Source of the DNA: Desulfobacteraceae bacterium
Lineage (GTDB): Bacteria > Desulfobacterota > Desulfobacteria > Desulfobacterales > Desulfosalsimonadaceae
Assembly: GCA_003599885.1 (NCBI GenBank)
Contig: QZKW01000087.1
Location: 1 to 63,940, forward strand
Reading direction: 5' to 3'
DNA length: 63,940 bases
The position numbers and the translations under genes are program-made. Each line of letters opens with the position of its first letter. The stretch's first letter is position 1. Shown here piece after piece: positions 1 to 63,940 of the stretch. A model generated the notes under the pieces. That model did not search any database and was not told the DNA's origin. It saw only the letters and a list, made by a program, of their open reading frames with translations.

Positions 1-1
1 G

Positions 2-808
2 GAGGGTTTCTTTGAAGTCTTCGCGACGGTGGTGATGGCATTTTTGCTTTCTCACATTGGCGCAGTGAGCAAAAAATTCGCTCTGACGACCATCTATTTC
101 ACGGTTTTTCTCTATCTCGGCAGCGGCGTAATCGGAACTTTTCACCATCTTTACTGGGCCGGTACCCCCACAGCGATCATTGCGCTGGGTGCCGTGTTTT
201 CCGCACTGGAAGTTGTCCCGCTCTCCCTGCTGGGGTTTGAGGTGGCACATAATTTGAAAGTGATTGATGCGGGCGGAGCTGCATATGCTTACAAATGGCC
301 GATTTATTTTTTTATTTCCGTGTCTTTCTGGAATCTTTTAGGGGCCGGTGTGTTCGGATTCCTGATCAACCCGCCTATCGTTCTATACTATGCTCAGGGA
401 ATCAATACCACGCCGATTCACTCCCATGCTGCGCTTTTTGGCGTTTATGGCTTGCTCGCCATCTCTCTGATGCTGTTTTCAGTGCGTCATATTGTAACCA
501 GGGCTTCCTGGTCGGATGGACTGCTTAAATGGAGCTTCTGGGGGCTGAACGGCGGGCTTTTGAGTATGATGGTATTTAGCCTGATTCCATCCGGATTTTA
601 TCAGTTCTATTACGCAGTTAAATATGGCCTGTGGTTTGCCCGCAGTCCGGAAATCGCATCCGGGCCGGTGATTCGGGCATTAAGCTGGGCCAGGCTCGTC
701 CCAGATCTGATATTCTCAACCGGAGCCATGCTTCTATTTTTGTTTTTGCTTCGCGCCATATGGATGACGTTCATCAAAAAATCAAAGAGCAGGGTATCTG
801 CGGCGTAA
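2..808 (+). CDS. norB: Nitric oxide reductase large subunit, quinol-type, 3' part
   Basis: This is the C-terminal part of a heme-copper NO reductase, which reduces NO to N2O in the cytoplasmic membrane. The frame is open to the window edge (EGFFEVFATVV precedes the first possible start codons at 29, 32 and 35), so the gene begins outside the window. EGFFEVFAT, the histidine pair in GTFHHLYW (heme/FeB ligand region) and HSHAALFGVYG (later heme-ligand histidine) are typical of the family. Several hydrophobic helices follow and the tail is basic. Whether a fused cytochrome-like N-terminus is present (qNor) cannot be seen; the close match to the EGFFEVFAT block favours the single-chain quinol type. 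In a strict anaerobe it would most likely detoxify NO. A sensor kinase follows 134 bp downstream. Confidence 0.88.
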   Translation, partial: EGFFEVFATVVMAFLLSHIGAVSKKFALTTIYFTVFLYLGSGVIGTFHHLYWAGTPTAIIALGAVFSALEVVPLSLLGFEVAHNLKVIDAGGAAYAYKWPIYFFISVSFWNLLGAGVFGFLINPPIVLYYAQGINTTPIHSHAALFGVYGLLAISLMLFSVRHIVTRASWSDGLLKWSFWGLNGGLLSMMVFSLIPSGFYQFYYAVKYGLWFARSPEIASGPVIRALSWARLVPDLIFSTGAMLLFLFLLRAIWMTFIKKSKSRVSAA

Positions 809-942
809 AGAGGTTGTGTGAATGATTGCATATATGATCGGCATCTGATAAGTTTCTCAAAACGCCGGGGGCGCGACAAGCAGTTGAAGTCTTTTCCGTC
901 CTTTTTTTATTCCTCGAAAACAGCGATGCGATGAGGTAAAGA

Positions 943-3900
943 ATGTCTGATGCCGATCCGGGAATCCGTTCCGCCCGCCGAAACGGATGGCTGCTTTTTT
1001 CTGCGGTCACGCTGGTGATTTTATTGGCGGGTTATGGTTATTTCCATTCTGAGACCAGGGGCATCCGCAAAGAAAAATTTTCTGATCTGTCTGCCATTGC
1101 CGCACTGAAGTCCTCACAGATAGAGCAGTGGCGTAAGGACCGGCTGGGGGATGCCGGGAGGTCTTCAACCAGCCCGTTTTTTCAGCAGGCGCTGGAAACC
1201 TGGTTGAGCGACCGGCAAAATCCTGAATTGCAGTCTCTTTGGAAAAGTCGTCTGCAGCGGGAACTGGCGGCGTATTCGTATGCCGATGTCCAGCTCCTTG
1301 ATTTGGAAGGGCGTCTTCTGCTGGCTGCCCAGGACCATCCGGAACCGCTGAGCCCGCTGACGCAGCAGGCCATGAAAACAGCCCTTAACCAAGGGCTGGC
1401 GGTATTTTCCGATTTGTATCCGTGTTCCGAGGGACATATCCATTTGGATGTGGCCGCCCCTGTATCCGGCGCTGACGGAAAGCCCCAGGCGTTTCTTATA
1501 ATGAAAATCGATGCGGAAACATACCTGTTCCCCCTGATTCAGTCGTGGCCGACAGCCAGTCCCAGCGCTGAGACGCTCCTTGTCCGCCGGGAAGGGGATG
1601 CGGTCATTTTTTTAAATAATTTACGCCATCAAGCCGATGCCGGTTTGCGGCTCCGCATCCCGCTGACGAAAATTACTCTTCCGGCGGTTCAGGCCGTACT
1701 CGGTAAAAAAGGGATTTTTGACGGCATTGATTATCGGGGAGTGAAGGTGCTCACGGACTTGCGGCCGCTATCCGGATTTTCCTGGTTCATGGTGACAAAA
1801 GTGGATACCGCCGAAATCATGGCCGAGGCCAGATATCGTACCGGGGTCGCCGTTTTTTTTGTGATGGTGTTCATTCTGCTGGCAGCCAGCGTGAGCGGAT
1901 TTTTCTACCGCCAGCGGCAGGTCAGGCTTTACAGAGCCCTTTACCGGTCTGAGCAGCATCAGCGTCAGGCCATGGAAGAGTTTCGCACCACGCTTTACAG
2001 TCTGGGAGATGGGGTGATCACCACAGACAGACAAGGCTGTGTCCGGCAGATGAATCCGGTGGCCCAGCAACTTACGGGTTGGAGGGAAGAAGACGCCCGA
2101 AAGAGACCTGTTGAGGAGATTGTTTGCGCGATAGACGAAAACACACGCGGTTTGGTTGATAATCCTGCCAGATGGGTGCTGAGCGAAGGGCATGCGACGG
2201 CGGCGACGCGTCCCATGCTATTGGTATCAAAGGATGGACGTGAAATCCCTGTTACCGCCAGCGCGACTCCCATACAAGACAAAAGCCATTCGTTTTCCGG
2301 TGCGGTGCTGATCTTTCGCGACCAGACCCTTGCCCGCCAGGAGCAGATGAAACTTCAGCAGAGTGAGACGGATCTGGCCGCAAGTGAGCAGAAATTCCGT
2401 TTGATCTTTGAAAATGCGCCACTGGGCATCTTGCATTTTGACAAAACCGGGGTTATCACCGCCTGCAATGAAAATTTTGTTCATATTATCGGTTCCTCCA
2501 GAAAGGCCCTGATTGGCCTGAATATGCTGAAACTGCCGGATACCCGTATTGTCGGAATTCTCCAGGAAGCGCTGCACGGTCAGCCCGCCGTGTTTGAGGG
2601 CGATTACCGGTCAATGACTGCGGATAAAGTCACACCGGTCAGGGTGTTTTTCAGCCCGATTATTTCAGAACCCGGAAGCGTTGAAGGCGGGATCGGCATT
2701 GTTGAGGATGTCACAGAGCAGCGGCAGGCGGAGGCGGAGCGGGAGAAACTCGAAGCCCAGTTCCGTCAGGCCCAGAAGATGGAGTCAGTGGGCCGGCTGG
2801 CCGGCGGCATAGCCCATGATTTTAACAATAAATTGAGCATCATCAATGGATACGCAGAAATGGCATTGATGAATCTGAATCCGTCGGATCCCCTGCATTC
2901 GAAAATTAGTGAAATCATGAATGCGGGCCGACGGTCGGCGGATCTGGTGCGCCAGCTTCTGGCGTTTGCCCGTAAACAGACCATCGCCCCGGTGTGTCTG
3001 AACCTGAACGATACAGTCGTTCCCATGCTGACTATGCTCCAAAGCCTCATCGGAGAGAATATCGATCTGCTGTGGAAGCCGGCTGAAGATCTGTGGACTG
3101 TTAAGATGGATCCGTCCCAGATTGATCAGATTCTGGCCAATTTAACGGTCAACGCCAGGGACGCTATTGCCGGGGTGGGCAAGGTGAGTATTGAAACCGG
3201 AAACATTGTTTTTGATTCATCGTATTGCAATCGCCATGCGGGGTTTATAGAGGGGGAATTCGTCATGCTGGCGGTCAGTGATGACGGCTGCGGCATGGAC
3301 AAGCAGACGTTAGACAATCTTTTTGAGCCTTTCTTTACCACCAAGGGCGTGGGAAAAGGTACCGGGCTGGGGCTTTCGACGGTATACGGCATTGCCAAAC
3401 AAAACAATGGGTTTGTCAATGTCTACAGTGAACCGGGAAAGGGCTCAACCTTTAAAATTTATCTGCCCCGAGAGATGGATCCGGACGAGTTAACGGAGTC
3501 TTTGGAACAACAACCGGCTGAAATGCCCTTTGGAACGGAAACCGTGCTTTTGGTTGAAGACGAGGTGATGGTGCTTGAAATTGCGAAAACCCTTCTGGAA
3601 CAACTCGGGTATACGGTTTTGGCGACAGACAGTTCCAGAAAAGCCCTGGATCTGGCCGAACATTATGAAGGAGAGATTCATCTGCTGATGACCGATGTGG
3701 TGATGCCGGAAATGAGCGGCCGGGAGTTGTGGCGGCAGGTTCTTCACCTTCGACCTGGGATCAAAACCCTGTTTATGTCCGGCTACACAGCCAACGTGAT
3801 CGCCCATCGCGGCGTGCTGGACAAAGGGGTTCATTTTCTTGAAAAACCGTTTTCCATGGAAGTGCTGGCAGTCAAACTTCGGGAAGTGATTTCCGCCTGA
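943..3900 (+). CDS. Membrane-bound PAS hybrid sensor histidine kinase with C-terminal receiver
   Basis: The 985-residue protein has a transmembrane helix near residues 13-32, an extracytoplasmic sensor region to about 295 and a second helix near 298-322. Two PAS-like segments follow (about 345-460 and 475-590). The HisKA phospho-acceptor is His625 in GGIAHDFNN, followed by an HATPase domain (DDGCGMD, GTGLGLSTVYG). A receiver domain ends the protein, with probable phospho-acceptor Asp918 in MTDVVMPEMSG and the Lys of EKPF. There is no DNA-binding output, so the signal must pass by phosphotransfer to a partner not seen here. The start ATG follows GAGGTAAAG. It lies 134 bp after the NO reductase gene on the same strand, so it may share a transcript and respond to a related signal; that link is inferred. 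It belongs to the same kinase family as the genes at 27630, 51393 and 53808. Confidence 0.9.
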   Translation: MSDADPGIRSARRNGWLLFSAVTLVILLAGYGYFHSETRGIRKEKFSDLSAIAALKSSQIEQWRKDRLGDAGRSSTSPFFQQALETWLSDRQNPELQSLWKSRLQRELAAYSYADVQLLDLEGRLLLAAQDHPEPLSPLTQQAMKTALNQGLAVFSDLYPCSEGHIHLDVAAPVSGADGKPQAFLIMKIDAETYLFPLIQSWPTASPSAETLLVRREGDAVIFLNNLRHQADAGLRLRIPLTKITLPAVQAVLGKKGIFDGIDYRGVKVLTDLRPLSGFSWFMVTKVDTAEIMAEARYRTGVAVFFVMVFILLAASVSGFFYRQRQVRLYRALYRSEQHQRQAMEEFRTTLYSLGDGVITTDRQGCVRQMNPVAQQLTGWREEDARKRPVEEIVCAIDENTRGLVDNPARWVLSEGHATAATRPMLLVSKDGREIPVTASATPIQDKSHSFSGAVLIFRDQTLARQEQMKLQQSETDLAASEQKFRLIFENAPLGILHFDKTGVITACNENFVHIIGSSRKALIGLNMLKLPDTRIVGILQEALHGQPAVFEGDYRSMTADKVTPVRVFFSPIISEPGSVEGGIGIVEDVTEQRQAEAEREKLEAQFRQAQKMESVGRLAGGIAHDFNNKLSIINGYAEMALMNLNPSDPLHSKISEIMNAGRRSADLVRQLLAFARKQTIAPVCLNLNDTVVPMLTMLQSLIGENIDLLWKPAEDLWTVKMDPSQIDQILANLTVNARDAIAGVGKVSIETGNIVFDSSYCNRHAGFIEGEFVMLAVSDDGCGMDKQTLDNLFEPFFTTKGVGKGTGLGLSTVYGIAKQNNGFVNVYSEPGKGSTFKIYLPREMDPDELTESLEQQPAEMPFGTETVLLVEDEVMVLEIAKTLLEQLGYTVLATDSSRKALDLAEHYEGEIHLLMTDVVMPEMSGRELWRQVLHLRPGIKTLFMSGYTANVIAHRGVLDKGVHFLEKPFSMEVLAVKLREVISA

Positions 3901-3922
3901 TGCGTAAATAAAAAAAACATCA

Positions 3923-3952
3923 TTGATTTTGTCAAAAGAATGAAAATATTAT
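3923..3952 (+). promoter_or_regulatory. Possible promoter of the nifU-nifS-cysE-cysK operon
   Basis: An AT-rich stretch between the kinase stop and nifU contains TTGATT and TATTAT separated by 18 bp, a plausible sigma-70 pair. No IscR-like palindrome was recognised. This is a weak call made by eye only. Confidence 0.25.
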
Positions 3953-4009
3953 AAAAACGATCAAATACAAATTATATAGGGGAATCAACCCGAAAGTGAG
4001 GAGTCAGTC

Positions 4010-4837
4010 ATGTGGGAATATACGGATAAAGTTAAAGAACATTTTATTAATCCCAGGAATGTGGGAGAGGTTGAAAGTCCGGATGGCGTGGGTGAAGTGG
4101 GTTCCATGGCGTGCGGTGACGCGCTGAAACTGTCGTTTAAACTGGATGAAAACCAGCGGATCAAGGAGGCCAAATTCCAGACATTCGGATGCGCCAGCGC
4201 CATCGCCTCGTCTTCCGCGTTGACGGAAATGCTTATTGGGAAAACCATTGCGGAAGCGGAAAAAATCACCAATGAAGATATCGCGGATTATCTGGGTGGC
4301 CTGCCCAAGGAAAAGATGCACTGCTCCGTGCTGGGCCGTGACGCCCTGGAAAAAGCCATTTACTGCTATCGTGGCCAGGGGGAAAAAGAGATTGATGGCC
4401 GGATCGTGTGTGAATGTTTCGGCGTCACGGACAAGGAAATTGAGCGGGCCGTTAAGGAGAACAGTCTGAAAACCATTGAAGATGTGACCCATTACGTAAA
4501 GGCCGGCGGCGGGTGTGAGAAATGCCATGACGACATTCAGCAGATCATCGATGCGGTGTATAATACGGTCCCGGAAGTTGTTGAAGCTAAAAAAACGCTG
4601 ACCAATATTCAGAAGATCCGTCTGATTGAAGAAACCCTGGAACGGGAGATCAAGCCGGCCCTGCAAAAAGACGGCGGCAATATCGAGCTGATTGACGTGG
4701 ATGGCGACCTGGTGAAAGTCCAGCTCATCGGCACCTGCGCCACCTGCAAGGCGTCCCAGCTGACGCTTAAAAATTACGTGGAAGCCAGGCTTCAGGAAAT
4801 GGTTTCGCCGGATCTGATTGTCGAGGAGGTAAAATAA
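4010..4837 (+). CDS. nifU: Fe-S cluster assembly scaffold NifU
   Basis: NifU is a modular scaffold on which Fe-S clusters are built with sulfur from NifS. All three classic domains are visible in 275 residues. The IscU-like N-terminus (about 1-125) has the conserved cysteines in ACGD, FGCASA and MHCSVLG. A central BFD-type [2Fe-2S] domain (about 135-185) has CECFG and GGGCEKCHDD. The NifU C-terminal domain (about 205-275) has the GTCATCKAS motif. The start follows GAGGAG. It overlaps nifS by one base (TAATG), so translation is probably coupled. No nitrogenase genes are visible, so it is likely the housekeeping Fe-S system, as in many anaerobes. Confidence 0.96.
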   Translation: MWEYTDKVKEHFINPRNVGEVESPDGVGEVGSMACGDALKLSFKLDENQRIKEAKFQTFGCASAIASSSALTEMLIGKTIAEAEKITNEDIADYLGGLPKEKMHCSVLGRDALEKAIYCYRGQGEKEIDGRIVCECFGVTDKEIERAVKENSLKTIEDVTHYVKAGGGCEKCHDDIQQIIDAVYNTVPEVVEAKKTLTNIQKIRLIEETLEREIKPALQKDGGNIELIDVDGDLVKVQLIGTCATCKASQLTLKNYVEARLQEMVSPDLIVEEVK

Positions 4838-6012
4838 TGGATATCGTTTATATGGACAACAACGCCACCACAAAAGTTGATCCTGTAGTTCTTGATGCCA
4901 TGATGCCATATTTTACTGAATTTTATGGTAATGCTTCCAGTATGCATTCCTTTGGCGGCGCCGTGGGCCGTGAAATCGCCGCTGCCCGTGACAAGGTGGC
5001 CGCCCTCATCAATGCGGAGCCCGGGGAAATCATTTTCACCAGCTGCGGCACGGAAAGTGACAGCACGGCCATTTATGCGGCCATCCGCTCCAATCCGAAT
5101 AAAAAACATATCATCACCAGCCGGGTGGAACATCCGGCAGTGAAGAATCTATACGAGTATCTTGCCAAGACCGGGTACCGGGTCACCTGGGTGCCGGTAG
5201 ACAAGGACGGGGTGCTGGATATGGATTTTTTCCGCCGTCACCTGTCGGACGACACGGCCCTTGTCAGCATCATGTGGGCCAACAATGAAAGCGGCGTGAT
5301 TTTTCCCATCGCGGAAATCGCTGACGCACTGAAGGATAAAGGGATTGTGTTTCATTCTGACGCCGTTCAGGCAGTGGGCAAGGTCCCGGTGGATGTGAAA
5401 GCCGTAGGACTGGACATGCTGTCTTTGTCCGGGCATAAACTTCACGGACCCAAAGGCGTGGGCGCGCTGTATGTGCGAAAAGGCGCTAAATTCTCGCCAT
5501 TTATGATCGGCGGGCACCAGGAACGGGGACGCAGGGGGGGGACGGAAAATGTGGCGTCCATTGTGGGGCTGGGCCGGGCCAGTGAACTGGTGAAAGGACA
5601 CCTGGAAGAAATGAACACCCGTGTCCGTGCTTTGCGGGACCGCCTGGAGGAGGGGTTGCTGAAGAATACTCCCAATGCCCTGTTGAACGGGGCCAAGGAT
5701 CTGCGGCTGCCGAACACCACCAATATCAGTTTTGAATACGTGGAAGGCGAGGCGATTTTGTTGATGATGGACCAGTTCGGCATTTGCGCGTCTTCGGGAT
5801 CCGCCTGCACATCCGGGTCCCTGGAGCCGTCCCATGTGCTGCGGGCCATGGGGGTTCCGTTTACTGCGGCCCACGGTTCCATCCGGTTCAGCCTCAGCAC
5901 CTATAATACGGAAAAGGAAGTGGATTTTGTGGTGGAAAAACTACCGCCGATTATTGAACGGCTGCGTCATATGTCGCCGTTCTGGAAAGGGGCCGGGTGC
6001 CAATTGCAATAG
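4837..6012 (+). CDS. nifS: Cysteine desulfurase NifS
   Basis: This is a PLP-dependent desulfurase that turns cysteine into alanine and passes persulfide sulfur to NifU. The 391-residue protein shows the N-terminal MDNNATT block, the PLP lysine in SGHKLHGPKG (about residue 202) and the mobile catalytic cysteine loop SSGSACTSGS (about residue 325). Its length is normal for group I desulfurases. A strong GAGGAGG lies upstream of the ATG within the end of nifU. Genes for serine acetyltransferase and cysteine synthase follow, so the operon both makes cysteine and uses its sulfur. Confidence 0.96.
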   Translation: MDIVYMDNNATTKVDPVVLDAMMPYFTEFYGNASSMHSFGGAVGREIAAARDKVAALINAEPGEIIFTSCGTESDSTAIYAAIRSNPNKKHIITSRVEHPAVKNLYEYLAKTGYRVTWVPVDKDGVLDMDFFRRHLSDDTALVSIMWANNESGVIFPIAEIADALKDKGIVFHSDAVQAVGKVPVDVKAVGLDMLSLSGHKLHGPKGVGALYVRKGAKFSPFMIGGHQERGRRGGTENVASIVGLGRASELVKGHLEEMNTRVRALRDRLEEGLLKNTPNALLNGAKDLRLPNTTNISFEYVEGEAILLMMDQFGICASSGSACTSGSLEPSHVLRAMGVPFTAAHGSIRFSLSTYNTEKEVDFVVEKLPPIIERLRHMSPFWKGAGCQLQ

Positions 6013-6080
6013 TGGATGGGACGAAAGTGAGAGGACGTTGCCGGGCAGGTTCATAAGCGAGATATGTGGGGACGACGGTC

Positions 6081-7040
6081 ATGAAAGAAAAAAAACAAGA
6101 TAAAGATAAAGCCTGCCGTGTTGAGTCGTTTTCTTACACGGATTACCGTGCACGGCTGCATGACATAGTGGACAGCATTATCATTGAATGTGACGATGAA
6201 AAATGCAACGCGCACATTGACTATGAGCAGCTGCCGTCCAAAGCTGCTGTAATCGACATTCTTCACCGGCTTCGAGGGGTGATTTTCCCCGGATACTTTA
6301 ACACTGAAAAACTTGATCCCGTGAATTTACGCTACTACGTCGGCCAGACTGTGGCGGAACTTTTTGATTCGCTGTCGGAACAAATCGCCAGAAGCATCCG
6401 CCATGACTGTTTCAAGTTTGAATTAGAATGTACGGAATGCACGACCCGTGGGTATGATATTGCCCTGGCGCTGCTCGAATCCATTCCGGAACTGCAGCGG
6501 ATACTTGCCACAGACATTGTAGCGGTTTTTGAGGGGGATCCGGCTGCGAAAAGCTATGATGAAATCATTTTCAGCTATCCCGGCGTGTTCGCCATCACCG
6601 TATATCGTATCGCCCATAAATTGCATTTATTGGGTGTGCCATTGCTGCCTCGCATCATGTCGGAATATGTTCATGGCGAAACCGGTATCGATATCCATCC
6701 GGGGGCGGTTATCGGCGAGCGGTTTGTTATTGACCACGGCACCGGGGTGGTGATCGGCGAAACCTCGGAAATCGGCAAAAACGTCCGGATTTATCAGGGG
6801 GTGACCATCGGCGCGTTGTCGGTTCCCAAGGGCCGGATTGAAGAAATGAAGGGCCGGAAACGGCATCCCACCATTGAAGATGATGTGATTATTTATTCCG
6901 GAGCCACTATACTGGGCGGAGATACGGTCATCGGCGCCCGATCGGTCATCGGCGGCAATGTCTGGATCACTGAATCCCTTCCCCCGGACACTCAGGTGCT
7001 GATTGAATCCCCCAGTCTTATTTACAGGAGAAAGCCATGA
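6081..7040 (+). CDS. cysE: Serine O-acetyltransferase
   Basis: The enzyme makes O-acetylserine from serine and acetyl-CoA, the first step of cysteine synthesis. The 319-residue protein has a helical N-terminal half and a C-terminal left-handed beta-helix of hexapeptide repeats (about residues 195-300). The typical [28 protein letters not shown] and GVTIGALS segments are present. It resembles the long EpsC/CysE forms of anaerobes rather than E. coli CysE. An in-frame GTG lies at 6066, but the ATG at 6081 is preferred; neither has a strong ribosome site. The gene overlaps cysK by four bases (ATGA). Confidence 0.93.
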
Positions 7041-7966
7041 AATATTTCAGCAACGTACAGCATACCATTGGGGCAACCCCCCTGGTCCGCTTAAATCGTA
7101 TGGCAGAAGGACTGAACGCCGTCATTTACGCCAAATTGGAATATTTCAATCCTCTGGGCAGCGTCAAGGACAGAATTGCTGCTTCCATGATGGATGCGGC
7201 GGAACGGGATGGAAAAATCGGGCCGGGGTCGCTAATTGTCGAACCCACGAGCGGCAATACCGGCATTGGCCTGGCCTTTGTGTGCGCGGTCAGGGGATAC
7301 CGGCTGCGCCTGACCATGCCGGAGACCATGAGTGTTGAGCGGCGAAAATTGCTGGGCCATCTGGGTGCGGAACTGGTGTTGACGCCGGGCTCGGCCGGAA
7401 TGAGGGGCGCGATTGCCAAAGCCGAGGAGATCGTCGCTGAAAATCCGGGGGCGTTCATGCCCGATCAGTTTAACAATCCGGCCAATCCGGCAGTGCACCG
7501 CCTGACCACTGCGGAAGAAATCTGGCGCGACACGGAAGGGCGGGTGGATATTTTTGTGGCTGGCGTGGGCACCGGCGGAACCATTACCGGGGTGACCCAG
7601 GCGTTAAAACCCCGAAAAACCGGATTCATGGCAGTGGCTGTTGAGCCTGCGGAATCGCAGGTCCTGTCCGGAGGGCAACCGGGACCGCACAAGATCCAGG
7701 GGATCGGTGCGGGTTTTGTGCCGGGCGTGCTGGACCGGTCATTGATTGATTCCATTGTCACGGTGACCAGTGATGACGCTTTTGACACTGCCCGGAAACT
7801 GGCAATAACCGAAGGTTTGCTTTGCGGCATTTCCTCTGGCGCTGCGGTTGCAGCGGCCCTGAGGGTCGCAGGTCTCCCGGAGTCTGAGGGCAAAACCATT
7901 GTGGTGGTGCTGCCCAGCACCGGGGAACGGTATCTCAGCACCGACCTTTTTAAAGCTGCCATATGA
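7037..7966 (+). CDS. cysK: Cysteine synthase A (O-acetylserine sulfhydrylase)
   Basis: This PLP enzyme forms cysteine from O-acetylserine and sulfide. The 309-residue protein has the PLP-lysine motif GSVKDR (about residue 41), the substrate loop [10 protein letters not shown] and the phosphate-binding [10 protein letters not shown], with CGISSGA near the end. Its start overlaps the cysE stop and lies just behind CAGGAG. In a sulfide-producing cell the substrate would be abundant. It closes the nifU-nifS-cysE-cysK operon; no clear terminator was seen behind it. Confidence 0.95.
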
Positions 7967-8362
7967 AAGTTATTCTGTTTGATAAAACTGAAAGCGTCTG
8001 ATAAGATATTCAACAAAAAGACTTTGACCTGAAACCCAACCGGTAATATTGCCGAATCCACCTCCTGTCGCACATTTTTTAGCCGAACACACATTCGCGA
8101 CCTCCTCTCACAGAACCACCTGAAGAACATCAGCTTTGGTTTTTCTATGGCATTTTTTTGGTGAGTCCATTTTTTCCGGATGCCCATTTTTTCCTCCGGC
8201 AAAAGAAAAATTATTAAAGCCTGTATTCAATGGAGAATGTCCATGCAATTAAAATGTATTGAGTCATGCTTCCGGCGGAAATTTGAACGGCCTGCCGGAA
8301 GCGGGAAAAGCTGCTTTTGAAGTGCATCTTTGTTTAAATTCAAAACAAATAAAGGAGGCGTT
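7967..8362. other. Intergenic region with a 9-bp inverted repeat
   Basis: No convincing gene is seen in this 396-bp gap. A perfect 9-bp inverted repeat (GCTTCCGGC at 8268 and GCCGGAAGC at 8294) with a 17-base loop lies about 60 bp before the GAF gene. It lacks a T-run, so it could be a leader hairpin, an operator or a weak terminator. Confidence 0.4.
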
Positions 8363-8986
8363 ATGAAAAAACAGCTTCTGAACTATGAAACCATGATCCG
8401 TCTGACCAACGCCATATCCCACTCAAAAGACCCGGAAGAGGTCGTGTTGATGACGGTGGAGAGCATCGCAAGCGCTCTGGATGTGAAAGGTTGCACCGTT
8501 TTTTTGATCAATAAGACCACCCATGAACTGGAAGTGGCGGCTTCATATGGTCTGAGCAATGACTATCTTGCAAAAGGCCCGATCAGCGCGTTAAAATCCA
8601 TCGCTGATTCTTTGGATCAGGGACCAGTGGCAATCTATGATGTAACGGATGACCCGAGGCTCCAATATCCGGAAGCCGCAACCCGGGAAGGGATTTCTTC
8701 CATACTCTCAGTGCCGATTGTGGCTGGCGGAAATACGATCGGCGCACTGCGGGTGTATACAGCCGAACCATGGGAATTTACCCTTGAGGATGTTGGTTTT
8801 GTTCAGGCAATGGCCACCCTGGCAGGCATGAGCATTGTGATGGCACGGAATTACAAGGGGATGAAGGACAGTATTGAGATACTTAAAACCATGAAGGATC
8901 CGAGGTCAGTAAAATCAAAAAGAAGAACACCCTACGAGGGGGTTCCTGTCAGTGTTCTTCCCGGCCGCGAAATCAGTGCCCATTGA
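8363..8986 (+). CDS. GAF domain protein
   Basis: The 207-residue protein is almost entirely one GAF domain (about residues 15-165), a fold that binds small ligands or cyclic nucleotides. No kinase, cyclase or DNA-binding output is attached. Visible GAF features include VKGCTVFLINKTTHELEV, the SILSVPI strand and FVQAMATLAGMSI. The C-terminus is short and basic (SVKSKRRTPYEG). The start chosen is the ATG directly behind AAAGGAGG; an upstream in-frame start at 8330 lacks a ribosome site. It appears monocistronic. The ligand cannot be told from the sequence. Confidence 0.82.
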   Translation: MKKQLLNYETMIRLTNAISHSKDPEEVVLMTVESIASALDVKGCTVFLINKTTHELEVAASYGLSNDYLAKGPISALKSIADSLDQGPVAIYDVTDDPRLQYPEAATREGISSILSVPIVAGGNTIGALRVYTAEPWEFTLEDVGFVQAMATLAGMSIVMARNYKGMKDSIEILKTMKDPRSVKSKRRTPYEGVPVSVLPGREISAH

Positions 8987-9035
8987 AACAACAGGCGTCA
9001 TCGTCTTGAATTTTTACTGTCGCTTTGATTGTTCC

Positions 9036-9070
9036 TTGACAGAAAGCGCGTAAGCGTTTAGTTTACTAAA
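9036..9070 (+). promoter_or_regulatory. Promoter with overlapping TetR-type palindrome
   Basis: TTGACA at 9036-9041 is followed after 17 bp by a -10-like TAGTTT. That hexamer lies inside the palindrome GTTTAG-TTTA-CTAAAC. A repressor bound there would block the promoter. The core TTAGTTTACTAA (9058-9069) differs at one base from the core of the operator between the TetR gene and the amine oxidase gene (46926-46937). Confidence 0.6.
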
Positions 9071-9137
9071 CAACAGTTATTTTATGCAATTATTGGCAGG
9101 GGATTGTATTCTCGAGTCTTACTTAAGGAGGTTGCAC

Positions 9138-9437
9138 ATGTCCGGACGCAAAAACATAATGATTCTGTTGTGTATCGTATCTCTTCTCGTCATGCCTATG
9201 GGGGCTTCCGCAATGACGAATTCAGCAAGACCACCGCAAACAGTCGGTGCGGATACCATGGTGGCGGATATTGTTGCGGTAAGGCCGCTGCAACTGGCGT
9301 CTCTGATTATGGGCACCGCTGTTTTTGTTGTATCCCTGCCGTTTTCAGCTCTGGGGAACAATGTGGATCAGGCCTACGAAATGATGATGAAGGAACCTGC
9401 CCAGCTATTGTTTAAGCGCCCGTTAGGCAGTTTTTGA
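9138..9437 (+). CDS. Small secreted or membrane protein of unknown function
   Basis: The 99-residue protein has a signal-peptide-like start (MSGRKNIMILLCIVSLLVMPMGASA, in two parts: basic, then hydrophobic to ASA at about 25). A second hydrophobic segment lies near residues 55-75 (LASLIMGTAVFVVSLPFSALG). The C-terminal RPLGSF resembles small conserved envelope proteins of Proteobacteria, but no function is known to me. The start is the ATG behind TAAGGAGG. Its promoter carries a palindrome suggesting control by a TetR repressor. A strong hairpin follows 73 bp after the stop. Confidence 0.7.
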   Translation: MSGRKNIMILLCIVSLLVMPMGASAMTNSARPPQTVGADTMVADIVAVRPLQLASLIMGTAVFVVSLPFSALGNNVDQAYEMMMKEPAQLLFKRPLGSF

Positions 9438-9510
9438 TCTCCGCTTGAATGGCGGGCCTTGTTCCGGGAACTGTGTTGCTGCCTGCACAGATCGCAGCTA
9501 TTCGATGTTT

Positions 9511-9552
9511 GAGCCTCAAGTGTCAGAAAAGAAGCACTGACACTTGAGGCTC
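9511..9552. terminator. Perfect 16-bp stem-loop between convergent genes
   Basis: GAGCCTCAAGTGTCAG and its exact reverse complement are separated by a 10-base loop. The stem lies between two convergent genes (ends 9437 and 9660) and could stop transcription from both sides. There is no T-run after it on either strand, so intrinsic termination is likely but not textbook. Confidence 0.6.
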
Positions 9553-9659
9553 ATTAATTCAATTCCAGCATTTTTACCGGATGGGCGCTGAAAAACGGTC
9601 ATGAATCCTTTTACGCCTGCATCCATGAATTTTTTGTCTTTCAGCTTCTTTCATGCGTA

Positions 9660-10025
9660 TTATGCGAAGATGCTTTGAGGGGCGAACGGATGAGTCCCCT
9701 CAATGACTTCCACGCCGGCCTTATTTTTTATTTTAGCGATAAGGGCTTCCTTGTGGGGGCAATTGTCCAAGAGACAGTTTGCGATGTGAACTTTGGTAAT
9801 TTTTTCATCCAGGGGTTTGTTCCAGAGATGGATCTGAACCAGCCGGTTAACAATACCGGCGCCTGGGCAATCCCCGCAGTTTAAAATACCTATCAGTTCC
9901 GTATCTTTTCCCTCGTAACGGCTGAATTCCCCGACTTTGCGGTTGAAGCCCACCATGCACCGGGAGCAGGCGATGCACAAATCATCCATTGTTTTTTTGC
10001 ATCCCACAATCAATATTTTTTCCAT
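9660..10025 (-). CDS. CGGC domain protein, probable metal-binding
   Basis: The 121-residue protein has many cysteines: GCKKTMDDLCIACSRC at the start, then LNCGDCPG and NCLLDNCPHK. This pattern fits the small CGGC domain family, found mainly in anaerobes and predicted to bind metal or an Fe-S cluster. No enzymatic role is established to my knowledge. The start ATG follows CCGGAGG. It stands alone, divergent from the HAD gene at 10234 and convergent with the gene ending at 9437. Confidence 0.78.
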   Translation of the reverse strand: MEKILIVGCKKTMDDLCIACSRCMVGFNRKVGEFSRYEGKDTELIGILNCGDCPGAGIVNRLVQIHLWNKPLDEKITKVHIANCLLDNCPHKEALIAKIKNKAGVEVIEGTHPFAPQSIFA

Positions 10026-10233
10026 AGGACCTCCGGTATATATTATAATGGTGGCGGCATAAAAAAATGACCGGCTTATTTTATAAGCATTTGCTTAAAA
10101 CGAAGGACAGCTATAACAGGCGGATGCCGGGTGATCAAGTAAATTTTGGTCTGCTTTTCAACTTGATCTTTGGTTCGGTGGCCATCATATAATGGCGGTC
10201 AGTCTTTAAATGAAAAGACAGGAGGAATACATC

Positions 10234-10701
10234 ATGGATCTATCAATCCCAGGATACGGCGAACTGAAGCTTCAGCATGTAGTCATGGATTATAACGGTA
10301 CGCTGGCGGTGGACGGAATTCTCCTTTCGGGAGTAAAGGCAGCTCTTGAAAAACTTGCCCGGCACATGACCCTGCATGTATTGACCGCCGACACATTCGG
10401 GAAAGCGAAAGCCGGACTTGAAGGCGTTCCCTGCACAGTGCACATTTTGCCCGAAGCGGACCAGCAGGCCGGAAAGCTGGATTTTGTAAAAACTCTGGGC
10501 GCTGAAAAAACGGTCAGTATCGGCAACGGACGCAATGACCAGCGAATGCTGAAGGCGTCCAGGCTGGGGATTGCGGTGATCCTGGGAGAAGGCGCGTCAC
10601 TGGAAACGCTGCTGGCTGCAGATATTGTCTGCACGTCGATTGTGTCGGCTCTAGAGCTGCTGTTCCACCCGCTCCGGCTGACTGCCACCTTGCGTTCATA
10701 A
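10234..10701 (+). CDS. Soluble HAD-family phosphatase, P-type ATPase-like
   Basis: The 155-residue protein has the HAD core: nucleophile motif DYNGTLAVDG (first Asp about residue 20), the middle VLTADT segment and the final acidic motif IGNGRNDQRML. It matches the soluble P-type ATPase-like HAD subgroup, which lacks membrane helices and a cap domain. The substrate is unknown. The start is the ATG behind GGAGG; an in-frame ATG at 10210 lies before the ribosome site and is not used. It appears to be its own unit after a 208-bp divergent promoter region. Confidence 0.82.
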   Translation: MDLSIPGYGELKLQHVVMDYNGTLAVDGILLSGVKAALEKLARHMTLHVLTADTFGKAKAGLEGVPCTVHILPEADQQAGKLDFVKTLGAEKTVSIGNGRNDQRMLKASRLGIAVILGEGASLETLLAADIVCTSIVSALELLFHPLRLTATLRS

Positions 10702-10758
10702 CATTAAATGTAAGGCGTCTATAGTTTGCTCCCTTAGATTTTTTCAGGAGTTTTCCAA

Positions 10759-11256
10759 ATGAGCCAATTCTGGAAAGTTGTCATTATTGTTTTGATTTTG
10801 CTGTATATTCTCAGCCCCATGGACCTGCTGCCGGGGTTTTCCCCCATCTCTCTGCTGGATGATGCCTTTTTGACCGGTCTTTTAATTTATTATTTGAAAA
10901 ACGGCCGCATGCCGGCCTTTATCACCGCGTTGGGCCAGTGGATTTTCGGGGGAAGGGCCACTGAAAATATGACCGGAAAGAATAAGAGCGGACAGGGGGG
11001 ATCCGGAAACGGGGAGGGCGTTAAAGAAGAAAAACCAGGAGGCGCACAAACAAATCAATTTCGCCCAAAAGATCCATATGAGGTTCTGGAAATCTCCCCT
11101 GGAGCCACAAAACAGGAGATTCAGGCAGCATACCGGAAAATCGTTCCGCAGTATCACCCCGATAAAGTGGCCCATCTGGGCCGGGAAATCCAGGACCTGG
11201 CAAAGGAAAAATTTGTAGAAATTCAAAATGCCTATGATGCCCTGATGAATGGATAA
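10759..11256 (+). CDS. DUF1232 membrane domain fused to a C-terminal J domain
   Basis: The N-terminal half holds the DUF1232 signature (ILSPMDLLPGFSPISLLDD, about residues 18-36) with flanking hydrophobic segments. A low-complexity Gly/Lys-rich linker (about 75-105) leads to a J domain (DPYEVLEISPGATKQEI) with the catalytic HPD in YHPDKV (about residue 135). J domains stimulate DnaK ATPase, so the protein probably recruits DnaK to the membrane. It is 165 residues long. It ends 18 bp before the converging nth gene. Confidence 0.85.
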   Translation: MSQFWKVVIIVLILLYILSPMDLLPGFSPISLLDDAFLTGLLIYYLKNGRMPAFITALGQWIFGGRATENMTGKNKSGQGGSGNGEGVKEEKPGGAQTNQFRPKDPYEVLEISPGATKQEIQAAYRKIVPQYHPDKVAHLGREIQDLAKEKFVEIQNAYDALMNG

Positions 11257-11274
11257 CCGCATGAGACGAACAGA

Positions 11275-11913
11275 TCAGATCCGCTTGTCCGGATACGGGC
11301 ACAGGTGAGTCAGAAAACAATTCGGGCAGTCAGGTTTCCGGGCATTGCACACAGCGCGGCCAAAATAGATCAGCCACAGGGAAAAATCGTTCCATTTACT
11401 TTTCGGAATAATATCCATCAGGTCCGATTCAATTTTTACCGGATCCTTACTGGATGTCAGGCCCAGTCTTTGGGAAATTCTTGCCACATGTGTATCCACC
11501 ACCATACCGGGGATGCCGAAAACGGCGCCCAGCACCACATTGGCGGTTTTTCGTCCCACACCGGGCAATTGAATCAATTCATCAATCGTGTCCGGCACCT
11601 TGCCGTCAAACCGTTCCATCAGCATCCGGGCGCAGTTTTGTATGTTTTTGGCTTTATTGTGAAAAAATCCGGTGGAATGGATCAGTGTTTCGATGGTTTC
11701 GATGGGCGCCCGGGCAAAGTCTTCCGGTGTTTTCAATTGCGCAAACAGATTCGGCGTAACGGCATTGACCTGCCGGTCCGTGCATTGGGCCGAGAGGATC
11801 GTGGCCACCAGAAGCTGAAACGCATTCCGGTGATTTAACTGGGTCTTGACATCCGGGTAACGGGTCTTTAGTATCTGGCAAATTTTTTGAATTCGGGCAG
11901 GGTGTCGGCTCAT
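11275..11913 (-). CDS. nth: Endonuclease III, base-excision DNA glycosylase
   Basis: The enzyme removes oxidised pyrimidines and nicks the abasic site. The 212-residue protein has the helix-hairpin-helix LPGVGRKTANVVLG with the catalytic Lys, the catalytic Asp in VDTHVARISQRLGL and the C-terminal [4Fe-4S] ligands in the C-X6-C-X2-C-X5-C spacing (CNARKPDCPNCFLTHLC). Its length is normal. It lies on the minus strand, back to back with the ThiI-like gene, with a 51-bp divergent gap. Confidence 0.96.
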   Translation of the reverse strand: MSRHPARIQKICQILKTRYPDVKTQLNHRNAFQLLVATILSAQCTDRQVNAVTPNLFAQLKTPEDFARAPIETIETLIHSTGFFHNKAKNIQNCARMLMERFDGKVPDTIDELIQLPGVGRKTANVVLGAVFGIPGMVVDTHVARISQRLGLTSSKDPVKIESDLMDIIPKSKWNDFSLWLIYFGRAVCNARKPDCPNCFLTHLCPYPDKRI

Positions 11914-11964
11914 GGTTTGATTGGTTTGTCGCGAAATTTTTTCAAGTTTAAAGACTTATAGATA

Positions 11965-12960
11965 ATGACTCATATAAAAAAAGTAAAAGCACTGGGACTT
12001 TGTTCCGGCGGACTGGACAGCATTCTGGCCGCGCTGGTCCTGAAAGACCAGGGAATTGATGTCCTGTGGATCGCATTTGAAACCCCGTTTTTTTCTGCTG
12101 ATAATGCCCGCAGGGCTTCAAATAATAATAAAATTCCGATCATTGTCAAGGATATTACCGAGCGGTATTTGCCCATGCTGAAAAATCCGCCATGCGGGTA
12201 TGGAAAAAATATGAATCCCTGCATGGACTGCCATGCGTTGATGTTCCGCGTTGCCGGTGAAATGTTGGCGGAAACCGGATGTGATTTTCTGTTTTCCGGA
12301 GAAGTGGTCGGCCAGCGGCCCATGTCCCAGCAAAAAAAAACGTTGCGGTATGTGGAAAAAAATTCCGGTTTTGATGGCAGCATTTTGCGGCCGCTCAGCG
12401 CAAAATTATTACCCGAAACCCCGATGGAGCAAAACGGTTTGGTGGATAGGGCGAAATTGGGGGATTTGTCCGGAAGGGGCCGAAAACCCCAGATGGAGAT
12501 GGCGAAACAATTCGGGGTGACCGATTACCCGTCACCGGCCGGGGGATGCCTGCTGACATCCCCTGGCTATGCCAATAGAATGCGGGATCTTTTAGACCAT
12601 CAGGAAGATGTAACCGTGACGGATTTTGAATTTTTAGGGCATGGCCGGCATTTAAGGATGGAAGACGGTGTAAAAATTATCGTTGGCAGGAACCAGAGGG
12701 ACAATGAGCATCTTTTCCGTCTGTATCGTCCGGACCAGGATGTTTTGTTGCAGATAAAATCATTTTCCGGGCCGGTAACGGTGATTCCGGGGATGTGCGG
12801 TAAAAAGGCCCTTTTGCAGGCGGCGGGGGTTTGCGCCGGTTACAGCCAGGCGCCGCTGGGCACCCCGGCTGTAGTGATCGTGAATCAGCCGGAAGGAGCC
12901 TTTGAACTGACCGTGATGCCCATACCCCGTGCCGGTGTTCAGGATTTGCTGATTATATAG
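11965..12960 (+). CDS. ThiI/MnmA-like PP-loop ATPase, probable tRNA thiolation enzyme
   Basis: The 331-residue protein starts with a PP-loop (LCSGGLDSILAALVL), which adenylates a substrate carbonyl. A PCMDCHALMFR segment with two cysteines and GGCLLTSPGYANRMRDLL follow. This layout matches a group in Desulfobacterota and other anaerobes usually named tRNA thiouridine synthase or thiouridylase-like; the THUMP and rhodanese domains of E. coli ThiI are absent. The C-terminal 100 residues may be an RNA-binding domain. The exact modified base is unknown. The neighbours nth and rlmN suggest no pathway. Confidence 0.7.
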   Translation: MTHIKKVKALGLCSGGLDSILAALVLKDQGIDVLWIAFETPFFSADNARRASNNNKIPIIVKDITERYLPMLKNPPCGYGKNMNPCMDCHALMFRVAGEMLAETGCDFLFSGEVVGQRPMSQQKKTLRYVEKNSGFDGSILRPLSAKLLPETPMEQNGLVDRAKLGDLSGRGRKPQMEMAKQFGVTDYPSPAGGCLLTSPGYANRMRDLLDHQEDVTVTDFEFLGHGRHLRMEDGVKIIVGRNQRDNEHLFRLYRPDQDVLLQIKSFSGPVTVIPGMCGKKALLQAAGVCAGYSQAPLGTPAVVIVNQPEGAFELTVMPIPRAGVQDLLII

Positions 12961-13009
12961 AAATAAGCTGAGAAAAAGCGCTCTTTACGGATCGGGTTTG
13001 AGAGGGCCT

Positions 13010-14074
13010 TCAAGCGCCTCGCACAGCCGACAGCTGACCACAAGCAGCGGAAATATCAACACCTTTGCTGCGACGAATAATGGCGGTGTAATTTTTATCA
13101 TGAAGGATTTTCTGAAACCGTAAAATCGTGGATTCGTCGGGCCGCTTAAAGTCGCTGGCCGGATGTTCGTTAAACGGGATCAGGTTGATTTTTGCCTTTA
13201 CAGGCCTGAGCAGTTTCACCAGCCTTTGTGCGTCTTCCATGGTGTCATTTACATCCCGGATCAGGATGTATTCAAAGGTGATTTTGCCTCTGGGCGTCAG
13301 CGCGTAGCGGGCGCAGGCGTCTATGAGCTGTTCGATGGGGTATCGATCATTAATCGGCATGAGCATGCTGCGGGTCTTATTGTCCGTGGCGTTTAATGAT
13401 ATGGCAAAATTGATTTTGCTGTCACGCCCCAAATCTTCAAACCGGTGAATCATGCCGGCCGTGGACAGGGTGATCCGCCGGGTGGAAAGCTGGAGCCCAT
13501 CGCTATCAACTGTCATGATATGGATGGCCCGCATCACATTCTCGTAATTGGCCAGTGGTTCGCCCATGCCCATGAGGACAATATTGGTGAGCTGTCGCCT
13601 GCCGGTGATCTCTTTGGCGGTGCTGAGAATCTGGCCGAGAATTTCTCCCTGGGTCAGATTGCGGATGAGTCCCGATTTCGCGGTCATGCAGAACCGGCAG
13701 CCCATGGCGCAGCCCACCTGGGTGGAGATGCACAGTGTGTAATGCGTTTTTTCAGGGATAAGAACAGTTTCAATGGAATGGCCGTCGGCCAATCCGAATA
13801 AATATTTTCGGGAACCGTCTGCAGAGGATTCCATCTGCCTTTTTTGAAGCGATGAAATGGAAAAATTTTCGGACAACACGCCCCTGACATTTTTGGTGAT
13901 ATCCGTCATTTGATCAAATGATGTGGCGTGTTTGAGGTACAGCCATCGCATGATCTGGCCGGTGCGATAGGCCGGCAGTCCATGGGATTTAACCCAGAGG
14001 GACAATTCTTCCTTTGTCAGTTCAGTAATGTCTTTTGGGCGGCCTGCGGGTCGGTTGTCTGATGAGAATTCCAT
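13010..14074 (-). CDS. rlmN: Dual-specificity 23S rRNA/tRNA adenine-C2 methyltransferase RlmN
   Basis: This radical SAM methyltransferase acts on A2503 of 23S rRNA and on A37 of some tRNAs. The CX3CX2C motif (CAMGCRFC), the GMGEPLANYENV segment and the C-terminal catalytic cysteine in ISAACGQL are present. The chosen start (MEFSSDNRP) gives 354 residues, the usual length. A frame-open extension to 14176 adds 34 residues without a ribosome site and unlike the family, so it was left out. The gene is divergent from ffh. Confidence 0.94.
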   Translation of the reverse strand: MEFSSDNRPAGRPKDITELTKEELSLWVKSHGLPAYRTGQIMRWLYLKHATSFDQMTDITKNVRGVLSENFSISSLQKRQMESSADGSRKYLFGLADGHSIETVLIPEKTHYTLCISTQVGCAMGCRFCMTAKSGLIRNLTQGEILGQILSTAKEITGRRQLTNIVLMGMGEPLANYENVMRAIHIMTVDSDGLQLSTRRITLSTAGMIHRFEDLGRDSKINFAISLNATDNKTRSMLMPINDRYPIEQLIDACARYALTPRGKITFEYILIRDVNDTMEDAQRLVKLLRPVKAKINLIPFNEHPASDFKRPDESTILRFQKILHDKNYTAIIRRSKGVDISAACGQLSAVRGA

Positions 14075-14227
14075 GCGTCTTGATGTCCAAATGTCCGGCA
14101 ATTGAATTTTTTCCTGTAACCACAGGCAGATACCATAATTTGCGGGGTTTGTATAACAGGATATTTTACTTGACATACCATTTATGAAATATTAAATTCA
14201 AGAATTTACTTACAGGGTGAGGATGTT

Positions 14228-15562
14228 ATGTTTGAGAATTTAAATGACAGACTCAATACGGTTTTCAAGAAGCTCAAAGGGCATGGCAAGCTCAATGAAG
14301 CAAATATTGAGGAGGGCTTGAAGGAAGTCCGTCTGGCCCTGCTTGAAGCGGATGTGCATTACAAAGTTGTTAAAAATCTGATTGCCGGTATCAAGGTTCG
14401 GGCAATCGGCCAGGAAGTGCTGTCCAGTTTAACGCCGGCCCAGCAGGTAATTAAGATTGTCAACGATGAGTTGACGGCTCTGATGGGCAGCCGGAATGAA
14501 GAACTGAATCTTTCCGGCCCGGTGCCTGCAACGATTATGCTGGTGGGCCTTCAGGGTTCCGGTAAAACCACTACCGCTGGCAAATTATCGAATTTTCTAA
14601 GAAAACAGGGTAAAAAACCTTACCTGGTGCCGGTGGATGTGTATCGTCCGGCGGCCATTGAACAGTTGCAGAAACTGGCCGCACAGATTTCCATACCAGT
14701 CTATGCGTCTACCATTGATATGAATCCGGTTGAAATTTGCCGGAAAGCGGTTGTCGCTGCAAAAGCAGCCGGGTGCGACACCCTGATTATCGATACAGCC
14801 GGTCGTCTCCATGTGGATGAAGCGCTCATGGCCGAGCTGGTTGATATCAAGAAAACGCTTCTTCCGTCGGATATTCTGCTGGTTGCCGATGCCATGACCG
14901 GCCAGGACGCCGTCAATATCGCCCAAGCGTTCGATAAAGACCTGGATATCGGCGGTGTGATTCTGACCAAAATGGATGGCGATGCCCGCGGGGGCGCTGC
15001 CCTGTCCATAAAGGCCATTATCAATAAACCGATCAAATTTATCGGTGTGGGTGAAAAACTGAGCGAACTGGAGCTGTTTCATCCGGACCGGCTGGCTTCC
15101 CGGATTCTGGGCATGGGAGATATGCTGTCTTTCATTGAAAAAGCACAGAATGCGGTGGACATGAATAAAGCCGCGGAACTCGAAAAAAAGCTCAGAAAAA
15201 ATGAATTCACCCTGGAAGATTTTCGGGATCAAATGACTCAGGTCCGGAAAATGGGGTCATTGAATGATTTGATTAAATTGATCCCTGGTGTCAGTAAGAG
15301 TAAACAATTTAAAAATCTTGAGGTGGATGATCATGAACTCGTCCGGGTGGAAGCGATTATCAATTCCATGACCCGGAAGGAGCGCCAGAATCATACCATT
15401 ATAAACGGCAGTAGAAGAAAAAGGATTGCAATAGGCAGCGGAAACAGTGTACAGGAAGTGAATAATTTGTTGAAAAATTATACAAATGTACTAAAAATGA
15501 TGAAAAAAATCAGCAAGGGCGGTTTTATGCGCGGAATGGGCCGCGGAATGATGCCTTTTTGA
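14228..15562 (+). CDS. ffh: Signal recognition particle protein Ffh
   Basis: Ffh is a GTPase that binds 4.5S RNA and signal sequences of nascent membrane proteins. The 444-residue protein has the N domain, the G domain ([14 protein letters not shown], about residues 102-115; [20 protein letters not shown]) and a methionine-rich M domain ending in [19 protein letters not shown]. The RNA-binding [22 protein letters not shown] block is also visible. The start follows AGGGTGAGG. It heads the block with rpsP, khpA, rimM and trmD, an order common in bacteria. Confidence 0.97.
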
Positions 15563-15579
15563 AGGAGTGTAATCACGTT

Positions 15580-15819
15580 ATGGCAGTAAGAATCAGATTA
15601 GCAAGATGTGGCGCAAAAAAACGACCATTCTATCGAATCGTTGTTGCAGACGGTCAGGCTCCCCGTGACGGAAGATTCCTGGAAAATGTAGGAACCTATA
15701 ACCCGATGGGAGAAGCCACGGAAGTAACCTTAAAAAAAGAAAGAGTGCAGTACTGGCTGGGTCAGGGGGCGCTCCCGTCAAACACCGTGAACAGCATTTT
15801 TAAGAAAGAAGGCCTGTAA
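15580..15819 (+). CDS. rpsP: 30S ribosomal protein S16
   Basis: This 79-residue ribosomal protein opens with [24 protein letters not shown] and has the SPRDGRF-like [16 protein letters not shown] and the WLGQGALPS segment. The start is the ATG behind GAAGGAG, 17 bp after ffh; a TTG seven codons upstream overlaps the ffh end and is not used. Co-transcription with ffh is likely. Confidence 0.97.
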
Positions 15820-15889
15820 ATAGTCCAATGGATTAGCGTGTTTTTTCTCTCAATCCTTATTCCCGGAAGCTATTGGAAGGAGACGGACG

Positions 15890-16123
15890 ATGAAAGATCT
15901 GATCGCGTATATTGCAAAAGCATTGGTCGATAATCCCGAAGAAGTAACGGTTACTGAGATATTGGGTGACCAGACGTCAGTTCTGGAATTGAAAGTTGCA
16001 AAGGAAGATCTTGGAAAAGTGATTGGTAAACAGGGAAGAACTGCCAGGGCAATGCGGACGCTTTTAAGCGCTTCTTCAGCAAAGATTAAAAAAAGGACCG
16101 TCTTGGAAATTGTAGAAGATTAG
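15890..16123 (+). CDS. khpA: KH-domain RNA-binding protein KhpA
   Basis: This 77-residue single KH domain protein has the RNA-binding loop GKQGRT and the following [15 protein letters not shown] helix. Family members (YlqC/KhpA) bind RNA broadly and sit between rpsP and rimM in many bacteria, as here. The start follows GGAAGGAGACGG. The 70-bp gap from rpsP contains no clear terminator. Confidence 0.94.
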
Positions 16124-16128
16124 GCGTT

Positions 16129-16638
16129 ATGGATAAAAGCAGTGTTCTGCCCATCGGAAAGATCGTTGGCGTACACGGGATGAAAGGATATCTGAAGGTC
16201 TTCTCTTTTGACGAATCCTCCGATTTGTTTGATCCGGGGAATCACCTCACGCTTAAACACCCGGATGGAAAAATACAAACGGTTATCGTTGAAGATATTC
16301 AGGCGCATAAAAATATTATCCGTATGGCGGTTGAGGGCATCAATGATCGAACAGACGCGGAAACGCTGATCGGTGCTGAAATTTTGATCAACCGGTCTGA
16401 ATTGCCGGAACCGGAAGAGGGGAGCTGGTACTGGTGTGATCTGATCGGGCTGGCGGTTTACGCATCAGATGAAACCTATCTTGGCCAAATTGAGAATCTG
16501 TTTGAAACCGGCAGTAATGATGTGATTGTGGTAAAACGGGAAGGGACGGAAATACTTATACCGGTTTTGAAATCCATCATTTGCAGTGTTGATTTTGAAG
16601 AAAAAAAGATGATTGTCGATCTGCCCGAGGGGTTATAA
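16129..16638 (+). CDS. rimM: 16S rRNA processing protein RimM
   Basis: RimM helps the 30S head mature and binds S19. The 169-residue protein has the N-terminal RimM domain ([17 protein letters not shown]) and a C-terminal PRC-barrel domain ([15 protein letters not shown] through [24 protein letters not shown]). It starts five bases after khpA, which implies coupled expression, and trmD follows after 14 bp. Confidence 0.95.
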
Positions 16639-16652
16639 AAGGTGTTCGGGCG

Positions 16653-17399
16653 ATGGATTTTAGAGTACTGACGATTTTTCCTGATTTTTTTGAGTCCTTT
16701 GTGTCCCACGGCATCATTCGCCGAGCCATTGAGGCAGGGGTGATTGCGGTCCATCCGGAGGACATCCGGGAATTTGCAGGCGGTGTCCATCGGATTACGG
16801 ATGACAGGCCCTATGGGGGCGGGGCGGGCATGGTGATGAAGCCGGAGCCATTGGCAAGGGCCATTGCCGCCGCGAAAGAAAAGTCGCCCGGCAACAGAAC
16901 CATCCTTTTGTCTCCTCAGGGAAGGCCGTTTAAGCAGGCGATCGCCGGCGAACTGGCATTGCTTAACGGTCTTATTTTTATTTGCGGCCGTTACGAAGGC
17001 GTGGATGAACGGGTATATAAATATATTGACGATGAGATATCCATCGGCGATTTCGTTTTAACCGGCGGGGAACCGGCGGCCATGATCATTATGGATGCCG
17101 TCACCCGCCTGATTCCGGGCGCGCTGGGAGACGAACAGTCTTCGCAAAAGGAATCATTTGAAGACCATCTGCTGGAGCATGCCCATTATACGCGGCCTCC
17201 TGTATTCGAGGGAGAAGCGGTTCCGGAGGTGCTGTTGTCCGGCAATCATGGGGTGATCGAAACCTGGCGGCTGGAATCGTCGCTGGTGCGGACATTGCTG
17301 AAACGTCCGGACCTTTTGGAAGAAAAGATATTGAGCAGCAGGGAAAAGAAGGCGCTGAAACAGTGGTGCAATACGATTGAACGACTTGTCTCCACCTGA
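16653..17399 (+). CDS. trmD: tRNA (guanine-N1)-methyltransferase TrmD
   Basis: TrmD makes m1G37 in tRNAs and prevents frameshifting. The 248-residue SPOUT protein has [42 protein letters not shown] and the knotted SAM site [13 protein letters not shown]. The end overlaps the next gene by 23 bases. The length and the position after rimM are usual. Confidence 0.97.
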
Positions 17400-17952
17400 A
17401 CTTTATATTGTTTTATTGCATCATCCGGTCAAGAACAAGAACGGTGAAACCATTGCGTCTGCTGTCACCAATCTGGATCTGCATGACATTGCGCGGATTG
17501 GAAAAACTTATGGCGTGGCCGCCTTTTATGTGGTAACGCCCCTTGAAGACCAGAAAATACTGGTTGAAAAGATCATTTCCCACTGGGTCGACGGATGGGG
17601 CGGCGTCCATAACCCGGACCGGCGGGAAGCACTGGCCCTGATCAAAGTCAGGGATTCTCTGACCCAGGTCGCTGATGAGATACGGGCGACAGCCAATGTC
17701 CCGGTTCAGGTTGTCGTTACCTGCGCCGCTGAAAAAGACCAGGCATTGGGGTTTGATGAATTTAAATACCGGTTAAAAGATCCGGCGAATGCTTACCTCC
17801 TCGTTTTTGGGACCGCCTGGGGACTGACGGATGATTTAATAGAAAGCGCGGACCTGGTTCTGGAACCGATTAAAGGCAATACCGGATATAACCATCTGCC
17901 GGTTCGGGCGGCGGTCGCCATTATCCTGGACAGGATTCTGGGCGCCGCGTAA
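17377..17952 (+). CDS. SPOUT-type RNA methyltransferase of the TrmD-adjacent family
   Basis: The 191-residue protein resembles the small SAM-dependent RNA methyltransferase family (Pfam Methyltrn_RNA_4 type) found next to trmD in deltaproteobacteria and Aquificae. The visible family features are [16 protein letters not shown] near the start, the HNPDRREAL segment and the knot region [12 protein letters not shown] with [18 protein letters not shown] at the end. The target RNA is not known to me. No ATG is available; TTG at 17377 or at 17386 is the likely start, so the exact N-terminus is uncertain. It overlaps trmD and is probably translationally coupled. Confidence 0.82.
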
Positions 17953-18012
17953 CCCGTTTTGAATATTAAAATGCAGTTATTGTAATAAATAAAATTATTA
18001 TAAGGGATGATC

Positions 18013-18372
18013 ATGGAATTAATTAAACAAATAGAAAGAGAACAGTTACGTCTTGATTTGCCGGATTTTTTACCCGGTGATACCGTTAAGGTGCATGTGC
18101 GCATCCGTGAGGGAGAAAAAGAACGTATTCAGGTGTTTCAGGGCGTGGTGATCAGCAAAAAAAGAGGCACCACGGACGCGTCCTTTATCGTTCGGAAAGT
18201 CTCTTATGGCATTGGCGTGGAGCGGGTTTTCCCCATGCATTCCCCCAGTATTTCCCATATTGAAGTGGTCACTCAGGGCCGTGTCCGCCGCGCAAAAATA
18301 TACTACCTGCGCAATTTAAGAGGGAAAGCCGCCAGAATCCGCGAGCGCCGCCGGGACCAGAAAAAAGCATAG
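18013..18372 (+). CDS. rplS: 50S ribosomal protein L19
   Basis: This is L19, with the [24 protein letters not shown] block and FPMHSPSI. Of the two close ATGs (18007 and 18013), the second is better spaced from AAGGGA and matches the usual [13 protein letters not shown] start, giving 119 residues. It lies in the trmD-rplS-rnhB order. Confidence 0.96.
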
Positions 18373-18405
18373 TGTATATTCCGGTCACCATCGGAGGTTA
18401 TTCCA

Positions 18406-19023
18406 ATGACTGATGATGTGTGGGCGTTTGAGAAGCAGGCCAGAAAAAACGGGTTTTTTGCTGTGGCCGGCATCGATGAGGCCGGTCGCGGCCCTCTCGC
18501 CGGCCCGGTGGTTTCGGCGGCCGTGATCCTTCCGGAAAATTTTCCGGTTGCGGGCATTAATGATTCCAAAAAATTAAGCCCGGGGAAAAGGGAAAAACTA
18601 TACGATGATATCTACCGTCACGCGGTTGCGGTCGGTGTGGGCATCGTGGATTCGGCTGAAATTGACCGGATCAATATTTTACAGGCATCGCTCACGGCCA
18701 TGGCTATAGCTGCCCGGAATCTTTCCCCGGCTCCGGATTATCTGCTGATTGACGGCCAGTTCTCAATTCCTGCAAATTTTCCCCAGAAACCCGTCATTAA
18801 GGGCGATTCTTTAAGCATATCCATTGCAGCCGCCTCAATCATTGCCAAAGTCACCCGTGACCGGATGATGGCGGTCTACGCTAAGGAATATCCGGAGTTT
18901 GATTTTTCAACCCACAAAGGATATCCGACCAAAGCCCATAAACAGGCCATTTGCAAATATGGCTGTTCCCCTATTCACCGCTTGACATTTAAAGGGGTTA
19001 AGGAACATTATCAGCCGGGTTGA
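18406..19023 (+). CDS. rnhB: Ribonuclease HII
   Basis: RNase HII cuts RNA in RNA-DNA hybrids and removes misincorporated ribonucleotides. The 205-residue protein has the acidic catalytic residues in AGIDEAGRGPLAGPV, INDSKKLSP and DYLLIDG, and the KGDSLSISIAAASIIAKVTRDR block. The start follows CGGAGG. It lies 33 bp behind rplS. Confidence 0.96.
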   Translation: MTDDVWAFEKQARKNGFFAVAGIDEAGRGPLAGPVVSAAVILPENFPVAGINDSKKLSPGKREKLYDDIYRHAVAVGVGIVDSAEIDRINILQASLTAMAIAARNLSPAPDYLLIDGQFSIPANFPQKPVIKGDSLSISIAAASIIAKVTRDRMMAVYAKEYPEFDFSTHKGYPTKAHKQAICKYGCSPIHRLTFKGVKEHYQPG

Positions 19024-19061
19024 ACCGCTGATGAAAACTGGATCAATGGTCTATATACGCT

Positions 19062-19433
19062 ATGCTGAACCGGACACAGAAATTCGGCAGATTTGGGGAA
19101 GACCTTGCCACCCGAAGCCTTGTCAAGAAAGGGTACCAGATCATCTGCCGGAATTACCGGACCCAATTCGGTGAAATCGATATTGTCGCTAAAGATGCGG
19201 ACACCATTGTTTTTATAGAAGTTAAATCCAGACGAACACCGACTTTCGGGCATCCGAAATATGCGGTCACCGGTGATAAGCAGGAACGAATTTCCAAAGC
19301 CGCTCTGTATTATCTTAAAATGACCAATCAAAGCCAGGTCCGGGCGCGCTTCGACGTGGTAACCATCTCGGAACACAATCAACAAACCGACGTCGAGATT
19401 ATAAAAAATGCCTTTGAACTTGCCTACAAGTGA
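19062..19433 (+). CDS. yraN: YraN/UPF0102 family nuclease-fold protein
   Basis: The 123-residue protein has the endonuclease-like core of UPF0102: FGEDLATRSLVKKGYQIICRNYRTQFGEIDIVAKDADTIVFIEVKSR (shown here as separate motifs GEIDIV and FIEVKSR) with FDVV near the end. The function is not firmly known; members have been linked to DNA processing or Holliday-junction-like folds. No good ribosome site is visible. It overlaps rsmI by 26 bases. Confidence 0.9.
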   Translation: MLNRTQKFGRFGEDLATRSLVKKGYQIICRNYRTQFGEIDIVAKDADTIVFIEVKSRRTPTFGHPKYAVTGDKQERISKAALYYLKMTNQSQVRARFDVVTISEHNQQTDVEIIKNAFELAYK

Positions 19434-20361
19434 CTCTCTTCAAAAATTTCAGGCCGGGACGCTCTATATCGTTGCGACGCCCATCGGCAACCTGAACGAT
19501 ATCACCTTCAGGGCGATAGAGACCCTTAAAAAGGTAGATATCATTGCCGCAGAAGACACCCGCCACACCCGTTTGCTTTTGTCCCATTTCAACATCACTT
19601 CCCGGCTCATCTCCTGTTATGAACACAATGAAATTGAAAGCGCCCGGGGCATTCTCGAACAATTGAAAGCCGGAAAATCCGTGGCTCTGGTATCCAATGC
19701 CGGCACACCGACCGTGTCGGATCCCGGTTATCGTCTCATCAATGCCGTCATCAGGGAAAATATCGCGGTAGTTCCCATCCCTGGCGTTTCAGCCGCCATC
19801 ACGGCCCTTTCCGCGTCCGGATTGCCGACGGACGCTTTTTGTTTTATCGGTTTTTTGCCTTCCAAAAAGCCAAAGCGCCGGGAACGCCTCGAAGAATTGT
19901 CCGGTCAGCCCGCCACCCTGATTTTTTATGAATCCCCCCGCCGGATTTTAGAGGTCATGGAAGACATGATGGCTACCCTTGGGGACCGGCAGGCAGTGGT
20001 GTCGAGGGAACTGACCAAAACGTATGAAGAATTTTTAAGGGGGACTCTTTCCGAATTAATCGCGGAGTTGTCCTCCCGTAAGGCCATCAAAGGTGAAATT
20101 ACCCTGCTTTTGTCCGGCGATACCGTCGATAAGCCGGTTTGCTATGAAGACATACAGTCCCAGGTGGAAGCTGAGCTGAAAAAAGGGGGGACAGGGGTGC
20201 TGGCTCTGGCCAAAAAATTTTCACGGTCCACCGGAATTTCTAAAAATAAGCTGTATGAAAAAATTTTAGAACTTCAATTAATGATGGAAAAAGAGCCTGA
20301 CCCGAAAAAACCGGACCTGAAACCATCGGAAATTGAAAAAGGAGAAAATACAAATGGATAA
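19408..20361 (+). CDS. rsmI: 16S rRNA 2'-O-ribose C1402 methyltransferase RsmI
   Basis: The tetrapyrrole-methylase-fold enzyme modifies C1402 in the decoding centre. The 317-residue protein has GTLYIVATPIGNLNDIT, EDTRHTRLLL, SNAGTPTVSDPGYRL, PIPGVSAAITALSASGLP and FYESPRR. Its C-terminal tail is charged and ends in a Lys/Pro-rich stretch. It overlaps yraN at its start and the next gene at its end (8 bases), so the three are likely co-translated. Confidence 0.94.
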   Translation: MPLNLPTSDSLQKFQAGTLYIVATPIGNLNDITFRAIETLKKVDIIAAEDTRHTRLLLSHFNITSRLISCYEHNEIESARGILEQLKAGKSVALVSNAGTPTVSDPGYRLINAVIRENIAVVPIPGVSAAITALSASGLPTDAFCFIGFLPSKKPKRRERLEELSGQPATLIFYESPRRILEVMEDMMATLGDRQAVVSRELTKTYEEFLRGTLSELIAELSSRKAIKGEITLLLSGDTVDKPVCYEDIQSQVEAELKKGGTGVLALAKKFSRSTGISKNKLYEKILELQLMMEKEPDPKKPDLKPSEIEKGENTNG

Positions 20362-22468
20362 ACTGGACGCGATATTTTCACCAGAGTCAGTGGCGGTTGT
20401 CGGCGCTTCTTCAACCCCCGGAAAAGTCGGCCATGATATTTTTGAAAACATACTCAAAGGCGGATATACAGGCACTTTGTATCCGGTCAATCCGACCGCA
20501 CGATCGGTGCTAAGCGTGAGATGCTACCAGTCGGTGCTGGATATTCCCGATCCTGTGGATCTTGCCATGATTATTCTGCCGCCGAGGGTGGCCATAAAAG
20601 CGGTGGACGAATGCATCCAAAAAGGGGTCCGGGGAATTGTGATTGTTTCTGCGGGATTTAAGGAAGTCGGCGGCGAAGGCGCGAAAATAGAAGAAGACAT
20701 TGCTGAAAAGTGCCGGAAGGCCGGCATCCGTCTGGTGGGGCCCAACTGTCTGGGGGTCATCAATCCCGGCGACAACGTCCGCCTCAATGCCAGTTTCTCG
20801 GCCAGGATGCCGAAGCAGGGCAATATCTCGTTTATTTCCCAGAGCGGCGCTTTGTGCACCGCAGTTCTGGATTTTGCCGCAGACCGGGGCGTCGGATTTT
20901 CCAAATTCATTTCTGTTGGAAACAAGGCGGATGTGGATGAGCTGGATCTGCTTCGGTATTATCACAAAGATCCGGAAACCGATGTCATTATGATCTATAT
21001 GGAGCAGCTCCGGTTTCAGCCTTCCTTTATTGAAGAAGTCAAGGAAATCACCTCCGGCGACCGGCCCACGTCGATTCTGGTGATCAAGTCCGGTAAAACA
21101 ATCGCCGGAGCGGCGGCTGCGGCTTCACATACCGGATCACTGGCCGGATCTGAGGCCGTTTATAACGCCATTTTTAATCAGGCCGGCATTATTCGGGTGG
21201 ATACAGTGGATGACCTGTTTGATTTTGCGGTGGCATTCTCTGCCCGCAAAATCCCCGCCGGAAACCGGGTGGCCATTATCACCAACGCAGGTGGCCCCGG
21301 CATTATCGCAACTGACATGACTGAGATGGCAGGCCTGACGCTTGCAAAATTCAGCGCAGATACGGTCTGGAATCTGCATCAGTTTCTGCCGCCCACGGCC
21401 AATTTTAACAATCCGGTGGATGTGATCGGGGATGCGTCCCGGGATCGTTATGAAAATGCGCTGGATGCGGTGATCCATGATGAAAATGTGGATTGCGTCC
21501 TGATGATTCTTACCCCCCAGTCCATGACCGATGCCATCGGCACTGCGGAAGCCATCGTCAATATTTATCACAATTCGTCCAAACCCATTATTTGCAGTTT
21601 TATGGGCGTGGTGGACGTGTCCGCCGGCGTCAAGCATCTTCAAGCCAATCATGTGCCGGTATACCGGTTCCCCGAGGATGCGGCAAAGGCGATGGGCAAG
21701 CTCTATGAAGCCACCCGTTGGCTGGGCCGCCAAATTCTGCCGGAATATGATCTGACGTTTAACACCCAACGCGCCCATGAGATCGTTGACCAGTGTCTGG
21801 CAGAAAACCGGCTGGTGCTGGGCGAGGATGACGGGCAGGAACTCCTGCAATGTTACGGGTTTGACGTGCCAGCCATGAGCATTGCCACTTCAGCCGCTGA
21901 AGCAGGCGAGATAGCGGAGAAAATTGGATTGCCGGTGGTCATGAAGATCGCTTCCCCGCAGATTCTGCACAAATCGGATGCCGGCGGCGTTCAGGTGGGA
22001 TTGAAAACCCGGGAGGGCGTTGAAACGGCGTTTGCGGAAATCATGGAATCATCTTTAAAGTATAAACCGGATGCGGAAATTCAGGGGGTGCTGGTCCAGA
22101 AAATGGTGCCGCCGGGCCAGGAAGTGATCCTGGGGGTGACCAAATATCCGGGATTCGGTCACCTGCTGATGTTCGGCCTGGGTGGTATTTATGTGGAGCT
22201 GTTTAAAAACGTTACGTTCAAGCTGGCGCCTATCGGCCGGAACAACGCCCGCAGGATGATTCGGAGCATCAAGGGATATGAAATTCTGGACGGTTTCCGC
22301 GGCAAGCCCAAAGCGGATGTTGAAAAACTCGAAAAACTGATGGTGGGTCTGTCGGCCCTGGTCACCAACCATCCCCAGATCAAGGAAATGGATATTAACC
22401 CGCTGTTTGTGCATGAAAAAGGTAAGGGGGCGACAGTGGCCGACATCATTATTACATTTGAAAAGTAA
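20354..22468 (+). CDS. ADP-forming acetyl/acyl-CoA synthetase, fused alpha-beta
   Basis: The enzyme converts acyl-CoA, ADP and phosphate to acid, CoA and ATP, or runs in reverse. The 704-residue protein has a CoA-binding Rossmann domain first (SVAVVGASSTPGKVG), then the ligase-CoA domain with the phospho-histidine motif SHTGSLAG (about residue 258). An ATP-grasp domain follows in the last 230 residues (VMKIASPQILHKSDAGGV, FGLGGIYVELF, EMDINPLF). The start ATG follows AGGAG and overlaps the rsmI end. In sulfate reducers such enzymes are thought to serve acetate or acyl-acid metabolism; the substrate here is not determined. Confidence 0.9.
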   Translation: MDKLDAIFSPESVAVVGASSTPGKVGHDIFENILKGGYTGTLYPVNPTARSVLSVRCYQSVLDIPDPVDLAMIILPPRVAIKAVDECIQKGVRGIVIVSAGFKEVGGEGAKIEEDIAEKCRKAGIRLVGPNCLGVINPGDNVRLNASFSARMPKQGNISFISQSGALCTAVLDFAADRGVGFSKFISVGNKADVDELDLLRYYHKDPETDVIMIYMEQLRFQPSFIEEVKEITSGDRPTSILVIKSGKTIAGAAAAASHTGSLAGSEAVYNAIFNQAGIIRVDTVDDLFDFAVAFSARKIPAGNRVAIITNAGGPGIIATDMTEMAGLTLAKFSADTVWNLHQFLPPTANFNNPVDVIGDASRDRYENALDAVIHDENVDCVLMILTPQSMTDAIGTAEAIVNIYHNSSKPIICSFMGVVDVSAGVKHLQANHVPVYRFPEDAAKAMGKLYEATRWLGRQILPEYDLTFNTQRAHEIVDQCLAENRLVLGEDDGQELLQCYGFDVPAMSIATSAAEAGEIAEKIGLPVVMKIASPQILHKSDAGGVQVGLKTREGVETAFAEIMESSLKYKPDAEIQGVLVQKMVPPGQEVILGVTKYPGFGHLLMFGLGGIYVELFKNVTFKLAPIGRNNARRMIRSIKGYEILDGFRGKPKADVEKLEKLMVGLSALVTNHPQIKEMDINPLFVHEKGKGATVADIIITFEK

Positions 22469-22476
22469 CTGTTTTG

Positions 22477-23103
22477 ATGACGCCCGTCGGTGCTGAAACC
22501 ATTTATCCGGTGATTTTAAAAGTGCCTGCCAAACATCGGGCCCTTTCCGGGAGAGAACGCGTTCTTTTTCTGCGGCAATATGCACGCCGGGCAGTGGTTT
22601 TGTCGGGTGGGGAAAAAGGAAGAGTCTTTTCAGAGATTGAAAATGATGCGGATGGCAGGCCGATTCCGGTGAACGGGTGCTTTTGGTCTTTAAGCCATAA
22701 GCCGGAGCAGGTGGCCGGCGTCGCAGCCCTTCAGCCTGTCGGCATCGATATCGAAACCGTGCGTCCGGTGCGTCCGGGTCTGATGGAAAGAATTACGGAC
22801 GCAGAAGAACGGCGGCTGGCGGATCCGGTCACGGATTTGGTTTTTTTTCGCTTCTGGACCGCCAAGGAAGCGGTTCTAAAAGCTCTTGGGATCGGGCTTC
22901 GCGGTTTGGCCCATTGTAAAATTTTTCGTATCGTTGACGAAACATCCCTGATCCTTTCCTGCCATCAAACATACTGGCAGGTGGAACACGCTTTTTGTGA
23001 TAACCATTTGATATCAGTAGCTTGTCAGGATAGCAACCCCCGGCTCATTTGGATTATTCCGGAGTCTGGTCAGGAAACAGTCTCTTTTTTATTTAATGAA
23101 TAA
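22477..23103 (+). CDS. 4'-phosphopantetheinyl transferase, Sfp type
   Basis: The enzyme transfers phosphopantetheine from CoA to a serine on acyl or peptidyl carrier proteins. The 208-residue protein has the Sfp-type motifs: SLSHKPEQVAGV, the metal-binding VGIDIETVRPV and FWTAKEAVLKALGIGLRGL. The length is typical of Sfp-type rather than AcpS-type enzymes. It starts nine bases after the acyl-CoA synthetase, suggesting co-transcription. No NRPS or PKS is visible in the window, so its carrier protein lies elsewhere. Confidence 0.88.
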   Translation: MTPVGAETIYPVILKVPAKHRALSGRERVLFLRQYARRAVVLSGGEKGRVFSEIENDADGRPIPVNGCFWSLSHKPEQVAGVAALQPVGIDIETVRPVRPGLMERITDAEERRLADPVTDLVFFRFWTAKEAVLKALGIGLRGLAHCKIFRIVDETSLILSCHQTYWQVEHAFCDNHLISVACQDSNPRLIWIIPESGQETVSFLFNE

Positions 23104-23151
23104 ACCCCCGTTGATAGCGGCTCATCATTTAATATATGGGAAACAATAATC

Positions 23152-24375
23152 ATGCATCATGACATTCTTGAACCGTTTCATTTGTCGTCCGATGAACTGC
23201 CATCTGATTTTCTGATCAGCCCGGAGCAGAAGGAAATGGAGCGCCGCTGGCCGGTTGCCTTGCGCGAATTAACTGCTTTAATTGACAGGATCAAAGATAT
23301 TCGCCGCGCCAATCCGGAGAATCTTCATCAAAACCTGTCGGCGGTTGAAAAAAAAAGGTTAACCCGGGATCTCATGGAGGCGATGCTCAAGGACGAGCCC
23401 GAAGGCTTAAAACGATCCGTGGCCCGGAGAATGGCCGACAAGATCGGCAATTACCTGCTCTGGGGCAGGACCTCCTCCGTGCCGGTGATTCATGAGCTGA
23501 TCGTGTTGTTCCCCTGGTGGATGAGCCAGATGCCCGGCGAAGTGATTCCTAAAATCCGGGATATCGGTCTCAATTATGTCCTGAATGGCCGGGTCGTTCC
23601 CCTCCAGATGGCATGGCAGGATATTCTAGAGGCTGATCCGGTATACATAGGGCATTGCGCCTGTCGGAGCGCCGGCGTGGTGGATGATCTGAGTCATAAT
23701 GACCGGGTGTTCAATCTGCTTTCCGAAGAAGACAGCCGTCTCGTGCTGGACCGGTTTGTGGACCGTTACGAGGCGCTGGTGGCCGCTCACGGCAGCTTGC
23801 CGGACACAGATACCCGGTATGAATCGCTGTGCCGGGATCTGGCAGAGCTCAGACGGACCGGATCTCCGGATTACCGGCTGGAAACCCTGCTGCAGCGCAC
23901 CTACCCAGACTGGGAAATTCTTCCGGTGCATGAAAAATACACCCCGGTCTGGATCCGTTCCATGCACAAAAATCACAAAGCCCATTTGATGCATAAAACC
24001 CTGGCGTTTGAACTGGCGACAATTTTTTATCTGTCCAGGGGCACGATATTTTCATCCATGAAGCTGTTTGACTCCCCGTATACAATCTGTTCCTGTCCCA
24101 CACCGGAAATCGGGGGTGGATGCACTTTGACAAACTGGTATTATTTCGGCGGGTCCAACACCTCCCTGATGCCCAATGATGCGTTTTACGGCAGGCGAAA
24201 GGACGAAAAAGGGAACATTCTTCCCTGCCGTCATTTTCCGGTTCGCGCCCGGCGGGAGTGCCTGGGATGCGGATGCAATCATGAAGCGCCGTCAAGGGAC
24301 GTGGCCGCCATCATTGCCCAGGCGGATGAAATGTTTCAAAATCATTTCATGGAGGAAGGGGGGAAAGAAACATGA
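23152..24375 (+). CDS. Cysteine-rich protein of unknown function
   Basis: I do not recognise this 407-residue family. The first 150 residues are charged and helical. The protein then has GHCACRSAGVVDD (about residue 165), where a CxC motif could bind metal, and a C-terminal cysteine cluster: ICSCPTPEIGGGC, LPCRHFP and ECLGCGCNHE. These could bind one or two Fe-S clusters or zinc. A segment near residues 115-130 (VIHELIVLFPWWMSQMPGE) is hydrophobic but short. There is no signal peptide. Its stop overlaps the next gene's start (ATGA), so it is probably made together with the lipoprotein amidohydrolase. Confidence 0.7.
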   Translation: MHHDILEPFHLSSDELPSDFLISPEQKEMERRWPVALRELTALIDRIKDIRRANPENLHQNLSAVEKKRLTRDLMEAMLKDEPEGLKRSVARRMADKIGNYLLWGRTSSVPVIHELIVLFPWWMSQMPGEVIPKIRDIGLNYVLNGRVVPLQMAWQDILEADPVYIGHCACRSAGVVDDLSHNDRVFNLLSEEDSRLVLDRFVDRYEALVAAHGSLPDTDTRYESLCRDLAELRRTGSPDYRLETLLQRTYPDWEILPVHEKYTPVWIRSMHKNHKAHLMHKTLAFELATIFYLSRGTIFSSMKLFDSPYTICSCPTPEIGGGCTLTNWYYFGGSNTSLMPNDAFYGRRKDEKGNILPCRHFPVRARRECLGCGCNHEAPSRDVAAIIAQADEMFQNHFMEEGGKET

Positions 24376-25799
24376 TCAAAAATTTGAAATGGCTTCCGAT
24401 GATCCTGGTGGCCGCCCTGACGGCCGGATGTGTGTATACATCAAAAATGCCGCCACTGGCCGAAAAAAGCCATTCCAACAAGCCGATGCTCATTACCAAC
24501 GCCACGGTGTTCACCGGCAACACAGATCAGCAACTTATTGAAAATGTAAATATTTTGATTGAAGATGGCCGGATTTCGCGGATGGGCGTATTTCCTGCGC
24601 CTCCGGTTGATTGCGAGCAAATTGACGGAACCGGGAAAATGGTGATCCCCGGTCTGATCGACCACCATATCCATATTCACGCTCCCGGTGCGCCTCCCGG
24701 TTTTCCGGTAATGCCGAACGACACCCTGCTGGACAGAAATCTTTCGTCTTATCTGTATGCAGGTATCACCACCGTATTTGACATGGCCGGACCTCTGGAA
24801 GAACTGGAAACCCTTCGGCAGCGAATTCAGGCTGAAGACAAAGTCAATCCCCGGTTGCTGTATGCTGGAAAGTGCCTGAATGTAAAGGGCGGGCATCCGG
24901 ATTATATGCTCCGCAGCATGATTCCCTGGCCCGTAGACGTCTTAACAATTCACAAGGTGATGTTTCAGGTATCGGATCAGGAAGATATCCGTGAAGCCAT
25001 CCGGCAAAACAAGACCCATGGGGCTAGTATGACCAAGGTCATGATCGACCAGATCCCCCTGGGTGTCCCGTCTCTTTACGAAGACCTGACCACGCAGATT
25101 GTGGCGGAATCTAAAACCGCCGGACTTACAGTTGGCGCGCACATCGGGTCGGAATCGGATATCATCACCGGCATGAACGCCGGGGTCCGTTTTTTTGCCC
25201 ATGCCCCCTACCGGTCGTCACTGTCTGATACAACGATTCGGCAGATGAAGGCCAATCAGGCGGTAATTATCCCCACCCTGGTGGTGTTTGATTACACGGC
25301 TGATTTTTTTCAGAATTTGCTTCATTTTACAGAGATGGACAAAGCGGTTCTGGACCCGAACATCCTCAATGCCTATATGGAATTCACCCCGGACAATTTG
25401 AAGGTTTCAGACCCCCGGATAGAAAGCTGGATCCATGATCTGGTCACTTACCGGGATATCAAATTTGACAATGTCCGCCGGATGAAAGCCGCCGGGATTA
25501 CGATCGTCGCCGGAACAGACAGCCCCAATGTGGCGACGGTGCCCGGCTCGTCCCTGCATACGGAACTTCGGCTCCTGGTTGAAAAATGCGGGTTTACCCC
25601 TGAAGAGGCGGTGATGGCCGCCACCGCGGTATCCGGGAAATGGATGGAAACCCTTACCGGAACACAGGGACTTGGACTCATAAAAGAAGGCGGACCTGCG
25701 GACATATTGATTTTAAATAAGGATTTCCGCCAGGATATCCGGCAGACCGAAAACATTTACATGGTCATCGCTAACGGCCGGATTGTGGACCGGCGGTAG
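24372..25799 (+). CDS. Lipoprotein amidohydrolase, imidazolonepropionase-like
   Basis: The 475-residue protein belongs to the metal-dependent amidohydrolase superfamily. It has a lipoprotein signal peptide with lipobox LTAGC (lipidated Cys20), so it should sit on an envelope membrane. The HxH metal motif is in DHHIHIHAPG (about residue 97). A likely metal histidine is in GAHIGSES, followed by FFAHAPYR, and the catalytic Asp is probably in AGTDSPN (about residue 378). The substrate is not clear; the family includes prolidases, imidazolonepropionases and aryldialkylphosphatases. It overlaps the Cys-rich gene upstream by four bases. Confidence 0.85.
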   Translation: MIKNLKWLPMILVAALTAGCVYTSKMPPLAEKSHSNKPMLITNATVFTGNTDQQLIENVNILIEDGRISRMGVFPAPPVDCEQIDGTGKMVIPGLIDHHIHIHAPGAPPGFPVMPNDTLLDRNLSSYLYAGITTVFDMAGPLEELETLRQRIQAEDKVNPRLLYAGKCLNVKGGHPDYMLRSMIPWPVDVLTIHKVMFQVSDQEDIREAIRQNKTHGASMTKVMIDQIPLGVPSLYEDLTTQIVAESKTAGLTVGAHIGSESDIITGMNAGVRFFAHAPYRSSLSDTTIRQMKANQAVIIPTLVVFDYTADFFQNLLHFTEMDKAVLDPNILNAYMEFTPDNLKVSDPRIESWIHDLVTYRDIKFDNVRRMKAAGITIVAGTDSPNVATVPGSSLHTELRLLVEKCGFTPEEAVMAATAVSGKWMETLTGTQGLGLIKEGGPADILILNKDFRQDIRQTENIYMVIANGRIVDRR

Positions 25800-25910
25800 G
25801 GTCTGATTTTACCCTTAACCTGATCCGGGGGGGGCATGCGTTCTCAGAACGGCCGTTTGTTGGAAATGGCGGATGGATATAGAAATTAAAAATCGCAGAA
25901 GGGGAAGGCA

Positions 25911-26264
25911 ATGAAGGAAATGATATCCTATTGCGGCCTGGTTTGTAATGAATGTCCGGCGTATATAGCGACCCGGAATGATGATGACCAGCTGCGGGCG
26001 AAAGTTGCTGAACAATGGTCCAGGCAGTTCGGCTTTGATCTGAAAGCCGACGATGTCAACTGTGATGGCTGCCGGTCCGGGAGCGAGCGGCTCATTGGCC
26101 ATTGCCGGGTCTGCGCCATCCGTAAATGCGGGATGGCGCATCAGGTCAAAAACTGTGCGCATTGTGATGACTACGGTTGCAATACCCTGGAGAGCTTTAT
26201 CAAATTCCTCCCCCATGCAAAAAGCAAACTGGAGCAGATCCGGGAGGGCGATTCCCCGGTGTGA
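25911..26264 (+). CDS. DUF3795 family cysteine-rich protein
   Basis: The 117-residue protein opens with SYCGLVCNECPAYIAT and carries further pairs in CDGCRSG, CRVCAIRKCG and CAHCDDYGCNTL. This is the DUF3795 pattern, common in anaerobic bacteria and archaea and probably zinc- or Fe-S-binding. No function is known to me. The start follows GGGGAAGG. It is followed by a convergent gene on the other strand. Confidence 0.85.
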   Translation: MKEMISYCGLVCNECPAYIATRNDDDQLRAKVAEQWSRQFGFDLKADDVNCDGCRSGSERLIGHCRVCAIRKCGMAHQVKNCAHCDDYGCNTLESFIKFLPHAKSKLEQIREGDSPV

Positions 26265-26302
26265 TGAGTGTGTGATGCGCTTTGGGAAAAATGTATTTTT
26301 GC

Positions 26303-26989
26303 CTACTGTGACAAGCAGCAGTGTTTATATTTTTTACCGCTGCCGCAGGGACAGGGGGAATTGCGTCCCACACGTTCCGGTATGGCCTCCTTTTCTCTGG
26401 GAAAGGTTAACATGATTGCAGCAAGAAAAATCAGGACTGCTAAAAATTGTCTTCCCCCATTATTCAACGAATGGTTCCAGATTTCCCGGATATGGTTAAG
26501 CACGATGCTGTTGGATGAATAAACGGATTCGATGTCTGTTATAAAGATGATGGGATAATCCAGGCTGGAATGAATGAAAAGCATCGGGATGGATATCAGG
26601 CTTGCCTTGAGCCGCTGCTTAAGTCCCAGACCGGGCCACGCCAGTATGAGGGAAAAAACAATGATGGACGCGATGCAGATCGTACTGGCCTGTCCCTTTA
26701 ATCTGATTTTGGAACCTTTTTTTGCTGAACTGGCGGGATCGTCCGGCGTCTTATTCACTTGAAAGAGAAATTGAATATAATCCAGCTGATTGATTTTAGT
26801 GATGTCGTAGCTGAGCACCTTGTATTCGGGATGCAGCAGTTCAATTTCATTTTTAAATAATTTCAAATGGCCTTTGATATAAAAAGGGCCGATGAGATAA
26901 AAAATGGCAATGACAAACAGGCTGGCCGGGACCAGGCGGATAAAAAAGGATAAAAAAGCGACAGAATGCGATTTAGCTGGTTTTTCCAT
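26303..26989 (-). CDS. Exosortase H-associated membrane protein with C-terminal SEC-C zinc motif
   Basis: The 228-residue protein has membrane helices near residues 10-32, 100-120, 125-150 and 180-198 and an extracytoplasmic-looking stretch between the first two. The last 25 residues form a SEC-C motif (GRNSPCPCGSGKKYKHCC), the zinc-binding tail best known from SecA. It overlaps the exosortase gene by 17 bases and follows it, so both are made together. A membrane partner next to XrtH is known in other bacteria; the SEC-C tail on it is unusual as far as I know and may tie it to ribosomes or SecB-like partners. Confidence 0.72.
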   Translation of the reverse strand: MEKPAKSHSVAFLSFFIRLVPASLFVIAIFYLIGPFYIKGHLKLFKNEIELLHPEYKVLSYDITKINQLDYIQFLFQVNKTPDDPASSAKKGSKIRLKGQASTICIASIIVFSLILAWPGLGLKQRLKASLISIPMLFIHSSLDYPIIFITDIESVYSSNSIVLNHIREIWNHSLNNGGRQFLAVLIFLAAIMLTFPREKEAIPERVGRNSPCPCGSGKKYKHCCLSQ

Positions 26990-27509
26990 TTTTCCCCATT
27001 TGTAAATTCAACCAGCCGATAAAATAGATAAACGCCATAAAAATGATCATTGTCTGTCCCACATAAATATGCATCAGGTCGAACCATACCGGCTTGTATC
27101 GGAGTATGTAATACAGCCCGGCGATTCGGAACAGGTTTAAAATATATAAGACGAAGACGCCACCCAGAAGCCCGAATATTTTGGAGCGGATACCGGCCGG
27201 AAAAGCCAGGATCGCCGCAACAAGAATAATAATGCCCTCCATCCCCTCGCAGCCTCTGGCGATTTGGAGCTTGAAATTCCCGGAGCTGATATACTCATTT
27301 TGTGAAACGGTTTTTTCTGAAGGCATTACTATATTGATTAATTTTGACCCGCCGCCGGCCGTCAGGGTGTTGACGACAAAAGGGGAAAGGTAGGGTCTGG
27401 AAATGTAATGTGCGGTCTGAAACAGGAAGAAAAGCAAGCTGAATAAAAGAAAGAATCGTATTTCCCGGCGATAAGCGGATATGAGTGACGATGGATTCGA
27501 AGGTTTCAA
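26973..27509 (-). CDS. xrtH: Exosortase H, membrane cysteine transpeptidase
   Basis: Exosortases cleave C-terminal sorting signals of exported proteins and hand them on to the envelope. The 178-residue multi-pass protein has the three catalytic residues: Cys87 in ARGCEGMEG, Arg128 in LNLFRIAGLYY and His147 in DLMHIYVGQT. The short length fits the XrtH (IPTL-CTERM) group. No ATG is available near the start; TTG at 27509 behind GAGGAT is chosen. No protein with an IPTL-CTERM tail was seen in the window, so the substrates are encoded elsewhere. Confidence 0.84.
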   Translation of the reverse strand: MKPSNPSSLISAYRREIRFFLLFSLLFFLFQTAHYISRPYLSPFVVNTLTAGGGSKLINIVMPSEKTVSQNEYISSGNFKLQIARGCEGMEGIIILVAAILAFPAGIRSKIFGLLGGVFVLYILNLFRIAGLYYILRYKPVWFDLMHIYVGQTMIIFMAFIYFIGWLNLQMGKNGKTS

Positions 27510-27629
27510 TGTCTAATTTATCCTCATGATTCATGGTTGTTTTAGAAAATGTTTTTAATACGTGCTGCTTATAAATTCAAGGTATCTTTTAATCGATGTT
27601 CCCCCATAAGAGTTGTCCATAGCCCCTTT

Positions 27630-29633
27630 CTATGCATGCTCTTTTTTATCCAGCACTTCCCGGACTTTTTTCGATATTTCCATCATGTTGAAGGGCTTTT
27701 GAATAAACCCGCTGCACCCTTTGTTCATGAGTTCCGATGCCTGCCCGTTGATGCTGTATCCGCTGGATAGCAGGACCCGGACCTGGGGGTCAAGCTCTTT
27801 TAACCGGGCAAAGACCGCGCTGCCGCTCATTTTCGGCATAATCAAATCCAGAATGACCAGGTGGATGGTTTTTGCCGCGCTATTGTAAATCTCAAGCGCC
27901 GCCTCTCCGTCATTGGCGGTGATAACCGTATACCCCATTTCCGAGAGCATGGTTTGCCCGATGGTGGTAATCATGGGTTCATCATCAATGATGAGAATGG
28001 TTTCCGCACCTTTCAGCAACGGTTCGGCCGGTGTCGATATTTTTTCAGATGATTTTTCTGAAACCGGCAGATAAATATTGAATGTTGTGCCTTTTCCGGG
28101 TTCGCTGTAAACGATGATGTAACCCCCATGATTTTTGATAATTCCGTAGACGGATGACAGACCCAGGCCCGTACCCTGGCCATGCTCTTTGGTGGTAAAA
28201 AACGGGTCGAAAATTTTTTCTTTGGTTTTTGCGTCCATGCCGATGCCTGTATCCGTCACCGACAGCTTGATATATCGTCCCCCCTGGTGCTGGTACGGCG
28301 CCAGTTGATATGCCGCAAGCTCCGTGTTTTCCGTATGGATATAAACATCGCCGCCTTCGGGCATGGCGTGCCCGGAGTTGACCAGTAAATTAAACAGGGA
28401 CTGTTCGATCTGGCTGGGATCTGCTTCCACCTGCATCAGTTCGCTGCTCAGGTCGGTATGCACCGTGATGTCTTTTTTGGTGCTGGCGAACACTTTAGCG
28501 CTCATTCGGATAATCGTGTTCAGGTTGACGGTTTTGGACTGCTGCTGGCCGCCTCTGGCAAAACCCAAAAGCTGGCGGCTAAGGTCTGAGCCATACTGGA
28601 TATGTTCTTCAATGGTTTTTAGTTTCTTGTAGTGGGGGTGGCCCGGGTCCGTCTTCATCAACATCAGGGAAGTGTTTCCCTGGATAGTCATGAGCAGGTT
28701 GTTGAAATTGTGGGCGATTCCGCCGGCAAGCGTTCCGATGGCCTCCATTTTCTGGATTTGCTGAAACTGGCGCATCATTCGCTTCTGGTCGCTAATATCG
28801 CGGATAATCCCCTGGTAACCAAGAATATCCCCTTCTTCAGACTGCCAGAAGGTGGAAGTCAGCAGGCAGTCAATCCGTGTCCCGTCTTTTTTCCGGAAGT
28901 TGATTTCATAGTCCCGGACATATCCTTTTTGCCGAATGGTTTCTTTGAATTTTATGCGATCTTCCGGGGTGTTATACAGAGTCAGAATGTCAGCGCCGAT
29001 AATGTCTTCTTTCGAATAACCGAAAAGTTCCATGCCGGCGGGGTTAAATTCTATAATTTCGCCATCAAGGGTGGTAATGTAATTCACATCTCTGGAGCTT
29101 TCAAACAGGCTGCGGTATTTTTCTTCGCTTTTTTTGAGCGCTTTTTCCGCAATAATTCGTTGGGATATGTCGCGGGACACGCCGATGAGATCCACCAGTT
29201 TCCCCTGGGTATTAAACACCGGTTTTGCCGTCAGTTCGACCCACAGCGTGGACCCGTCTTTGCTGACATATTCCACTTCAAGGGCGTGAAGCTTCGGAAA
29301 ATTCCCGGGATCGGTTTGCAGCTGCGCCAGTCCGTTTTGAAGATGCTGGGCCACAAGTGAAAAAGATGCCGGGGTCAAGACATCTCTGAAGGTTTTGGCA
29401 AGGATTTCTTCCTTTGAATAGCCCATCATGGCGGTCACTGACGGGCTCATGTACTCGATCTGCATTGTGTCCATGGACATGGTCCAGATAATATCCGGCA
29501 CATTTTCCACCATCATGCGAAAGTTGCTTTCACTGCGTTGCACTTGCTCCAGCTCTTGCCGGAGTCCGGTGTTTTCCTGTTCCAGTTCCAGGATGCGGCG
29601 TGTCAAATTTTCAAAAGACGATGGATCAGTCAT
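27630..29633 (-). CDS. Cytoplasmic PAS hybrid sensor histidine kinase with receiver
   Basis: The 667-residue protein begins with a coiled-coil-like stretch (about 1-35), followed by two PAS/PAC units (about 35-165 and 170-295). The HisKA phospho-acceptor is His308 in GGIAHNFNN, followed by an HATPase domain ([19 protein letters not shown]). A receiver follows with Asp596 in [11 protein letters not shown]. There are no membrane helices, so it senses a cytoplasmic cue such as redox state. Its start overlaps the stop of the ETF alpha gene by one base, implying coupled translation and a possible link to flavin-based electron transfer. Confidence 0.88.
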
Positions 29634-30634
29634 TAGAAAGTCTCATGATACGTGGAGATGAGCCGGGGGATAAACGTGGTCAGGTCCTCTATGATGCAGA
29701 CATCGGCACTGTTGAATATGGCAGCATGAGGATCTGTGTTGATGGCCACAATAAACCTGGAATCCCGCATGCCGGCCACATGCTGGCTGGCGCCGGATAT
29801 GCCGCAGGCTATGTAGAGTTTCGATTTAACGGTTGCGCCGGTGACACCAACCTGCTGGCTGTATTTGAGCCATTTTTTATCACAAACCGGTCGGGAACCG
29901 GCGACGGCGGATTTAGGAAATAAACGGGACAACTGATAAATATGTTCCAGATCTTCCTGTTTTTTAATCCCGTTTCCGGCAGACACGATCACATCCGCGT
30001 TTTCAAGCGCCGACGTATCCGCGCTATTTTTTTTAAATCCATGAAATGCATAGTTTTTTTTATCAACAGAGACATTCACAACGGAAACCGTTCCGGAGCC
30101 GCAGTGCCGGGGCGGTTCGGTTTTAAAATTGCCTGGCATCATTGTCAGGACGGTTGTTTTTGCGGTCGGAAGGATGGTTGCGGTGATTTTGTCATTAAAA
30201 ACGGAACGGACAAAAGACAGTGCGTTATTCCGGGAGGCGACGCGCTCAATCCCGGTTATGCACGCGGCGTTCAGCGAGATGGCCAGGGCCGGGGCAGCGT
30301 CAGCACCATTCGGGGTATGGCCCGCACACACATAGATGGGGTTCAGGCGATCCAAGAGATCAATCGGCAGATTCTTGAATATCAGATCGTCCGGTGCTGC
30401 GAATCCTGTTCGCGTGGCCATTTCCGCTTTGTCCGGCTCCAGCAGCGTGACGTCGATGCCCCACGTTTCGGCCAGACGGGTCGCTGCGTCTCCAAGGTGA
30501 TGGCCTGCAAGCAAGAGGTGGATTCCGGCATGGGTCTCTTTTTGAAGCATTTGAGCAAAAGCGATCAGTTCAAAAGTGACCGGTGCGATATGACCTTCAG
30601 CGTGTTCTCCGATGATAATGATATGAGATTCCAT
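29633..30634 (-). CDS. etfA: Electron transfer flavoprotein alpha subunit, no beta subunit nearby
   Basis: ETF alpha binds FAD and shuttles electrons between dehydrogenases and quinone reductases. The 333-residue protein has the N-terminal domain (IGEHAEGHIAPVT) and the C-terminal FAD domain with SAGNGIKK, AGSRPVCD, VGVTGATVKSKLYIACGISG in family order and AINTDPHAAIF. The start MESHIII is chosen; a frame-open 27-residue extension lacks family similarity. An etfB gene normally lies next to etfA but none is present here. The following gene is a hybrid kinase that overlaps it by one base. Confidence 0.88.
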   Translation of the reverse strand: MESHIIIIGEHAEGHIAPVTFELIAFAQMLQKETHAGIHLLLAGHHLGDAATRLAETWGIDVTLLEPDKAEMATRTGFAAPDDLIFKNLPIDLLDRLNPIYVCAGHTPNGADAAPALAISLNAACITGIERVASRNNALSFVRSVFNDKITATILPTAKTTVLTMMPGNFKTEPPRHCGSGTVSVVNVSVDKKNYAFHGFKKNSADTSALENADVIVSAGNGIKKQEDLEHIYQLSRLFPKSAVAGSRPVCDKKWLKYSQQVGVTGATVKSKLYIACGISGASQHVAGMRDSRFIVAINTDPHAAIFNSADVCIIEDLTTFIPRLISTYHETF

Positions 30635-30837
30635 AGGGATTTCTTCGCATGATTGCAGTGAATCTGTCAACGCAAAAATAGAGCAACCGTTCGTTTTGGC
30701 GGCGGCCGGCAACACCCGCCGGACAACAACAGGATTGTGAATTTTTTAAGGGATATGTATAATAAAAAAACGAAATTACTCAAGTCGCTTTAAACGGCAA
30801 CACTCACCAAAAATCATTCAAAAGAAAGCGGTCGCTT

Positions 30838-31731
30838 ATGCATGAATCCTTTGCCATTATTGGATGCGGGAAAGTCGGTGTGATGATGGGAAAGCACCTG
30901 GCGGAGGCAGGATACCGGCCTGCCGGATTTTTTAGCCGCCGGGCGTCAGCGGCCGGTCATGCCGCCCGGATTGCCGGGGCCGCAGATGCGTGTTTTGACA
31001 ATCCTTGGGATGCGGCCTTGCAGGCGGATGTGGTATTGATTACCACGCCGGATCACGTCATCGAAGAAATGTGCCGGACAATTGCCGAAAATAATGGGTT
31101 CCGTGAACGCTCGGTTGTCCTTCACTGCAGCGGGGCGCTGCCATCCACCATCCTGTCTTCGGCAAGGTCCTGCGGGGCGTTCATCGGTTCCATGCACCCG
31201 CTGCAAAGTTTTGCCGCCGATTATCCGGGCAACCCTTTTCATCAGATTATGATGGCTGTGGAAGGGGATGAGGCGGCAGTGGAACTCGCCCAGGCGATTG
31301 CCGTAAGCCTTGCGGCTCGGCCGTTTATCATTCCGACGGAAGGCAAGGTGTTCTATCATGCGGCGGCTGTGGCGGCTTCCAATTATCTGGTGACCCTTAT
31401 GGACCTGTCGTTTCGACTGATGGCTTTATCCGGAGTTCCGGCATCCGATGCGTTTGCGGTATTGAAGCCGCTGATCCAGGGGACCCTGGCCAACATAGAA
31501 ACCATCGGCATTCCGGATGCCCTGACCGGACCCATCGCCCGGGGGGATATCGGAACTGTAGAAAAACATCTGACGGCCATACGGCAGGTGTCTTCTGAAT
31601 TGGCCGACCGCTATGCCCGTCTGGGAATCGACACGATTTCCATCGCTCTGGCAAAAGGTACTCTGAGCCAAGAGGCCGCCCGTCAGCTTCTGGAATTATT
31701 TGAGTACAAGCCATCTCAAAAAAAACCTTAA
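30838..31731 (+). CDS. Rossmann-fold/DUF2520 oxidoreductase-like protein, C-terminus altered by IS
   Basis: The protein has an N-terminal NAD(P)-binding Rossmann domain (FAIIGCGKVGVMMGKHLAEAGY) and the C-terminal DUF2520 dimer domain (HAAAVAASNYLVTLMDL), resembling ketopantoate/F420-dependent reductases. Its natural substrate is not known to me. The last eight residues (YKPSQKKP) and the stop are encoded by the left inverted repeat of an inserted IS element. Before insertion the frame would have read Glu289 followed directly by TAA, giving 289 residues. The catalytic parts are untouched, so the protein is probably still active. Confidence 0.85.
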   Translation: MHESFAIIGCGKVGVMMGKHLAEAGYRPAGFFSRRASAAGHAARIAGAADACFDNPWDAALQADVVLITTPDHVIEEMCRTIAENNGFRERSVVLHCSGALPSTILSSARSCGAFIGSMHPLQSFAADYPGNPFHQIMMAVEGDEAAVELAQAIAVSLAARPFIIPTEGKVFYHAAAVAASNYLVTLMDLSFRLMALSGVPASDAFAVLKPLIQGTLANIETIGIPDALTGPIARGDIGTVEKHLTAIRQVSSELADRYARLGIDTISIALAKGTLSQEAARQLLELFEYKPSQKKP

Positions 31732-32636
31732 TCGAGTTTGTATGATTTGAGCTTAACCAATTGAAATAATATATTATATATGGCTGACATATAATTAATT
31801 GAAATATTTAAAAATATAACTAGACATAACTATCTGATTATGCAATATAATAGGAATGGAACTTACAAACGAACAATGGAACAGGATACAGCCGCTGATC
31901 CAGGCGTCAACGCCACCGAAAGATCCGAGAGGGCGTAAACCAAGAGCTCCGCGAGCTGTATTAAATGGAATCCTATGGATATTGCGAACAGGAACACCCT
32001 GGCAAGATCTTCCGCCAAGGTACCCTCCATACCAGACCTGCCATAGACGTTTCCAGCAATGGGTGAGACAAGGTGTTTTCCGATCCATTGCCCATGAGCT
32101 TGCACAGGACCTGTTTGAACGAGGCGGCATTGATATCCGTGAAGCCTTTATCGACGGTACGTTTGTGCCGGCAAAAAAAGGGCTTTGCTGTCGGCAAGAC
32201 AAAGCGTGGCAAGGGCACCAAGATCATGGCAATCGCAGACGCTTCTGGTTTTCCTGTCGCCGTTCACATTGAGAGCGCTTCGCCTCATGAGGTAAAGCTG
32301 GTTGAAGCGACCATCGACTGCGGGTTTACTGAATATGCCCCTGCCAAGATTATTGGCGATAAGGCATATGACAGCGATGGGCTTGATCAGACTCTTTTTG
32401 ATGAACGCGGCATTAAAATGATTGCGCCCCATCGGAAAGGTCGGAAAAAGATAAAAACACAGGATGGCAGAAAACTTCGCCGCTATCGGAGACGCTGGAA
32501 AGTTGAACGCCTTTTTGCATGGTTGCAAAATTTCAGACGGTTGGTTGTTCGATATGAATACCATGCGGAAAACTTTCTCGCTTTTGTTCAGCTTGGGTGC
32601 TCGATAATTTTACTGCGTTTATTTTGAGATGACTTG
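31707..32636 (+). mobile_element. IS5-family insertion sequence, IS427-group type, 930 bp
   Basis: The element is bounded by imperfect inverted repeats: CAAGCCATCTCAAAAAAAAC at 31707 and, reading inward from 32636, CAAGTCATCTCAAAATAAAC. They differ at only 2 of 20 positions. A TA lies on each side (31705-31706 and 32637-32638), consistent with the 2-bp TA target duplication of the IS427 group. Inside is one transposase spread over two frames. It inserted into the TAA stop codon of the upstream DUF2520 gene. Confidence 0.85.
31856..32627 (+). CDS. IS5-family transposase in two overlapping frames
   Basis: Frame A (31856-32272) carries the helix-turn-helix part ([14 protein letters not shown]) and the first catalytic Asp in FIDGTFVPA. 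Frame B (open 32073-32627) carries the second Asp in [11 protein letters not shown] and the Glu in [15 protein letters not shown], completing the DDE triad. The switch is most likely at the run of seven A at 32173-32179, where the frames read AKKG and [17 protein letters not shown]. Joining them needs a net +1 shift or loss of one A. IS427-group elements often use frameshifting or slippage at such runs, so it may be functional; a simple mutation is also possible. Confidence 0.8.
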
Positions 32637-32654
32637 TAATCAAAAAAGTCGTGC

Positions 32655-32701
32655 TACCCTGCCGGATATCGTTTATATAGATTAATTCCGAAGGCAGGGT
32701 A
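32655..32701 (+). other. 9-bp inverted repeat downstream of the IS
   Basis: TACCCTGCC and GGCAGGGTA are separated by 29 bases just after the IS. Before the insertion it would have lain about 20 bases behind the DUF2520 stop, so it may be that gene's terminator stem or a leader hairpin of the diguanylate cyclase gene. There is no T-run. Confidence 0.35.
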
Positions 32702-32764
32702 AAGCTGCGAGGACGTTTTATTTCATCGTTACTATCGGCTCACATCGAGGCAGAAGGCATTGGC

Positions 32765-33886
32765 ATGGCGTTTAAGCGGCATCAGATAAACCGGCGGGTC
32801 ATCGACGATCTTAAAAGCCGGTCTACCATCGGCATGTATTTTTATATGGCCGTCACCATCGGCGTGTTGTCCGTCGATGGATTTTACAAAAGGCATTTCG
32901 CTTTTTCGGTCGCTTTTCTGGCTGCAATGACCTTTATCGCCATATTCCGGATTTCCCATTATTACCTGTTTGATAAAATTGAAAAGACGAGCCCCCGGTT
33001 AAACTTTATTGCATTTTTTGCCAGCGTGTTCGCCACGTCACTAACCTGGGGGCTGGGTTTTGCCTATTTTATGGTTCAGCCCGAAGAGTTGTCGTCAAAG
33101 ATCATTATGCTGGCAAGCACCGTCGGCCTGGATTCCGGTGGCGTCGTCGCTTTTATTCCATCATGGGGCACTTCCGCTCTGTATACGGTTATCATGCTGA
33201 TGCCTGCTGCGATTGCGCTGTCTTATTTTGGGGTGTATCCGGCGCTGGTTTTATTAATTATCCTGTTTATCGCATATATGATGATGATCGCCTTTCGGGG
33301 AAACCGTGAATACTGGAACGCTCTGGAAAATGAGTATCTTCTCAAGCAAAAAACTGAAGAGATCCAGAGAATCAGCCGGGTGGATGTGCTGACCGGCTTA
33401 TACAACCGGCGATACTTTGATGAGATTTTTAACATTCAATGGAAGGCGGCCGTCCGGAACAGCACGCCGATGACCATTGTCATCGCGGATATCGACCATT
33501 TCAAGCGGATCAACGACACCTATGGGCATCTTGCCGGAGACGCGTATCTGAAAAAAATCGCTGAATTGCTTGCCGGCATATTCAAGCGCGACACGGATTT
33601 CATCGCCCGTTATGGCGGAGAAGAGTTTGTCTTCCTTCTGGACGGTCTTGACAGGGACGCCGTCATTGCGCTTGCGGAAACAGTCCGTTCCGAAACCGGA
33701 AAAATGACGTTGTTTCATTATGATCATAAGATTCAGACGACCATCAGTTTAGGCATATCCTCTTGTGTTCCTCAGCCGAATGATCAAAAAGACCGTCTTT
33801 TCGAAAAGGCGGACAAAGCCATGTATCAGGCAAAAAACAGCGGCAGAAACCAAGTGGTTTTTTACTATGACGACAACAAGGGGTGA
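32765..33886 (+). CDS. Membrane-bound diguanylate cyclase
   Basis: The enzyme makes the second messenger c-di-GMP from two GTP. The 373-residue protein has about six membrane helices in the first 180 residues (a MASE-like sensor) and a GGDEF domain at about 195-368. The active site reads GGEEF, preceded by the RDTD sequence five residues upstream, which fits the inhibitory I-site RxxD. The DVLTGLYNRRYF and IADIDHFKRINDTYGH motifs are intact. It lies between the IS and the glycosyltransferase cluster and could control surface-polymer formation there, though it has its own 190-bp gap. Confidence 0.92.
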   Translation: MAFKRHQINRRVIDDLKSRSTIGMYFYMAVTIGVLSVDGFYKRHFAFSVAFLAAMTFIAIFRISHYYLFDKIEKTSPRLNFIAFFASVFATSLTWGLGFAYFMVQPEELSSKIIMLASTVGLDSGGVVAFIPSWGTSALYTVIMLMPAAIALSYFGVYPALVLLIILFIAYMMMIAFRGNREYWNALENEYLLKQKTEEIQRISRVDVLTGLYNRRYFDEIFNIQWKAAVRNSTPMTIVIADIDHFKRINDTYGHLAGDAYLKKIAELLAGIFKRDTDFIARYGGEEFVFLLDGLDRDAVIALAETVRSETGKMTLFHYDHKIQTTISLGISSCVPQPNDQKDRLFEKADKAMYQAKNSGRNQVVFYYDDNKG

Positions 33887-34078
33887 TTCGCTCCATGATC
33901 TTTGGTGCAATGAATGGCCGCCCGGTTTTTGAGGCCAAGGGTTATAAGGGGCCGGTGATCGATCATTCGGAACTCTGGTTTGATTTTTTCGTTTCTCTAC
34001 CGTATGGATATTCGGATATAATCAAAGATTTTTTAATCGGAAATTTCTGGTTCAACCTATCATTTTAATTTTTTATCG

Positions 34079-35242
34079 ATGAATATTCTCCTTTTAAATT
34101 ATGAATTTCCTCCCATTGGCGGCGGGGCAGGAAAAGCGACGCATAACCTGGCCAGAGAACTCGCCGGGCTTGGCCATAAAGTGGATGTGCTGACTTCGCG
34201 ATTAAAAAGTCAGCCGGCTAAAGAGGCTCTGGATGGGTTTACTGTTTACCGCGTGATGAGCTGGCGTAAAGGGATTCATGATTGCGGTTTTCGCGGGGCG
34301 CTTACCTATGTAATTTTTGCGATTTTTAAATTTCTGCAATTAACGCGGAAAAATAAATATGACGTGATTCATTACTTTTTCGGATTGCCCACCGGATTTT
34401 TGTCCCTGCTGCCCGGCCCCCAGGGAAAGACACCCTATATTCTCTCGCTTCGGGGATCCGATGTTCCCGGTTATGATCAGTACAATAAAACGCTTGAAAG
34501 GATTCACGGATTACTGGCGCCGTTAACCAGAAAGATATGGAGAAATGCTGAACAGGTCATTGCCCTGAGCGGAAGTCTGAAAGCGACAGCACTTCTGACA
34601 GCCCCTTCTCAAAAAATCCGGGTGATTCCAAACGGTGTAGATGCTCTTTTCCTGTCGCCCCTCCGTTTTTCCGACAGAGAGCAAAATGGTTTTAAAATGA
34701 TTGCCGTGGCAAGGCTCGTTGAGAGGAAAGGGCTTCAGGATGTGATAAAGGCATTGGCGCAGTTGCAGGCTCCTGATATTTCACTCCTGATTGTCGGAAC
34801 CGGGAATTATGAAAAAAAATTGAAAAAACTGTGCGATGATTTATTCCTTCAGGGCAGGGTTTCCTTTTATGGATTCTGTCACCCCCGGGAACTTCCGGAG
34901 TTGCTTGTCCAAAATAATGTTTTTATTCTGACCTCTCTTGCCGAGTCTTTTGGGACTGCGTTTGCCGAGGCCATGGCCTGCGGTCTGCCAGTGATTGCTT
35001 CCAACACCGGCGGAATCCCCGATTTTGTGAACAGTGAAAATGGTATCCTGGTGGAACCCGGCAATATCGATCAGATAAAGACCGCTATTTTAAAGATGAA
35101 ATCCTCTCCTGACCTGAGAGCCGAAATGCAGCGGATTAACCGGGAGAAAATGATTCAGCAGTTTAGCTGGGGAAGTATCGCACGACAGCATGTCGCAATT
35201 TATGAAAAGGGGAGAGAGCCTTCGGCGTTATGTTCTTCCTGA
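34079..35242 (+). CDS. GT4-family glycosyltransferase
   Basis: The 387-residue protein has the GT-B fold of family 4: the N-terminal PPIGGGAGKATHNLARELAGLGHKVDVLT region (glycine loop GGGAGK), the linker IPNGVD, then AVARLVERKGLQDVIKAL, SLAESFGTAFAEAMACGLPVIASNTGG with the E-X7-E nucleotide-sugar motif and NGILVEPGN. The donor sugar and acceptor cannot be told. It is cytoplasmic, probably membrane-associated. It is the first gene of an eight-gene same-strand cluster and overlaps the next by 13 bases. Confidence 0.92.
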   Translation: MNILLLNYEFPPIGGGAGKATHNLARELAGLGHKVDVLTSRLKSQPAKEALDGFTVYRVMSWRKGIHDCGFRGALTYVIFAIFKFLQLTRKNKYDVIHYFFGLPTGFLSLLPGPQGKTPYILSLRGSDVPGYDQYNKTLERIHGLLAPLTRKIWRNAEQVIALSGSLKATALLTAPSQKIRVIPNGVDALFLSPLRFSDREQNGFKMIAVARLVERKGLQDVIKALAQLQAPDISLLIVGTGNYEKKLKKLCDDLFLQGRVSFYGFCHPRELPELLVQNNVFILTSLAESFGTAFAEAMACGLPVIASNTGGIPDFVNSENGILVEPGNIDQIKTAILKMKSSPDLRAEMQRINREKMIQQFSWGSIARQHVAIYEKGREPSALCSS

Positions 35243-36531
35243 TTCCTGAAGTTTTTCAGATGAAAAAGCATCTCCGGTCTCCAAGGAAAAATCTGGATCG
35301 CCTGCGTCTATGCTTATTTAAGAAACAGATGCGAAATATTTATGAGAATGTTCCGTATTATCGTGAAATATTTCAAAGGCTGAATATCGTTCCGGAAGAT
35401 TTCAAACATATTGATGATATCCAAAAGCTCCCCATTGTTTCCAAAAAAGACATTAATGGCAATTTGAACATATTTTTAAATGAAAACATAGAGTTGTGGG
35501 ATTGTTATAAAAGCCATACCAGCGGATCGACCGGTCAGCCTTTTTTGACTTATTTTGATAAAAAAAGCTGGATCCGGAAAAAATATCTGTCCAAGCTGCG
35601 CGCCAGAATGGCCTGCGGCATGCGCCCCGGAGAGCGGGTGGCTGTCTTTGAATCCGAGCTTTCCGGACAACTGGAATCCCGGAACAGGAAACATCCGCTT
35701 CAGCAGTTTTTTTTGAAGATAAAATATTTTTCAATATTTGATGATGTGGCAGCGGCCATAGAACATCTCATCGCATTTAGGCCGCAAAACGTTTATGGCC
35801 CGCAAAGCTTTTTGTTCCATCTTGCACGGGGCATAAAAAAGACCGGGCGGACGCTTCCTTTTTTAAAAAGGGTTTATACGAGCGCTGAATACCGTGAGAG
35901 TAGCGTTACCCAGTTTATAAAGGATGTTCTGAAGGTCGAGGTTTACGATATCTATGGCTCGACGGAATTTAAGGAAGTGGCATGGGAATGTGAACGGCAT
36001 CAAGGATATCATATCAACGAGGATGAGGTCCTGTGTGAAATTTTAGATGGCGGCAAACCGGCACCCATCGGCGAAGTCGGAGACATCGTCCTGACTGATT
36101 TGAAAAATACAGCCATGCCGCTCATCCGGTACCGGATTCATGATCGGGGTAAACTGCTTCAGGCCCCTTGCCGTTGCGGTCGAACTTTTTCGATCATGCT
36201 GCCGGTTGGCGGCAGGGCTTCGGAGTATATCCTGCTGCCGGACGGCGAAAGAATTTCACCCTACCGTTTTACGACGGCCATCGAAAAGTTTAAAGGTCTT
36301 CTGCAATATCAATTGATTCAAGAATCGGAAACAGACCTGTTTGTCAATGTGATAATAGATTCCAATGTCGGGAATGAAACTTGCCGGAATATCGAAGAAA
36401 CCATAATAAATATTACCAGGGGCCAGATGCGGGTTATTGTCCGGAAAACCGAAAGGATATTGCCGGAAGAAAATGGCAAATTTAAAGTCGTTAAAAATAT
36501 GCTCCTGAAGACCCATTCATTGGTGCAATAA
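35230..36531 (+). CDS. PaaK/CapK-like adenylate-forming enzyme (first copy)
   Basis: The 433-residue protein belongs to the phenylacetate-CoA ligase-like branch of adenylating enzymes, often called CapK when found in capsule loci. The P-loop-like SHTSGSTGQPFLTYF lies at about residues 94-108. A later IYGSTEFKEVAWEC and the MPLIRYRIHDRGKL motif are typical, followed by a zinc-like CRCGR pair. It probably activates a carboxylic acid as acyl-AMP, perhaps for transfer to a sugar or amine. ATG at 35230 overlaps the glycosyltransferase; ATG at 35260 is an alternative. Confidence 0.85.
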   Translation: MFFLIPEVFQMKKHLRSPRKNLDRLRLCLFKKQMRNIYENVPYYREIFQRLNIVPEDFKHIDDIQKLPIVSKKDINGNLNIFLNENIELWDCYKSHTSGSTGQPFLTYFDKKSWIRKKYLSKLRARMACGMRPGERVAVFESELSGQLESRNRKHPLQQFFLKIKYFSIFDDVAAAIEHLIAFRPQNVYGPQSFLFHLARGIKKTGRTLPFLKRVYTSAEYRESSVTQFIKDVLKVEVYDIYGSTEFKEVAWECERHQGYHINEDEVLCEILDGGKPAPIGEVGDIVLTDLKNTAMPLIRYRIHDRGKLLQAPCRCGRTFSIMLPVGGRASEYILLPDGERISPYRFTTAIEKFKGLLQYQLIQESETDLFVNVIIDSNVGNETCRNIEETIINITRGQMRVIVRKTERILPEENGKFKVVKNMLLKTHSLVQ

Positions 36532-36557
36532 TTTGAGAAATCTAAACGGGTCCATTG

Positions 36558-37406
36558 ATGAGAGATATACCCAATAAAAAGTTCATTTTAAATTTTACTC
36601 CCACCGGCATGATTCCGACAAAACAAATGACACCGCATGTGCCGGTTCAGCCCGAAGAAATTGTTCGGCAGGTCCTGGAGGCAGCGGAGCTCGGGGTCAA
36701 CATGGCGCATCTTCATGCCCGTGATCCCCTGACGGAAGCGCCGACCTTTAAAAAAGAAATTTATGGCGAAATCATCAGCGGCATTCGAAAATATAACAAA
36801 AGTTTGGTTGTCGGTGTATCAACCAGCGGAAGAACGTTTAATGATTTTCAAAAAAGATCCGAGTGCCTGGAGTTAAAAGGCGACGCGAAACCGGATTTTG
36901 GAAGCCTGACGCTGAGCTCATTGAATTTCAACAATCAGGCGAGTATCAATCCTCCGGAAATGATCCGGCAGCTTGCGGGAAAAATGCTGGAGTCAGGGAT
37001 TAAGCCGGAGCTTGAAGCATTTGATCTCGGAATGATCAACTATGCAAAATATTTAATCCGCAAGGGGCAGATCAAAGCGCCGTATTATTTTAACCTGATT
37101 CTGGGAAACATAGCATGTGCCCAGCCGAATATGCTGAACCTGGGATTGATGGTCAATGACTTGCCGGAGGGTTCTATATGGTCGGCCGGCGGCATTGGTG
37201 ACTGGCAGTTGCAGATGAACGCCATGGCCATTGTCTCCGGCGGCGGTGTTCGTGTGGGGCTTGAAGATAATATCTATTTTGATCAGGAAAGAACCCGGCT
37301 CGCCTTAAACCGGGAACTGGTGGAACGGGTTCTTTCGATTGCCAAATCACTGGATAAAATTCCGTATTCTCATAAGGAAGCCCGAAAACTTCTATTGGGG
37401 AAATAA
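36558..37406 (+). CDS. Beta-keto acid cleavage enzyme (BKACE, DUF849)
   Basis: BKACE enzymes use zinc to condense a beta-keto acid with acetyl-CoA, giving acetoacetate and a new CoA ester. The founding member, Kce, is in lysine fermentation. The 282-residue TIM-barrel protein has FTPTGMIPTKQMTPHVPV, the zinc histidines in AHLHARDP (His51, His53) and the closing SGGGVRVGLEDN signature. A TTG one codon upstream is not needed. Its position inside a glycosyltransferase and CapK-like cluster is unusual; it might supply an acyl-CoA or run a related condensation there. Confidence 0.88.
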   Translation: MRDIPNKKFILNFTPTGMIPTKQMTPHVPVQPEEIVRQVLEAAELGVNMAHLHARDPLTEAPTFKKEIYGEIISGIRKYNKSLVVGVSTSGRTFNDFQKRSECLELKGDAKPDFGSLTLSSLNFNNQASINPPEMIRQLAGKMLESGIKPELEAFDLGMINYAKYLIRKGQIKAPYYFNLILGNIACAQPNMLNLGLMVNDLPEGSIWSAGGIGDWQLQMNAMAIVSGGGVRVGLEDNIYFDQERTRLALNRELVERVLSIAKSLDKIPYSHKEARKLLLGK

Positions 37407-37428
37407 ACAGGAGGCTGCAGCATCATCA

Positions 37429-38055
37429 ATGTTTGATTTGAATAAATACCGGATAAAATACCGATACAGCCATTCCCTGCGTCTTTTTTTTGATGCAATG
37501 TCCAAGTTCGGAATCCGCATCGCTCCTTATTATACTTTTCGGGAAAGGATTTCTTCGTTAAAGACGCCGACACTGTCCAAAGAATTAGAGCATTGTAAAA
37601 TCAGTTTTTTGGGACCGGAAGATATCCGGGCCATGGCGAAAATTCCTGGCAGGAAATTTTCAGAAGCAGACCTTCTGAAACGGTTCAATGAAGGGCAGAA
37701 ATGTCTGGGAATGAAAAAAGGCGGCGCAATTATCGCATTTAACTGGTGCAACTTCAAAGAACTGACATTTAAATGGCACCGGATGCCGCTTGGAAAAAAT
37801 GAAGCATTCATGTTTGATGCCTATACCCTTCCGGATTACCGGGGAAAAGGGATCGCGCCTTTCTTACGGCACCATTTCTACAAGGAGCTTGAAAAAATAA
37901 GTATAACAAGACTTTACAGTTATACGGATTATTTCAATACACCGGCTGTAAAATTTAAGCTCAAACTCGGTGCCGAAAAAGAAAAACTGAATCTCTACAT
38001 TGTGCTTTTCAATAAATGGCCGTTTCATTTTATTTTAAAAGATTATCAAAAATGA
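37429..38055 (+). CDS. GNAT-fold acetyl/acyltransferase
   Basis: The 208-residue protein has the acyl-CoA pocket of GNAT enzymes in DAYTLPDYRGKGIAPFLRHHF (RGKGIA loop) with LYSYTDYFNTPAVKFKLKLGAEK as the C-terminal helix region. The first 80 residues are basic and do not match a known domain. The start MFDLNKYR follows an AGGAGG about 15 bases upstream; a longer frame overlapping the BKACE gene was rejected. It overlaps the next gene by four bases (ATGA). The likely role is acylation of an amino group on the cluster's product. Confidence 0.75.
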   Translation: MFDLNKYRIKYRYSHSLRLFFDAMSKFGIRIAPYYTFRERISSLKTPTLSKELEHCKISFLGPEDIRAMAKIPGRKFSEADLLKRFNEGQKCLGMKKGGAIIAFNWCNFKELTFKWHRMPLGKNEAFMFDAYTLPDYRGKGIAPFLRHHFYKELEKISITRLYSYTDYFNTPAVKFKLKLGAEKEKLNLYIVLFNKWPFHFILKDYQK

Positions 38056-39236
38056 AAAAACTGGAAAAACCTTCTATGAAAGTGCTGGTAACCGGCGCCA
38101 CGAGAAATTCCTGCATGGCGGTCATCCGAGGTCTTTCGCAAAAAAGGTGCGAAATAGTCGGTGCTGATGAAAGAAGCCTGCCTTTTAAAATGCATTCCCG
38201 CTACACCGGGCCTTATTATTCTTACCCTCCCGGTTATGGTGACGATTTTGTGGACGCCATCATTAAAATCGTTCAAAAGGAAAAACCGGATGTGTTTCTG
38301 CCGGTTGCCGGAACAAAAGAAATTTCAAAACACAGGCAATTGATTGAACGATATACGAACGTTCTTCTGCCGGACTATGAAAATTATATGACCGCATTTG
38401 ACAACCATCTGACCCTTGAGGCGTGCAGAAAACTCCATATCGGGTGCCCGAATATCCGGCATGAAAAGGATGTGCTTCATGAACTCGAAAATAACAGAAA
38501 CAGGCAAAATCCGGTTCGTTTTGTCTTAAAGCCCCGGTCGGATATTGGCGGGTCAAGGGGGCTTGGCATTTTTCATGATGAAAAATCCTTCCATCACTAT
38601 AAAAAGGCGGGCGAAAAATACGGAGAAGCATTTATTACCGAATACATTCCCGGTCCCACTTCCAATATGCGGACCGTGAACCTGCTGTTTGATCAGAACA
38701 GCGAACTGATAGCCTCTTTTACCACCCGGAAAATCCGTCAGTGGCCAAATTCCGGAGGTATCAGCGCTTTAACCGTCAGCACACATGAACCGGATCTGGT
38801 CGATTTTATTCTGCCTTTTTTTAAAAAATACCGATGGCAGGGGTTTGCCGAGGCTGAAATTAAAATTGACGAAAGAGACGGCATGCCGAAACTGATTGAA
38901 ATCAACCCGAGATTTTGCGGGTATATCGGGTTCCCCATCCAGTGCGGCGTCAATTTTCCATGGGTTATGTGTCAGCTGATAACCGGGAAGAGGCGGCCTC
39001 AAATGCCAGCCTATTCCTCAGGCATCAAATACATCCACTGGCCCACATATCTGAAAGCCGCATATTCCGAATGGCGGGAGAATAGAAACAGAAAAGAATT
39101 TTTCAGCAAAATACGCGAAGAAATCAAAGGGAAAAAAGTTTCCAATAACATGGAATGGCAGGACTTGAAAATTATTGCGGCCAAAATGATCTTTGAGCTT
39201 TTAGACAGAGGAAAATCATCTGATGTGTGGAATTAG
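38052..39236 (+). CDS. ATP-grasp ligase
   Basis: The 394-residue protein has a pre-ATP-grasp Rossmann-like N-terminus (VLVTGATRNSCMAVIRGLSQ) and an ATP-grasp domain from about residue 115. FVLKPRSDIGGSRG is the nucleotide lysine loop and LIEINPRFCGYIGFPI the metal-binding loop. Such carbamoyl-phosphate-synthase-like ATP-grasp proteins join a carboxylate to an amine through an acyl phosphate. The substrate is unknown. It overlaps the GNAT gene upstream and the AsnB gene downstream (14 bases), consistent with one operon. Confidence 0.85.
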   Translation: MKKLEKPSMKVLVTGATRNSCMAVIRGLSQKRCEIVGADERSLPFKMHSRYTGPYYSYPPGYGDDFVDAIIKIVQKEKPDVFLPVAGTKEISKHRQLIERYTNVLLPDYENYMTAFDNHLTLEACRKLHIGCPNIRHEKDVLHELENNRNRQNPVRFVLKPRSDIGGSRGLGIFHDEKSFHHYKKAGEKYGEAFITEYIPGPTSNMRTVNLLFDQNSELIASFTTRKIRQWPNSGGISALTVSTHEPDLVDFILPFFKKYRWQGFAEAEIKIDERDGMPKLIEINPRFCGYIGFPIQCGVNFPWVMCQLITGKRRPQMPAYSSGIKYIHWPTYLKAAYSEWRENRNRKEFFSKIREEIKGKKVSNNMEWQDLKIIAAKMIFELLDRGKSSDVWN

Positions 39237-41118
39237 CGGATTCGTCCATCCGGATCCGTATCAGCCGGTTGACATGGGCATCCTCCGGCGGATGACCGAT
39301 ATTATGCGCCATCGGGGGCCGGATGGAGAAGGCTTTTACAGCGGACCGGGGGCCGGGCTCGGATTTCGCCGGTTAAGCATTATTGACCTTGAAACCGGCG
39401 ATCAGCCGTTATCCAATGAAAACGGCTCTCTGGAGCTGATTTGCAACGGAGAAATATACAATTATGTAGAACTTCGTAAAACGCTGGTGCAAAAAGGGCA
39501 TTTTTTTCAGACAAAATCAGACGCAGAAGTCATTGTCCATTTGTATGAAGATTATGGAGTGGAGTGTCTGACTCATTTGCGGGGGATGTTTGCGTTTGCA
39601 CTCTGGGATACTGATAAGCAGCAGCTGTTTTTAGCGAGGGATCGCCTGGGTATAAAACCCATTCATTACGCTGTCGCCAAAGACGGCACCCTGTACTTTG
39701 CTTCCGAACAGAAATCCATCCTCATCTCGGATCAGATACAACGGGATGTAAATGCCCAGGCCTTTCAAGACCTCTTTACCTTCGGATTTATCCTGGCACC
39801 CAAAACACTTTTTCAGCATATCCATAGCGTTCCGCCGGGGCATTATGTCTTATACAAACACGGCAAAGTCTCCATAAGTCGTTACTGGAATCTGTCCTTT
39901 CCGGAAAAAGACAACAGGAGGGCAGATTCTGAAGACGTCTGGGTTGAGAGATTGCGGGAAAAACTGAAAGAAGTGGTTTCGCTGCATATGCAAAGCGATG
40001 TGCCGGTTGGGGCCTGGTTAAGCGGTGGCATTGATTCGAGCGCTGTGGTCTCACTGATGAGAGGCTTTACTGATATCCCCGTTCATACTTTTTCGCTGGG
40101 ATTTGACGATTCTCCTCATTTTGATGAAGTGACGTCTCAAAAAACGCTGGATAAATTCCCGGGATTTGATTTTCCCAATGAACGGGTTGCCTTTAACCAA
40201 AGCCATTTTGATTTTTTTTTAAAAGGGATATGGCATCATGAAGACCCGACGTCTTCAGGCAATCATGCCACACGGATGCTGCTGGCGCAAGCATCCGCTA
40301 GCCGATTTAAAGTAGTGCTGACCGGTGAAGGTGCGGATGAGGTTTTCGGCGGATATCCCTGGTACCGGTTCAATGCATTATTAAGACCCTTTGCTGTTTT
40401 GCCGAGATCCATGCGCCGTATGATGCTCCAATTAACAGGGACTTTGAAACAACGACCCTGGTCCAGCAGCGTTTTTCTGGCGCCCCATAAAATGAATTTA
40501 AACCGTTATGCTGATTTTTTAGGCGCATTCGGGCGCGAAAATATAATGGATGGTGTGCTTTCGGACCAGTGGCGAAATCACATATCCGATAATCCGAACA
40601 ATTATTTGAGTGTCACTGATTTTGATTTGTATGATCACTGGCACGACTTTGAAAAAATTCAGTACATGGAAACCAAAACGCGTCTGGCAGATTATATTGT
40701 CCGTGGCCTGGACCGCTCAACCATGGCGTATTCCCTTGAGGCCCGGGTCCCTTTTTTAGATCACGAACTTGTCGAGCTCTGCACCCAAATTCCGCCGTCA
40801 CTGAAAATGAAATATCTGAAAGAGAAATATATTTTTCGAAAGTCCATGGCAAACCACCTGCCGCCCGAAATCACATGGCGGAAAAAACGGGGACTGGCTG
40901 CCCCCAACAGTGATTGGCTAAGATCCGAACTCCCTGAACACATAAAATATTATTTTTCGGAACCCCAGTTAAGAAAAAAAGGCTATTTCAAGCCCCCGAT
41001 TGTCCGGCAATTATTAAACCAGCACCGCGAAGGTCAGGGGGATTTTTCAAGGGCGCTGATGGTTATTCTCAGCGTACAGATATGGGACGACCTTTTCATT
41101 CAAGGCTGCAAACCGTAA
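39223..41118 (+). CDS. asnB: Asparagine synthetase-like glutamine amidotransferase
   Basis: The 631-residue protein has the class II glutaminase domain with the N-terminal nucleophile Cys2 (MCGISGF), RHRGPDGEG and CNGEIYNY. The synthetase domain has the PP-loop SGGIDSS (about residues 267-273) and LTGEGADEVFGGY. Its length and style resemble the AsnB homologues of exopolysaccharide and PEP-CTERM loci rather than the housekeeping enzyme. It probably adenylates a carboxylate and amidates it with ammonia from glutamine. It overlaps the ATP-grasp gene and lies nine bases before the second CapK-like gene. Confidence 0.92.
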   Translation: MCGISGFVHPDPYQPVDMGILRRMTDIMRHRGPDGEGFYSGPGAGLGFRRLSIIDLETGDQPLSNENGSLELICNGEIYNYVELRKTLVQKGHFFQTKSDAEVIVHLYEDYGVECLTHLRGMFAFALWDTDKQQLFLARDRLGIKPIHYAVAKDGTLYFASEQKSILISDQIQRDVNAQAFQDLFTFGFILAPKTLFQHIHSVPPGHYVLYKHGKVSISRYWNLSFPEKDNRRADSEDVWVERLREKLKEVVSLHMQSDVPVGAWLSGGIDSSAVVSLMRGFTDIPVHTFSLGFDDSPHFDEVTSQKTLDKFPGFDFPNERVAFNQSHFDFFLKGIWHHEDPTSSGNHATRMLLAQASASRFKVVLTGEGADEVFGGYPWYRFNALLRPFAVLPRSMRRMMLQLTGTLKQRPWSSSVFLAPHKMNLNRYADFLGAFGRENIMDGVLSDQWRNHISDNPNNYLSVTDFDLYDHWHDFEKIQYMETKTRLADYIVRGLDRSTMAYSLEARVPFLDHELVELCTQIPPSLKMKYLKEKYIFRKSMANHLPPEITWRKKRGLAAPNSDWLRSELPEHIKYYFSEPQLRKKGYFKPPIVRQLLNQHREGQGDFSRALMVILSVQIWDDLFIQGCKP

Positions 41119-41127
41119 GGCAAACGG

Positions 41128-42414
41128 ATGATAAATAATAAATATTTGCACCTCATTCAATTAATGCGAAACGAGCGGTGCCCTTTGGAAGAACTTCGCA
41201 GCATTCAAAATAAGAAGCTGAAACGGCTCGTCCGTCATGCATACCATCATATTCCTTTTTACCGGAACCAATTCCGGAAAATCAACCTCCATCCGGATGA
41301 CATCCGGACAGTTGATGATTTATATAAAATCCCCATCATCGATAAGGCTGATTTTTATAAATATCCTTTTTCATATTTTCTTGATGACCGGATTAAATCC
41401 TTTGAAAAATTGATCCGGATCAACACTTCCGGTTCCAGCGGACAGATTTTACAATTTTTTGTCGACCAGCGCTATAATCAGTTGAGAAAAGCCCAGTTTT
41501 TAAGGCCGTATATGACCAACGGTTGCGGATTGATGGATCGCACGGTATGGTTCCGGGGACGGCCGGAGGCAAAACAGATGCTTCACCAGAAGCTCGGACT
41601 CCTTAAGGATCACCAGTTTTATTCAGGCCTTGACCCGGATTTTCAGATACAATTGGTCCAGAAAATAAGGCCTAAGGTGATGCGGGGATATGGCTCAACA
41701 TTTCAACTGATGGCTTCCAGAATTCTGGAAAAAGGGATTGCCGTCCATTCCCCGCGATTGATTTTTACGGATTCTGAAATGTTAAACGATAATTCCAGGC
41801 GAAAAATCGAAACCGCGTTTCAGGCGGAAGTAATTGATGTTTACGGCACTTTTGAAACCGAAAATATCGCTTATGAATGCCGGAAGCACAATGGGTATCA
41901 TATGGCCGTTGACTGCGTGATTATGGAATTTTTAAAAGACGGAATTCCTGTGAAACCGGGAGAAGAAGGTGAAATCATATGCACGGTTCTGGATAATTTT
42001 ACATTCCCGTTTATCCGTTACAATCTCCACGATTTGGGATCTTGGCTGGACAGACCGTGCACCTGCGGCCGGACGTTTCCCTTGATGAAAACAATCTCAG
42101 GCAGGACCTCTCATTATTTTAAAAAGCGGGATGGATCAAAAATTTCATCCATCTCGATTACCTCTCATATGTGGCATTTAGGACAATATATTCATGAATT
42201 CCAGATTATTCAGAAAGCCACGGATCTTTTTTTATTGCTCATTGTCCCGTCCTGTTTTTTTTCAGAAAAGATACAAAAAGAAATTGAAAAACTCATGTAT
42301 AAGGACTTCCCGTATGCAACGATCCGAATCCGGCTGGTGGATCATATCGAAAGGGAAAAATCCGGAAAGTTATTAGATTTCAAACCATTTCTTGAAAAGC
42401 AGAATAATAAATGA
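41128..42414 (+). CDS. PaaK/CapK-like adenylate-forming enzyme (second copy)
   Basis: The 428-residue protein is a diverged paralogue of the enzyme at 35230. It shares the N-terminal PFYRNQFRKINLHPDDIRTVDDL pattern, the INTSGSSGQILQFF loop (about residue 97), DVYGTFETENIAYEC and FPFIRYNLHDLG, and the CTCGR pair. The two copies probably activate different acids. It overlaps the radical SAM gene by four bases. Two such enzymes in one operon suggest a product with two acyl groups, or successive activation steps. Confidence 0.84.
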   Translation: MINNKYLHLIQLMRNERCPLEELRSIQNKKLKRLVRHAYHHIPFYRNQFRKINLHPDDIRTVDDLYKIPIIDKADFYKYPFSYFLDDRIKSFEKLIRINTSGSSGQILQFFVDQRYNQLRKAQFLRPYMTNGCGLMDRTVWFRGRPEAKQMLHQKLGLLKDHQFYSGLDPDFQIQLVQKIRPKVMRGYGSTFQLMASRILEKGIAVHSPRLIFTDSEMLNDNSRRKIETAFQAEVIDVYGTFETENIAYECRKHNGYHMAVDCVIMEFLKDGIPVKPGEEGEIICTVLDNFTFPFIRYNLHDLGSWLDRPCTCGRTFPLMKTISGRTSHYFKKRDGSKISSISITSHMWHLGQYIHEFQIIQKATDLFLLLIVPSCFFSEKIQKEIEKLMYKDFPYATIRIRLVDHIEREKSGKLLDFKPFLEKQNNK

Positions 42415-43418
42415 GTATTGTCCCACGGCAATTTCTTGAAGAAGCCCGGAGGCTTGTATTTAAAGGCAAAACCTCAGAATCGCGGGCATATCATGCGATC
42501 CGGCATTTTAAACGCTCCGGTAAAATTTTTCCGCTCAAGCCCGAATCCATTCAAATTCAGACCCATTCCTTTTGCAATGGCCGCTGCCTGTATTGCCCAT
42601 ATCCTGAGCTGAGCCATAAACTTAATCAGGGGAAGATGGACCGGGAACTGATTCTTAAAATAGCCGATGAAGTGACAAAATGGGACACGCTTCGCCAGGT
42701 CATGTTGATGCTGCAGAACGAGCCCTTGCTGGATAAGGATTTTTTTGAAACGATCAAATATTTTAAAATTCTTAACCCCCGGCTCAACCTTGCCACGGTT
42801 ACCAACGGCACCTTGCTGAATCCATCTGTCATTGAACAGATCCTTAACAGCAGTCTGGATGAACTGATGATCAGTCTGGATGCCTTCTCAAAGCAAACCT
42901 ATGAAAAACTGCATCCCGGGTTTTCATTTGAAAAGATACTGAATTCGATTCGTCTGCTTTCACAGCTTAAGACTGATCGCTTGTCTGTAAAGTTAAGTTT
43001 TGTCCTCACCCGTCAAAATCATGGAGAGCTGCCCGGTTTTATAAACTTTGCCCAAAATAATCGTATGGGATGGCGGGTGATGCATGTGTTGAACCGGGCA
43101 AATAATGTTAATAATTATAACGAATTTCGTTTCTCCCGATTGACATGGAAATCGTTAAAACTCCGGTTGATCTATAAATATTTTTATCGGGCCTGTGCGC
43201 TTCCTTTTAGCAATATGAGCGTTTTGTTTAACGGTGATGTCCTGATTTGCTGCAATGACTGGCACCGAAAGGCGGTTATCGGAAATGTAAACAGCGAGTC
43301 GCTTGATCAGATATGGAACGGAGAGATGATGAATTATCTGCGGAAGCAAATCATACAAAAAAGGTACCGCGAGATATCTGCCTGTTCTCAGTGTACGCTT
43401 GCACAACTCTGTTTGTAA
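42411..43418 (+). CDS. Radical SAM protein with C-terminal SPASM-like cysteines
   Basis: The 335-residue protein has the [4Fe-4S]-SAM motif CNGRCLYC (CX3CX2C, Cys55, Cys59, Cys62) and a TIM-barrel core (LMISLDAFSKQTYEKLHPG). A C-terminal tail carries cysteines in LICCNDWHRKAVIGN, SACSQC and QLCL, a SPASM-like auxiliary cluster site. These enzymes modify peptides, sugars or amino acids by radical chemistry. The DQIWNGEMM segment is frequent in SPASM proteins of polysaccharide loci. It is the last gene of the cluster. No precursor peptide gene was seen next to it. Confidence 0.87.
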   Translation: MSIVPRQFLEEARRLVFKGKTSESRAYHAIRHFKRSGKIFPLKPESIQIQTHSFCNGRCLYCPYPELSHKLNQGKMDRELILKIADEVTKWDTLRQVMLMLQNEPLLDKDFFETIKYFKILNPRLNLATVTNGTLLNPSVIEQILNSSLDELMISLDAFSKQTYEKLHPGFSFEKILNSIRLLSQLKTDRLSVKLSFVLTRQNHGELPGFINFAQNNRMGWRVMHVLNRANNVNNYNEFRFSRLTWKSLKLRLIYKYFYRACALPFSNMSVLFNGDVLICCNDWHRKAVIGNVNSESLDQIWNGEMMNYLRKQIIQKRYREISACSQCTLAQLCL

Positions 43419-43578
43419 TTATATTTTCTGCGCAAAAACGGACATGCTGATGGACCGAAACAAGTGACGGAGCGATTATGCGTCCTACCCGATTCTGGTT
43501 TTTGCCGTTTTTCATGTACCAAATTTTAAAAAAAAGCGGATGGCCGCTGCCGTCGGGGGCTGCAAATAATTAATGACT

Positions 43579-43590
43579 TTAATGCATTAA
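43579..43590. promoter_or_regulatory. 12-bp palindrome upstream of the selenoprotein gene
   Basis: The perfect palindrome TTAATGCATTAA lies about 60 bp before the selenoprotein start and is followed by TATAAAAT, a possible -10 box. It could be an operator. The rest of the 231-bp gap after the radical SAM gene holds nothing else I recognise. Confidence 0.3.
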
Positions 43591-43649
43591 CAATATAAAA
43601 TATCCGCTATCCAGCTCATCCGACCAACTTTGCGAAAGGATTTTGTCAA

Positions 43650-44336
43650 ATGAGCAGTCATATTCCCGACGTAGACGAAGTGGCCCCGGACTTTAAAGTG
43701 CTAATGGCCAGTGGTGAAGAGTTCCGGCTCAAGACCGCTTTAAAAAATACCCACTACATCATGCTGATCTTTTACCGCGGCCATTGGTGACCCTTCTGTA
43801 TCCGTCAGTTGGCGGAAATCAAAAAACAGTACGCCGATATCATAAAATATAAAACACGGGCTTATGCCATATCCGTTGACTCTCCGAAACAGTCACGGGC
43901 GGTGGCCTCTGAAATGATGCTGCCGTTTGATCTGCTCTGCGATGTGGACAAGCAAGTCATTCAGCTGTACGGTCTGGTCAACCCGTTTGAACATGGCGGC
44001 ATCGCACGGCCTGCCATATTTATTATCAATCCGGGCGGCAAAATCTGCTACCGGTCTATTGACGGAACGGCCCAGCGGGTTGACCTGACCCATGTCTTAA
44101 ATTTTCTGAAAGCCCATTATGTCAACCCGGATCTGACCAATAAGGAAAAGGTTGACAAGAAATGGATTGTCCCGTCCTGGGGAACCACCCGGCAGATTGT
44201 AAAAAACATGATATTGAGGGGGAACCAGGCGGACTGGAAACACTATGGCCTGTTTCCACTCAGCCCCATCATCATTCCATTGAAGAAATTGAAACGGAAA
44301 ATGGAGAAAAAAGGCAAATCAGCCAATCCGTCCTGA
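43650..44336 (+). CDS. Prx-like selenoprotein with UxxC redox motif
   Basis: The thioredoxin-fold AhpC/TSA-like protein reads through an in-frame TGA at 43788-43790. The context is FYRGHW-U47-PFC50, where relatives have WCPxC, so the TGA replaces the first redox cysteine, the usual sign of selenocysteine. The frame is open and conserved on both sides: VAPDFKVLMASGEEF before; DSPKQSRAVASEMMLPFDLLCD and ARPAIFIINPGGKICYRS after. The full length is 228 residues. A hairpin stands 10 bases behind the TGA. The start follows GAAAGGA. It likely reduces peroxides or disulfides. The C-terminus is basic. A decayed gene is possible but less likely. Confidence 0.85.
43801..43816 (+). promoter_or_regulatory. 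Candidate bacterial SECIS hairpin
   Basis: TCCGTC pairs with GGCGGA (one G-U) around the loop AGTT, 10 bases behind the UGA. The loop is about 16 bases from the UGA and contains the G-U expected in bacterial SECIS elements. It lies within coding sequence, as bacterial SECIS elements do. Folding was done by eye. Confidence 0.55.
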
Positions 44337-44352
44337 TTTACTCTATTTCCGG

Positions 44353-45993
44353 TTATGAAAACGCGGCGCTCACAATCGCCTGGGCTTCTTCCTGAATCTG
44401 CCGCAAATGGTTTTGATCGATAAAGCTTTCCGCGTAAATTTTATAGATGTCCTCGGTTCCGGAAGGCCGTGCCGCGAACCAGCCGTTTTCGGTGGCGACT
44501 TTCAGGCCCCCGATGGCGGCCCCGTTGCCGGGCGCATGGGTCAGGATGGCCGTGATCGTTTCTCCGGCAAGGGTTTTTGCCGGAACCTGTTCTTTTGACA
44601 GCCGTTTGAGCGTTTCTTTCTGCGCGAAGGTGGCCGGTGCGTCCATGCGGTCATAGAAGCAGCGGCCAAACCGGTTTTCCAGATCCGCATAGATTTCGGC
44701 GGGGTCTTTTCCGGTTTTGGCCAGCATTTCAGCAGCCAGGAGGTCCATGATGATGCCGTCCTTGTCAGTGGCCCAGGCCGTGCCGTTTGTCCTCAAAAAT
44801 GAAGCCCCTGCGCTTTCTTCGCCGCCGAATCCATAGGCCCCGGTCAACAGGCCGTCCACAAACCATTTGAACCCCACCGGCACTTCGGTGACGGTTTTTC
44901 CCAAAGATGCGGCCACCCGGTCGATCATGGCGGTGGAGACCAGGGTTTTGCCGATGGACGCCTCTGGCCGCCAGCCGGGCCGGTTCTGAAACAGATACCA
45001 GATGGCGGTGGAAAGAAAATGGTTGGGATTCATCAGTCCGTCACTCCGGGTTACGATTCCGTGCCGATCCACGTCCGTGTCGTTGCCGAAGGCAAGGTCA
45101 TAGGTGTCTTTCAGACCGATCAGGCTCTCCATGGCATAGGGGGATGAACAGTCCATGCGGATTTTGCCGTCCTTGTCCAGAGTCATGAAGGAAAATGTCG
45201 GATCGACATTCGGGTTCACCACATCAATGGAAAGGCCGTAGCGTTCGGCGATGGGCTGCCAGTAGGCGACCGCAGCCCCGCCCAGGGGGTCCACCCCGAG
45301 TTTGAGGCTGGCAGCGGCAATGGCCCGCATGTCCACCACGTTTTCCAGATCCGTCACATAGGGAGTGATGTAATCATAAATCTTTGTGGTGCCGGCTTTA
45401 AGCGCCCGTTCAAAACTGATGCGCCTGATCCGGTCGATGCCTTCGCGAAGGAGTTCGTTGGCCCGGGCGGCGATGGCGTTTGTGGCGTCGGTATCTGCGG
45501 GTCCGCCGTTGGGGGGATTGTACTTGAACCCGCCGTCTTCCGGGGGATTATGGGAAGGGGTGATGACCACACCGTCGGCAAGCCCTTTTGCCTTCCCCTT
45601 GTTATAGGTCAGGATGGCATGGGAAATGACCGGGGTGGGCGTATATCCCAGCCCATCCTGAATCATGACCGTGACATTCAATGCCGAAAAGACCTCGAGG
45701 GCCGAGGCAAGGGCCGGTTCGGACAGGGCGTGGGTGTCCATGCCCAAGAACAGGGGGCCGGTGATGTTCTGGCCGGCCCGGTATTCGCAGATGGCCTGAC
45801 TGATGGCCAGGATGTGGGCTTCGTTGAAACTGTTTTTAAGTGACGAGCCCCGATGGCCCGAGGTCCCAAACGCCACCTGCTGGGCAGGGTCGTCCATGTC
45901 GGGTTTTCGGGTGTAATAGGCGGATACCAGCCGGGGGATATTGGCAAGCACATGGGCCGGGGCTTTTTGCCCGGCCAGGGGATGAACGGTCAT
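44353..45993 (-). CDS. pgm: Phosphoglucomutase, alpha-D-glucose-specific
   Basis: The enzyme interconverts glucose-1-phosphate and glucose-6-phosphate. The 546-residue protein has FGTSGHRG near the start, the phospho-serine loop [13 protein letters not shown], the metal loop [11 protein letters not shown], the sugar loop [10 protein letters not shown] and the phosphate-binding ARPSGTED. The start ATG follows AAGGAG; a longer open frame to 46071 runs into the inverted repeat and was rejected. It could supply glucose-1-phosphate for nucleotide sugars used by the surface cluster. Confidence 0.95.
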
Positions 45994-46005
45994 GGGCGTC
46001 TCCTT

Positions 46006-46129
46006 ATTCCAGTTTGCATTCAAGCGTCCGCAGCGTTGGCCGCGTCGTCGGCTCCTCAACGTATAAAACATACGTCTGCGTCGCCTTCTTACTTACCGCC
46101 TTGCTGACATCTTGAATGCGAATTGGAAT
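46006..46129. repeat. 124-bp imperfect palindromic intergenic element
   Basis: The ends ATTCCAGTTTGCATTCAAG and CTTGAATGCGAATTGGAAT are near-perfect inverted copies (16 of 19). The centre is ACGTAT-AAAAC-ATACGT. The whole stretch can fold as one long imperfect hairpin. It abuts the pgm ribosome-binding site. The style matches dispersed non-coding repeats of Desulfobacterota, with a central GTATAAAACATAC, but a second copy was not seen in this window. Confidence 0.6.
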
Positions 46130-46257
46130 TAATTTATGTTTTAAAAAAAGCATTATGCAATCGAGTGGGAAATACTAACATATCCATTCATTTTAAGTAA
46201 AGACGGATTCCTTTTTTAAAACGCAGCGTAATCCACCGATGGGCTGCAAACAGTCGC

Positions 46258-46845
46258 TTACAGCATGTCCACAATTTTTTCCTGAAATCCGGCCAGAATT
46301 TTTTGAAATTCGGCCTCATCCGGCTCCAGAATAATGGAAAAAAGCGCCATGCCTTCGAGGAACGCGACAATGGCGGTGCTGATGCGGCGGGAAACATCCG
46401 GGTCTATGATTAAGCGTTGCAGCATGGCTGCCAGCGTGTCCACCCATTCCCGGTATGCCTGCCGCAGCTTGGCCTTCACTGACGGGTTGTATGCGGCGAT
46501 TTCCCAGATTTCGATAAACACCTTTGACAGTGCTTTATTGAGTGTAATGCGTTCGTTCATGAACAGAAAAAACGCGCTGATCCGTTTTTTCTGTTCATGC
46601 CCTTCCATTTCAGGCCTGTTCAGCCAATCGGTGAACATCCTTTTGTAGTGATTGATCACATAGTCAATATAATGGATTAAAATGTCTTCCTTGTTTTTAA
46701 AATAATAGTGCAGCAACCCGTGATTGACGCCCGCGGCTTTAGCGATTTCCTTGATGGATGTCTGGTCGAAGGGTTTGTTCTGGAGGCAGGCGTTTAGCGC
46801 TTCAAGAATCTGGTTTCGTTTGTCCTCTTCATTTTTGGAAGGCAT
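46258..46845 (-). CDS. TetR-family transcriptional regulator
   Basis: The 195-residue protein has the TetR helix-turn-helix at about residues 10-55 (ILEALNACLQNKPFDQTSIKEIAKAAGVNHGLLHYYFKNKEDIL, in parts) and a helical ligand-binding C-terminus. It resembles the BetI-like group. It is divergent from the amine oxidase gene; a strong palindrome sits in the shared gap, so it very likely represses that operon and itself. The inducer is unknown, perhaps the amine substrate. Confidence 0.9.
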   Translation of the reverse strand: MPSKNEEDKRNQILEALNACLQNKPFDQTSIKEIAKAAGVNHGLLHYYFKNKEDILIHYIDYVINHYKRMFTDWLNRPEMEGHEQKKRISAFFLFMNERITLNKALSKVFIEIWEIAAYNPSVKAKLRQAYREWVDTLAAMLQRLIIDPDVSRRISTAIVAFLEGMALFSIILEPDEAEFQKILAGFQEKIVDML

Positions 46846-46897
46846 GGAACAGTCCTTTTATTTTTCAATGGGTGCGTTTTGTCAAAAAAATAAAAAC

Positions 46898-46943
46898 TTG
46901 ACAACATGATTGGAATTTTATTTAGTTAGTTGACTAACTAAAT
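46898..46943 (+). promoter_or_regulatory. Promoter and TetR operator for the amine oxidase operon
   Basis: TTGACA at 46898-46903 is followed after 17 bp by TTTAGT, which is part of the palindrome ATTTAGTTAG-TTGA-CTAACTAAAT (46920-46943). A repressor there would cover the -10 box. The site lies between the divergent TetR and oxidoreductase genes. Its core TTAGTTGACTAA is repeated with one change at 9058-9069. Confidence 0.7.
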
Positions 46944-47014
46944 ATCGCAATCCAATTCTTTGGTCAACATTTTTCAGTTATCAATATTAATTATCAATTG
47001 CAAGGAGGCCCCTC

Positions 47015-48361
47015 ATGACAGATCATCACGCAACCGATTACCAGTCAAAAAGTTGGTGGCTTGAATCCCTGCCGGAAACCGTTCAGCCCAATCCCGGTCT
47101 TCCGTCCGCCCAGACGGCCGATGTGGTGATCATCGGCGGCGGCTACACGGGATTGTCCGCAGGCTGGCATCTCAAACAGATGAAGCCGGGCATGGATGTG
47201 CGGGTGATTGAATCCGACATTTGCGGTTACGGCGCGTCCGGCAGAAACGGCGGGTTTTCCATGACCCTGTTCGGCCTGACCAAGGGCATCACCCAGTTCC
47301 GGTTTTCCGATGAAAAAGCAAAATCCGCCCATCAGTATATGGAAGCTGCAGTGGATTACCTGCACGACTTCATCACCAATAATAACATCGACTGTGATTA
47401 TGAGCGCAGCGGCTATCTTTTGGTGGGCACCAGTCCGGGGCAGATCAAGCGGGTGGAGCATGATTTTAAAATTATGGAACGCTGGGGCATGGGCGGGGTG
47501 GAGCGCTGGGACAAAGACCGGCTGGCCGATGAATTCGGGACGGATTTCTATAAAATCGGCTGGTTCGAGCAGAGGTGCGGCATTCTGAATCCCGCAAAGC
47601 TTGCGCGCGGCATGAAGGCGTATGCGGAAGCCCAGGGTGTAACCATTCATGAGCAATCGCCGGTTACCGGGTTTTCCAGAAACAGGACGGGAGGGTTTAC
47701 CGTCCGCACGGAAACCGGGGACATCCGGAGCGAGTATCTGGTTTTTGCCACCAACGCCTATTCGGTTTTGTTTCCGGAGCTTAAATCCATCCAGCGGCCT
47801 GCGTTCACCCACATCGTCATGACCGAACCCCTTTCCAAAGCCCAGATGAAAAGCATCGGCTGGGGATGCCGGGCCGGAGTCGAGGACGCCCGGGACCTGA
47901 TTCACTATTACCGGCTGACATCGGATAACCGAATCGTCATGGGCGGTGGGGATGTGTCCTTTGGTTACGGAACGGATCTGGATAAGGACCGGAACGAGAA
48001 AATTTTTGCCCATCTTGAGCATCATGTGATCGAAGTCTTTCCCCAGTTAAAAGGCATCCGGTTTACCCACAAATGGGGCGGGCCGGTTTCCGTGACCGTT
48101 GACATGGCCCCGGTTATCGGTTATCTGGGGAAAGACAAAAAATGCATTTTTTCCATGGGATGCGTAGGACACGGCGTGTCCATGACCACAACCAACGGTC
48201 AGGCCATCGCCGAGATGATTGCAGGCCGCGAAACCTTTCGCACGGACATGTTTTTTGTCGGCAGAAAAACCTTTCCCTGGCCTTCGGATATGATATCATA
48301 CGGCGTTTCCCACGCCATCCGGGGATTTATGAAGTTGGAAGACAGGCTGTATTATAAATGA
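47015..48361 (+). CDS. FAD-dependent amine/amino-acid oxidoreductase (PuuB/DAO-like)
   Basis: The 448-residue protein has the FAD dinucleotide loop ADVVIIGGGYTGLSAGWHL (about residues 33-51) and the RNGGFSMTLFG motif seen in gamma-glutamylputrescine oxidase-like enzymes. GGGDVSFGYG and the C-terminal GCVGHGVSMTTTNGQAIAEMI complete the flavin site. Likely substrates are an amine, polyamine conjugate or secondary amino acid. In an anaerobe the electron acceptor may be the downstream rubredoxin rather than oxygen; this is inferred. The start follows AAGGAGG. It overlaps the next gene by four bases. Confidence 0.88.
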   Translation: MTDHHATDYQSKSWWLESLPETVQPNPGLPSAQTADVVIIGGGYTGLSAGWHLKQMKPGMDVRVIESDICGYGASGRNGGFSMTLFGLTKGITQFRFSDEKAKSAHQYMEAAVDYLHDFITNNNIDCDYERSGYLLVGTSPGQIKRVEHDFKIMERWGMGGVERWDKDRLADEFGTDFYKIGWFEQRCGILNPAKLARGMKAYAEAQGVTIHEQSPVTGFSRNRTGGFTVRTETGDIRSEYLVFATNAYSVLFPELKSIQRPAFTHIVMTEPLSKAQMKSIGWGCRAGVEDARDLIHYYRLTSDNRIVMGGGDVSFGYGTDLDKDRNEKIFAHLEHHVIEVFPQLKGIRFTHKWGGPVSVTVDMAPVIGYLGKDKKCIFSMGCVGHGVSMTTTNGQAIAEMIAGRETFRTDMFFVGRKTFPWPSDMISYGVSHAIRGFMKLEDRLYYK

Positions 48362-48594
48362 CCGAATCACCTGAAAAAAAAGATGTAAGTCTTCAGCGGC
48401 GTAACCGCCGGCGACGGGGGAAGGACCGGATTTGCCATTGCTGCGGGCAGGCGCCACCCTTCTGCTGGACTTGTCGGTGCGGCCTTGCCATCTGCCAGAA
48501 CTGCATGGCCAAGAATGTCTCGAATCTCTCCTGCAACGGCATTACCTGGAGCTGTCCGGACTGCGGGGGGCAGAACGGTTTCGGAAACCAGTAG
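48358..48594 (+). CDS. Small zinc-ribbon protein
   Basis: The 78-residue protein has a basic start (RRNRRRRGKD) and ten cysteines in pairs: CHCCG, CWTCRCG, CQNC, a lone C, and CPDCGG. The pairs could hold two zinc ions. I do not know its function. It overlaps the oxidoreductase gene by four bases and lies 54 bp before rubredoxin, so all three are likely one transcript. Confidence 0.72.
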   Translation: MTESPEKKDVSLQRRNRRRRGKDRICHCCGQAPPFCWTCRCGLAICQNCMAKNVSNLSCNGITWSCPDCGGQNGFGNQ

Positions 48595-48648
48595 CGGGTC
48601 ATTCCTGTTATTTGAGAAATAATTATTAACCAAGACAAGGAGGAAACA

Positions 48649-48834
48649 ATGGCGGAACCGGAAGAAATGTGGCAGTGCCAGACACAAAGCTGCGGGTATA
48701 TTTTTAACCCGGACAAAGGGGACCGGAAAGGGAAAATCGAAAAAGGCACGGAGTTTGAAGATTTGCCGGAGGACTGGAAATGCCCGGTATGCGGGGCGTC
48801 CAAAAAAGCGTTCCGCAATCTTGGGGCAAAGTAG
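48649..48834 (+). CDS. Rubredoxin with CX4C variant
   Basis: Rubredoxin carries one electron on a Fe(Cys)4 site. The 61-residue protein has the second knuckle CPVCGASK as usual, but the first is [10 protein letters not shown], with four rather than two residues between the cysteines. Such a CX4C type is known from Desulfovibrio (rubredoxin-2). [14 protein letters not shown] is conserved. The ribosome site is AAGGAGG. It is likely a redox partner of the upstream flavoprotein. A terminator follows. Confidence 0.92.
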
Positions 48835-48884
48835 GGATCTCCTGGTTTACCCATTCGATGGGTTTTAGCTGGATTTGTTATGAG

Positions 48885-48930
48885 GCCGCATACCCGGTCG
48901 GGATACCCCAACCGGATATGCGGCTTTTTT
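48885..48930 (+). terminator. Rho-independent terminator of the rubredoxin operon
   Basis: GCCGCATA pairs with TATGCGGC (48917-48924), with further CGG/CCG pairing inside, and six T follow directly. It ends the oxidoreductase, zinc-ribbon and rubredoxin unit. Confidence 0.85.
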
Positions 48931-48943
48931 AATTCGTAATTAT

Positions 48944-49714
48944 TTAAAATCCATACACCAGCGTCAACCCGGTTTGCCGGTCTGTCTTTTCACTGTCAAC
49001 CGGCGGACTGGAATCATGCCGCAGGGTAAAACTGGCTTTCATGGCAAGGGCCCCCACAATCTGGGCCGTGATGGCGGAAACCGATTTGGTGATGGTGGTA
49101 TCCTTGCCTGTTTCAACACTCACATCCTGCTGGAAGTCCGATTTTTCGGATAATTTCAGCTTATACATGCCGGACAGCCTTGCAATGGCTTCTTCGCCGT
49201 CGTCACCGTCACCGGGTTCCCGGATGGAACTGAAGCGGTAACCGGGGCCGGCTTCAAGTTCAAGGGTCATGCGGTCGTTTTTGATCAGCCGGCGGCCATA
49301 GCCGACATTAAAGACGGTCTGGTAGTAATAGCCGCTGAAATAATCATACGTGTATTCGCCAAGCAAAAACAAATAGCTGGCATCATTTATATTATAGCCG
49401 GTTTTATTTGAACCCATGTATTTTTCAGCCGAAGTGACCATATCGGTTTCCCCTGCCTCGTCTTCTTGTTCTGACGAATTATAGACGGCCTCGAAGGCGG
49501 TTTTGTTAAACCATGCGGGCTTCGTATAATCCAGGGTCAGTTTGCTGTTAAGGGACTCGGAATTGGTATTGCCGCCGGTCATTAAAAATCCGATTTCCCC
49601 GGCCCCTGTCCACGGTCCCTTGTCTTCAACCTTGGCGGCGTCTTCCGCATAGACATTGCTGAAAATAGATGAGAGAAATATCGCCATTAGCAGAATGTTC
49701 TGAATCTTTTTCAA
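48944..49714 (-). CDS. DUF481 outer-membrane protein (YdiY-like)
   Basis: The 256-residue protein has a signal peptide (hydrophobic ILLMAIFLSSIFSNVYA, cleaved at about 23) and alternating beta-strands ending in aromatic LTLVYGF, typical of a small outer-membrane barrel. GPWTGAGEIGFLMTGGNTNSESL is the DUF481 signature. Members include YdiY, an acid-inducible protein of E. coli. The start is TTG at 49714, six bases behind AAGGAGG; the longer frame to 49732 would place that ribosome site inside the gene. Its neighbours are two mechanosensitive channels. Confidence 0.85.
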   Translation of the reverse strand: MKKIQNILLMAIFLSSIFSNVYAEDAAKVEDKGPWTGAGEIGFLMTGGNTNSESLNSKLTLDYTKPAWFNKTAFEAVYNSSEQEDEAGETDMVTSAEKYMGSNKTGYNINDASYLFLLGEYTYDYFSGYYYQTVFNVGYGRRLIKNDRMTLELEAGPGYRFSSIREPGDGDDGEEAIARLSGMYKLKLSEKSDFQQDVSVETGKDTTITKSVSAITAQIVGALAMKASFTLRHDSSPPVDSEKTDRQTGLTLVYGF

Positions 49715-49756
49715 TTTGAACCTCCTTCTCAAATATCAGATTATTTCAATTTTTGA

Positions 49757-50206
49757 TTATTTCAATTCCGATGTGCAGTTTGGGCAGCGGGTGGCCTTGA
49801 TGGGTATGGCGGAAAAACACCTCGGGCAATCTTTTGTGGTAGGCGCTGCCGAAGGCTCCGGTTTTTGGAACTGAAGCTTGTTGATCGCCTTGATCAGCAT
49901 GAACACCGCAAAGGCAACAATCATAAAACTGATGACGGCGTTTATAAAAAGGCCCACGTTCATGGTCACCGCACCTGCGGCCTTGGCAATCGATAAAGTT
50001 GCGTAAGGACCGGCGGTTGCCCCTTGTTTTAAGGTGATAAACAGATCGGAAAAATCCACGCCGCCTAAAAGCAGCCCGATGGGCGGCATCAGTACATCAT
50101 CCACCATGCTTTTGACGATGGTGCCGAATGCCCCGCCGATGATGATACCAACAGCCATGTCAACCACATTGCCTCTCATTGCAAATGCTTTGAATTCTTT
50201 GAACAT
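49757..50206 (-). CDS. mscL: Large-conductance mechanosensitive channel MscL with zinc-ribbon tail
   Basis: MscL opens under extreme membrane tension to release solutes after osmotic downshock. The 149-residue protein has [21 protein letters not shown] in helix 1, the [10 protein letters not shown] segment and helix 2 ([17 protein letters not shown]). The last 28 residues form a small zinc ribbon ([18 protein letters not shown]), an extension absent from E. coli MscL but seen in some relatives. The ribosome site is AGGAGGG. It lies 24 bp behind mscS. Confidence 0.94.
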
Positions 50207-50230
50207 TTGTCAGCCCTCCTTTTAATGTTG

Positions 50231-51073
50231 TTATGGTTTATTTTGTTGAAACAGATGAATGTCCTGCCGGGGAACCGGCGGTTTGATATTTTCCGCGTCG
50301 AACCGCTTTTTGACGGTTTCCATCATGTCGAAATAGGCATCCCAGTAATCATCCGCTTTTACCCAGGGCCTGCAGAGGATGTTCACGCGGCCATTCCCGG
50401 CCTCGCCAACAGCGATCTGGGGAGCGGGGTTTTCGAGCAGCCGGTTGTCGGACTTGATCAGATCAAGCAGTGTGCGCTTGGCCTTGTCGATATCCTCGTT
50501 GTATGCAATGGCAAACGCCATGTCGATGCGCCGGGTTCCCTGGGTTGCGTAGTTGGTAATGTTGTCTCCGGTGATTTTGGCATTGGGCACGATGATGGTT
50601 TTGTTGTCCGGGGTCGTCAGAATGGTGGTGAATATCTGGATCTCCTTGACGGAACCTGCCACTCCCGCGCCTTCAACATAATCCCCCACTTTGAATGGGC
50701 GAAAAATCAGCATCAATACGCCTGCCGCGAAATTGGACAATGATCCTTGAAGGGCCAAACCCACGGCAAGACCGGCGGCGCCGAGAACTGCGATAAACGA
50801 AGTGGTCTGAATGCCGAGTTGCCCAAGAGCCGCGATAACCACAAAGGCGATCATGGCGATATATGACAGGTGCACGGTAAAGGAAATCAGGGTTTCGTCC
50901 ACCTTGGCCTTGCGCATGGCCGTGTCAATCAGGTTCTTCAATCCAATGGCCACCCACCGACCGATGATGAATATCGCAATAGCCGTGACCAGCTTGACCC
51001 CGAATTCCGCGCCAAGGGTCGTCAGTTTTGCGATCAGTTGCTGGATGTGTTCAATGGTTAAATATTTTTCCAT
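50231..51073 (-). CDS. mscS: Small-conductance mechanosensitive channel MscS
   Basis: MscS protects cells against osmotic downshock at lower tension than MscL. The 280-residue protein has three N-terminal helices, the pore-lining GAAGLAVGLALQGSLSNFAAGVLML motif (TM3, in two parts) and the cytoplasmic beta domain (FKVGDYVEG, VPNAKITGDNITNY). Its length matches E. coli MscS. The ribosome site is GGGAGGAAG. Together with mscL and the DUF481 gene it forms an envelope-stress group. Confidence 0.95.
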   Translation of the reverse strand: MEKYLTIEHIQQLIAKLTTLGAEFGVKLVTAIAIFIIGRWVAIGLKNLIDTAMRKAKVDETLISFTVHLSYIAMIAFVVIAALGQLGIQTTSFIAVLGAAGLAVGLALQGSLSNFAAGVLMLIFRPFKVGDYVEGAGVAGSVKEIQIFTTILTTPDNKTIIVPNAKITGDNITNYATQGTRRIDMAFAIAYNEDIDKAKRTLLDLIKSDNRLLENPAPQIAVGEAGNGRVNILCRPWVKADDYWDAYFDMMETVKKRFDAENIKPPVPRQDIHLFQQNKP

Positions 51074-51161
51074 AGCATCTTCCTCCCGGTCAAAACGTTC
51101 ATGGTTGAAAACAGAGTTTAGGATTGATTAGCATGTGGGGCCAGATGGTGTCAAATTGTGT

Positions 51162-51225
<64 letters not shown>

Positions 51226-51392
51226 AGTTTATCCCTTGAAAACAACAAGGGAAGCCGATATGTTATCTTCACCTTACCCGTCTATGATTAAAAGCGCCCG
51301 GCATGTTGAGCGGTCCTTTATTTTTTTTGGCTTTCATACTGAATTTATGGCCGTTTTATTCTATCCCGCAAACCGCAAACAAGGATTTTCAA

Positions 51393-53783
51393 ATGGATGA
51401 CAAGTTCACCCTGGAAAAGTTGAAAAAAAGAGTTCAGGAACTGGAAGCGGCTGAAGTGGAAAGAAAAAAAATAGAGGAAGCGCTGCTTTCGGAGAATGAG
51501 TTCAATCGGCTGGTCATATCGAATGTCGCTCAGGGGATCTGTGTGTGCTGTGGAATTCAGGACTTCCCCTATGTTCGTTTTAGTATCTGGAATGAATGCA
51601 TGGCCATGATAACCGGCTATACCATGGCGGAGATCAACCGCCTGGGCTGGTATCAAAGCATGTATCCCGATCCGGAGGTTCAGGAGCGCGCCATTCAGCG
51701 CATGCAGAGCATGCGTGAAGGTGATGATATTCAGGGGGAAGAATGGGAGATTGTTCGTGCTGACGGGCAAAAGAGACAATTTCTCATTACAACCCGCCTT
51801 TGCACCGGCATGAAGAGTGATCCGCAGGTTCTGGGGGTGATGACCGACATCACCGAAAGCAGGCAGGCCGAAGCTGCGTTGCGGGAGAGTGAAGAAAAGT
51901 ACCGCTTAATCGCAGAAAACATGTCGGATGTCATTTCCATGCTGGACATGAACCTTCGGTTTACCTACATCAGTCCGTCCATCAAACGTCTAAGCGGCTT
52001 CACGGTTGAGGAGTCTATGCGGCTATCCATTGAAGAGCTAATGATGCCGGAAGCTTATAAAAAAGTCATGAAAGCCTTTGAAGAAGAAATACTCTTGGAA
52101 GCATCAGGAACCGCAGACCCATCCAGAACCCGTATCATTGAATTTGAACAATACTGTCAGGACAATTCCATGGTCTGGGTGGAGGCCGCTTGTTCATTCA
52201 TCCGTGATAAAAATCAGGTGCCCACAGGGTTGCTCATCATTAGCCGGAATATTGCCGAACGCAAACGGGCGGAAGCCGAGCGTGAAAGGCTGATGGCCGC
52301 CATTGAACAGGCCGGTGAGGTCATTGTGATAACTGATGTCAATGGGAAAATTCAATATGTCAACCCGGCCTTTGAAGGAGTCTCAGGTTACAAACGGGAG
52401 GAGGCAATCGGGCTAAATCCCCGCATATTGAAGAGCGGCCGTCAGGACGCGTTATTTTACCGGCAGTTATGGGACACCATCTCTTCCGGCAAAACCTGGT
52501 CCGGCCGCATGGTCAACAGGAAAAAAGACGGATCGCTCTATACGGAAGAAGCCACGATTTCGCCGGTGTTTGATGCCGAAGGCCGGATCACCAATTATGT
52601 GGCGGTCAAGCGGGACATCACGGAGCATCTCAGGCTGACGGACCAGTTTCAACAGGCCCAGAAAATGGAATCCGTGGGCCGCCTGGCGGGCGGTGTGGCT
52701 CACGACATCAACAACATGATGGGCGTGGTCCTCGGATTTACGGAACTGGCCCTGGAAAAGGTGGACCCGGCTGACCCCCTCTATGCTGATCTTTCCGAAG
52801 TGTATAAGGCCGCAAACCGCTCTACGGGAATTGTCCGGCAGTTGCTGACATTTGCCCGCAAACAGATCATCTTTCCCAAAGTCCTCGACATGAACGATAC
52901 CGTGACGACCATGCTCAAGATGCTGCGGCGGCTCATCGGCGAGAACATCAATCTCACTTGGCGGCCGGGCGCCGGGGTGTGGCTGGTCATGATGGACCCG
53001 TCCCAGATCGATCAGATCCTTGCCAACCTGTGCGTTAATTCCCGTGACGCCATTACTGATGTGGGCAAGGTCACCATCGAGACGGAGAACGTTGTCATTG
53101 ATGAGGCCTGCTGCTCGGATCAGCCGTATTTTGTGCCCGGTGAGTATGTGAGGCTTACTGTGAGCGATACCGGCTGCGGTATGGACAAGGAAATACGGGA
53201 ACAAATATTCGAACCGTTTTTCTCGACCAAGGAGATTGGCAAAGGCACCGGGCTTGGACTGGCCACGGTTTACGGCATCGTCAAGCAGAACAACGGCTTT
53301 ATCAATGTTTACAGTGAACCGGGACAGGGCACGGTTTGCTCGATTTATCTGCCCCGGTATATGGACGGAGAAGAGCAGGCGCAGGCGGAAGGACCGGCAG
53401 AGCATTCGACGCGGGGCCACGAAACCATTCTGCTGGTGGAAGACGAGCCGGCCATTTTGAAAATGACCACGAAAATGCTTGAAAAGATGGGCTACGTTGT
53501 GCTGGCGGTATGCACTCCGGGCGAGGCCATCCGCGTGGCCCGGGAGCGCAAAGGTGAAATCCACCTGCTCATGACCGATGTGATCATGCCCGAAATGAAC
53601 GGCCGGGACCTGGCCAAAAACCTTTTGTCTCTCTATCCGAATCTCAGTCGCCTGTTCATGTCAGGCTACACCGCCGATGTCATCGCCCATCACGGTGTCC
53701 TGGATGCAGGTGTGCATTTTATACAAAAACCTTTTTCTTTAAAAGACCTGGCCGCCAAAATCAGGGCATCTCTGGATAAATGA
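51393..53783 (+). CDS. PAS hybrid sensor histidine kinase with receiver (tandem copy 1)
   Basis: The 796-residue soluble protein has an N-terminal coiled coil ([25 protein letters not shown], in parts) and three PAS/PAC units (about 40-160, 165-290, 295-410). The HisKA acceptor is His437 in GGVAHDINN, followed by an HATPase ([19 protein letters not shown]) and a receiver with Asp729 in [11 protein letters not shown] and a QKPF Lys. The start behind AAGGATTTTCAA is chosen because the same leader precedes copy 2; a 30-residue hydrophobic upstream extension is unlikely. The next gene is its paralogue. The output partner is unknown. Confidence 0.88.
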
Positions 53784-53807
53784 CGAATCGTAAACAAGGA
53801 TTTTCAA

Positions 53808-56800
53808 ATGGATGAAAGCGTCACCCTGGAAAAATTGAAAAAAAGAGTTCAGGAACTGGAACTGGTTGAGTCTGAAAACAAAAGACTGAAAGCAGAACTG
53901 AAAGAGAACCAGGAAAAATTCCGTTTAATCGTGGAAAACACGGCTGAAACCATATCGATCCTGGATATGAATCTGCGCTTTATCTATGTCAGCCCGACCA
54001 TCTTGAGCCTCCGCGGATTTACGGTTGAGGAGGTGATCGACCAGACCCTTGAACAGATCCTGACTCCTGAATCCCTGAATCTCAGTATGGCTGTTTTTGA
54101 AAAAGAGATGCAACTGGAAGCATCCGGAACGGCTGATCCAGGCAGAGTGAACATCTTGGAACTTGAAGAATACCGGAAAGACGGCTCGATTATCTGGGTG
54201 GAGGTCAGCTTTTCCTTTTTGCGTGATAAGGACCGCAACCCTGTCGGGATTCTTACCCTGTCCCGGGATATCACCAAACGCAAGCAGGCGGAGGTCGATC
54301 TCCAGATCTTCAAGGATACGGTGGAAAACTCGTCGAACGTCATTGGAATGGCGACGCCGGAAGGAAAGCATTTTTATCAGAACGCGGCGTTCGATGCTCT
54401 GTTTGGTTCTATTGGCGATAATCCGTCTTCCGTATATGTGGATAAAGCGGTCGCCGAGAAAATGTTCCAAACGATCAAGGCCGGGGGGCGTTGGGACGGA
54501 GAAGTCAAAATGCTCGCCAAAGACGGGAGTGTGCGGGATATTCTGCTCAGGGCCTATGCCAACAAGGACAGTGGCGGCCACGTTACCGGTCTTATCGGTA
54601 TCCACACAGACATTACCGAGCGTAAGCGGGCCGAGGAAGAATCGAACCGGCTTGCGGCCGTGGTTAGGCACAGCCGGGAGCTTGTAAGCCTGGCAACACC
54701 GGATGGCATGATGGTATTTCTCAATGATGCCGGGAAAAAGATGCTGGGTATTTCCGAAGACAAGATCGCGGAAACCCATATTTTGACGGTCATGCCCGAG
54801 CATCTTCACGAAAAAGCCCGGAAGGAGGTGTTTACCGCCATTGTTAAGAACGGATTCTGGGAAGGCGACCTTCAATACCTCAATCTCAAAACCGGCGGAT
54901 TGATCGATGCGCATGCTATCGCGTTCCGGATCGATGACCCGGCAACCGGTGAGATGCAATTCCTGGCCAACGTTTCGCTGGACATCACCCAGCGCAAGCG
55001 GATGGAGGAATCCTTGCGTGAGAGTGTTGCCCGGTTTAAAGCCCTTTTCAACGCCACCTCGGATTCGGTGATTTTGATCGACCCGGACGGCACGATTCTC
55101 GACCTGAACGATAATGCGGCGCAGCGGCGGGATGTGGGCAAGGGCACCATGCTGGGTCGGAGCTTGTTTGATTTTTTGCCCCCCGAGGCTGCGGCTGTGC
55201 GCCGGGAGGCGGTTGAGCGGATCTTGAACGAACGGAAACTGGTTCAATATGAGGAAGCGCGCGGCGATAAACATTACAGTGTAAGGCTTTTCCCCGTTAT
55301 GGATGATATGGGAAAGGTCGTTCAGGTGGCCAGTTTTTCCCACGATATCACCGAGAGCAGGCTTGGGGAGGAGGCGCTGCGGGCAAGTGAAGAACGTTTC
55401 AGGACAATGTTTAATGAAGCGCCCATGGGCATTGCTTTGGTGGATTCCCTGACGGGAACGATTTATGAAGTGAATCCCATGTTTGCCAGGATCGTGGGCC
55501 GCACCATGGAGAGTCTGGTCAATATTGACCGCATGAGCATCACCCATCCTGACGATGTGCAGGAAGATCTGGATAAGATGGCGCAAATGAATGCCGGACA
55601 AATCCCCGGATTTCAGATGGAAAAACGCTATCTCCATCCCGATGGCACGGCGGTTTGGGTCCATATAACCATTGCCCCGTTGAAAATCGATAGCCAGGTA
55701 TGGCCGCTCCACCTCCGCATGATTGAAGATATCACCCAGCGCAAGCGGACTGAGGAGGAGAGACTTAAACTCGAAGCCCAGTTCCAGCAGGCCCAGAAAA
55801 TGGAATCGGTGGGCAGGCTGGCAGGCGGCGTGGCCCACGATTTTAACAACATGCTGAGCGTGATCATCGGGTTTACGGAACTGGCCATGGACAAGGCGGG
55901 ATCGTCCCAGCCGATTCTTGCCGATCTTGGTGAAATTATGAAGGCCGCCACTCGCTCCGCCGACCTGACTCGGCAACTGCTGGCATTTGCCCGCAAGCAG
56001 GCCATCACGCCCAAAGTTCTTGATCTGAACCAGACCGTGGGAGGCATGATCAAGATGCTGCGGCGGCTTATCGGGGAGGATATCGACCTCATTTGGAAAC
56101 CGGGGGCGGATCTGTGGCAGGTCATGATGGATCCGTCACAGATCGACCAGCTTCTTGCCAATCTGTGCGTCAATGCCCGGGATGCCGTCGCCGATACGGG
56201 AAAAGTGGTCATCGAGACGAAAAATGCGACTTTCGATGCAACCTACTGTTCGGAAAATCCGGACTGTCTTCCCGGCGAGTATTTGCGGCTATCCGTCAGC
56301 GACAACGGGTGCGGCATGGATAAGGCAATGCTGGGACAGATTTTCGAGCCGTTTTTCACTACCAAGGAGATGGGAGCAGGCACGGGACTTGGTTTGGCCA
56401 CAGTTTATGGCATCGTCAGGCAAAACAACGGCTTCATAAACGTATACAGCGAACCGGGACAGGGAACGACCTTCACCATTTATCTGCCCCGGTATGCGGG
56501 TAAGGCCTGGCAGATGCAGAAGGATGGCCAGGCGGAACCTCTCGAACGCGGTAGCGAAACCATTCTGTTGGTGGAAGACGAATCGGCTATCCTGGAAATG
56601 GTTGCGAGCATGCTTGAAATGCATGGTTACACAGTGTTGGCGGCAAACACGCCGGGCGAAGCCATTCGTTTGGCCAGGGAACATGCCGGAGAAATTCACA
56701 TGCTTATGACCGACGTGGTGATGCCCGAAATGAATGGCAGGGATCTGGCCAAAAACCTGCTGTCCCTCTATCCGGACCTCAAACGCCTGTTTATGTCCGG

Positions 56801-56918
56801 CTACACCGCCGATGTCATCGCCCACCACGGGGTGCTGGACGATGGCGTTCAATTTATACAAAAACCTTTCACCATTAAGGAGCTGGCCGTCAAGGTCAGG
56901 GAAACGCTTGAAAAATGA
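53808..56918 (+). CDS. PAS hybrid sensor histidine kinase with receiver (tandem copy 2)
   Basis: The 1036-residue soluble protein has an N-terminal coiled coil matching copy 1 and about five PAS/PAC units between residues 35 and 655. The HisKA acceptor is His677 in GGVAHDFNN, followed by an HATPase ([19 protein letters not shown]) and a receiver with Asp969 in MTDVVMPEMNG. The kinase and receiver ends of both copies are closely similar ([30 protein letters not shown]), while PAS number differs. The sensors have therefore diverged while the output stayed the same. It begins 24 bp after copy 1, so they are co-transcribed. Confidence 0.9.
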   Translation: MDESVTLEKLKKRVQELELVESENKRLKAELKENQEKFRLIVENTAETISILDMNLRFIYVSPTILSLRGFTVEEVIDQTLEQILTPESLNLSMAVFEKEMQLEASGTADPGRVNILELEEYRKDGSIIWVEVSFSFLRDKDRNPVGILTLSRDITKRKQAEVDLQIFKDTVENSSNVIGMATPEGKHFYQNAAFDALFGSIGDNPSSVYVDKAVAEKMFQTIKAGGRWDGEVKMLAKDGSVRDILLRAYANKDSGGHVTGLIGIHTDITERKRAEEESNRLAAVVRHSRELVSLATPDGMMVFLNDAGKKMLGISEDKIAETHILTVMPEHLHEKARKEVFTAIVKNGFWEGDLQYLNLKTGGLIDAHAIAFRIDDPATGEMQFLANVSLDITQRKRMEESLRESVARFKALFNATSDSVILIDPDGTILDLNDNAAQRRDVGKGTMLGRSLFDFLPPEAAAVRREAVERILNERKLVQYEEARGDKHYSVRLFPVMDDMGKVVQVASFSHDITESRLGEEALRASEERFRTMFNEAPMGIALVDSLTGTIYEVNPMFARIVGRTMESLVNIDRMSITHPDDVQEDLDKMAQMNAGQIPGFQMEKRYLHPDGTAVWVHITIAPLKIDSQVWPLHLRMIEDITQRKRTEEERLKLEAQFQQAQKMESVGRLAGGVAHDFNNMLSVIIGFTELAMDKAGSSQPILADLGEIMKAATRSADLTRQLLAFARKQAITPKVLDLNQTVGGMIKMLRRLIGEDIDLIWKPGADLWQVMMDPSQIDQLLANLCVNARDAVADTGKVVIETKNATFDATYCSENPDCLPGEYLRLSVSDNGCGMDKAMLGQIFEPFFTTKEMGAGTGLGLATVYGIVRQNNGFINVYSEPGQGTTFTIYLPRYAGKAWQMQKDGQAEPLERGSETILLVEDESAILEMVASMLEMHGYTVLAANTPGEAIRLAREHAGEIHMLMTDVVMPEMNGRDLAKNLLSLYPDLKRLFMSGYTADVIAHHGVLDDGVQFIQKPFTIKELAVKVRETLEK

Positions 56919-56942
56919 TGAGTGATGAGTGATGAGTGATAA
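56915..56942. repeat. Four tandem RTGATGA heptamers after the second kinase
   Basis: One ATGATGA, two GTGATGA and one GTGATAA run head to tail, the first overlapping the kinase stop codon. The array mirrors the ATGATGA array before the first kinase at 51165. Confidence 0.55.
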
Positions 56943-57362
56943 ATTTCACCGCGAAAGAACACAAGAATCACAAAGAAAAGCAGCAATGATTAAATTTTTT
57001 TTCGCGTTCTTTGTGATCCTTCGCGATGAATTCATTATTCCGAAGATAACAATTGCAATCCGTTATTATAGATAAAATTCCCCTCCCCAATTTAAACGAA
57101 AAGCTCCCTTCCTCCAAATCTTAGATGGCTTCATTTGTTTCATGAAGAATTCTACCGCGACATTCCGGATTCAATCAAAAATTTTGGCGTAAGTTTTGCA
57201 AATATTTTAATTAGTCACCGGCGTTTAGAACCTGACCATTGTTTCCATCCATCAGCAGATGGCGATGAGAGGTATGAAGATAAATTTCCGGAATAATTCT
57301 CCATTCCTCTCTGGCATTCCTTGATTTTTTAACCACAGGATCAACTTATTTCAGGAGGACAT
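56919..57362. other. 444-bp intergenic region with an inverted repeat
   Basis: No gene is seen. An interrupted inverted repeat pairs CGCGAA at 56950 with TTCGCG at 57020, and AATCACAAAGAA at 56967 with TTCTTTGTGAT at 57007. The phrase TTCACCGCGAAAGAACACAAG resembles dispersed repeats frequent in deltaproteobacterial genomes. The remaining AT-rich part probably holds the promoter of the following gene. Confidence 0.5.
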
Positions 57363-58127
57363 ATGGCAGCTTCAGGCAGAAACGGTTCCAGCGATAAAGC
57401 GGACAGTTATCGCCCCGGCATGTACCATGAAACCATGCCGAAAGTATATGATATCATTGAAGGTGCATTCCGGGAGTGGAAAAAGGAAAAACAAATTTTC
57501 CCTAAGAATCTGCCCCTGATTTGCATTTCGAGAAAAATCGGTGTCGGATCTTATGAAATTGCGGAAATGGTGGCGAAAAAAATCAATTATCGGGTGTATG
57601 ATCGTGAAATTCTGGAATATCTGATCAATACCAAAGACGTTGATCAAACCATCAGGGAATTTCTTGATGAGCGCTGTCCCAGCGGGCTTGAAACCCTGCT
57701 GGCAAAGATTTTAAGGGAAACGGTGTTTAAAAGTGAAAATACGAAGCTCTTATTTAAAGCTATTTTCACCATTGCCAATTTGGGTCCGACGATTTTCGTG
57801 GGCAGGGGTGCGCATCTAGTATTGCCCAGAGACCGTGTGCTGGCAATCCGGCTGACATGCAGCAACGAATACCGGAGCCGTCGGCTGGCCCGGATACTCG
57901 GGATTTCCGAAACCTCAGCCTCCTTGCGCCTTGCCCACCTGGACATTGAACAGAAAAGTTTTTTTAAAAACGTTTATAATCTGAAAACCGCGCCCAAGGA
58001 AGAATTCGATATGATTCTGTATATGGATCATTTTAAAAACCCGAATGCGGTTGCGGGAATCATTGTTTCGGCTTTTGAGAATAAGTTCGGTGTCAATTTG
58101 TCAACCGGAGGCAGAGACGCCGGTTAA
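57363..58127 (+). CDS. Cytidylate-kinase-like protein (upstream copy)
   Basis: The 254-residue protein belongs to the cytidylate kinase-like family (Pfam 13189 type). Its nucleotide loop reads SRKIGVGSYEIAEMVAKK, where true CMP kinases have a GxxGxGKS-type P-loop, so activity on CMP is doubtful. VYDREILEYL, FVGRGAHLVLP and the RLTCSNEYRSRRLARIL arginine region follow the family. A 40-residue N-terminal part includes YRPGMYHE, shared with the paralogue at 63057. The start follows CAGGAGG. It lies 187 bp before the formate dehydrogenase operon. Function unknown. Confidence 0.82.
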   Translation: MAASGRNGSSDKADSYRPGMYHETMPKVYDIIEGAFREWKKEKQIFPKNLPLICISRKIGVGSYEIAEMVAKKINYRVYDREILEYLINTKDVDQTIREFLDERCPSGLETLLAKILRETVFKSENTKLLFKAIFTIANLGPTIFVGRGAHLVLPRDRVLAIRLTCSNEYRSRRLARILGISETSASLRLAHLDIEQKSFFKNVYNLKTAPKEEFDMILYMDHFKNPNAVAGIIVSAFENKFGVNLSTGGRDAG

Positions 58128-58136
58128 CGCATAATG

Positions 58137-58159
58137 TTTTTTTACACGGTGTAAAAAAA
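58137..58159. promoter_or_regulatory. 11-bp perfect palindrome before fdhA
   Basis: TTTTTTTACAC and GTGTAAAAAAA flank a single G. It could be a bidirectional terminator with a very short loop for the preceding gene, or an operator for the fdhA operon. It lies 155 bp before the fdhA start. Confidence 0.4.
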
Positions 58160-58313
58160 TCCGGCACCATGGCTGCACGTGAACGGTGTTTAGTTTAATG
58201 GACAGTCCCCACTACTTTTTGGAGGTGTAAAAATATTCGGTAATCTTTGTCTGCGGTAAATGTTGCTTTTTACGGGACCATTAACATGAACGGTCAAAAA
58301 GTGAGGTGACAGG

Positions 58314-61300
58314 ATGAAAGAAATTACTCGGCGGGAATTTCTCTGGATTTCAGGCGGAACAGTCGCAGGTATTGCGCTCAGCGGCTGTCTGGGGGTTGAC
58401 ATGCAACCGGTGCGTGAATCCGTGTCGGGTCTGCGTATCCTCCATGCCCGGCAGACCACAACGATTTGTCCCTATTGTTCCGTCAGCTGCGGCATCATTG
58501 TCCACACTTCCGATGGGAAGGTGATCAATACCGAAGGTGATCCGGACCATCCCATCAATGAAGGGGCGCTGTGCAGCAAAGGGATGTCCGTGTATCAGCT
58601 TTCCCACAACAACATTAACCGGCTTACCAAACCTCTTTACCGCGCCCCTTACGCCACCGAGTGGGAAGAGTTGTCATGGGATGATGCGCTGGAAAAAATC
58701 GCCCGGCGGATGAAGGAAACCCGAGACAATACTTTTGAAATTCAAAATACAAAAGGCGAAATCGTTCATCGCACCCTGGGGATGGCGTCCCTGGGAAGCG
58801 CAGCCATGGATAACGAAGAGTGTTATCTGTATCAGAAAATGCTGAGAAGTCTGGGGTTTGTCTATATCGAACATCAGGCCCGTATCTGACATTCCGCAAC
58901 TGTAGCGGCTCTGGGAGAGTCGTTCGGACGCGGCGCAATGACGAACCACTGGATTGATCTTGCCAACAGTGACTGCATTCTGGCCATGGGGAGCAACCCG
59001 GTTAAAAATCATCCCATTTCCTTTAAATGGATGATGAAAGCCGTTGACAGAGGGGCGACCCTCATCAGCGTGGATCCCCGCTATACCCGTACGTCGGCCA
59101 AGGCCCACCTGTATGCCCCCTTACGCTCCGGCAGTGATATCGCCTTCCTGGGCGGCATGATCCGCTATATCCTGGAAAACAATCTCTATTTTGAGGAATA
59201 TGTCCGGGAATATACCAATGCGCCTTTTCTGATTAATCCGGATTTTCAGCTCACGGCGGAAAATGACGGAATTTTCTCGGGGTTTATCGGGACCAAAACC
59301 GATGAGGGCTATGTAGACGGCAAATATGATAAAACCTCATGGTCCTATCAGAAAGATGCCAATGGTGCGGTTCTGAAGGACCCGACGCTCAAAAATAAAA
59401 ATTGTGTATTCCAACTCCTGAAAAAACACTATTCCCGCTATACGCCGGAGGTGGTTTCTCAAGTTACCGGCACACCGCTTGATAAACTGATGCCGGTTTA
59501 TGAGGCATACAGCAAAACAGGCAGGCCGGATAAAAGCGGCACCGTCATGTATGCCATGGGCTGGACCCAGCATACAGTGGGTACCCAGAACATCCGGGCC
59601 ATGTGTATCATTCAACTGCTCCTGGGCAATATGGGAATGGCCGGCGGCGGCGTGAACGCGCTTCGGGGAGAATCCAACGTTCAGGGTTCCACCGATCACG
59701 GCCTTCTGTATCATATCCTCCCGGGATATCTCAAAACGCCGAAAGCTTCACAGCAGAACTACGCCGATTATGTCACGGCCAGCACCCCGGTCAGTTCCGA
59801 TCCCATGAGCGCCAACTGGTGGCAGAATTATCCCAAATATTCAGCCAGTCTGCTGAGGGAATTCTTCGGCCCCGAAGTTCCGCTGGCGGACGCCTACACC
59901 CTGTTGCCCAAAATGGAGGACGCAGACAATTATTCCTGGCTGATGATATTCGACAAGCTCTACCAGAATAAAATATCCGGGCTTCTGGCCTGGGGGCAAA
60001 ATCCCGCTTGCAGCGGCGCCAATGCCAACAAAACCCGGCAGGCCATGACGAATCTGGACTGGCTGGTGAATGTGAACCTGTTCGACAATGAAACCGGCTC
60101 TTTCTGGAAAGGGCCGGGAATGGATCCGGAAAAAATTAAAACCGAAGTGTTCATGCTGCCCTGTGCCGTGTCGTTTGAAAAAGAAGGCAGCCTGTCCAAC
60201 AGCGGCAGATGGATGCAGTGGCGGTATAAAGCATCGGAACCGCCTGGAGACGCAAGGTCTGATGCGGATATTATGTCGGATTTGTTTTGCCAGATCAGAA
60301 AACTTTACCAAAAAAAAGGCGGGGCGTTTCCTGACCCCATTCTGAAGCTCAAGTGGAATTATGGCCCGGAGGAAGACAACGGCAGGCTGCGCCATATAGA
60401 TCCTCACAGGGTGGCAAAAGAAATCAACGGGTATTTCCTGGAAGACAAGATCATAGGTGGGAAGCAATACAACAAGGGAACTCTGGTGCCGAGTTTTCTT
60501 CTGCTTCAGGATGACGGCTCCACTTCCAGCGGAAACTGGCTGTACTGCAATTCTTATACGGAAGAAGGCAATATGGCGGCCAGGCGGAACAAAAGCGATC
60601 CGTCCAGAATCGGATTATACTCCGGATGGGCCTGGTCCTGGCCCCTCAACCGCCGGATTATCTATAACCGCGCATCTGTTGATAAAAACGGGAAACCCTG
60701 GGCCCCTGAAAAACCCGTTATTGAATGGCATTTGAATGTATGGCGGGGCGATGTGCCGGACGGTCCATGGCCCCCTTTGTCCAAGGGCGAGAAATCCCGA
60801 CATCCTTTTATTATGCTGCCCGAAGGTCTCGGCAAAATATTTGGCCCCGGCCTTGCCGACGGACCGTTTCCGGAACACTATGAGCCGCTTGAGAGTCCCC
60901 TTGAAAAAAATCCCTTATCTCCGCAATTCGTGAATCCGGCCCTTAAACGCTATGATCGTGGCGGTGACGGTGATCAGATGAATCTGAGGGCGTCTTTTAA
61001 TCCGAAATTTCCCTTTGTATGCACGACATACCGGCTGGGCGAGCACTGGCAGACCGGCGTCATGACCCGATGGACGCCGTGGCTGGCGGAACTGGAGCCG
61101 GCCATGTTTGTTGAAATCGGTGAAGTCCTGGCAAAGGAACTGGGGATCAGTAACGGTGAAACCGTCATTGTTGAATCTGCCCGGGGAGCGCTGGAGGCCG
61201 TCGCCATTGTCACGATACGGTGGGAACCCTTTACTGTCATGGGAAAAACCATTCACCAGGTTGGCGTTCCATGGCATTACGGCTGGGCCACCACAGCGGA

Positions 61301-61445
61301 AAGAAATTATCACGCGAAGGACAAAAAACCTGAAATTTTTACCTTCGGCGATACGTCCAATCTGCTGACACCCAACATCGGCGATGCCAATACCATGATC
61401 CCTGAGAGCAAGTGCTTCATGGTGAACGTTAAAAAAAAAGCGTAA
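58314..61445 (+). CDS. fdhA: Periplasmic formate dehydrogenase, selenocysteine-containing catalytic subunit
   Basis: The molybdopterin (Mo/W) enzyme oxidises formate to CO2. The gene reads through an in-frame TGA at 58887-58889 in HQARI-U192-HSATVA, where the family has Sec. The full protein has 1043 residues. A twin-arginine signal (TRREFLWISGG) exports it folded. The [4Fe-4S] site is CPYCSVSCGII (about residues 53-63). GRGAMTNHWIDLANSDCIL and the C-terminal molybdopterin-binding domain (RLGEHWQTG) are intact. The ribosome site is GTGAGGTGACAGG. fdhB and fdhE follow; no cytochrome b subunit is seen, so the enzyme is probably soluble and feeds cytochrome c3-like carriers. Confidence 0.95.
58890..58908 (+). 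promoter_or_regulatory. Possible SECIS hairpin in fdhA
   Basis: CCGC and GCGG pair around the loop AACTGTA, four bases behind the UGA. The stem is short, and a longer alternative using the following 25 bases may be the real element. The selenocysteine call rests on homology, not on this hairpin. Confidence 0.3.
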
Positions 61446-61457
61446 GGGGGGATTCTC

Positions 61458-62081
61458 ATGGATAACATGGCAATATATATCGACATCTCAAAATGCACGG
61501 CTTGCCGGTCCTGCCAGGTTGCCTGCAAGAACTGGAACCAGTTAAAAGCGGAACAAACACAAAACCGCGGGTCACATGAGAATCCGCCGGATTTGTCTGT
61601 TCAGACCTGGAATCGCATCCGATGGATTGAAAACCATAAAAACGGGAAAATATCCTGGACCTTTTTCAGTGATCGCTGCCGGCATTGCGACCCGCCGGAC
61701 TGCAAGTATATCGCCGACACGTTTGTGGAAGGGGCTGTGATCAAGGACAGCAGCGGGGCGGTTCTGTTTACGGAAAAAATTAAAGACATTGATCCTGATG
61801 AAATACTGTCCGCCTGTCCTTATAATATACCGCGATTTGACGAGGCAACCCGGATGTTTTTCAAATGCAGTTTCTGTTCCGACAGAATTCCTTACGGCCT
61901 GCCGCCTGCCTGTGTAAAAGCCTGTTCAACGGGGGCTTTGAACTTTGGCGAAAAGGCAAAAATGCTTCAACTGGCCCGGGATCGGATAAAGCAGCTTGCA
62001 AATGACGCGGTACTGTATCCGGGCGAGGAATATAATACATTCTGGGTGTTGCCGGATAAGGGGCTGCTGCAATCCATATAA
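61458..62081 (+). CDS. fdhB: Formate dehydrogenase iron-sulfur subunit
   Basis: The 207-residue electron-transfer subunit has the ferredoxin-like cysteine groups DISKCTACRSCQVACKNWN, CRHCDPPDCKYIAD, SACPYNIPR and FKCSFCSDR with ACVKACSTGAL, enough for up to four [4Fe-4S] clusters. It has no signal peptide and no C-terminal membrane anchor, so it should be exported together with FdhA by the Tat route. The anchor of E. coli FdnH is absent, which supports a soluble FdhAB as in Desulfovibrio. It lies 12 bp after fdhA. The ribosome site is AAGGGGGG. Confidence 0.93.
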   Translation: MDNMAIYIDISKCTACRSCQVACKNWNQLKAEQTQNRGSHENPPDLSVQTWNRIRWIENHKNGKISWTFFSDRCRHCDPPDCKYIADTFVEGAVIKDSSGAVLFTEKIKDIDPDEILSACPYNIPRFDEATRMFFKCSFCSDRIPYGLPPACVKACSTGALNFGEKAKMLQLARDRIKQLANDAVLYPGEEYNTFWVLPDKGLLQSI

Positions 62082-62105
62082 CCTTAAAACAAAAAAGGAT
62101 GTGTC

Positions 62106-63032
62106 ATGTCAAATCATGTGCTTGGAAAAAACCAGAACAGAAAAGAAAATCTTAAAAAAAGAACCGGGCTGCTGCATCAAATGAAGGCTGAAATGCCCCA
62201 ATATAAAGAGCTTCTGGACTTTTATGAGCCGGTGCTGGAGGAAAGGAAAAAATTCAAATCCGCATTAAGAGAATCGCTGCACCCGAATATCGCGGATGAT
62301 CCAGGTTATTATCAGTTGCAATTGGAAAAACATATCCCCCTGGTTGCTAAAACCGATGTCCAGTTTGACAATAAGGTAATGATTGACCATTTAATTAAGC
62401 TCTTACAGATTCTGAGAGCAAGAACCCAAAACGTGCCAGGCATTTTTTTAGATCGAATCACCCGGAACAAAAATTTCAGCTTTGAGGCGATATTTAATGA
62501 AAGTTTTTTGTCAGACGCGGCCTCCACTTCCAAAGAATCCATGCCCGCAGAGCTAATAGACTTTCTGGTCAATGAAATGATTAACCCGGTTCTCGAAATT
62601 TATGCTGAAAAAATAAGGGATCAGATTGAGTTGAGGACTTGGGACAGAGGCATTTGCCCGGTTTGCGGCGAGAAACCTGCTCTGGCCGCGTTAACGAAAG
62701 ATGAGGGGAAGAGGATTTTAATCTGTTCGTCCTGCAGCACCGAGTGGAAATTTTCCCGGATCAAATGCCCGTATTGCGGGAACCACGATCAGCAGCAGAT
62801 GTCTTATCTGTTAATAGAAAAAGACGAAAAATACCGCATTGAACTGTGCGACGGATGCAGACGCTATTTAAAGACCATTGATTTGCGAAAAACAACCCAT
62901 GATGTTTGTTACGACATCGAAAATATTATTACGTGCCATCTGGATATCATTGCTCTTAATAAGGGATATTCAGACAGATATCCATTGGCGCCGCCAGCCG
63001 TTCAATGTGAAAGTCGCAATTTTATCCATTAA
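62106..63032 (+). CDS. fdhE: Formate dehydrogenase accessory protein FdhE
   Basis: FdhE is needed to mature Tat-exported formate dehydrogenases. The 308-residue protein has a helical first half and a C-terminal rubredoxin-like part with four cysteine pairs: CPVCGEKP, CSSCSTEW, CPYCGNHD and CDGCRRYL. The pairs are known to bind iron in the family. It starts 24 bp after fdhB and is followed after 24 bp by the second cytidylate-kinase-like gene. Confidence 0.92.
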   Translation: MSNHVLGKNQNRKENLKKRTGLLHQMKAEMPQYKELLDFYEPVLEERKKFKSALRESLHPNIADDPGYYQLQLEKHIPLVAKTDVQFDNKVMIDHLIKLLQILRARTQNVPGIFLDRITRNKNFSFEAIFNESFLSDAASTSKESMPAELIDFLVNEMINPVLEIYAEKIRDQIELRTWDRGICPVCGEKPALAALTKDEGKRILICSSCSTEWKFSRIKCPYCGNHDQQQMSYLLIEKDEKYRIELCDGCRRYLKTIDLRKTTHDVCYDIENIITCHLDIIALNKGYSDRYPLAPPAVQCESRNFIH

Positions 63033-63056
63033 TTTAATTCTGAAGCGGGAGATCAT

Positions 63057-63830
63057 ATGACGGATTTCAAATCATCCGGTAGTGCTGATAATGAAAGCAG
63101 AGATTACGTTCCGGGAATGTATCACAAGGAAAAACCGAATATTCAAGAGCGGATTGAGAAGGTTTTCAACGACTGGCAACTGGTGCGAAAATTAGGAAAA
63201 TCAGAAGCGAAGAAACAGTTTCCGGTGATCTGTTTTTCGCGGAAAATCGGTGTTGGTGCGCTTGAAGTTGCTGATATTCTATCAAATAAAATTGGATATC
63301 ACGTGATTGATCGGGAAATTATGGAATACCTGGCAAGCCGGAAGGGCGGGGATGATGGGCTTGCGGAATTAATTGATGAACATTGCCTCAGCGAAATGGA
63401 AGATATTTTTGCCATGCGTTTTGGCGTGAAATCGTATGCCCAAAACGAGTATTCCCTGCTGCTGTTTCGCGCCATATTTTCTTTTGCGGCGCTTGGACCC
63501 GCGATTTTCGTCGGCAGAGGCGCTCACCTCATATTGCCGCGGGAACAGGTTCTTGCCGTCAGGCTGACATGCAGCAATGCTTTCCGAATGACCCGAATTG
63601 CAAGAATGCTTAACATTTCCGAATTTGATGCGTTTTCACGGTTAAAAGAGCTCGATGAAGAGCAACAGCGGTTTTTCAAGAGAGTATACAATATTGAGGA
63701 AGGCGCTCCTGAGGAATATGACATCACCATTAACCGTGATTTTTTCAGAGATCCTGTTCAGATAGCTGAAACTGTAAAAACCGCATTTTTTCAGAAATTC
63801 GGCTGCCAGGCTGCCGTTAGTTCATGCTAA
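63057..63830 (+). CDS. Cytidylate-kinase-like protein (downstream copy)
   Basis: The 257-residue paralogue of the gene at 57363 shares the N-terminal YVPGMYHKEKP, the loop SRKIGVGALEVADILSNK, IDREIMEYL, GPAIFVGRGAHLILPRE and VRLTCSNAFRMTRIARML. As in the other copy, the canonical kinase P-loop is missing. It sits 24 bp behind fdhE and is probably the last gene of the operon. A role in formate dehydrogenase maturation or control is possible but not proven. The 110 bp after it hold nothing I recognise. Confidence 0.82.
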   Translation: MTDFKSSGSADNESRDYVPGMYHKEKPNIQERIEKVFNDWQLVRKLGKSEAKKQFPVICFSRKIGVGALEVADILSNKIGYHVIDREIMEYLASRKGGDDGLAELIDEHCLSEMEDIFAMRFGVKSYAQNEYSLLLFRAIFSFAALGPAIFVGRGAHLILPREQVLAVRLTCSNAFRMTRIARMLNISEFDAFSRLKELDEEQQRFFKRVYNIEEGAPEEYDITINRDFFRDPVQIAETVKTAFFQKFGCQAAVSSC

Positions 63831-63940
63831 AAGTAGAATAATCGTACAGGTTCAGAGGATAACGATTATATCCTAACCAAGCCAATTTAAATTTGGTTTT
63901 TGTTCTTTGAAAAATAAATCTATTGCATCCACCAATAATG

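Follow-up and report, generated by a model that had tools for sequence, protein, structure and literature searches.

An eight-gene operon of a Desulfobacteraceae bacterium combines a BKACE of a distinct clade with an N-acyltransferase and may serve amide decoration of a glycoconjugate

Eight genes of a Desulfobacteraceae bacterium (contig QZKW01000087.1; the window is the whole analysed stretch of 63,940 nucleotides) form, judging by their common strand and tight junctions, one operon at positions 34079-43418, and the BKACE (DUF849) encoded within it belongs by its sequence to a distinct, well-supported clade (support 100), which is repeatedly paired with N-acyltransferases of varying kinds. 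We propose, as an even call, that the operon makes an unusual N-acyl or amide decoration and joins it to an amine-bearing glycoconjugate. The initial annotation had suggested a dedicated pathway to an acyl- or aminoacyl-modified glycan or small amide; this is still the best reading, with predicted substrates and product, and, as that annotation had supposed, no described pathway with this gene set turned up in searches of an open-access library.

All eight open reading frames were found on the + strand, as annotated. The operon starts with a GT4-family glycosyltransferase (34079-35242; Glycos_transf_1, 143.6 bits; NCBIfam matches under cut-off), followed by CapK1, a PaaK/CapK-like adenylate-forming ligase (35230-36531), the BKACE (36555-37406, with the start either at TTG 36555 or at ATG 36558), a GNAT-family N-acyltransferase (37429-38055), a stand-alone ATP-grasp ligase (38052-39236), an AsnB-like glutamine amidotransferase (39223-41118), a second PaaK/CapK-like ligase, CapK2 (41128-42414), and a radical SAM/SPASM enzyme (42411-43418; 78.5 bits for radical SAM and 56.4 bits for SPASM, with CNGRCLYC and CCNDW). 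With starts corrected to Met at 37429 for GNAT and at 38052 for ATP-grasp, the junctions are, in gene order, −13, +23, +22, −4, −14, +9 and −4 bp, in agreement with the earlier view of a single operon. The key motifs are intact, and the G+C content of the cluster is 0.447 compared to 0.502 for the remaining window, where the minimum among sampled 9.34-kb stretches is 0.483. Promoter-like sites (24 vs. 17.4 expected) and terminator-like sites (21 vs. 12.4 expected) yielded nothing usable, and an Rfam search gave no matches.

Profile scores uphold the annotated family labels for GT4, BKACE, GNAT, ATP-grasp, AsnB and radical SAM. CapK1 and CapK2 score 19.5 and 18.7 bits on Pfam AMP-binding, short of its cut-off of 29.9, and their best NCBIfam matches are PaaK-like (DVU_1553 family, 157.7 and 123 bits, both under the equivalog cut-off of 300); CapK1 carries the motifs TSGST, YGSTE and YRIHDRG and matches the PaaK-type structure 4r1l (1e-32). 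AsnB (Asn_synthase, 289.9 bits; Cys2 and SGGIDSS kept) passes TIGR01536 (484.8 vs. cut-off 267.1), as do two other proteins of the same genome. The ATP-grasp ligase (ATPgrasp_Ter, 35.8 bits; also PRK12767-like, under cut-off) had no PDB match by sequence at 0.01, and its model, built from 5 sequences with a mean pLDDT of 74.7, points to a carbamoyl-phosphate-synthase/PylC-like fold (Foldseek matches 2pn1, 6.3e-17, and PylC 4ffl, 1.5e-13). The GNAT (PF00583, 32.4 bits) had no PDB match by sequence below 0.01 (best 0.013) and no NCBIfam match at 0.001; its AlphaFold model (mean pLDDT 90.4) has the GNAT fold and is about equally similar to many GNATs, among them tandem GNATs, glucosamine N-acetyltransferase, MshD and WecD, the last at rank 25. 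With structural matches spread over several GNAT kinds, no acceptor could be assigned from the fold.

The BKACE scores 264.9 bits on PF05853 (curated cut-off 24.8). H52, H54, E237, R233, D238 and E154 are kept in all 81 clade rows and all 42 controls, and S89 in 78 of the 81 clade rows, the other 3 having Thr; we take these positions to be the Zn ligands and catalytic residues. Ten polar residues (S91, R93, T119, S121, S130, N162, Y163, N180, N185 and N222) are clade-specific and unlike most controls. The enzyme may act by acetyl-CoA-dependent beta-keto acid cleavage, with a putative direction and putative substrates. Phe156, which in our alignment falls on the Tyr proposed as catalytic, is present in 81/81 clade rows; the 42 controls have Phe (29), Tyr (12) or Trp (1). 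In the accessible part of PMC12871164, this Tyr is stated to occur in all BKACE sequences and Phe in its place accompanies different chemistry in BsfD; because 29/42 controls carry Phe, the position is not family-defining in the present sample.

When comparing gene neighbourhoods, an N-acyltransferase gene within 1.5 kb of the BKACE was found in 70/81 clade loci (the window and 80 related loci selected by BKACE only) compared to 0/46 control loci, using four acyltransferase models built from the target loci themselves and controls that include groups of near relatives and several loci cut near the BKACE by contig ends. Among the 70 genes, 64 are on the same strand and within 200 bp. One control locus (L138) turned out to be a clade member, so that the like-for-like count is 70/82 vs. 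0/45, and Pfam adds N-acyltransferases in L041, L073, L086 and L108 (74/82); of the remaining 8 loci, two (L055 and L084) stop at the contig edge and six are without an N-acyltransferase. In a non-circular control, the next downstream ORF, available for 39 of the 45 control BKACEs, was in no case an N-acyltransferase (Pfam, E 0.01; 5 without any match), in agreement with a stricter scan at E 1e-6 that covered 20 of a choice of 22 ORFs but could have overlooked weak GNATs; in the clade, this ORF is a GNAT or PglD-like gene in 51/80 loci. The partners (main GNAT type 47/82, VioB/PglD-like 17, remote GNAT types 4 and 2, others 4) include GNAT, VioB/PglD-like and AAC(3)-like kinds, and partner type changes 16 times on the clade tree, with 'none' counted as a state. 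Opposite-strand partners occur in L086, L108 and three of four f35-type loci. Clade members with an N-acyltransferase neighbour, mostly MAGs, fall under 17 phylum labels, archaeal ones included, a number that binning errors may inflate, as many loci are MAG contigs. This cross-phylum pairing is the most informative feature observed, visible only with comparative data, and searches of an open-access library turned up no report that connects a BKACE with an N-acyltransferase or a glycan locus. A single ORF in L116 covering the BKACE C-terminal part and the GNAT was dropped as evidence of fusion, since the BKACE is also frame-split upstream and an assembly error is equally likely.

Conservation of the complete set, proposed earlier as a check, extends to one further locus of 80 (L042), in which the order is changed and the contig ends inside CapK2. 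Subsets recur in L038, L039, L040 and L116: GT4 is 62-71% identical in L038, L039, L042 and L116, and radical SAM 53-76% in L038, L039 and L042. Neither refuting outcome named in the initial annotation, rare co-occurrence or a place for each gene in a known O-antigen pathway, was borne out: subsets lie together in Desulfobacterota-type genomes (L038, L039, L042 and L116) as well as in a Nitrospirota (L045) and a Gammaproteobacteria (L040) MAG. Of the 80 loci, 10 have CapK-like genes at a distance of up to 6 kb, and 7 have GT4 relatives. Among 36 genomes of the family sample (own included), 6 have a BKACE ortholog with at least 72% identity, and 5, all among these 6, have an ATP-grasp ortholog (at least 47%; the copy in G031 is broken); the chance value of this co-occurrence, 1.6e-5, treats the genomes as independent, although they are not. 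That the eight genes are chance neighbours, a reading the rarity of the full set might favour, is hardly credible given the overlapping junctions, the recurring subsets and a 58-residue relic of the CapK2 C-terminal part just before radical SAM in L038.

In the mechanism that we favour, the BKACE would convert a beta-keto acid and acetyl-CoA to acetoacetate and a dedicated acyl-CoA, and the GNAT encoded right after it would move the acyl group to an amine, for which an amino sugar is the likeliest carrier. GT4 would put a sugar on its acceptor, CapK1 and CapK2 would adenylate carboxylic acids, the ATP-grasp enzyme would make a further amide, AsnB would amidate a carboxylate, and modification of the product would fall to the radical SAM/SPASM enzyme; we infer the reaction direction, all substrates, the amino sugar as acceptor, and which later steps follow in which order. 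Counting against this mechanism are Phe156 (though shared by 29/42 controls), a GNAT fold that singles out no acceptor, the lack of a transaminase among the eight genes, the BKACE and N-acyltransferase pairs away from sugar genes in several Flavobacteriaceae, the opposite-strand partners and the six clade members with no partner. More broadly, and a little more tentatively, the clade may make dedicated acyl-CoAs for interchangeable neighbouring N-acyltransferases, so that surface glycans or small amides would receive an undescribed N-acyl group, with the eight-gene operon as the most elaborate form, yielding an amide-chain-decorated glycoconjugate.

The main rival, possible but unlikely, is that the product is a small amide in free form (N-acyl-amino-acid or osmolyte-like) and no glycan, whereby the GNAT would acylate an amino acid, ATP-grasp would form a peptide bond, AsnB would amidate and GT4 would add one sugar. 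N-acetylglutaminylglutamine amide (NAGGN) synthesis uses GNAT, ATP-grasp and AsnB-type enzymes, the same logic; consistent with this route are the single glycosyltransferase among the eight genes and several Flavobacteriaceae with the BKACE and N-acyltransferase pair alone, away from sugar genes. However, AsnB reaches 380.3 bits on TIGR03104, missing its cut-off of 570.1, and fits TIGR03108 better (529.4); the GNAT's lack of NCBIfam matches also argues against this route, and clade BKACEs adjoin sugar transaminases in several loci. Such transaminases exceed the dTDP-4-amino-4,6-dideoxygalactose cut-off of 375 in L049 (535.5 bits), L076 (431.7) and L111 (465.6), with related ones under it in L090, L112 and L075; the hexapeptide partner in L068 scores 159.9 on NeuD/PglB/VioB (cut-off 160.8). 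A WecE-type transaminase (566.5 bits) is encoded in the operon's own genome, with none among the eight genes. A search of 50 clade genomes, out of the 80 loci, placed WecE over the cut-off in only 8, and that of L042, the other locus with all eight genes, was not among them; dTDP-Fuc4N is therefore improbable as the general acceptor, which weakens WecE as a universal acceptor pathway.

The annotated role of the BKACE as a beta-keto acid condensing enzyme gained no support, condensation being only one of its possible directions. A BsfD-like enzyme whose C-C bonded product, a beta-diketone or another, is then amidated is improbable: Phe156 aligns with the BsfD Phe (PMC12871164, accessible part) and the ten clade-specific polar residues would fit, but Phe is equally carried by 29 of 42 ordinary BKACEs, 14 gap positions separate the enzyme from BsfD around residues 91-107, and an N-acyltransferase partner would fit acyl-CoA release better.

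An ordinary O-antigen or exopolysaccharide cluster with all gene roles known is quite improbable. Such loci commonly contain genes for GT4, TIGR03108-like AsnB, CapK-like and ATP-grasp proteins. Inspected by eye, L041 and L046 resemble polysaccharide loci, and what looks like a phosphoglucomutase gene follows directly downstream of the operon, on the opposite strand. However, AsnB misses the TIGR03108 cut-off, none of the eight is a flippase, polymerase, sugar-nucleotide or priming-transferase gene, and the flanks (22-34 and 44-48 kb, read by eye) hold no polysaccharide genes except that phosphoglucomutase. Its flank was located within the genus, and six stretches were searched for window genes; of the genes tested they held only phosphoglucomutase and, in two, weak histidine-kinase matches, and no insertion site is definable. 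The annotated diguanylate cyclase (GGDEF; 32765-33886) does stand 192 bp upstream of GT4, but as a conserved partner it fails, with a GGDEF match in 1/80 related loci (L053, 67 bits), many of the 80 being short contigs.

If the proposed role of the clade is correct, the BKACE family would gain a new physiological function, and modified amino sugars or small amides would have one more biosynthetic route. To our knowledge, characterised BKACEs act in catabolism. One such role, described in the accessible part of PMC4922564, is in lysine fermentation, a catabolic pathway. That the clade is mostly encoded beside an N-acyltransferase makes a direct, testable prediction, namely that the acyl-CoA leads to an amide, and named Flavobacteriaceae strains, e.g. 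Flagellimonas flava DSM 22638 (L057), offer a two-gene assay system.

Among known systems, the NAGGN pathway shares GNAT, ATP-grasp and AsnB-type enzymes with the operon, whereas BKACE, CapK, GT4 and radical SAM are extra here and the TIGR03104 cut-off is missed. The XrtA/PEP-CTERM exopolysaccharide genes resemble the operon in AsnB (TIGR03108, cut-off 816.9 missed) and in CapK-like and FemAB-like genes that recur in related loci; the exosortase-like gene of the window (27012-27443, − strand; PF09721, 32.6 vs. cut-off 25.7 bits) is 6.6 kb upstream of the operon, on the other strand. A Wzx/Wzy O-antigen cluster differs by its flippase and polymerase. Kce, the 3-keto-5-aminohexanoate cleavage enzyme, has the PF05853 domain and the Zn-ligand and catalytic positions in common with the window BKACE, which misses the equivalog cut-off of the Kce model NF052387 (225.2 vs. 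382); Glu14 of Kce, in the numbering we presume, would align with Ile20, and, compared to Kce and the DUF849 family, the clade has specific residues of its own and an N-acyltransferase as its usual neighbour. BsfD (flavophos) is likewise a DUF849 enzyme of a biosynthetic cluster with Phe at the position of Phe156, in a phosphonate pathway for which the accessible part of PMC12871164 names no acyltransferase, and with a loop insert missing here. The 3,5-dihydroxyhexanoyl group of Flavobacterium psychrophilum was rejected as a BKACE product because its R-group locus is predicted, in the accessible part of PMC6519341, to use ACP, ketoacyl-ACP synthases and a reductase, with no BKACE route; in that O-polysaccharide, nevertheless, acyl synthesis is predicted to be encoded beside a PglD-type N-acyltransferase, with 4-amino sugars.

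Across phyla, the beta-keto-acid-cleaving enzymes (BKACE; DUF849, PF05853) of the distinct clade that contains the window's BKACE are mostly paired with N-acyltransferase genes, and this is the finding worth following. With four acyltransferase models, a partner was found within 1.5 kb in 70 of the 81 clade loci (64 on the same strand and at most 200 bp away) and in 0 of the 46 control loci, i.e. BKACEs outside the clade. Because one presumed control (L138) is, in the tree, a clade member lacking a partner, the corrected tally is 70/82 for the clade vs. 0/45 for the controls. The partner is of a main GNAT type in 47 loci, of a NeuD/PglB/VioB-like hexapeptide type in 17, and of one or the other of two remote GNAT-like types in the rest (4 and 2). 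By Pfam, six of nine main-type GNATs exceeded the cut-off, one fell barely under it (L048) and two had no match. The remote type with four members (f35), three of them on the opposite strand, aligned to the main type in hhalign (96%); by Pfam, one member (L096) had no acyltransferase match and another (L082) was barely over the cut-off (21.4 vs. 20.7). Pfam added N-acyltransferases on the same strand in L041 and L073 and on the opposite strand in L086 and L108, so that, by all evidence, 74/82 clade loci have such a neighbour. Two loci stop at a contig edge (L055, L084); in L061, L067, L075, L079, L085 and L138, neither the models nor Pfam found an N-acyltransferase partner. In one locus (L063:10830-12244), the BKACE gene is followed by a tandem pair of GNAT genes that fall into one cluster.

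Because the four models were derived from the target loci, the ORF that follows each control BKACE, present in 39 of 45, was scanned with Pfam (E 0.01). None of the 39 was an N-acyltransferase and five had no Pfam match at all (L020, L123, L127, L141, L146), in a control set where some loci stop near the BKACE gene and some members are closely related to each other; in the clade, a GNAT or PglD-like protein is the next downstream ORF in 51/80 loci. In a quick tree (LG+G4; 82 clade members and 42 controls), a single branch separates the clade from the controls (SH-aLRT 100, stem 0.88), and partner state changes 16 times across the clade, with 'none' taken as one state. That the partner is swapped while the reaction type persists is good evidence of a functional link between BKACE and N-acyltransferase.

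The surroundings of the pair vary. In several Flagellimonas-type loci (L057, L059, L064, L065, L070), BKACE and partner stand alone, flanked by opposite-strand genes, and in other Flavobacteriaceae they lie amid genes that by eye are housekeeping-like. Amino-sugar genes are frequent neighbours at hexapeptide-partner loci: L049, L076 and L111 carry transaminases that score over the dTDP-4-amino-4,6-dideoxygalactose cut-off, L090, L112 and L075 (whose BKACE has no partner) carry related ones under it, and a WbqC-type gene occurs in L090, with same-cluster members in L106 and L110. A WecE-type transaminase is encoded in the window's own genome (C8:9432-10547); among ORFs of at least 130 residues in C8:1-20000, the sole acyltransferase recognised by eye is PseH-like, in what by eye appears to be a pse gene set. 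WecE exceeds its cut-off in just 8/50 clade genomes, and therefore the acceptor varies or is something else.

In the window, the BKACE and GNAT genes lie within eight plus-strand ORFs (34079-43418) assigned by Pfam and NCBIfam to a GT4 glycosyltransferase, a PaaK/CapK-like ligase (CapK1), BKACE, GNAT, ATP-grasp, AsnB, a second PaaK/CapK-like ligase (CapK2) and radical SAM/SPASM, both ligases scoring under curated cut-offs. With GNAT starting at 37429 and ATP-grasp at 38052, at an ATGA overlapping the stop codon of GNAT, the junctions are -13, +23, +22, -4, -14, +9 and -4 bp. Motifs are intact: both ligases keep their adenylation motifs (the YG motif of CapK2, YGTFE, was missed by a stricter pattern search), AsnB keeps Cys2 and SGGIDSS, the radical SAM enzyme CxxxCxxC, BKACE HLHARD and RVGLEDN, and GNAT RGKGIA. 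The cluster's G+C content of 44.7%, vs. 50.2% for the remaining window, suggests, without proving, horizontal acquisition. Some 1.5 kb upstream of the operon lies an IS5-like transposase (31856-32627, plus strand), recognised by eye and spread over two frames that overlap. Downstream, an AhpC/TSA-family ORF (43650-44336, plus strand; Pfam match on the 3' part) has an in-frame TGA at residue 47, within RGHW-TGA-PFC, where relatives carry Cys; it is likely a selenoprotein. Rfam gave 0 matches in the window. An exosortase/archaeosortase-like protein is encoded at 26973-27509 (minus strand; PF09721, 32.6 bits vs. a cut-off of 25.7), and the ORF after it (26303-26989) ends, by eye, in a SEC-C-like Cys motif.

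A BKACE-based genome scan returned 188 pattern stretches and 147 relatives, the best 80 of which were taken on. The whole set, whose conservation the initial annotation had named as support for one pathway, recurs among these 80 only in a Desulfobacterales MAG (L042), in the order GT4, CapK1, BKACE, GNAT, radical SAM, ATP-grasp, AsnB, CapK2, the last interrupted by the contig end; elsewhere subsets are found. L038 carries GT4, CapK1, BKACE, GNAT, ATP-grasp and radical SAM, and upstream of them lies a remote CapK-like gene. A stretch of 58 residues that matches CapK2 (55% identity) overlaps the ATP-grasp end in L038 and reaches radical SAM; it is a relic of the window gene order. L039 has six of the eight genes, with a relocated ATP-grasp (46% identity), and L116 has GT4, CapK1, a split BKACE, GNAT, a FemAB-like gene and a cut AsnB. 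GT4, CapK, BKACE and GNAT stand in this order in a Gammaproteobacteria MAG (L040) and in changed order in one labelled Nitrospirota (L045); in each, the gene that comes next belongs to the cluster of the L116 FemAB-like gene. A MAG labelled Nanobdellota (L072) has GT4, CapK, BKACE, a different GNAT, a remote ATP-grasp (22% identity) and CapK. Within 6 kb of BKACE in these best 80 of 147 relatives, relatives of CapK occur in 10 loci, of GT4 in 7, of ATP-grasp in 4, of AsnB in 4 and of radical SAM in 3, numbers that depend on the match thresholds set. In the family sample, 5/36 genomes have an ATP-grasp ortholog (one copy broken), all within the 6 having a BKACE ortholog. In genome G031, an ATP-grasp homolog (C367:661-1814) is interrupted by 9 in-frame stops in one of two overlapping alignments and by none in the other, and a 34-residue relic of the ATP-grasp C-terminus lies near AsnB (C65:6981-7073); this copy reflects either decay or assembly errors. 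Upstream of the operon in L038 (2069-3115) and L039 (886-1947), a protein resembles, by eye, the butirosin BtrH N-terminal family.

From acetyl-CoA and a beta-keto acid, BKACEs produce a new acyl-CoA together with acetoacetate (PMC11961710, PMC12871164). As an acyl-CoA maker is encoded beside an N-acyltransferase, the simplest meaning is that BKACE would make an acyl-CoA and the neighbouring enzyme would use it. Besides this pair, the window operon encodes a sugar transferase, two adenylating enzymes, an ATP-grasp ligase, an amidotransferase and a radical SAM enzyme; the model of the ATP-grasp ligase (mean pLDDT 74.7) is similar to the folds of carbamoyl-phosphate synthase, biotin carboxylase and PylC. 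We infer an acylated, amidated glycoconjugate, with acyl group, acceptor and step order all putative; with one glycosyltransferase and neither flippase nor polymerase, the gene set favours a glycolipid or small molecule over a polymer.

The main BKACE study is that of Bastard et al. (2014), whose BKACE groups are covered in PMC4922564. In the open-access literature, no title or abstract start among the matches listed connected a BKACE with an N-acyltransferase or with a glycan locus; matches listed for beta-keto acid cleavage or 3-keto-5-aminohexanoate cleavage enzyme (Kce) with polysaccharide, aminotransferase, acyltransferase or acetyltransferase contained no BKACE or Kce term, and FemAB with exosortase and PaaK-like ligases gave no match. 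The operon is real, partly conserved and without a described counterpart in the open-access literature searched; the outline first given for it holds, although it was unspecific. The residues H52, H54, E237, R233, D238 and E154 are unchanged in 81/81 clade rows and 42/42 controls, and S89 is kept in 78/81 clade rows. Twelve positions identical in 81/81 clade rows (S91, R93, T119, S121, S130, N162, Y163, Y166, N180, N185, Q190, N222) are unlike most controls. A Tyr is stated in PMC12871164 to be present in all BKACEs; its position is Phe in 29/42 other DUF849 proteins, the control loci. Glu14 of Kce (2Y7D), in the published numbering, aligns with Ile20 of the window BKACE, the offset of 6 being derived from the His ligands. 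The substrate of the window BKACE likely differs from that of Kce.
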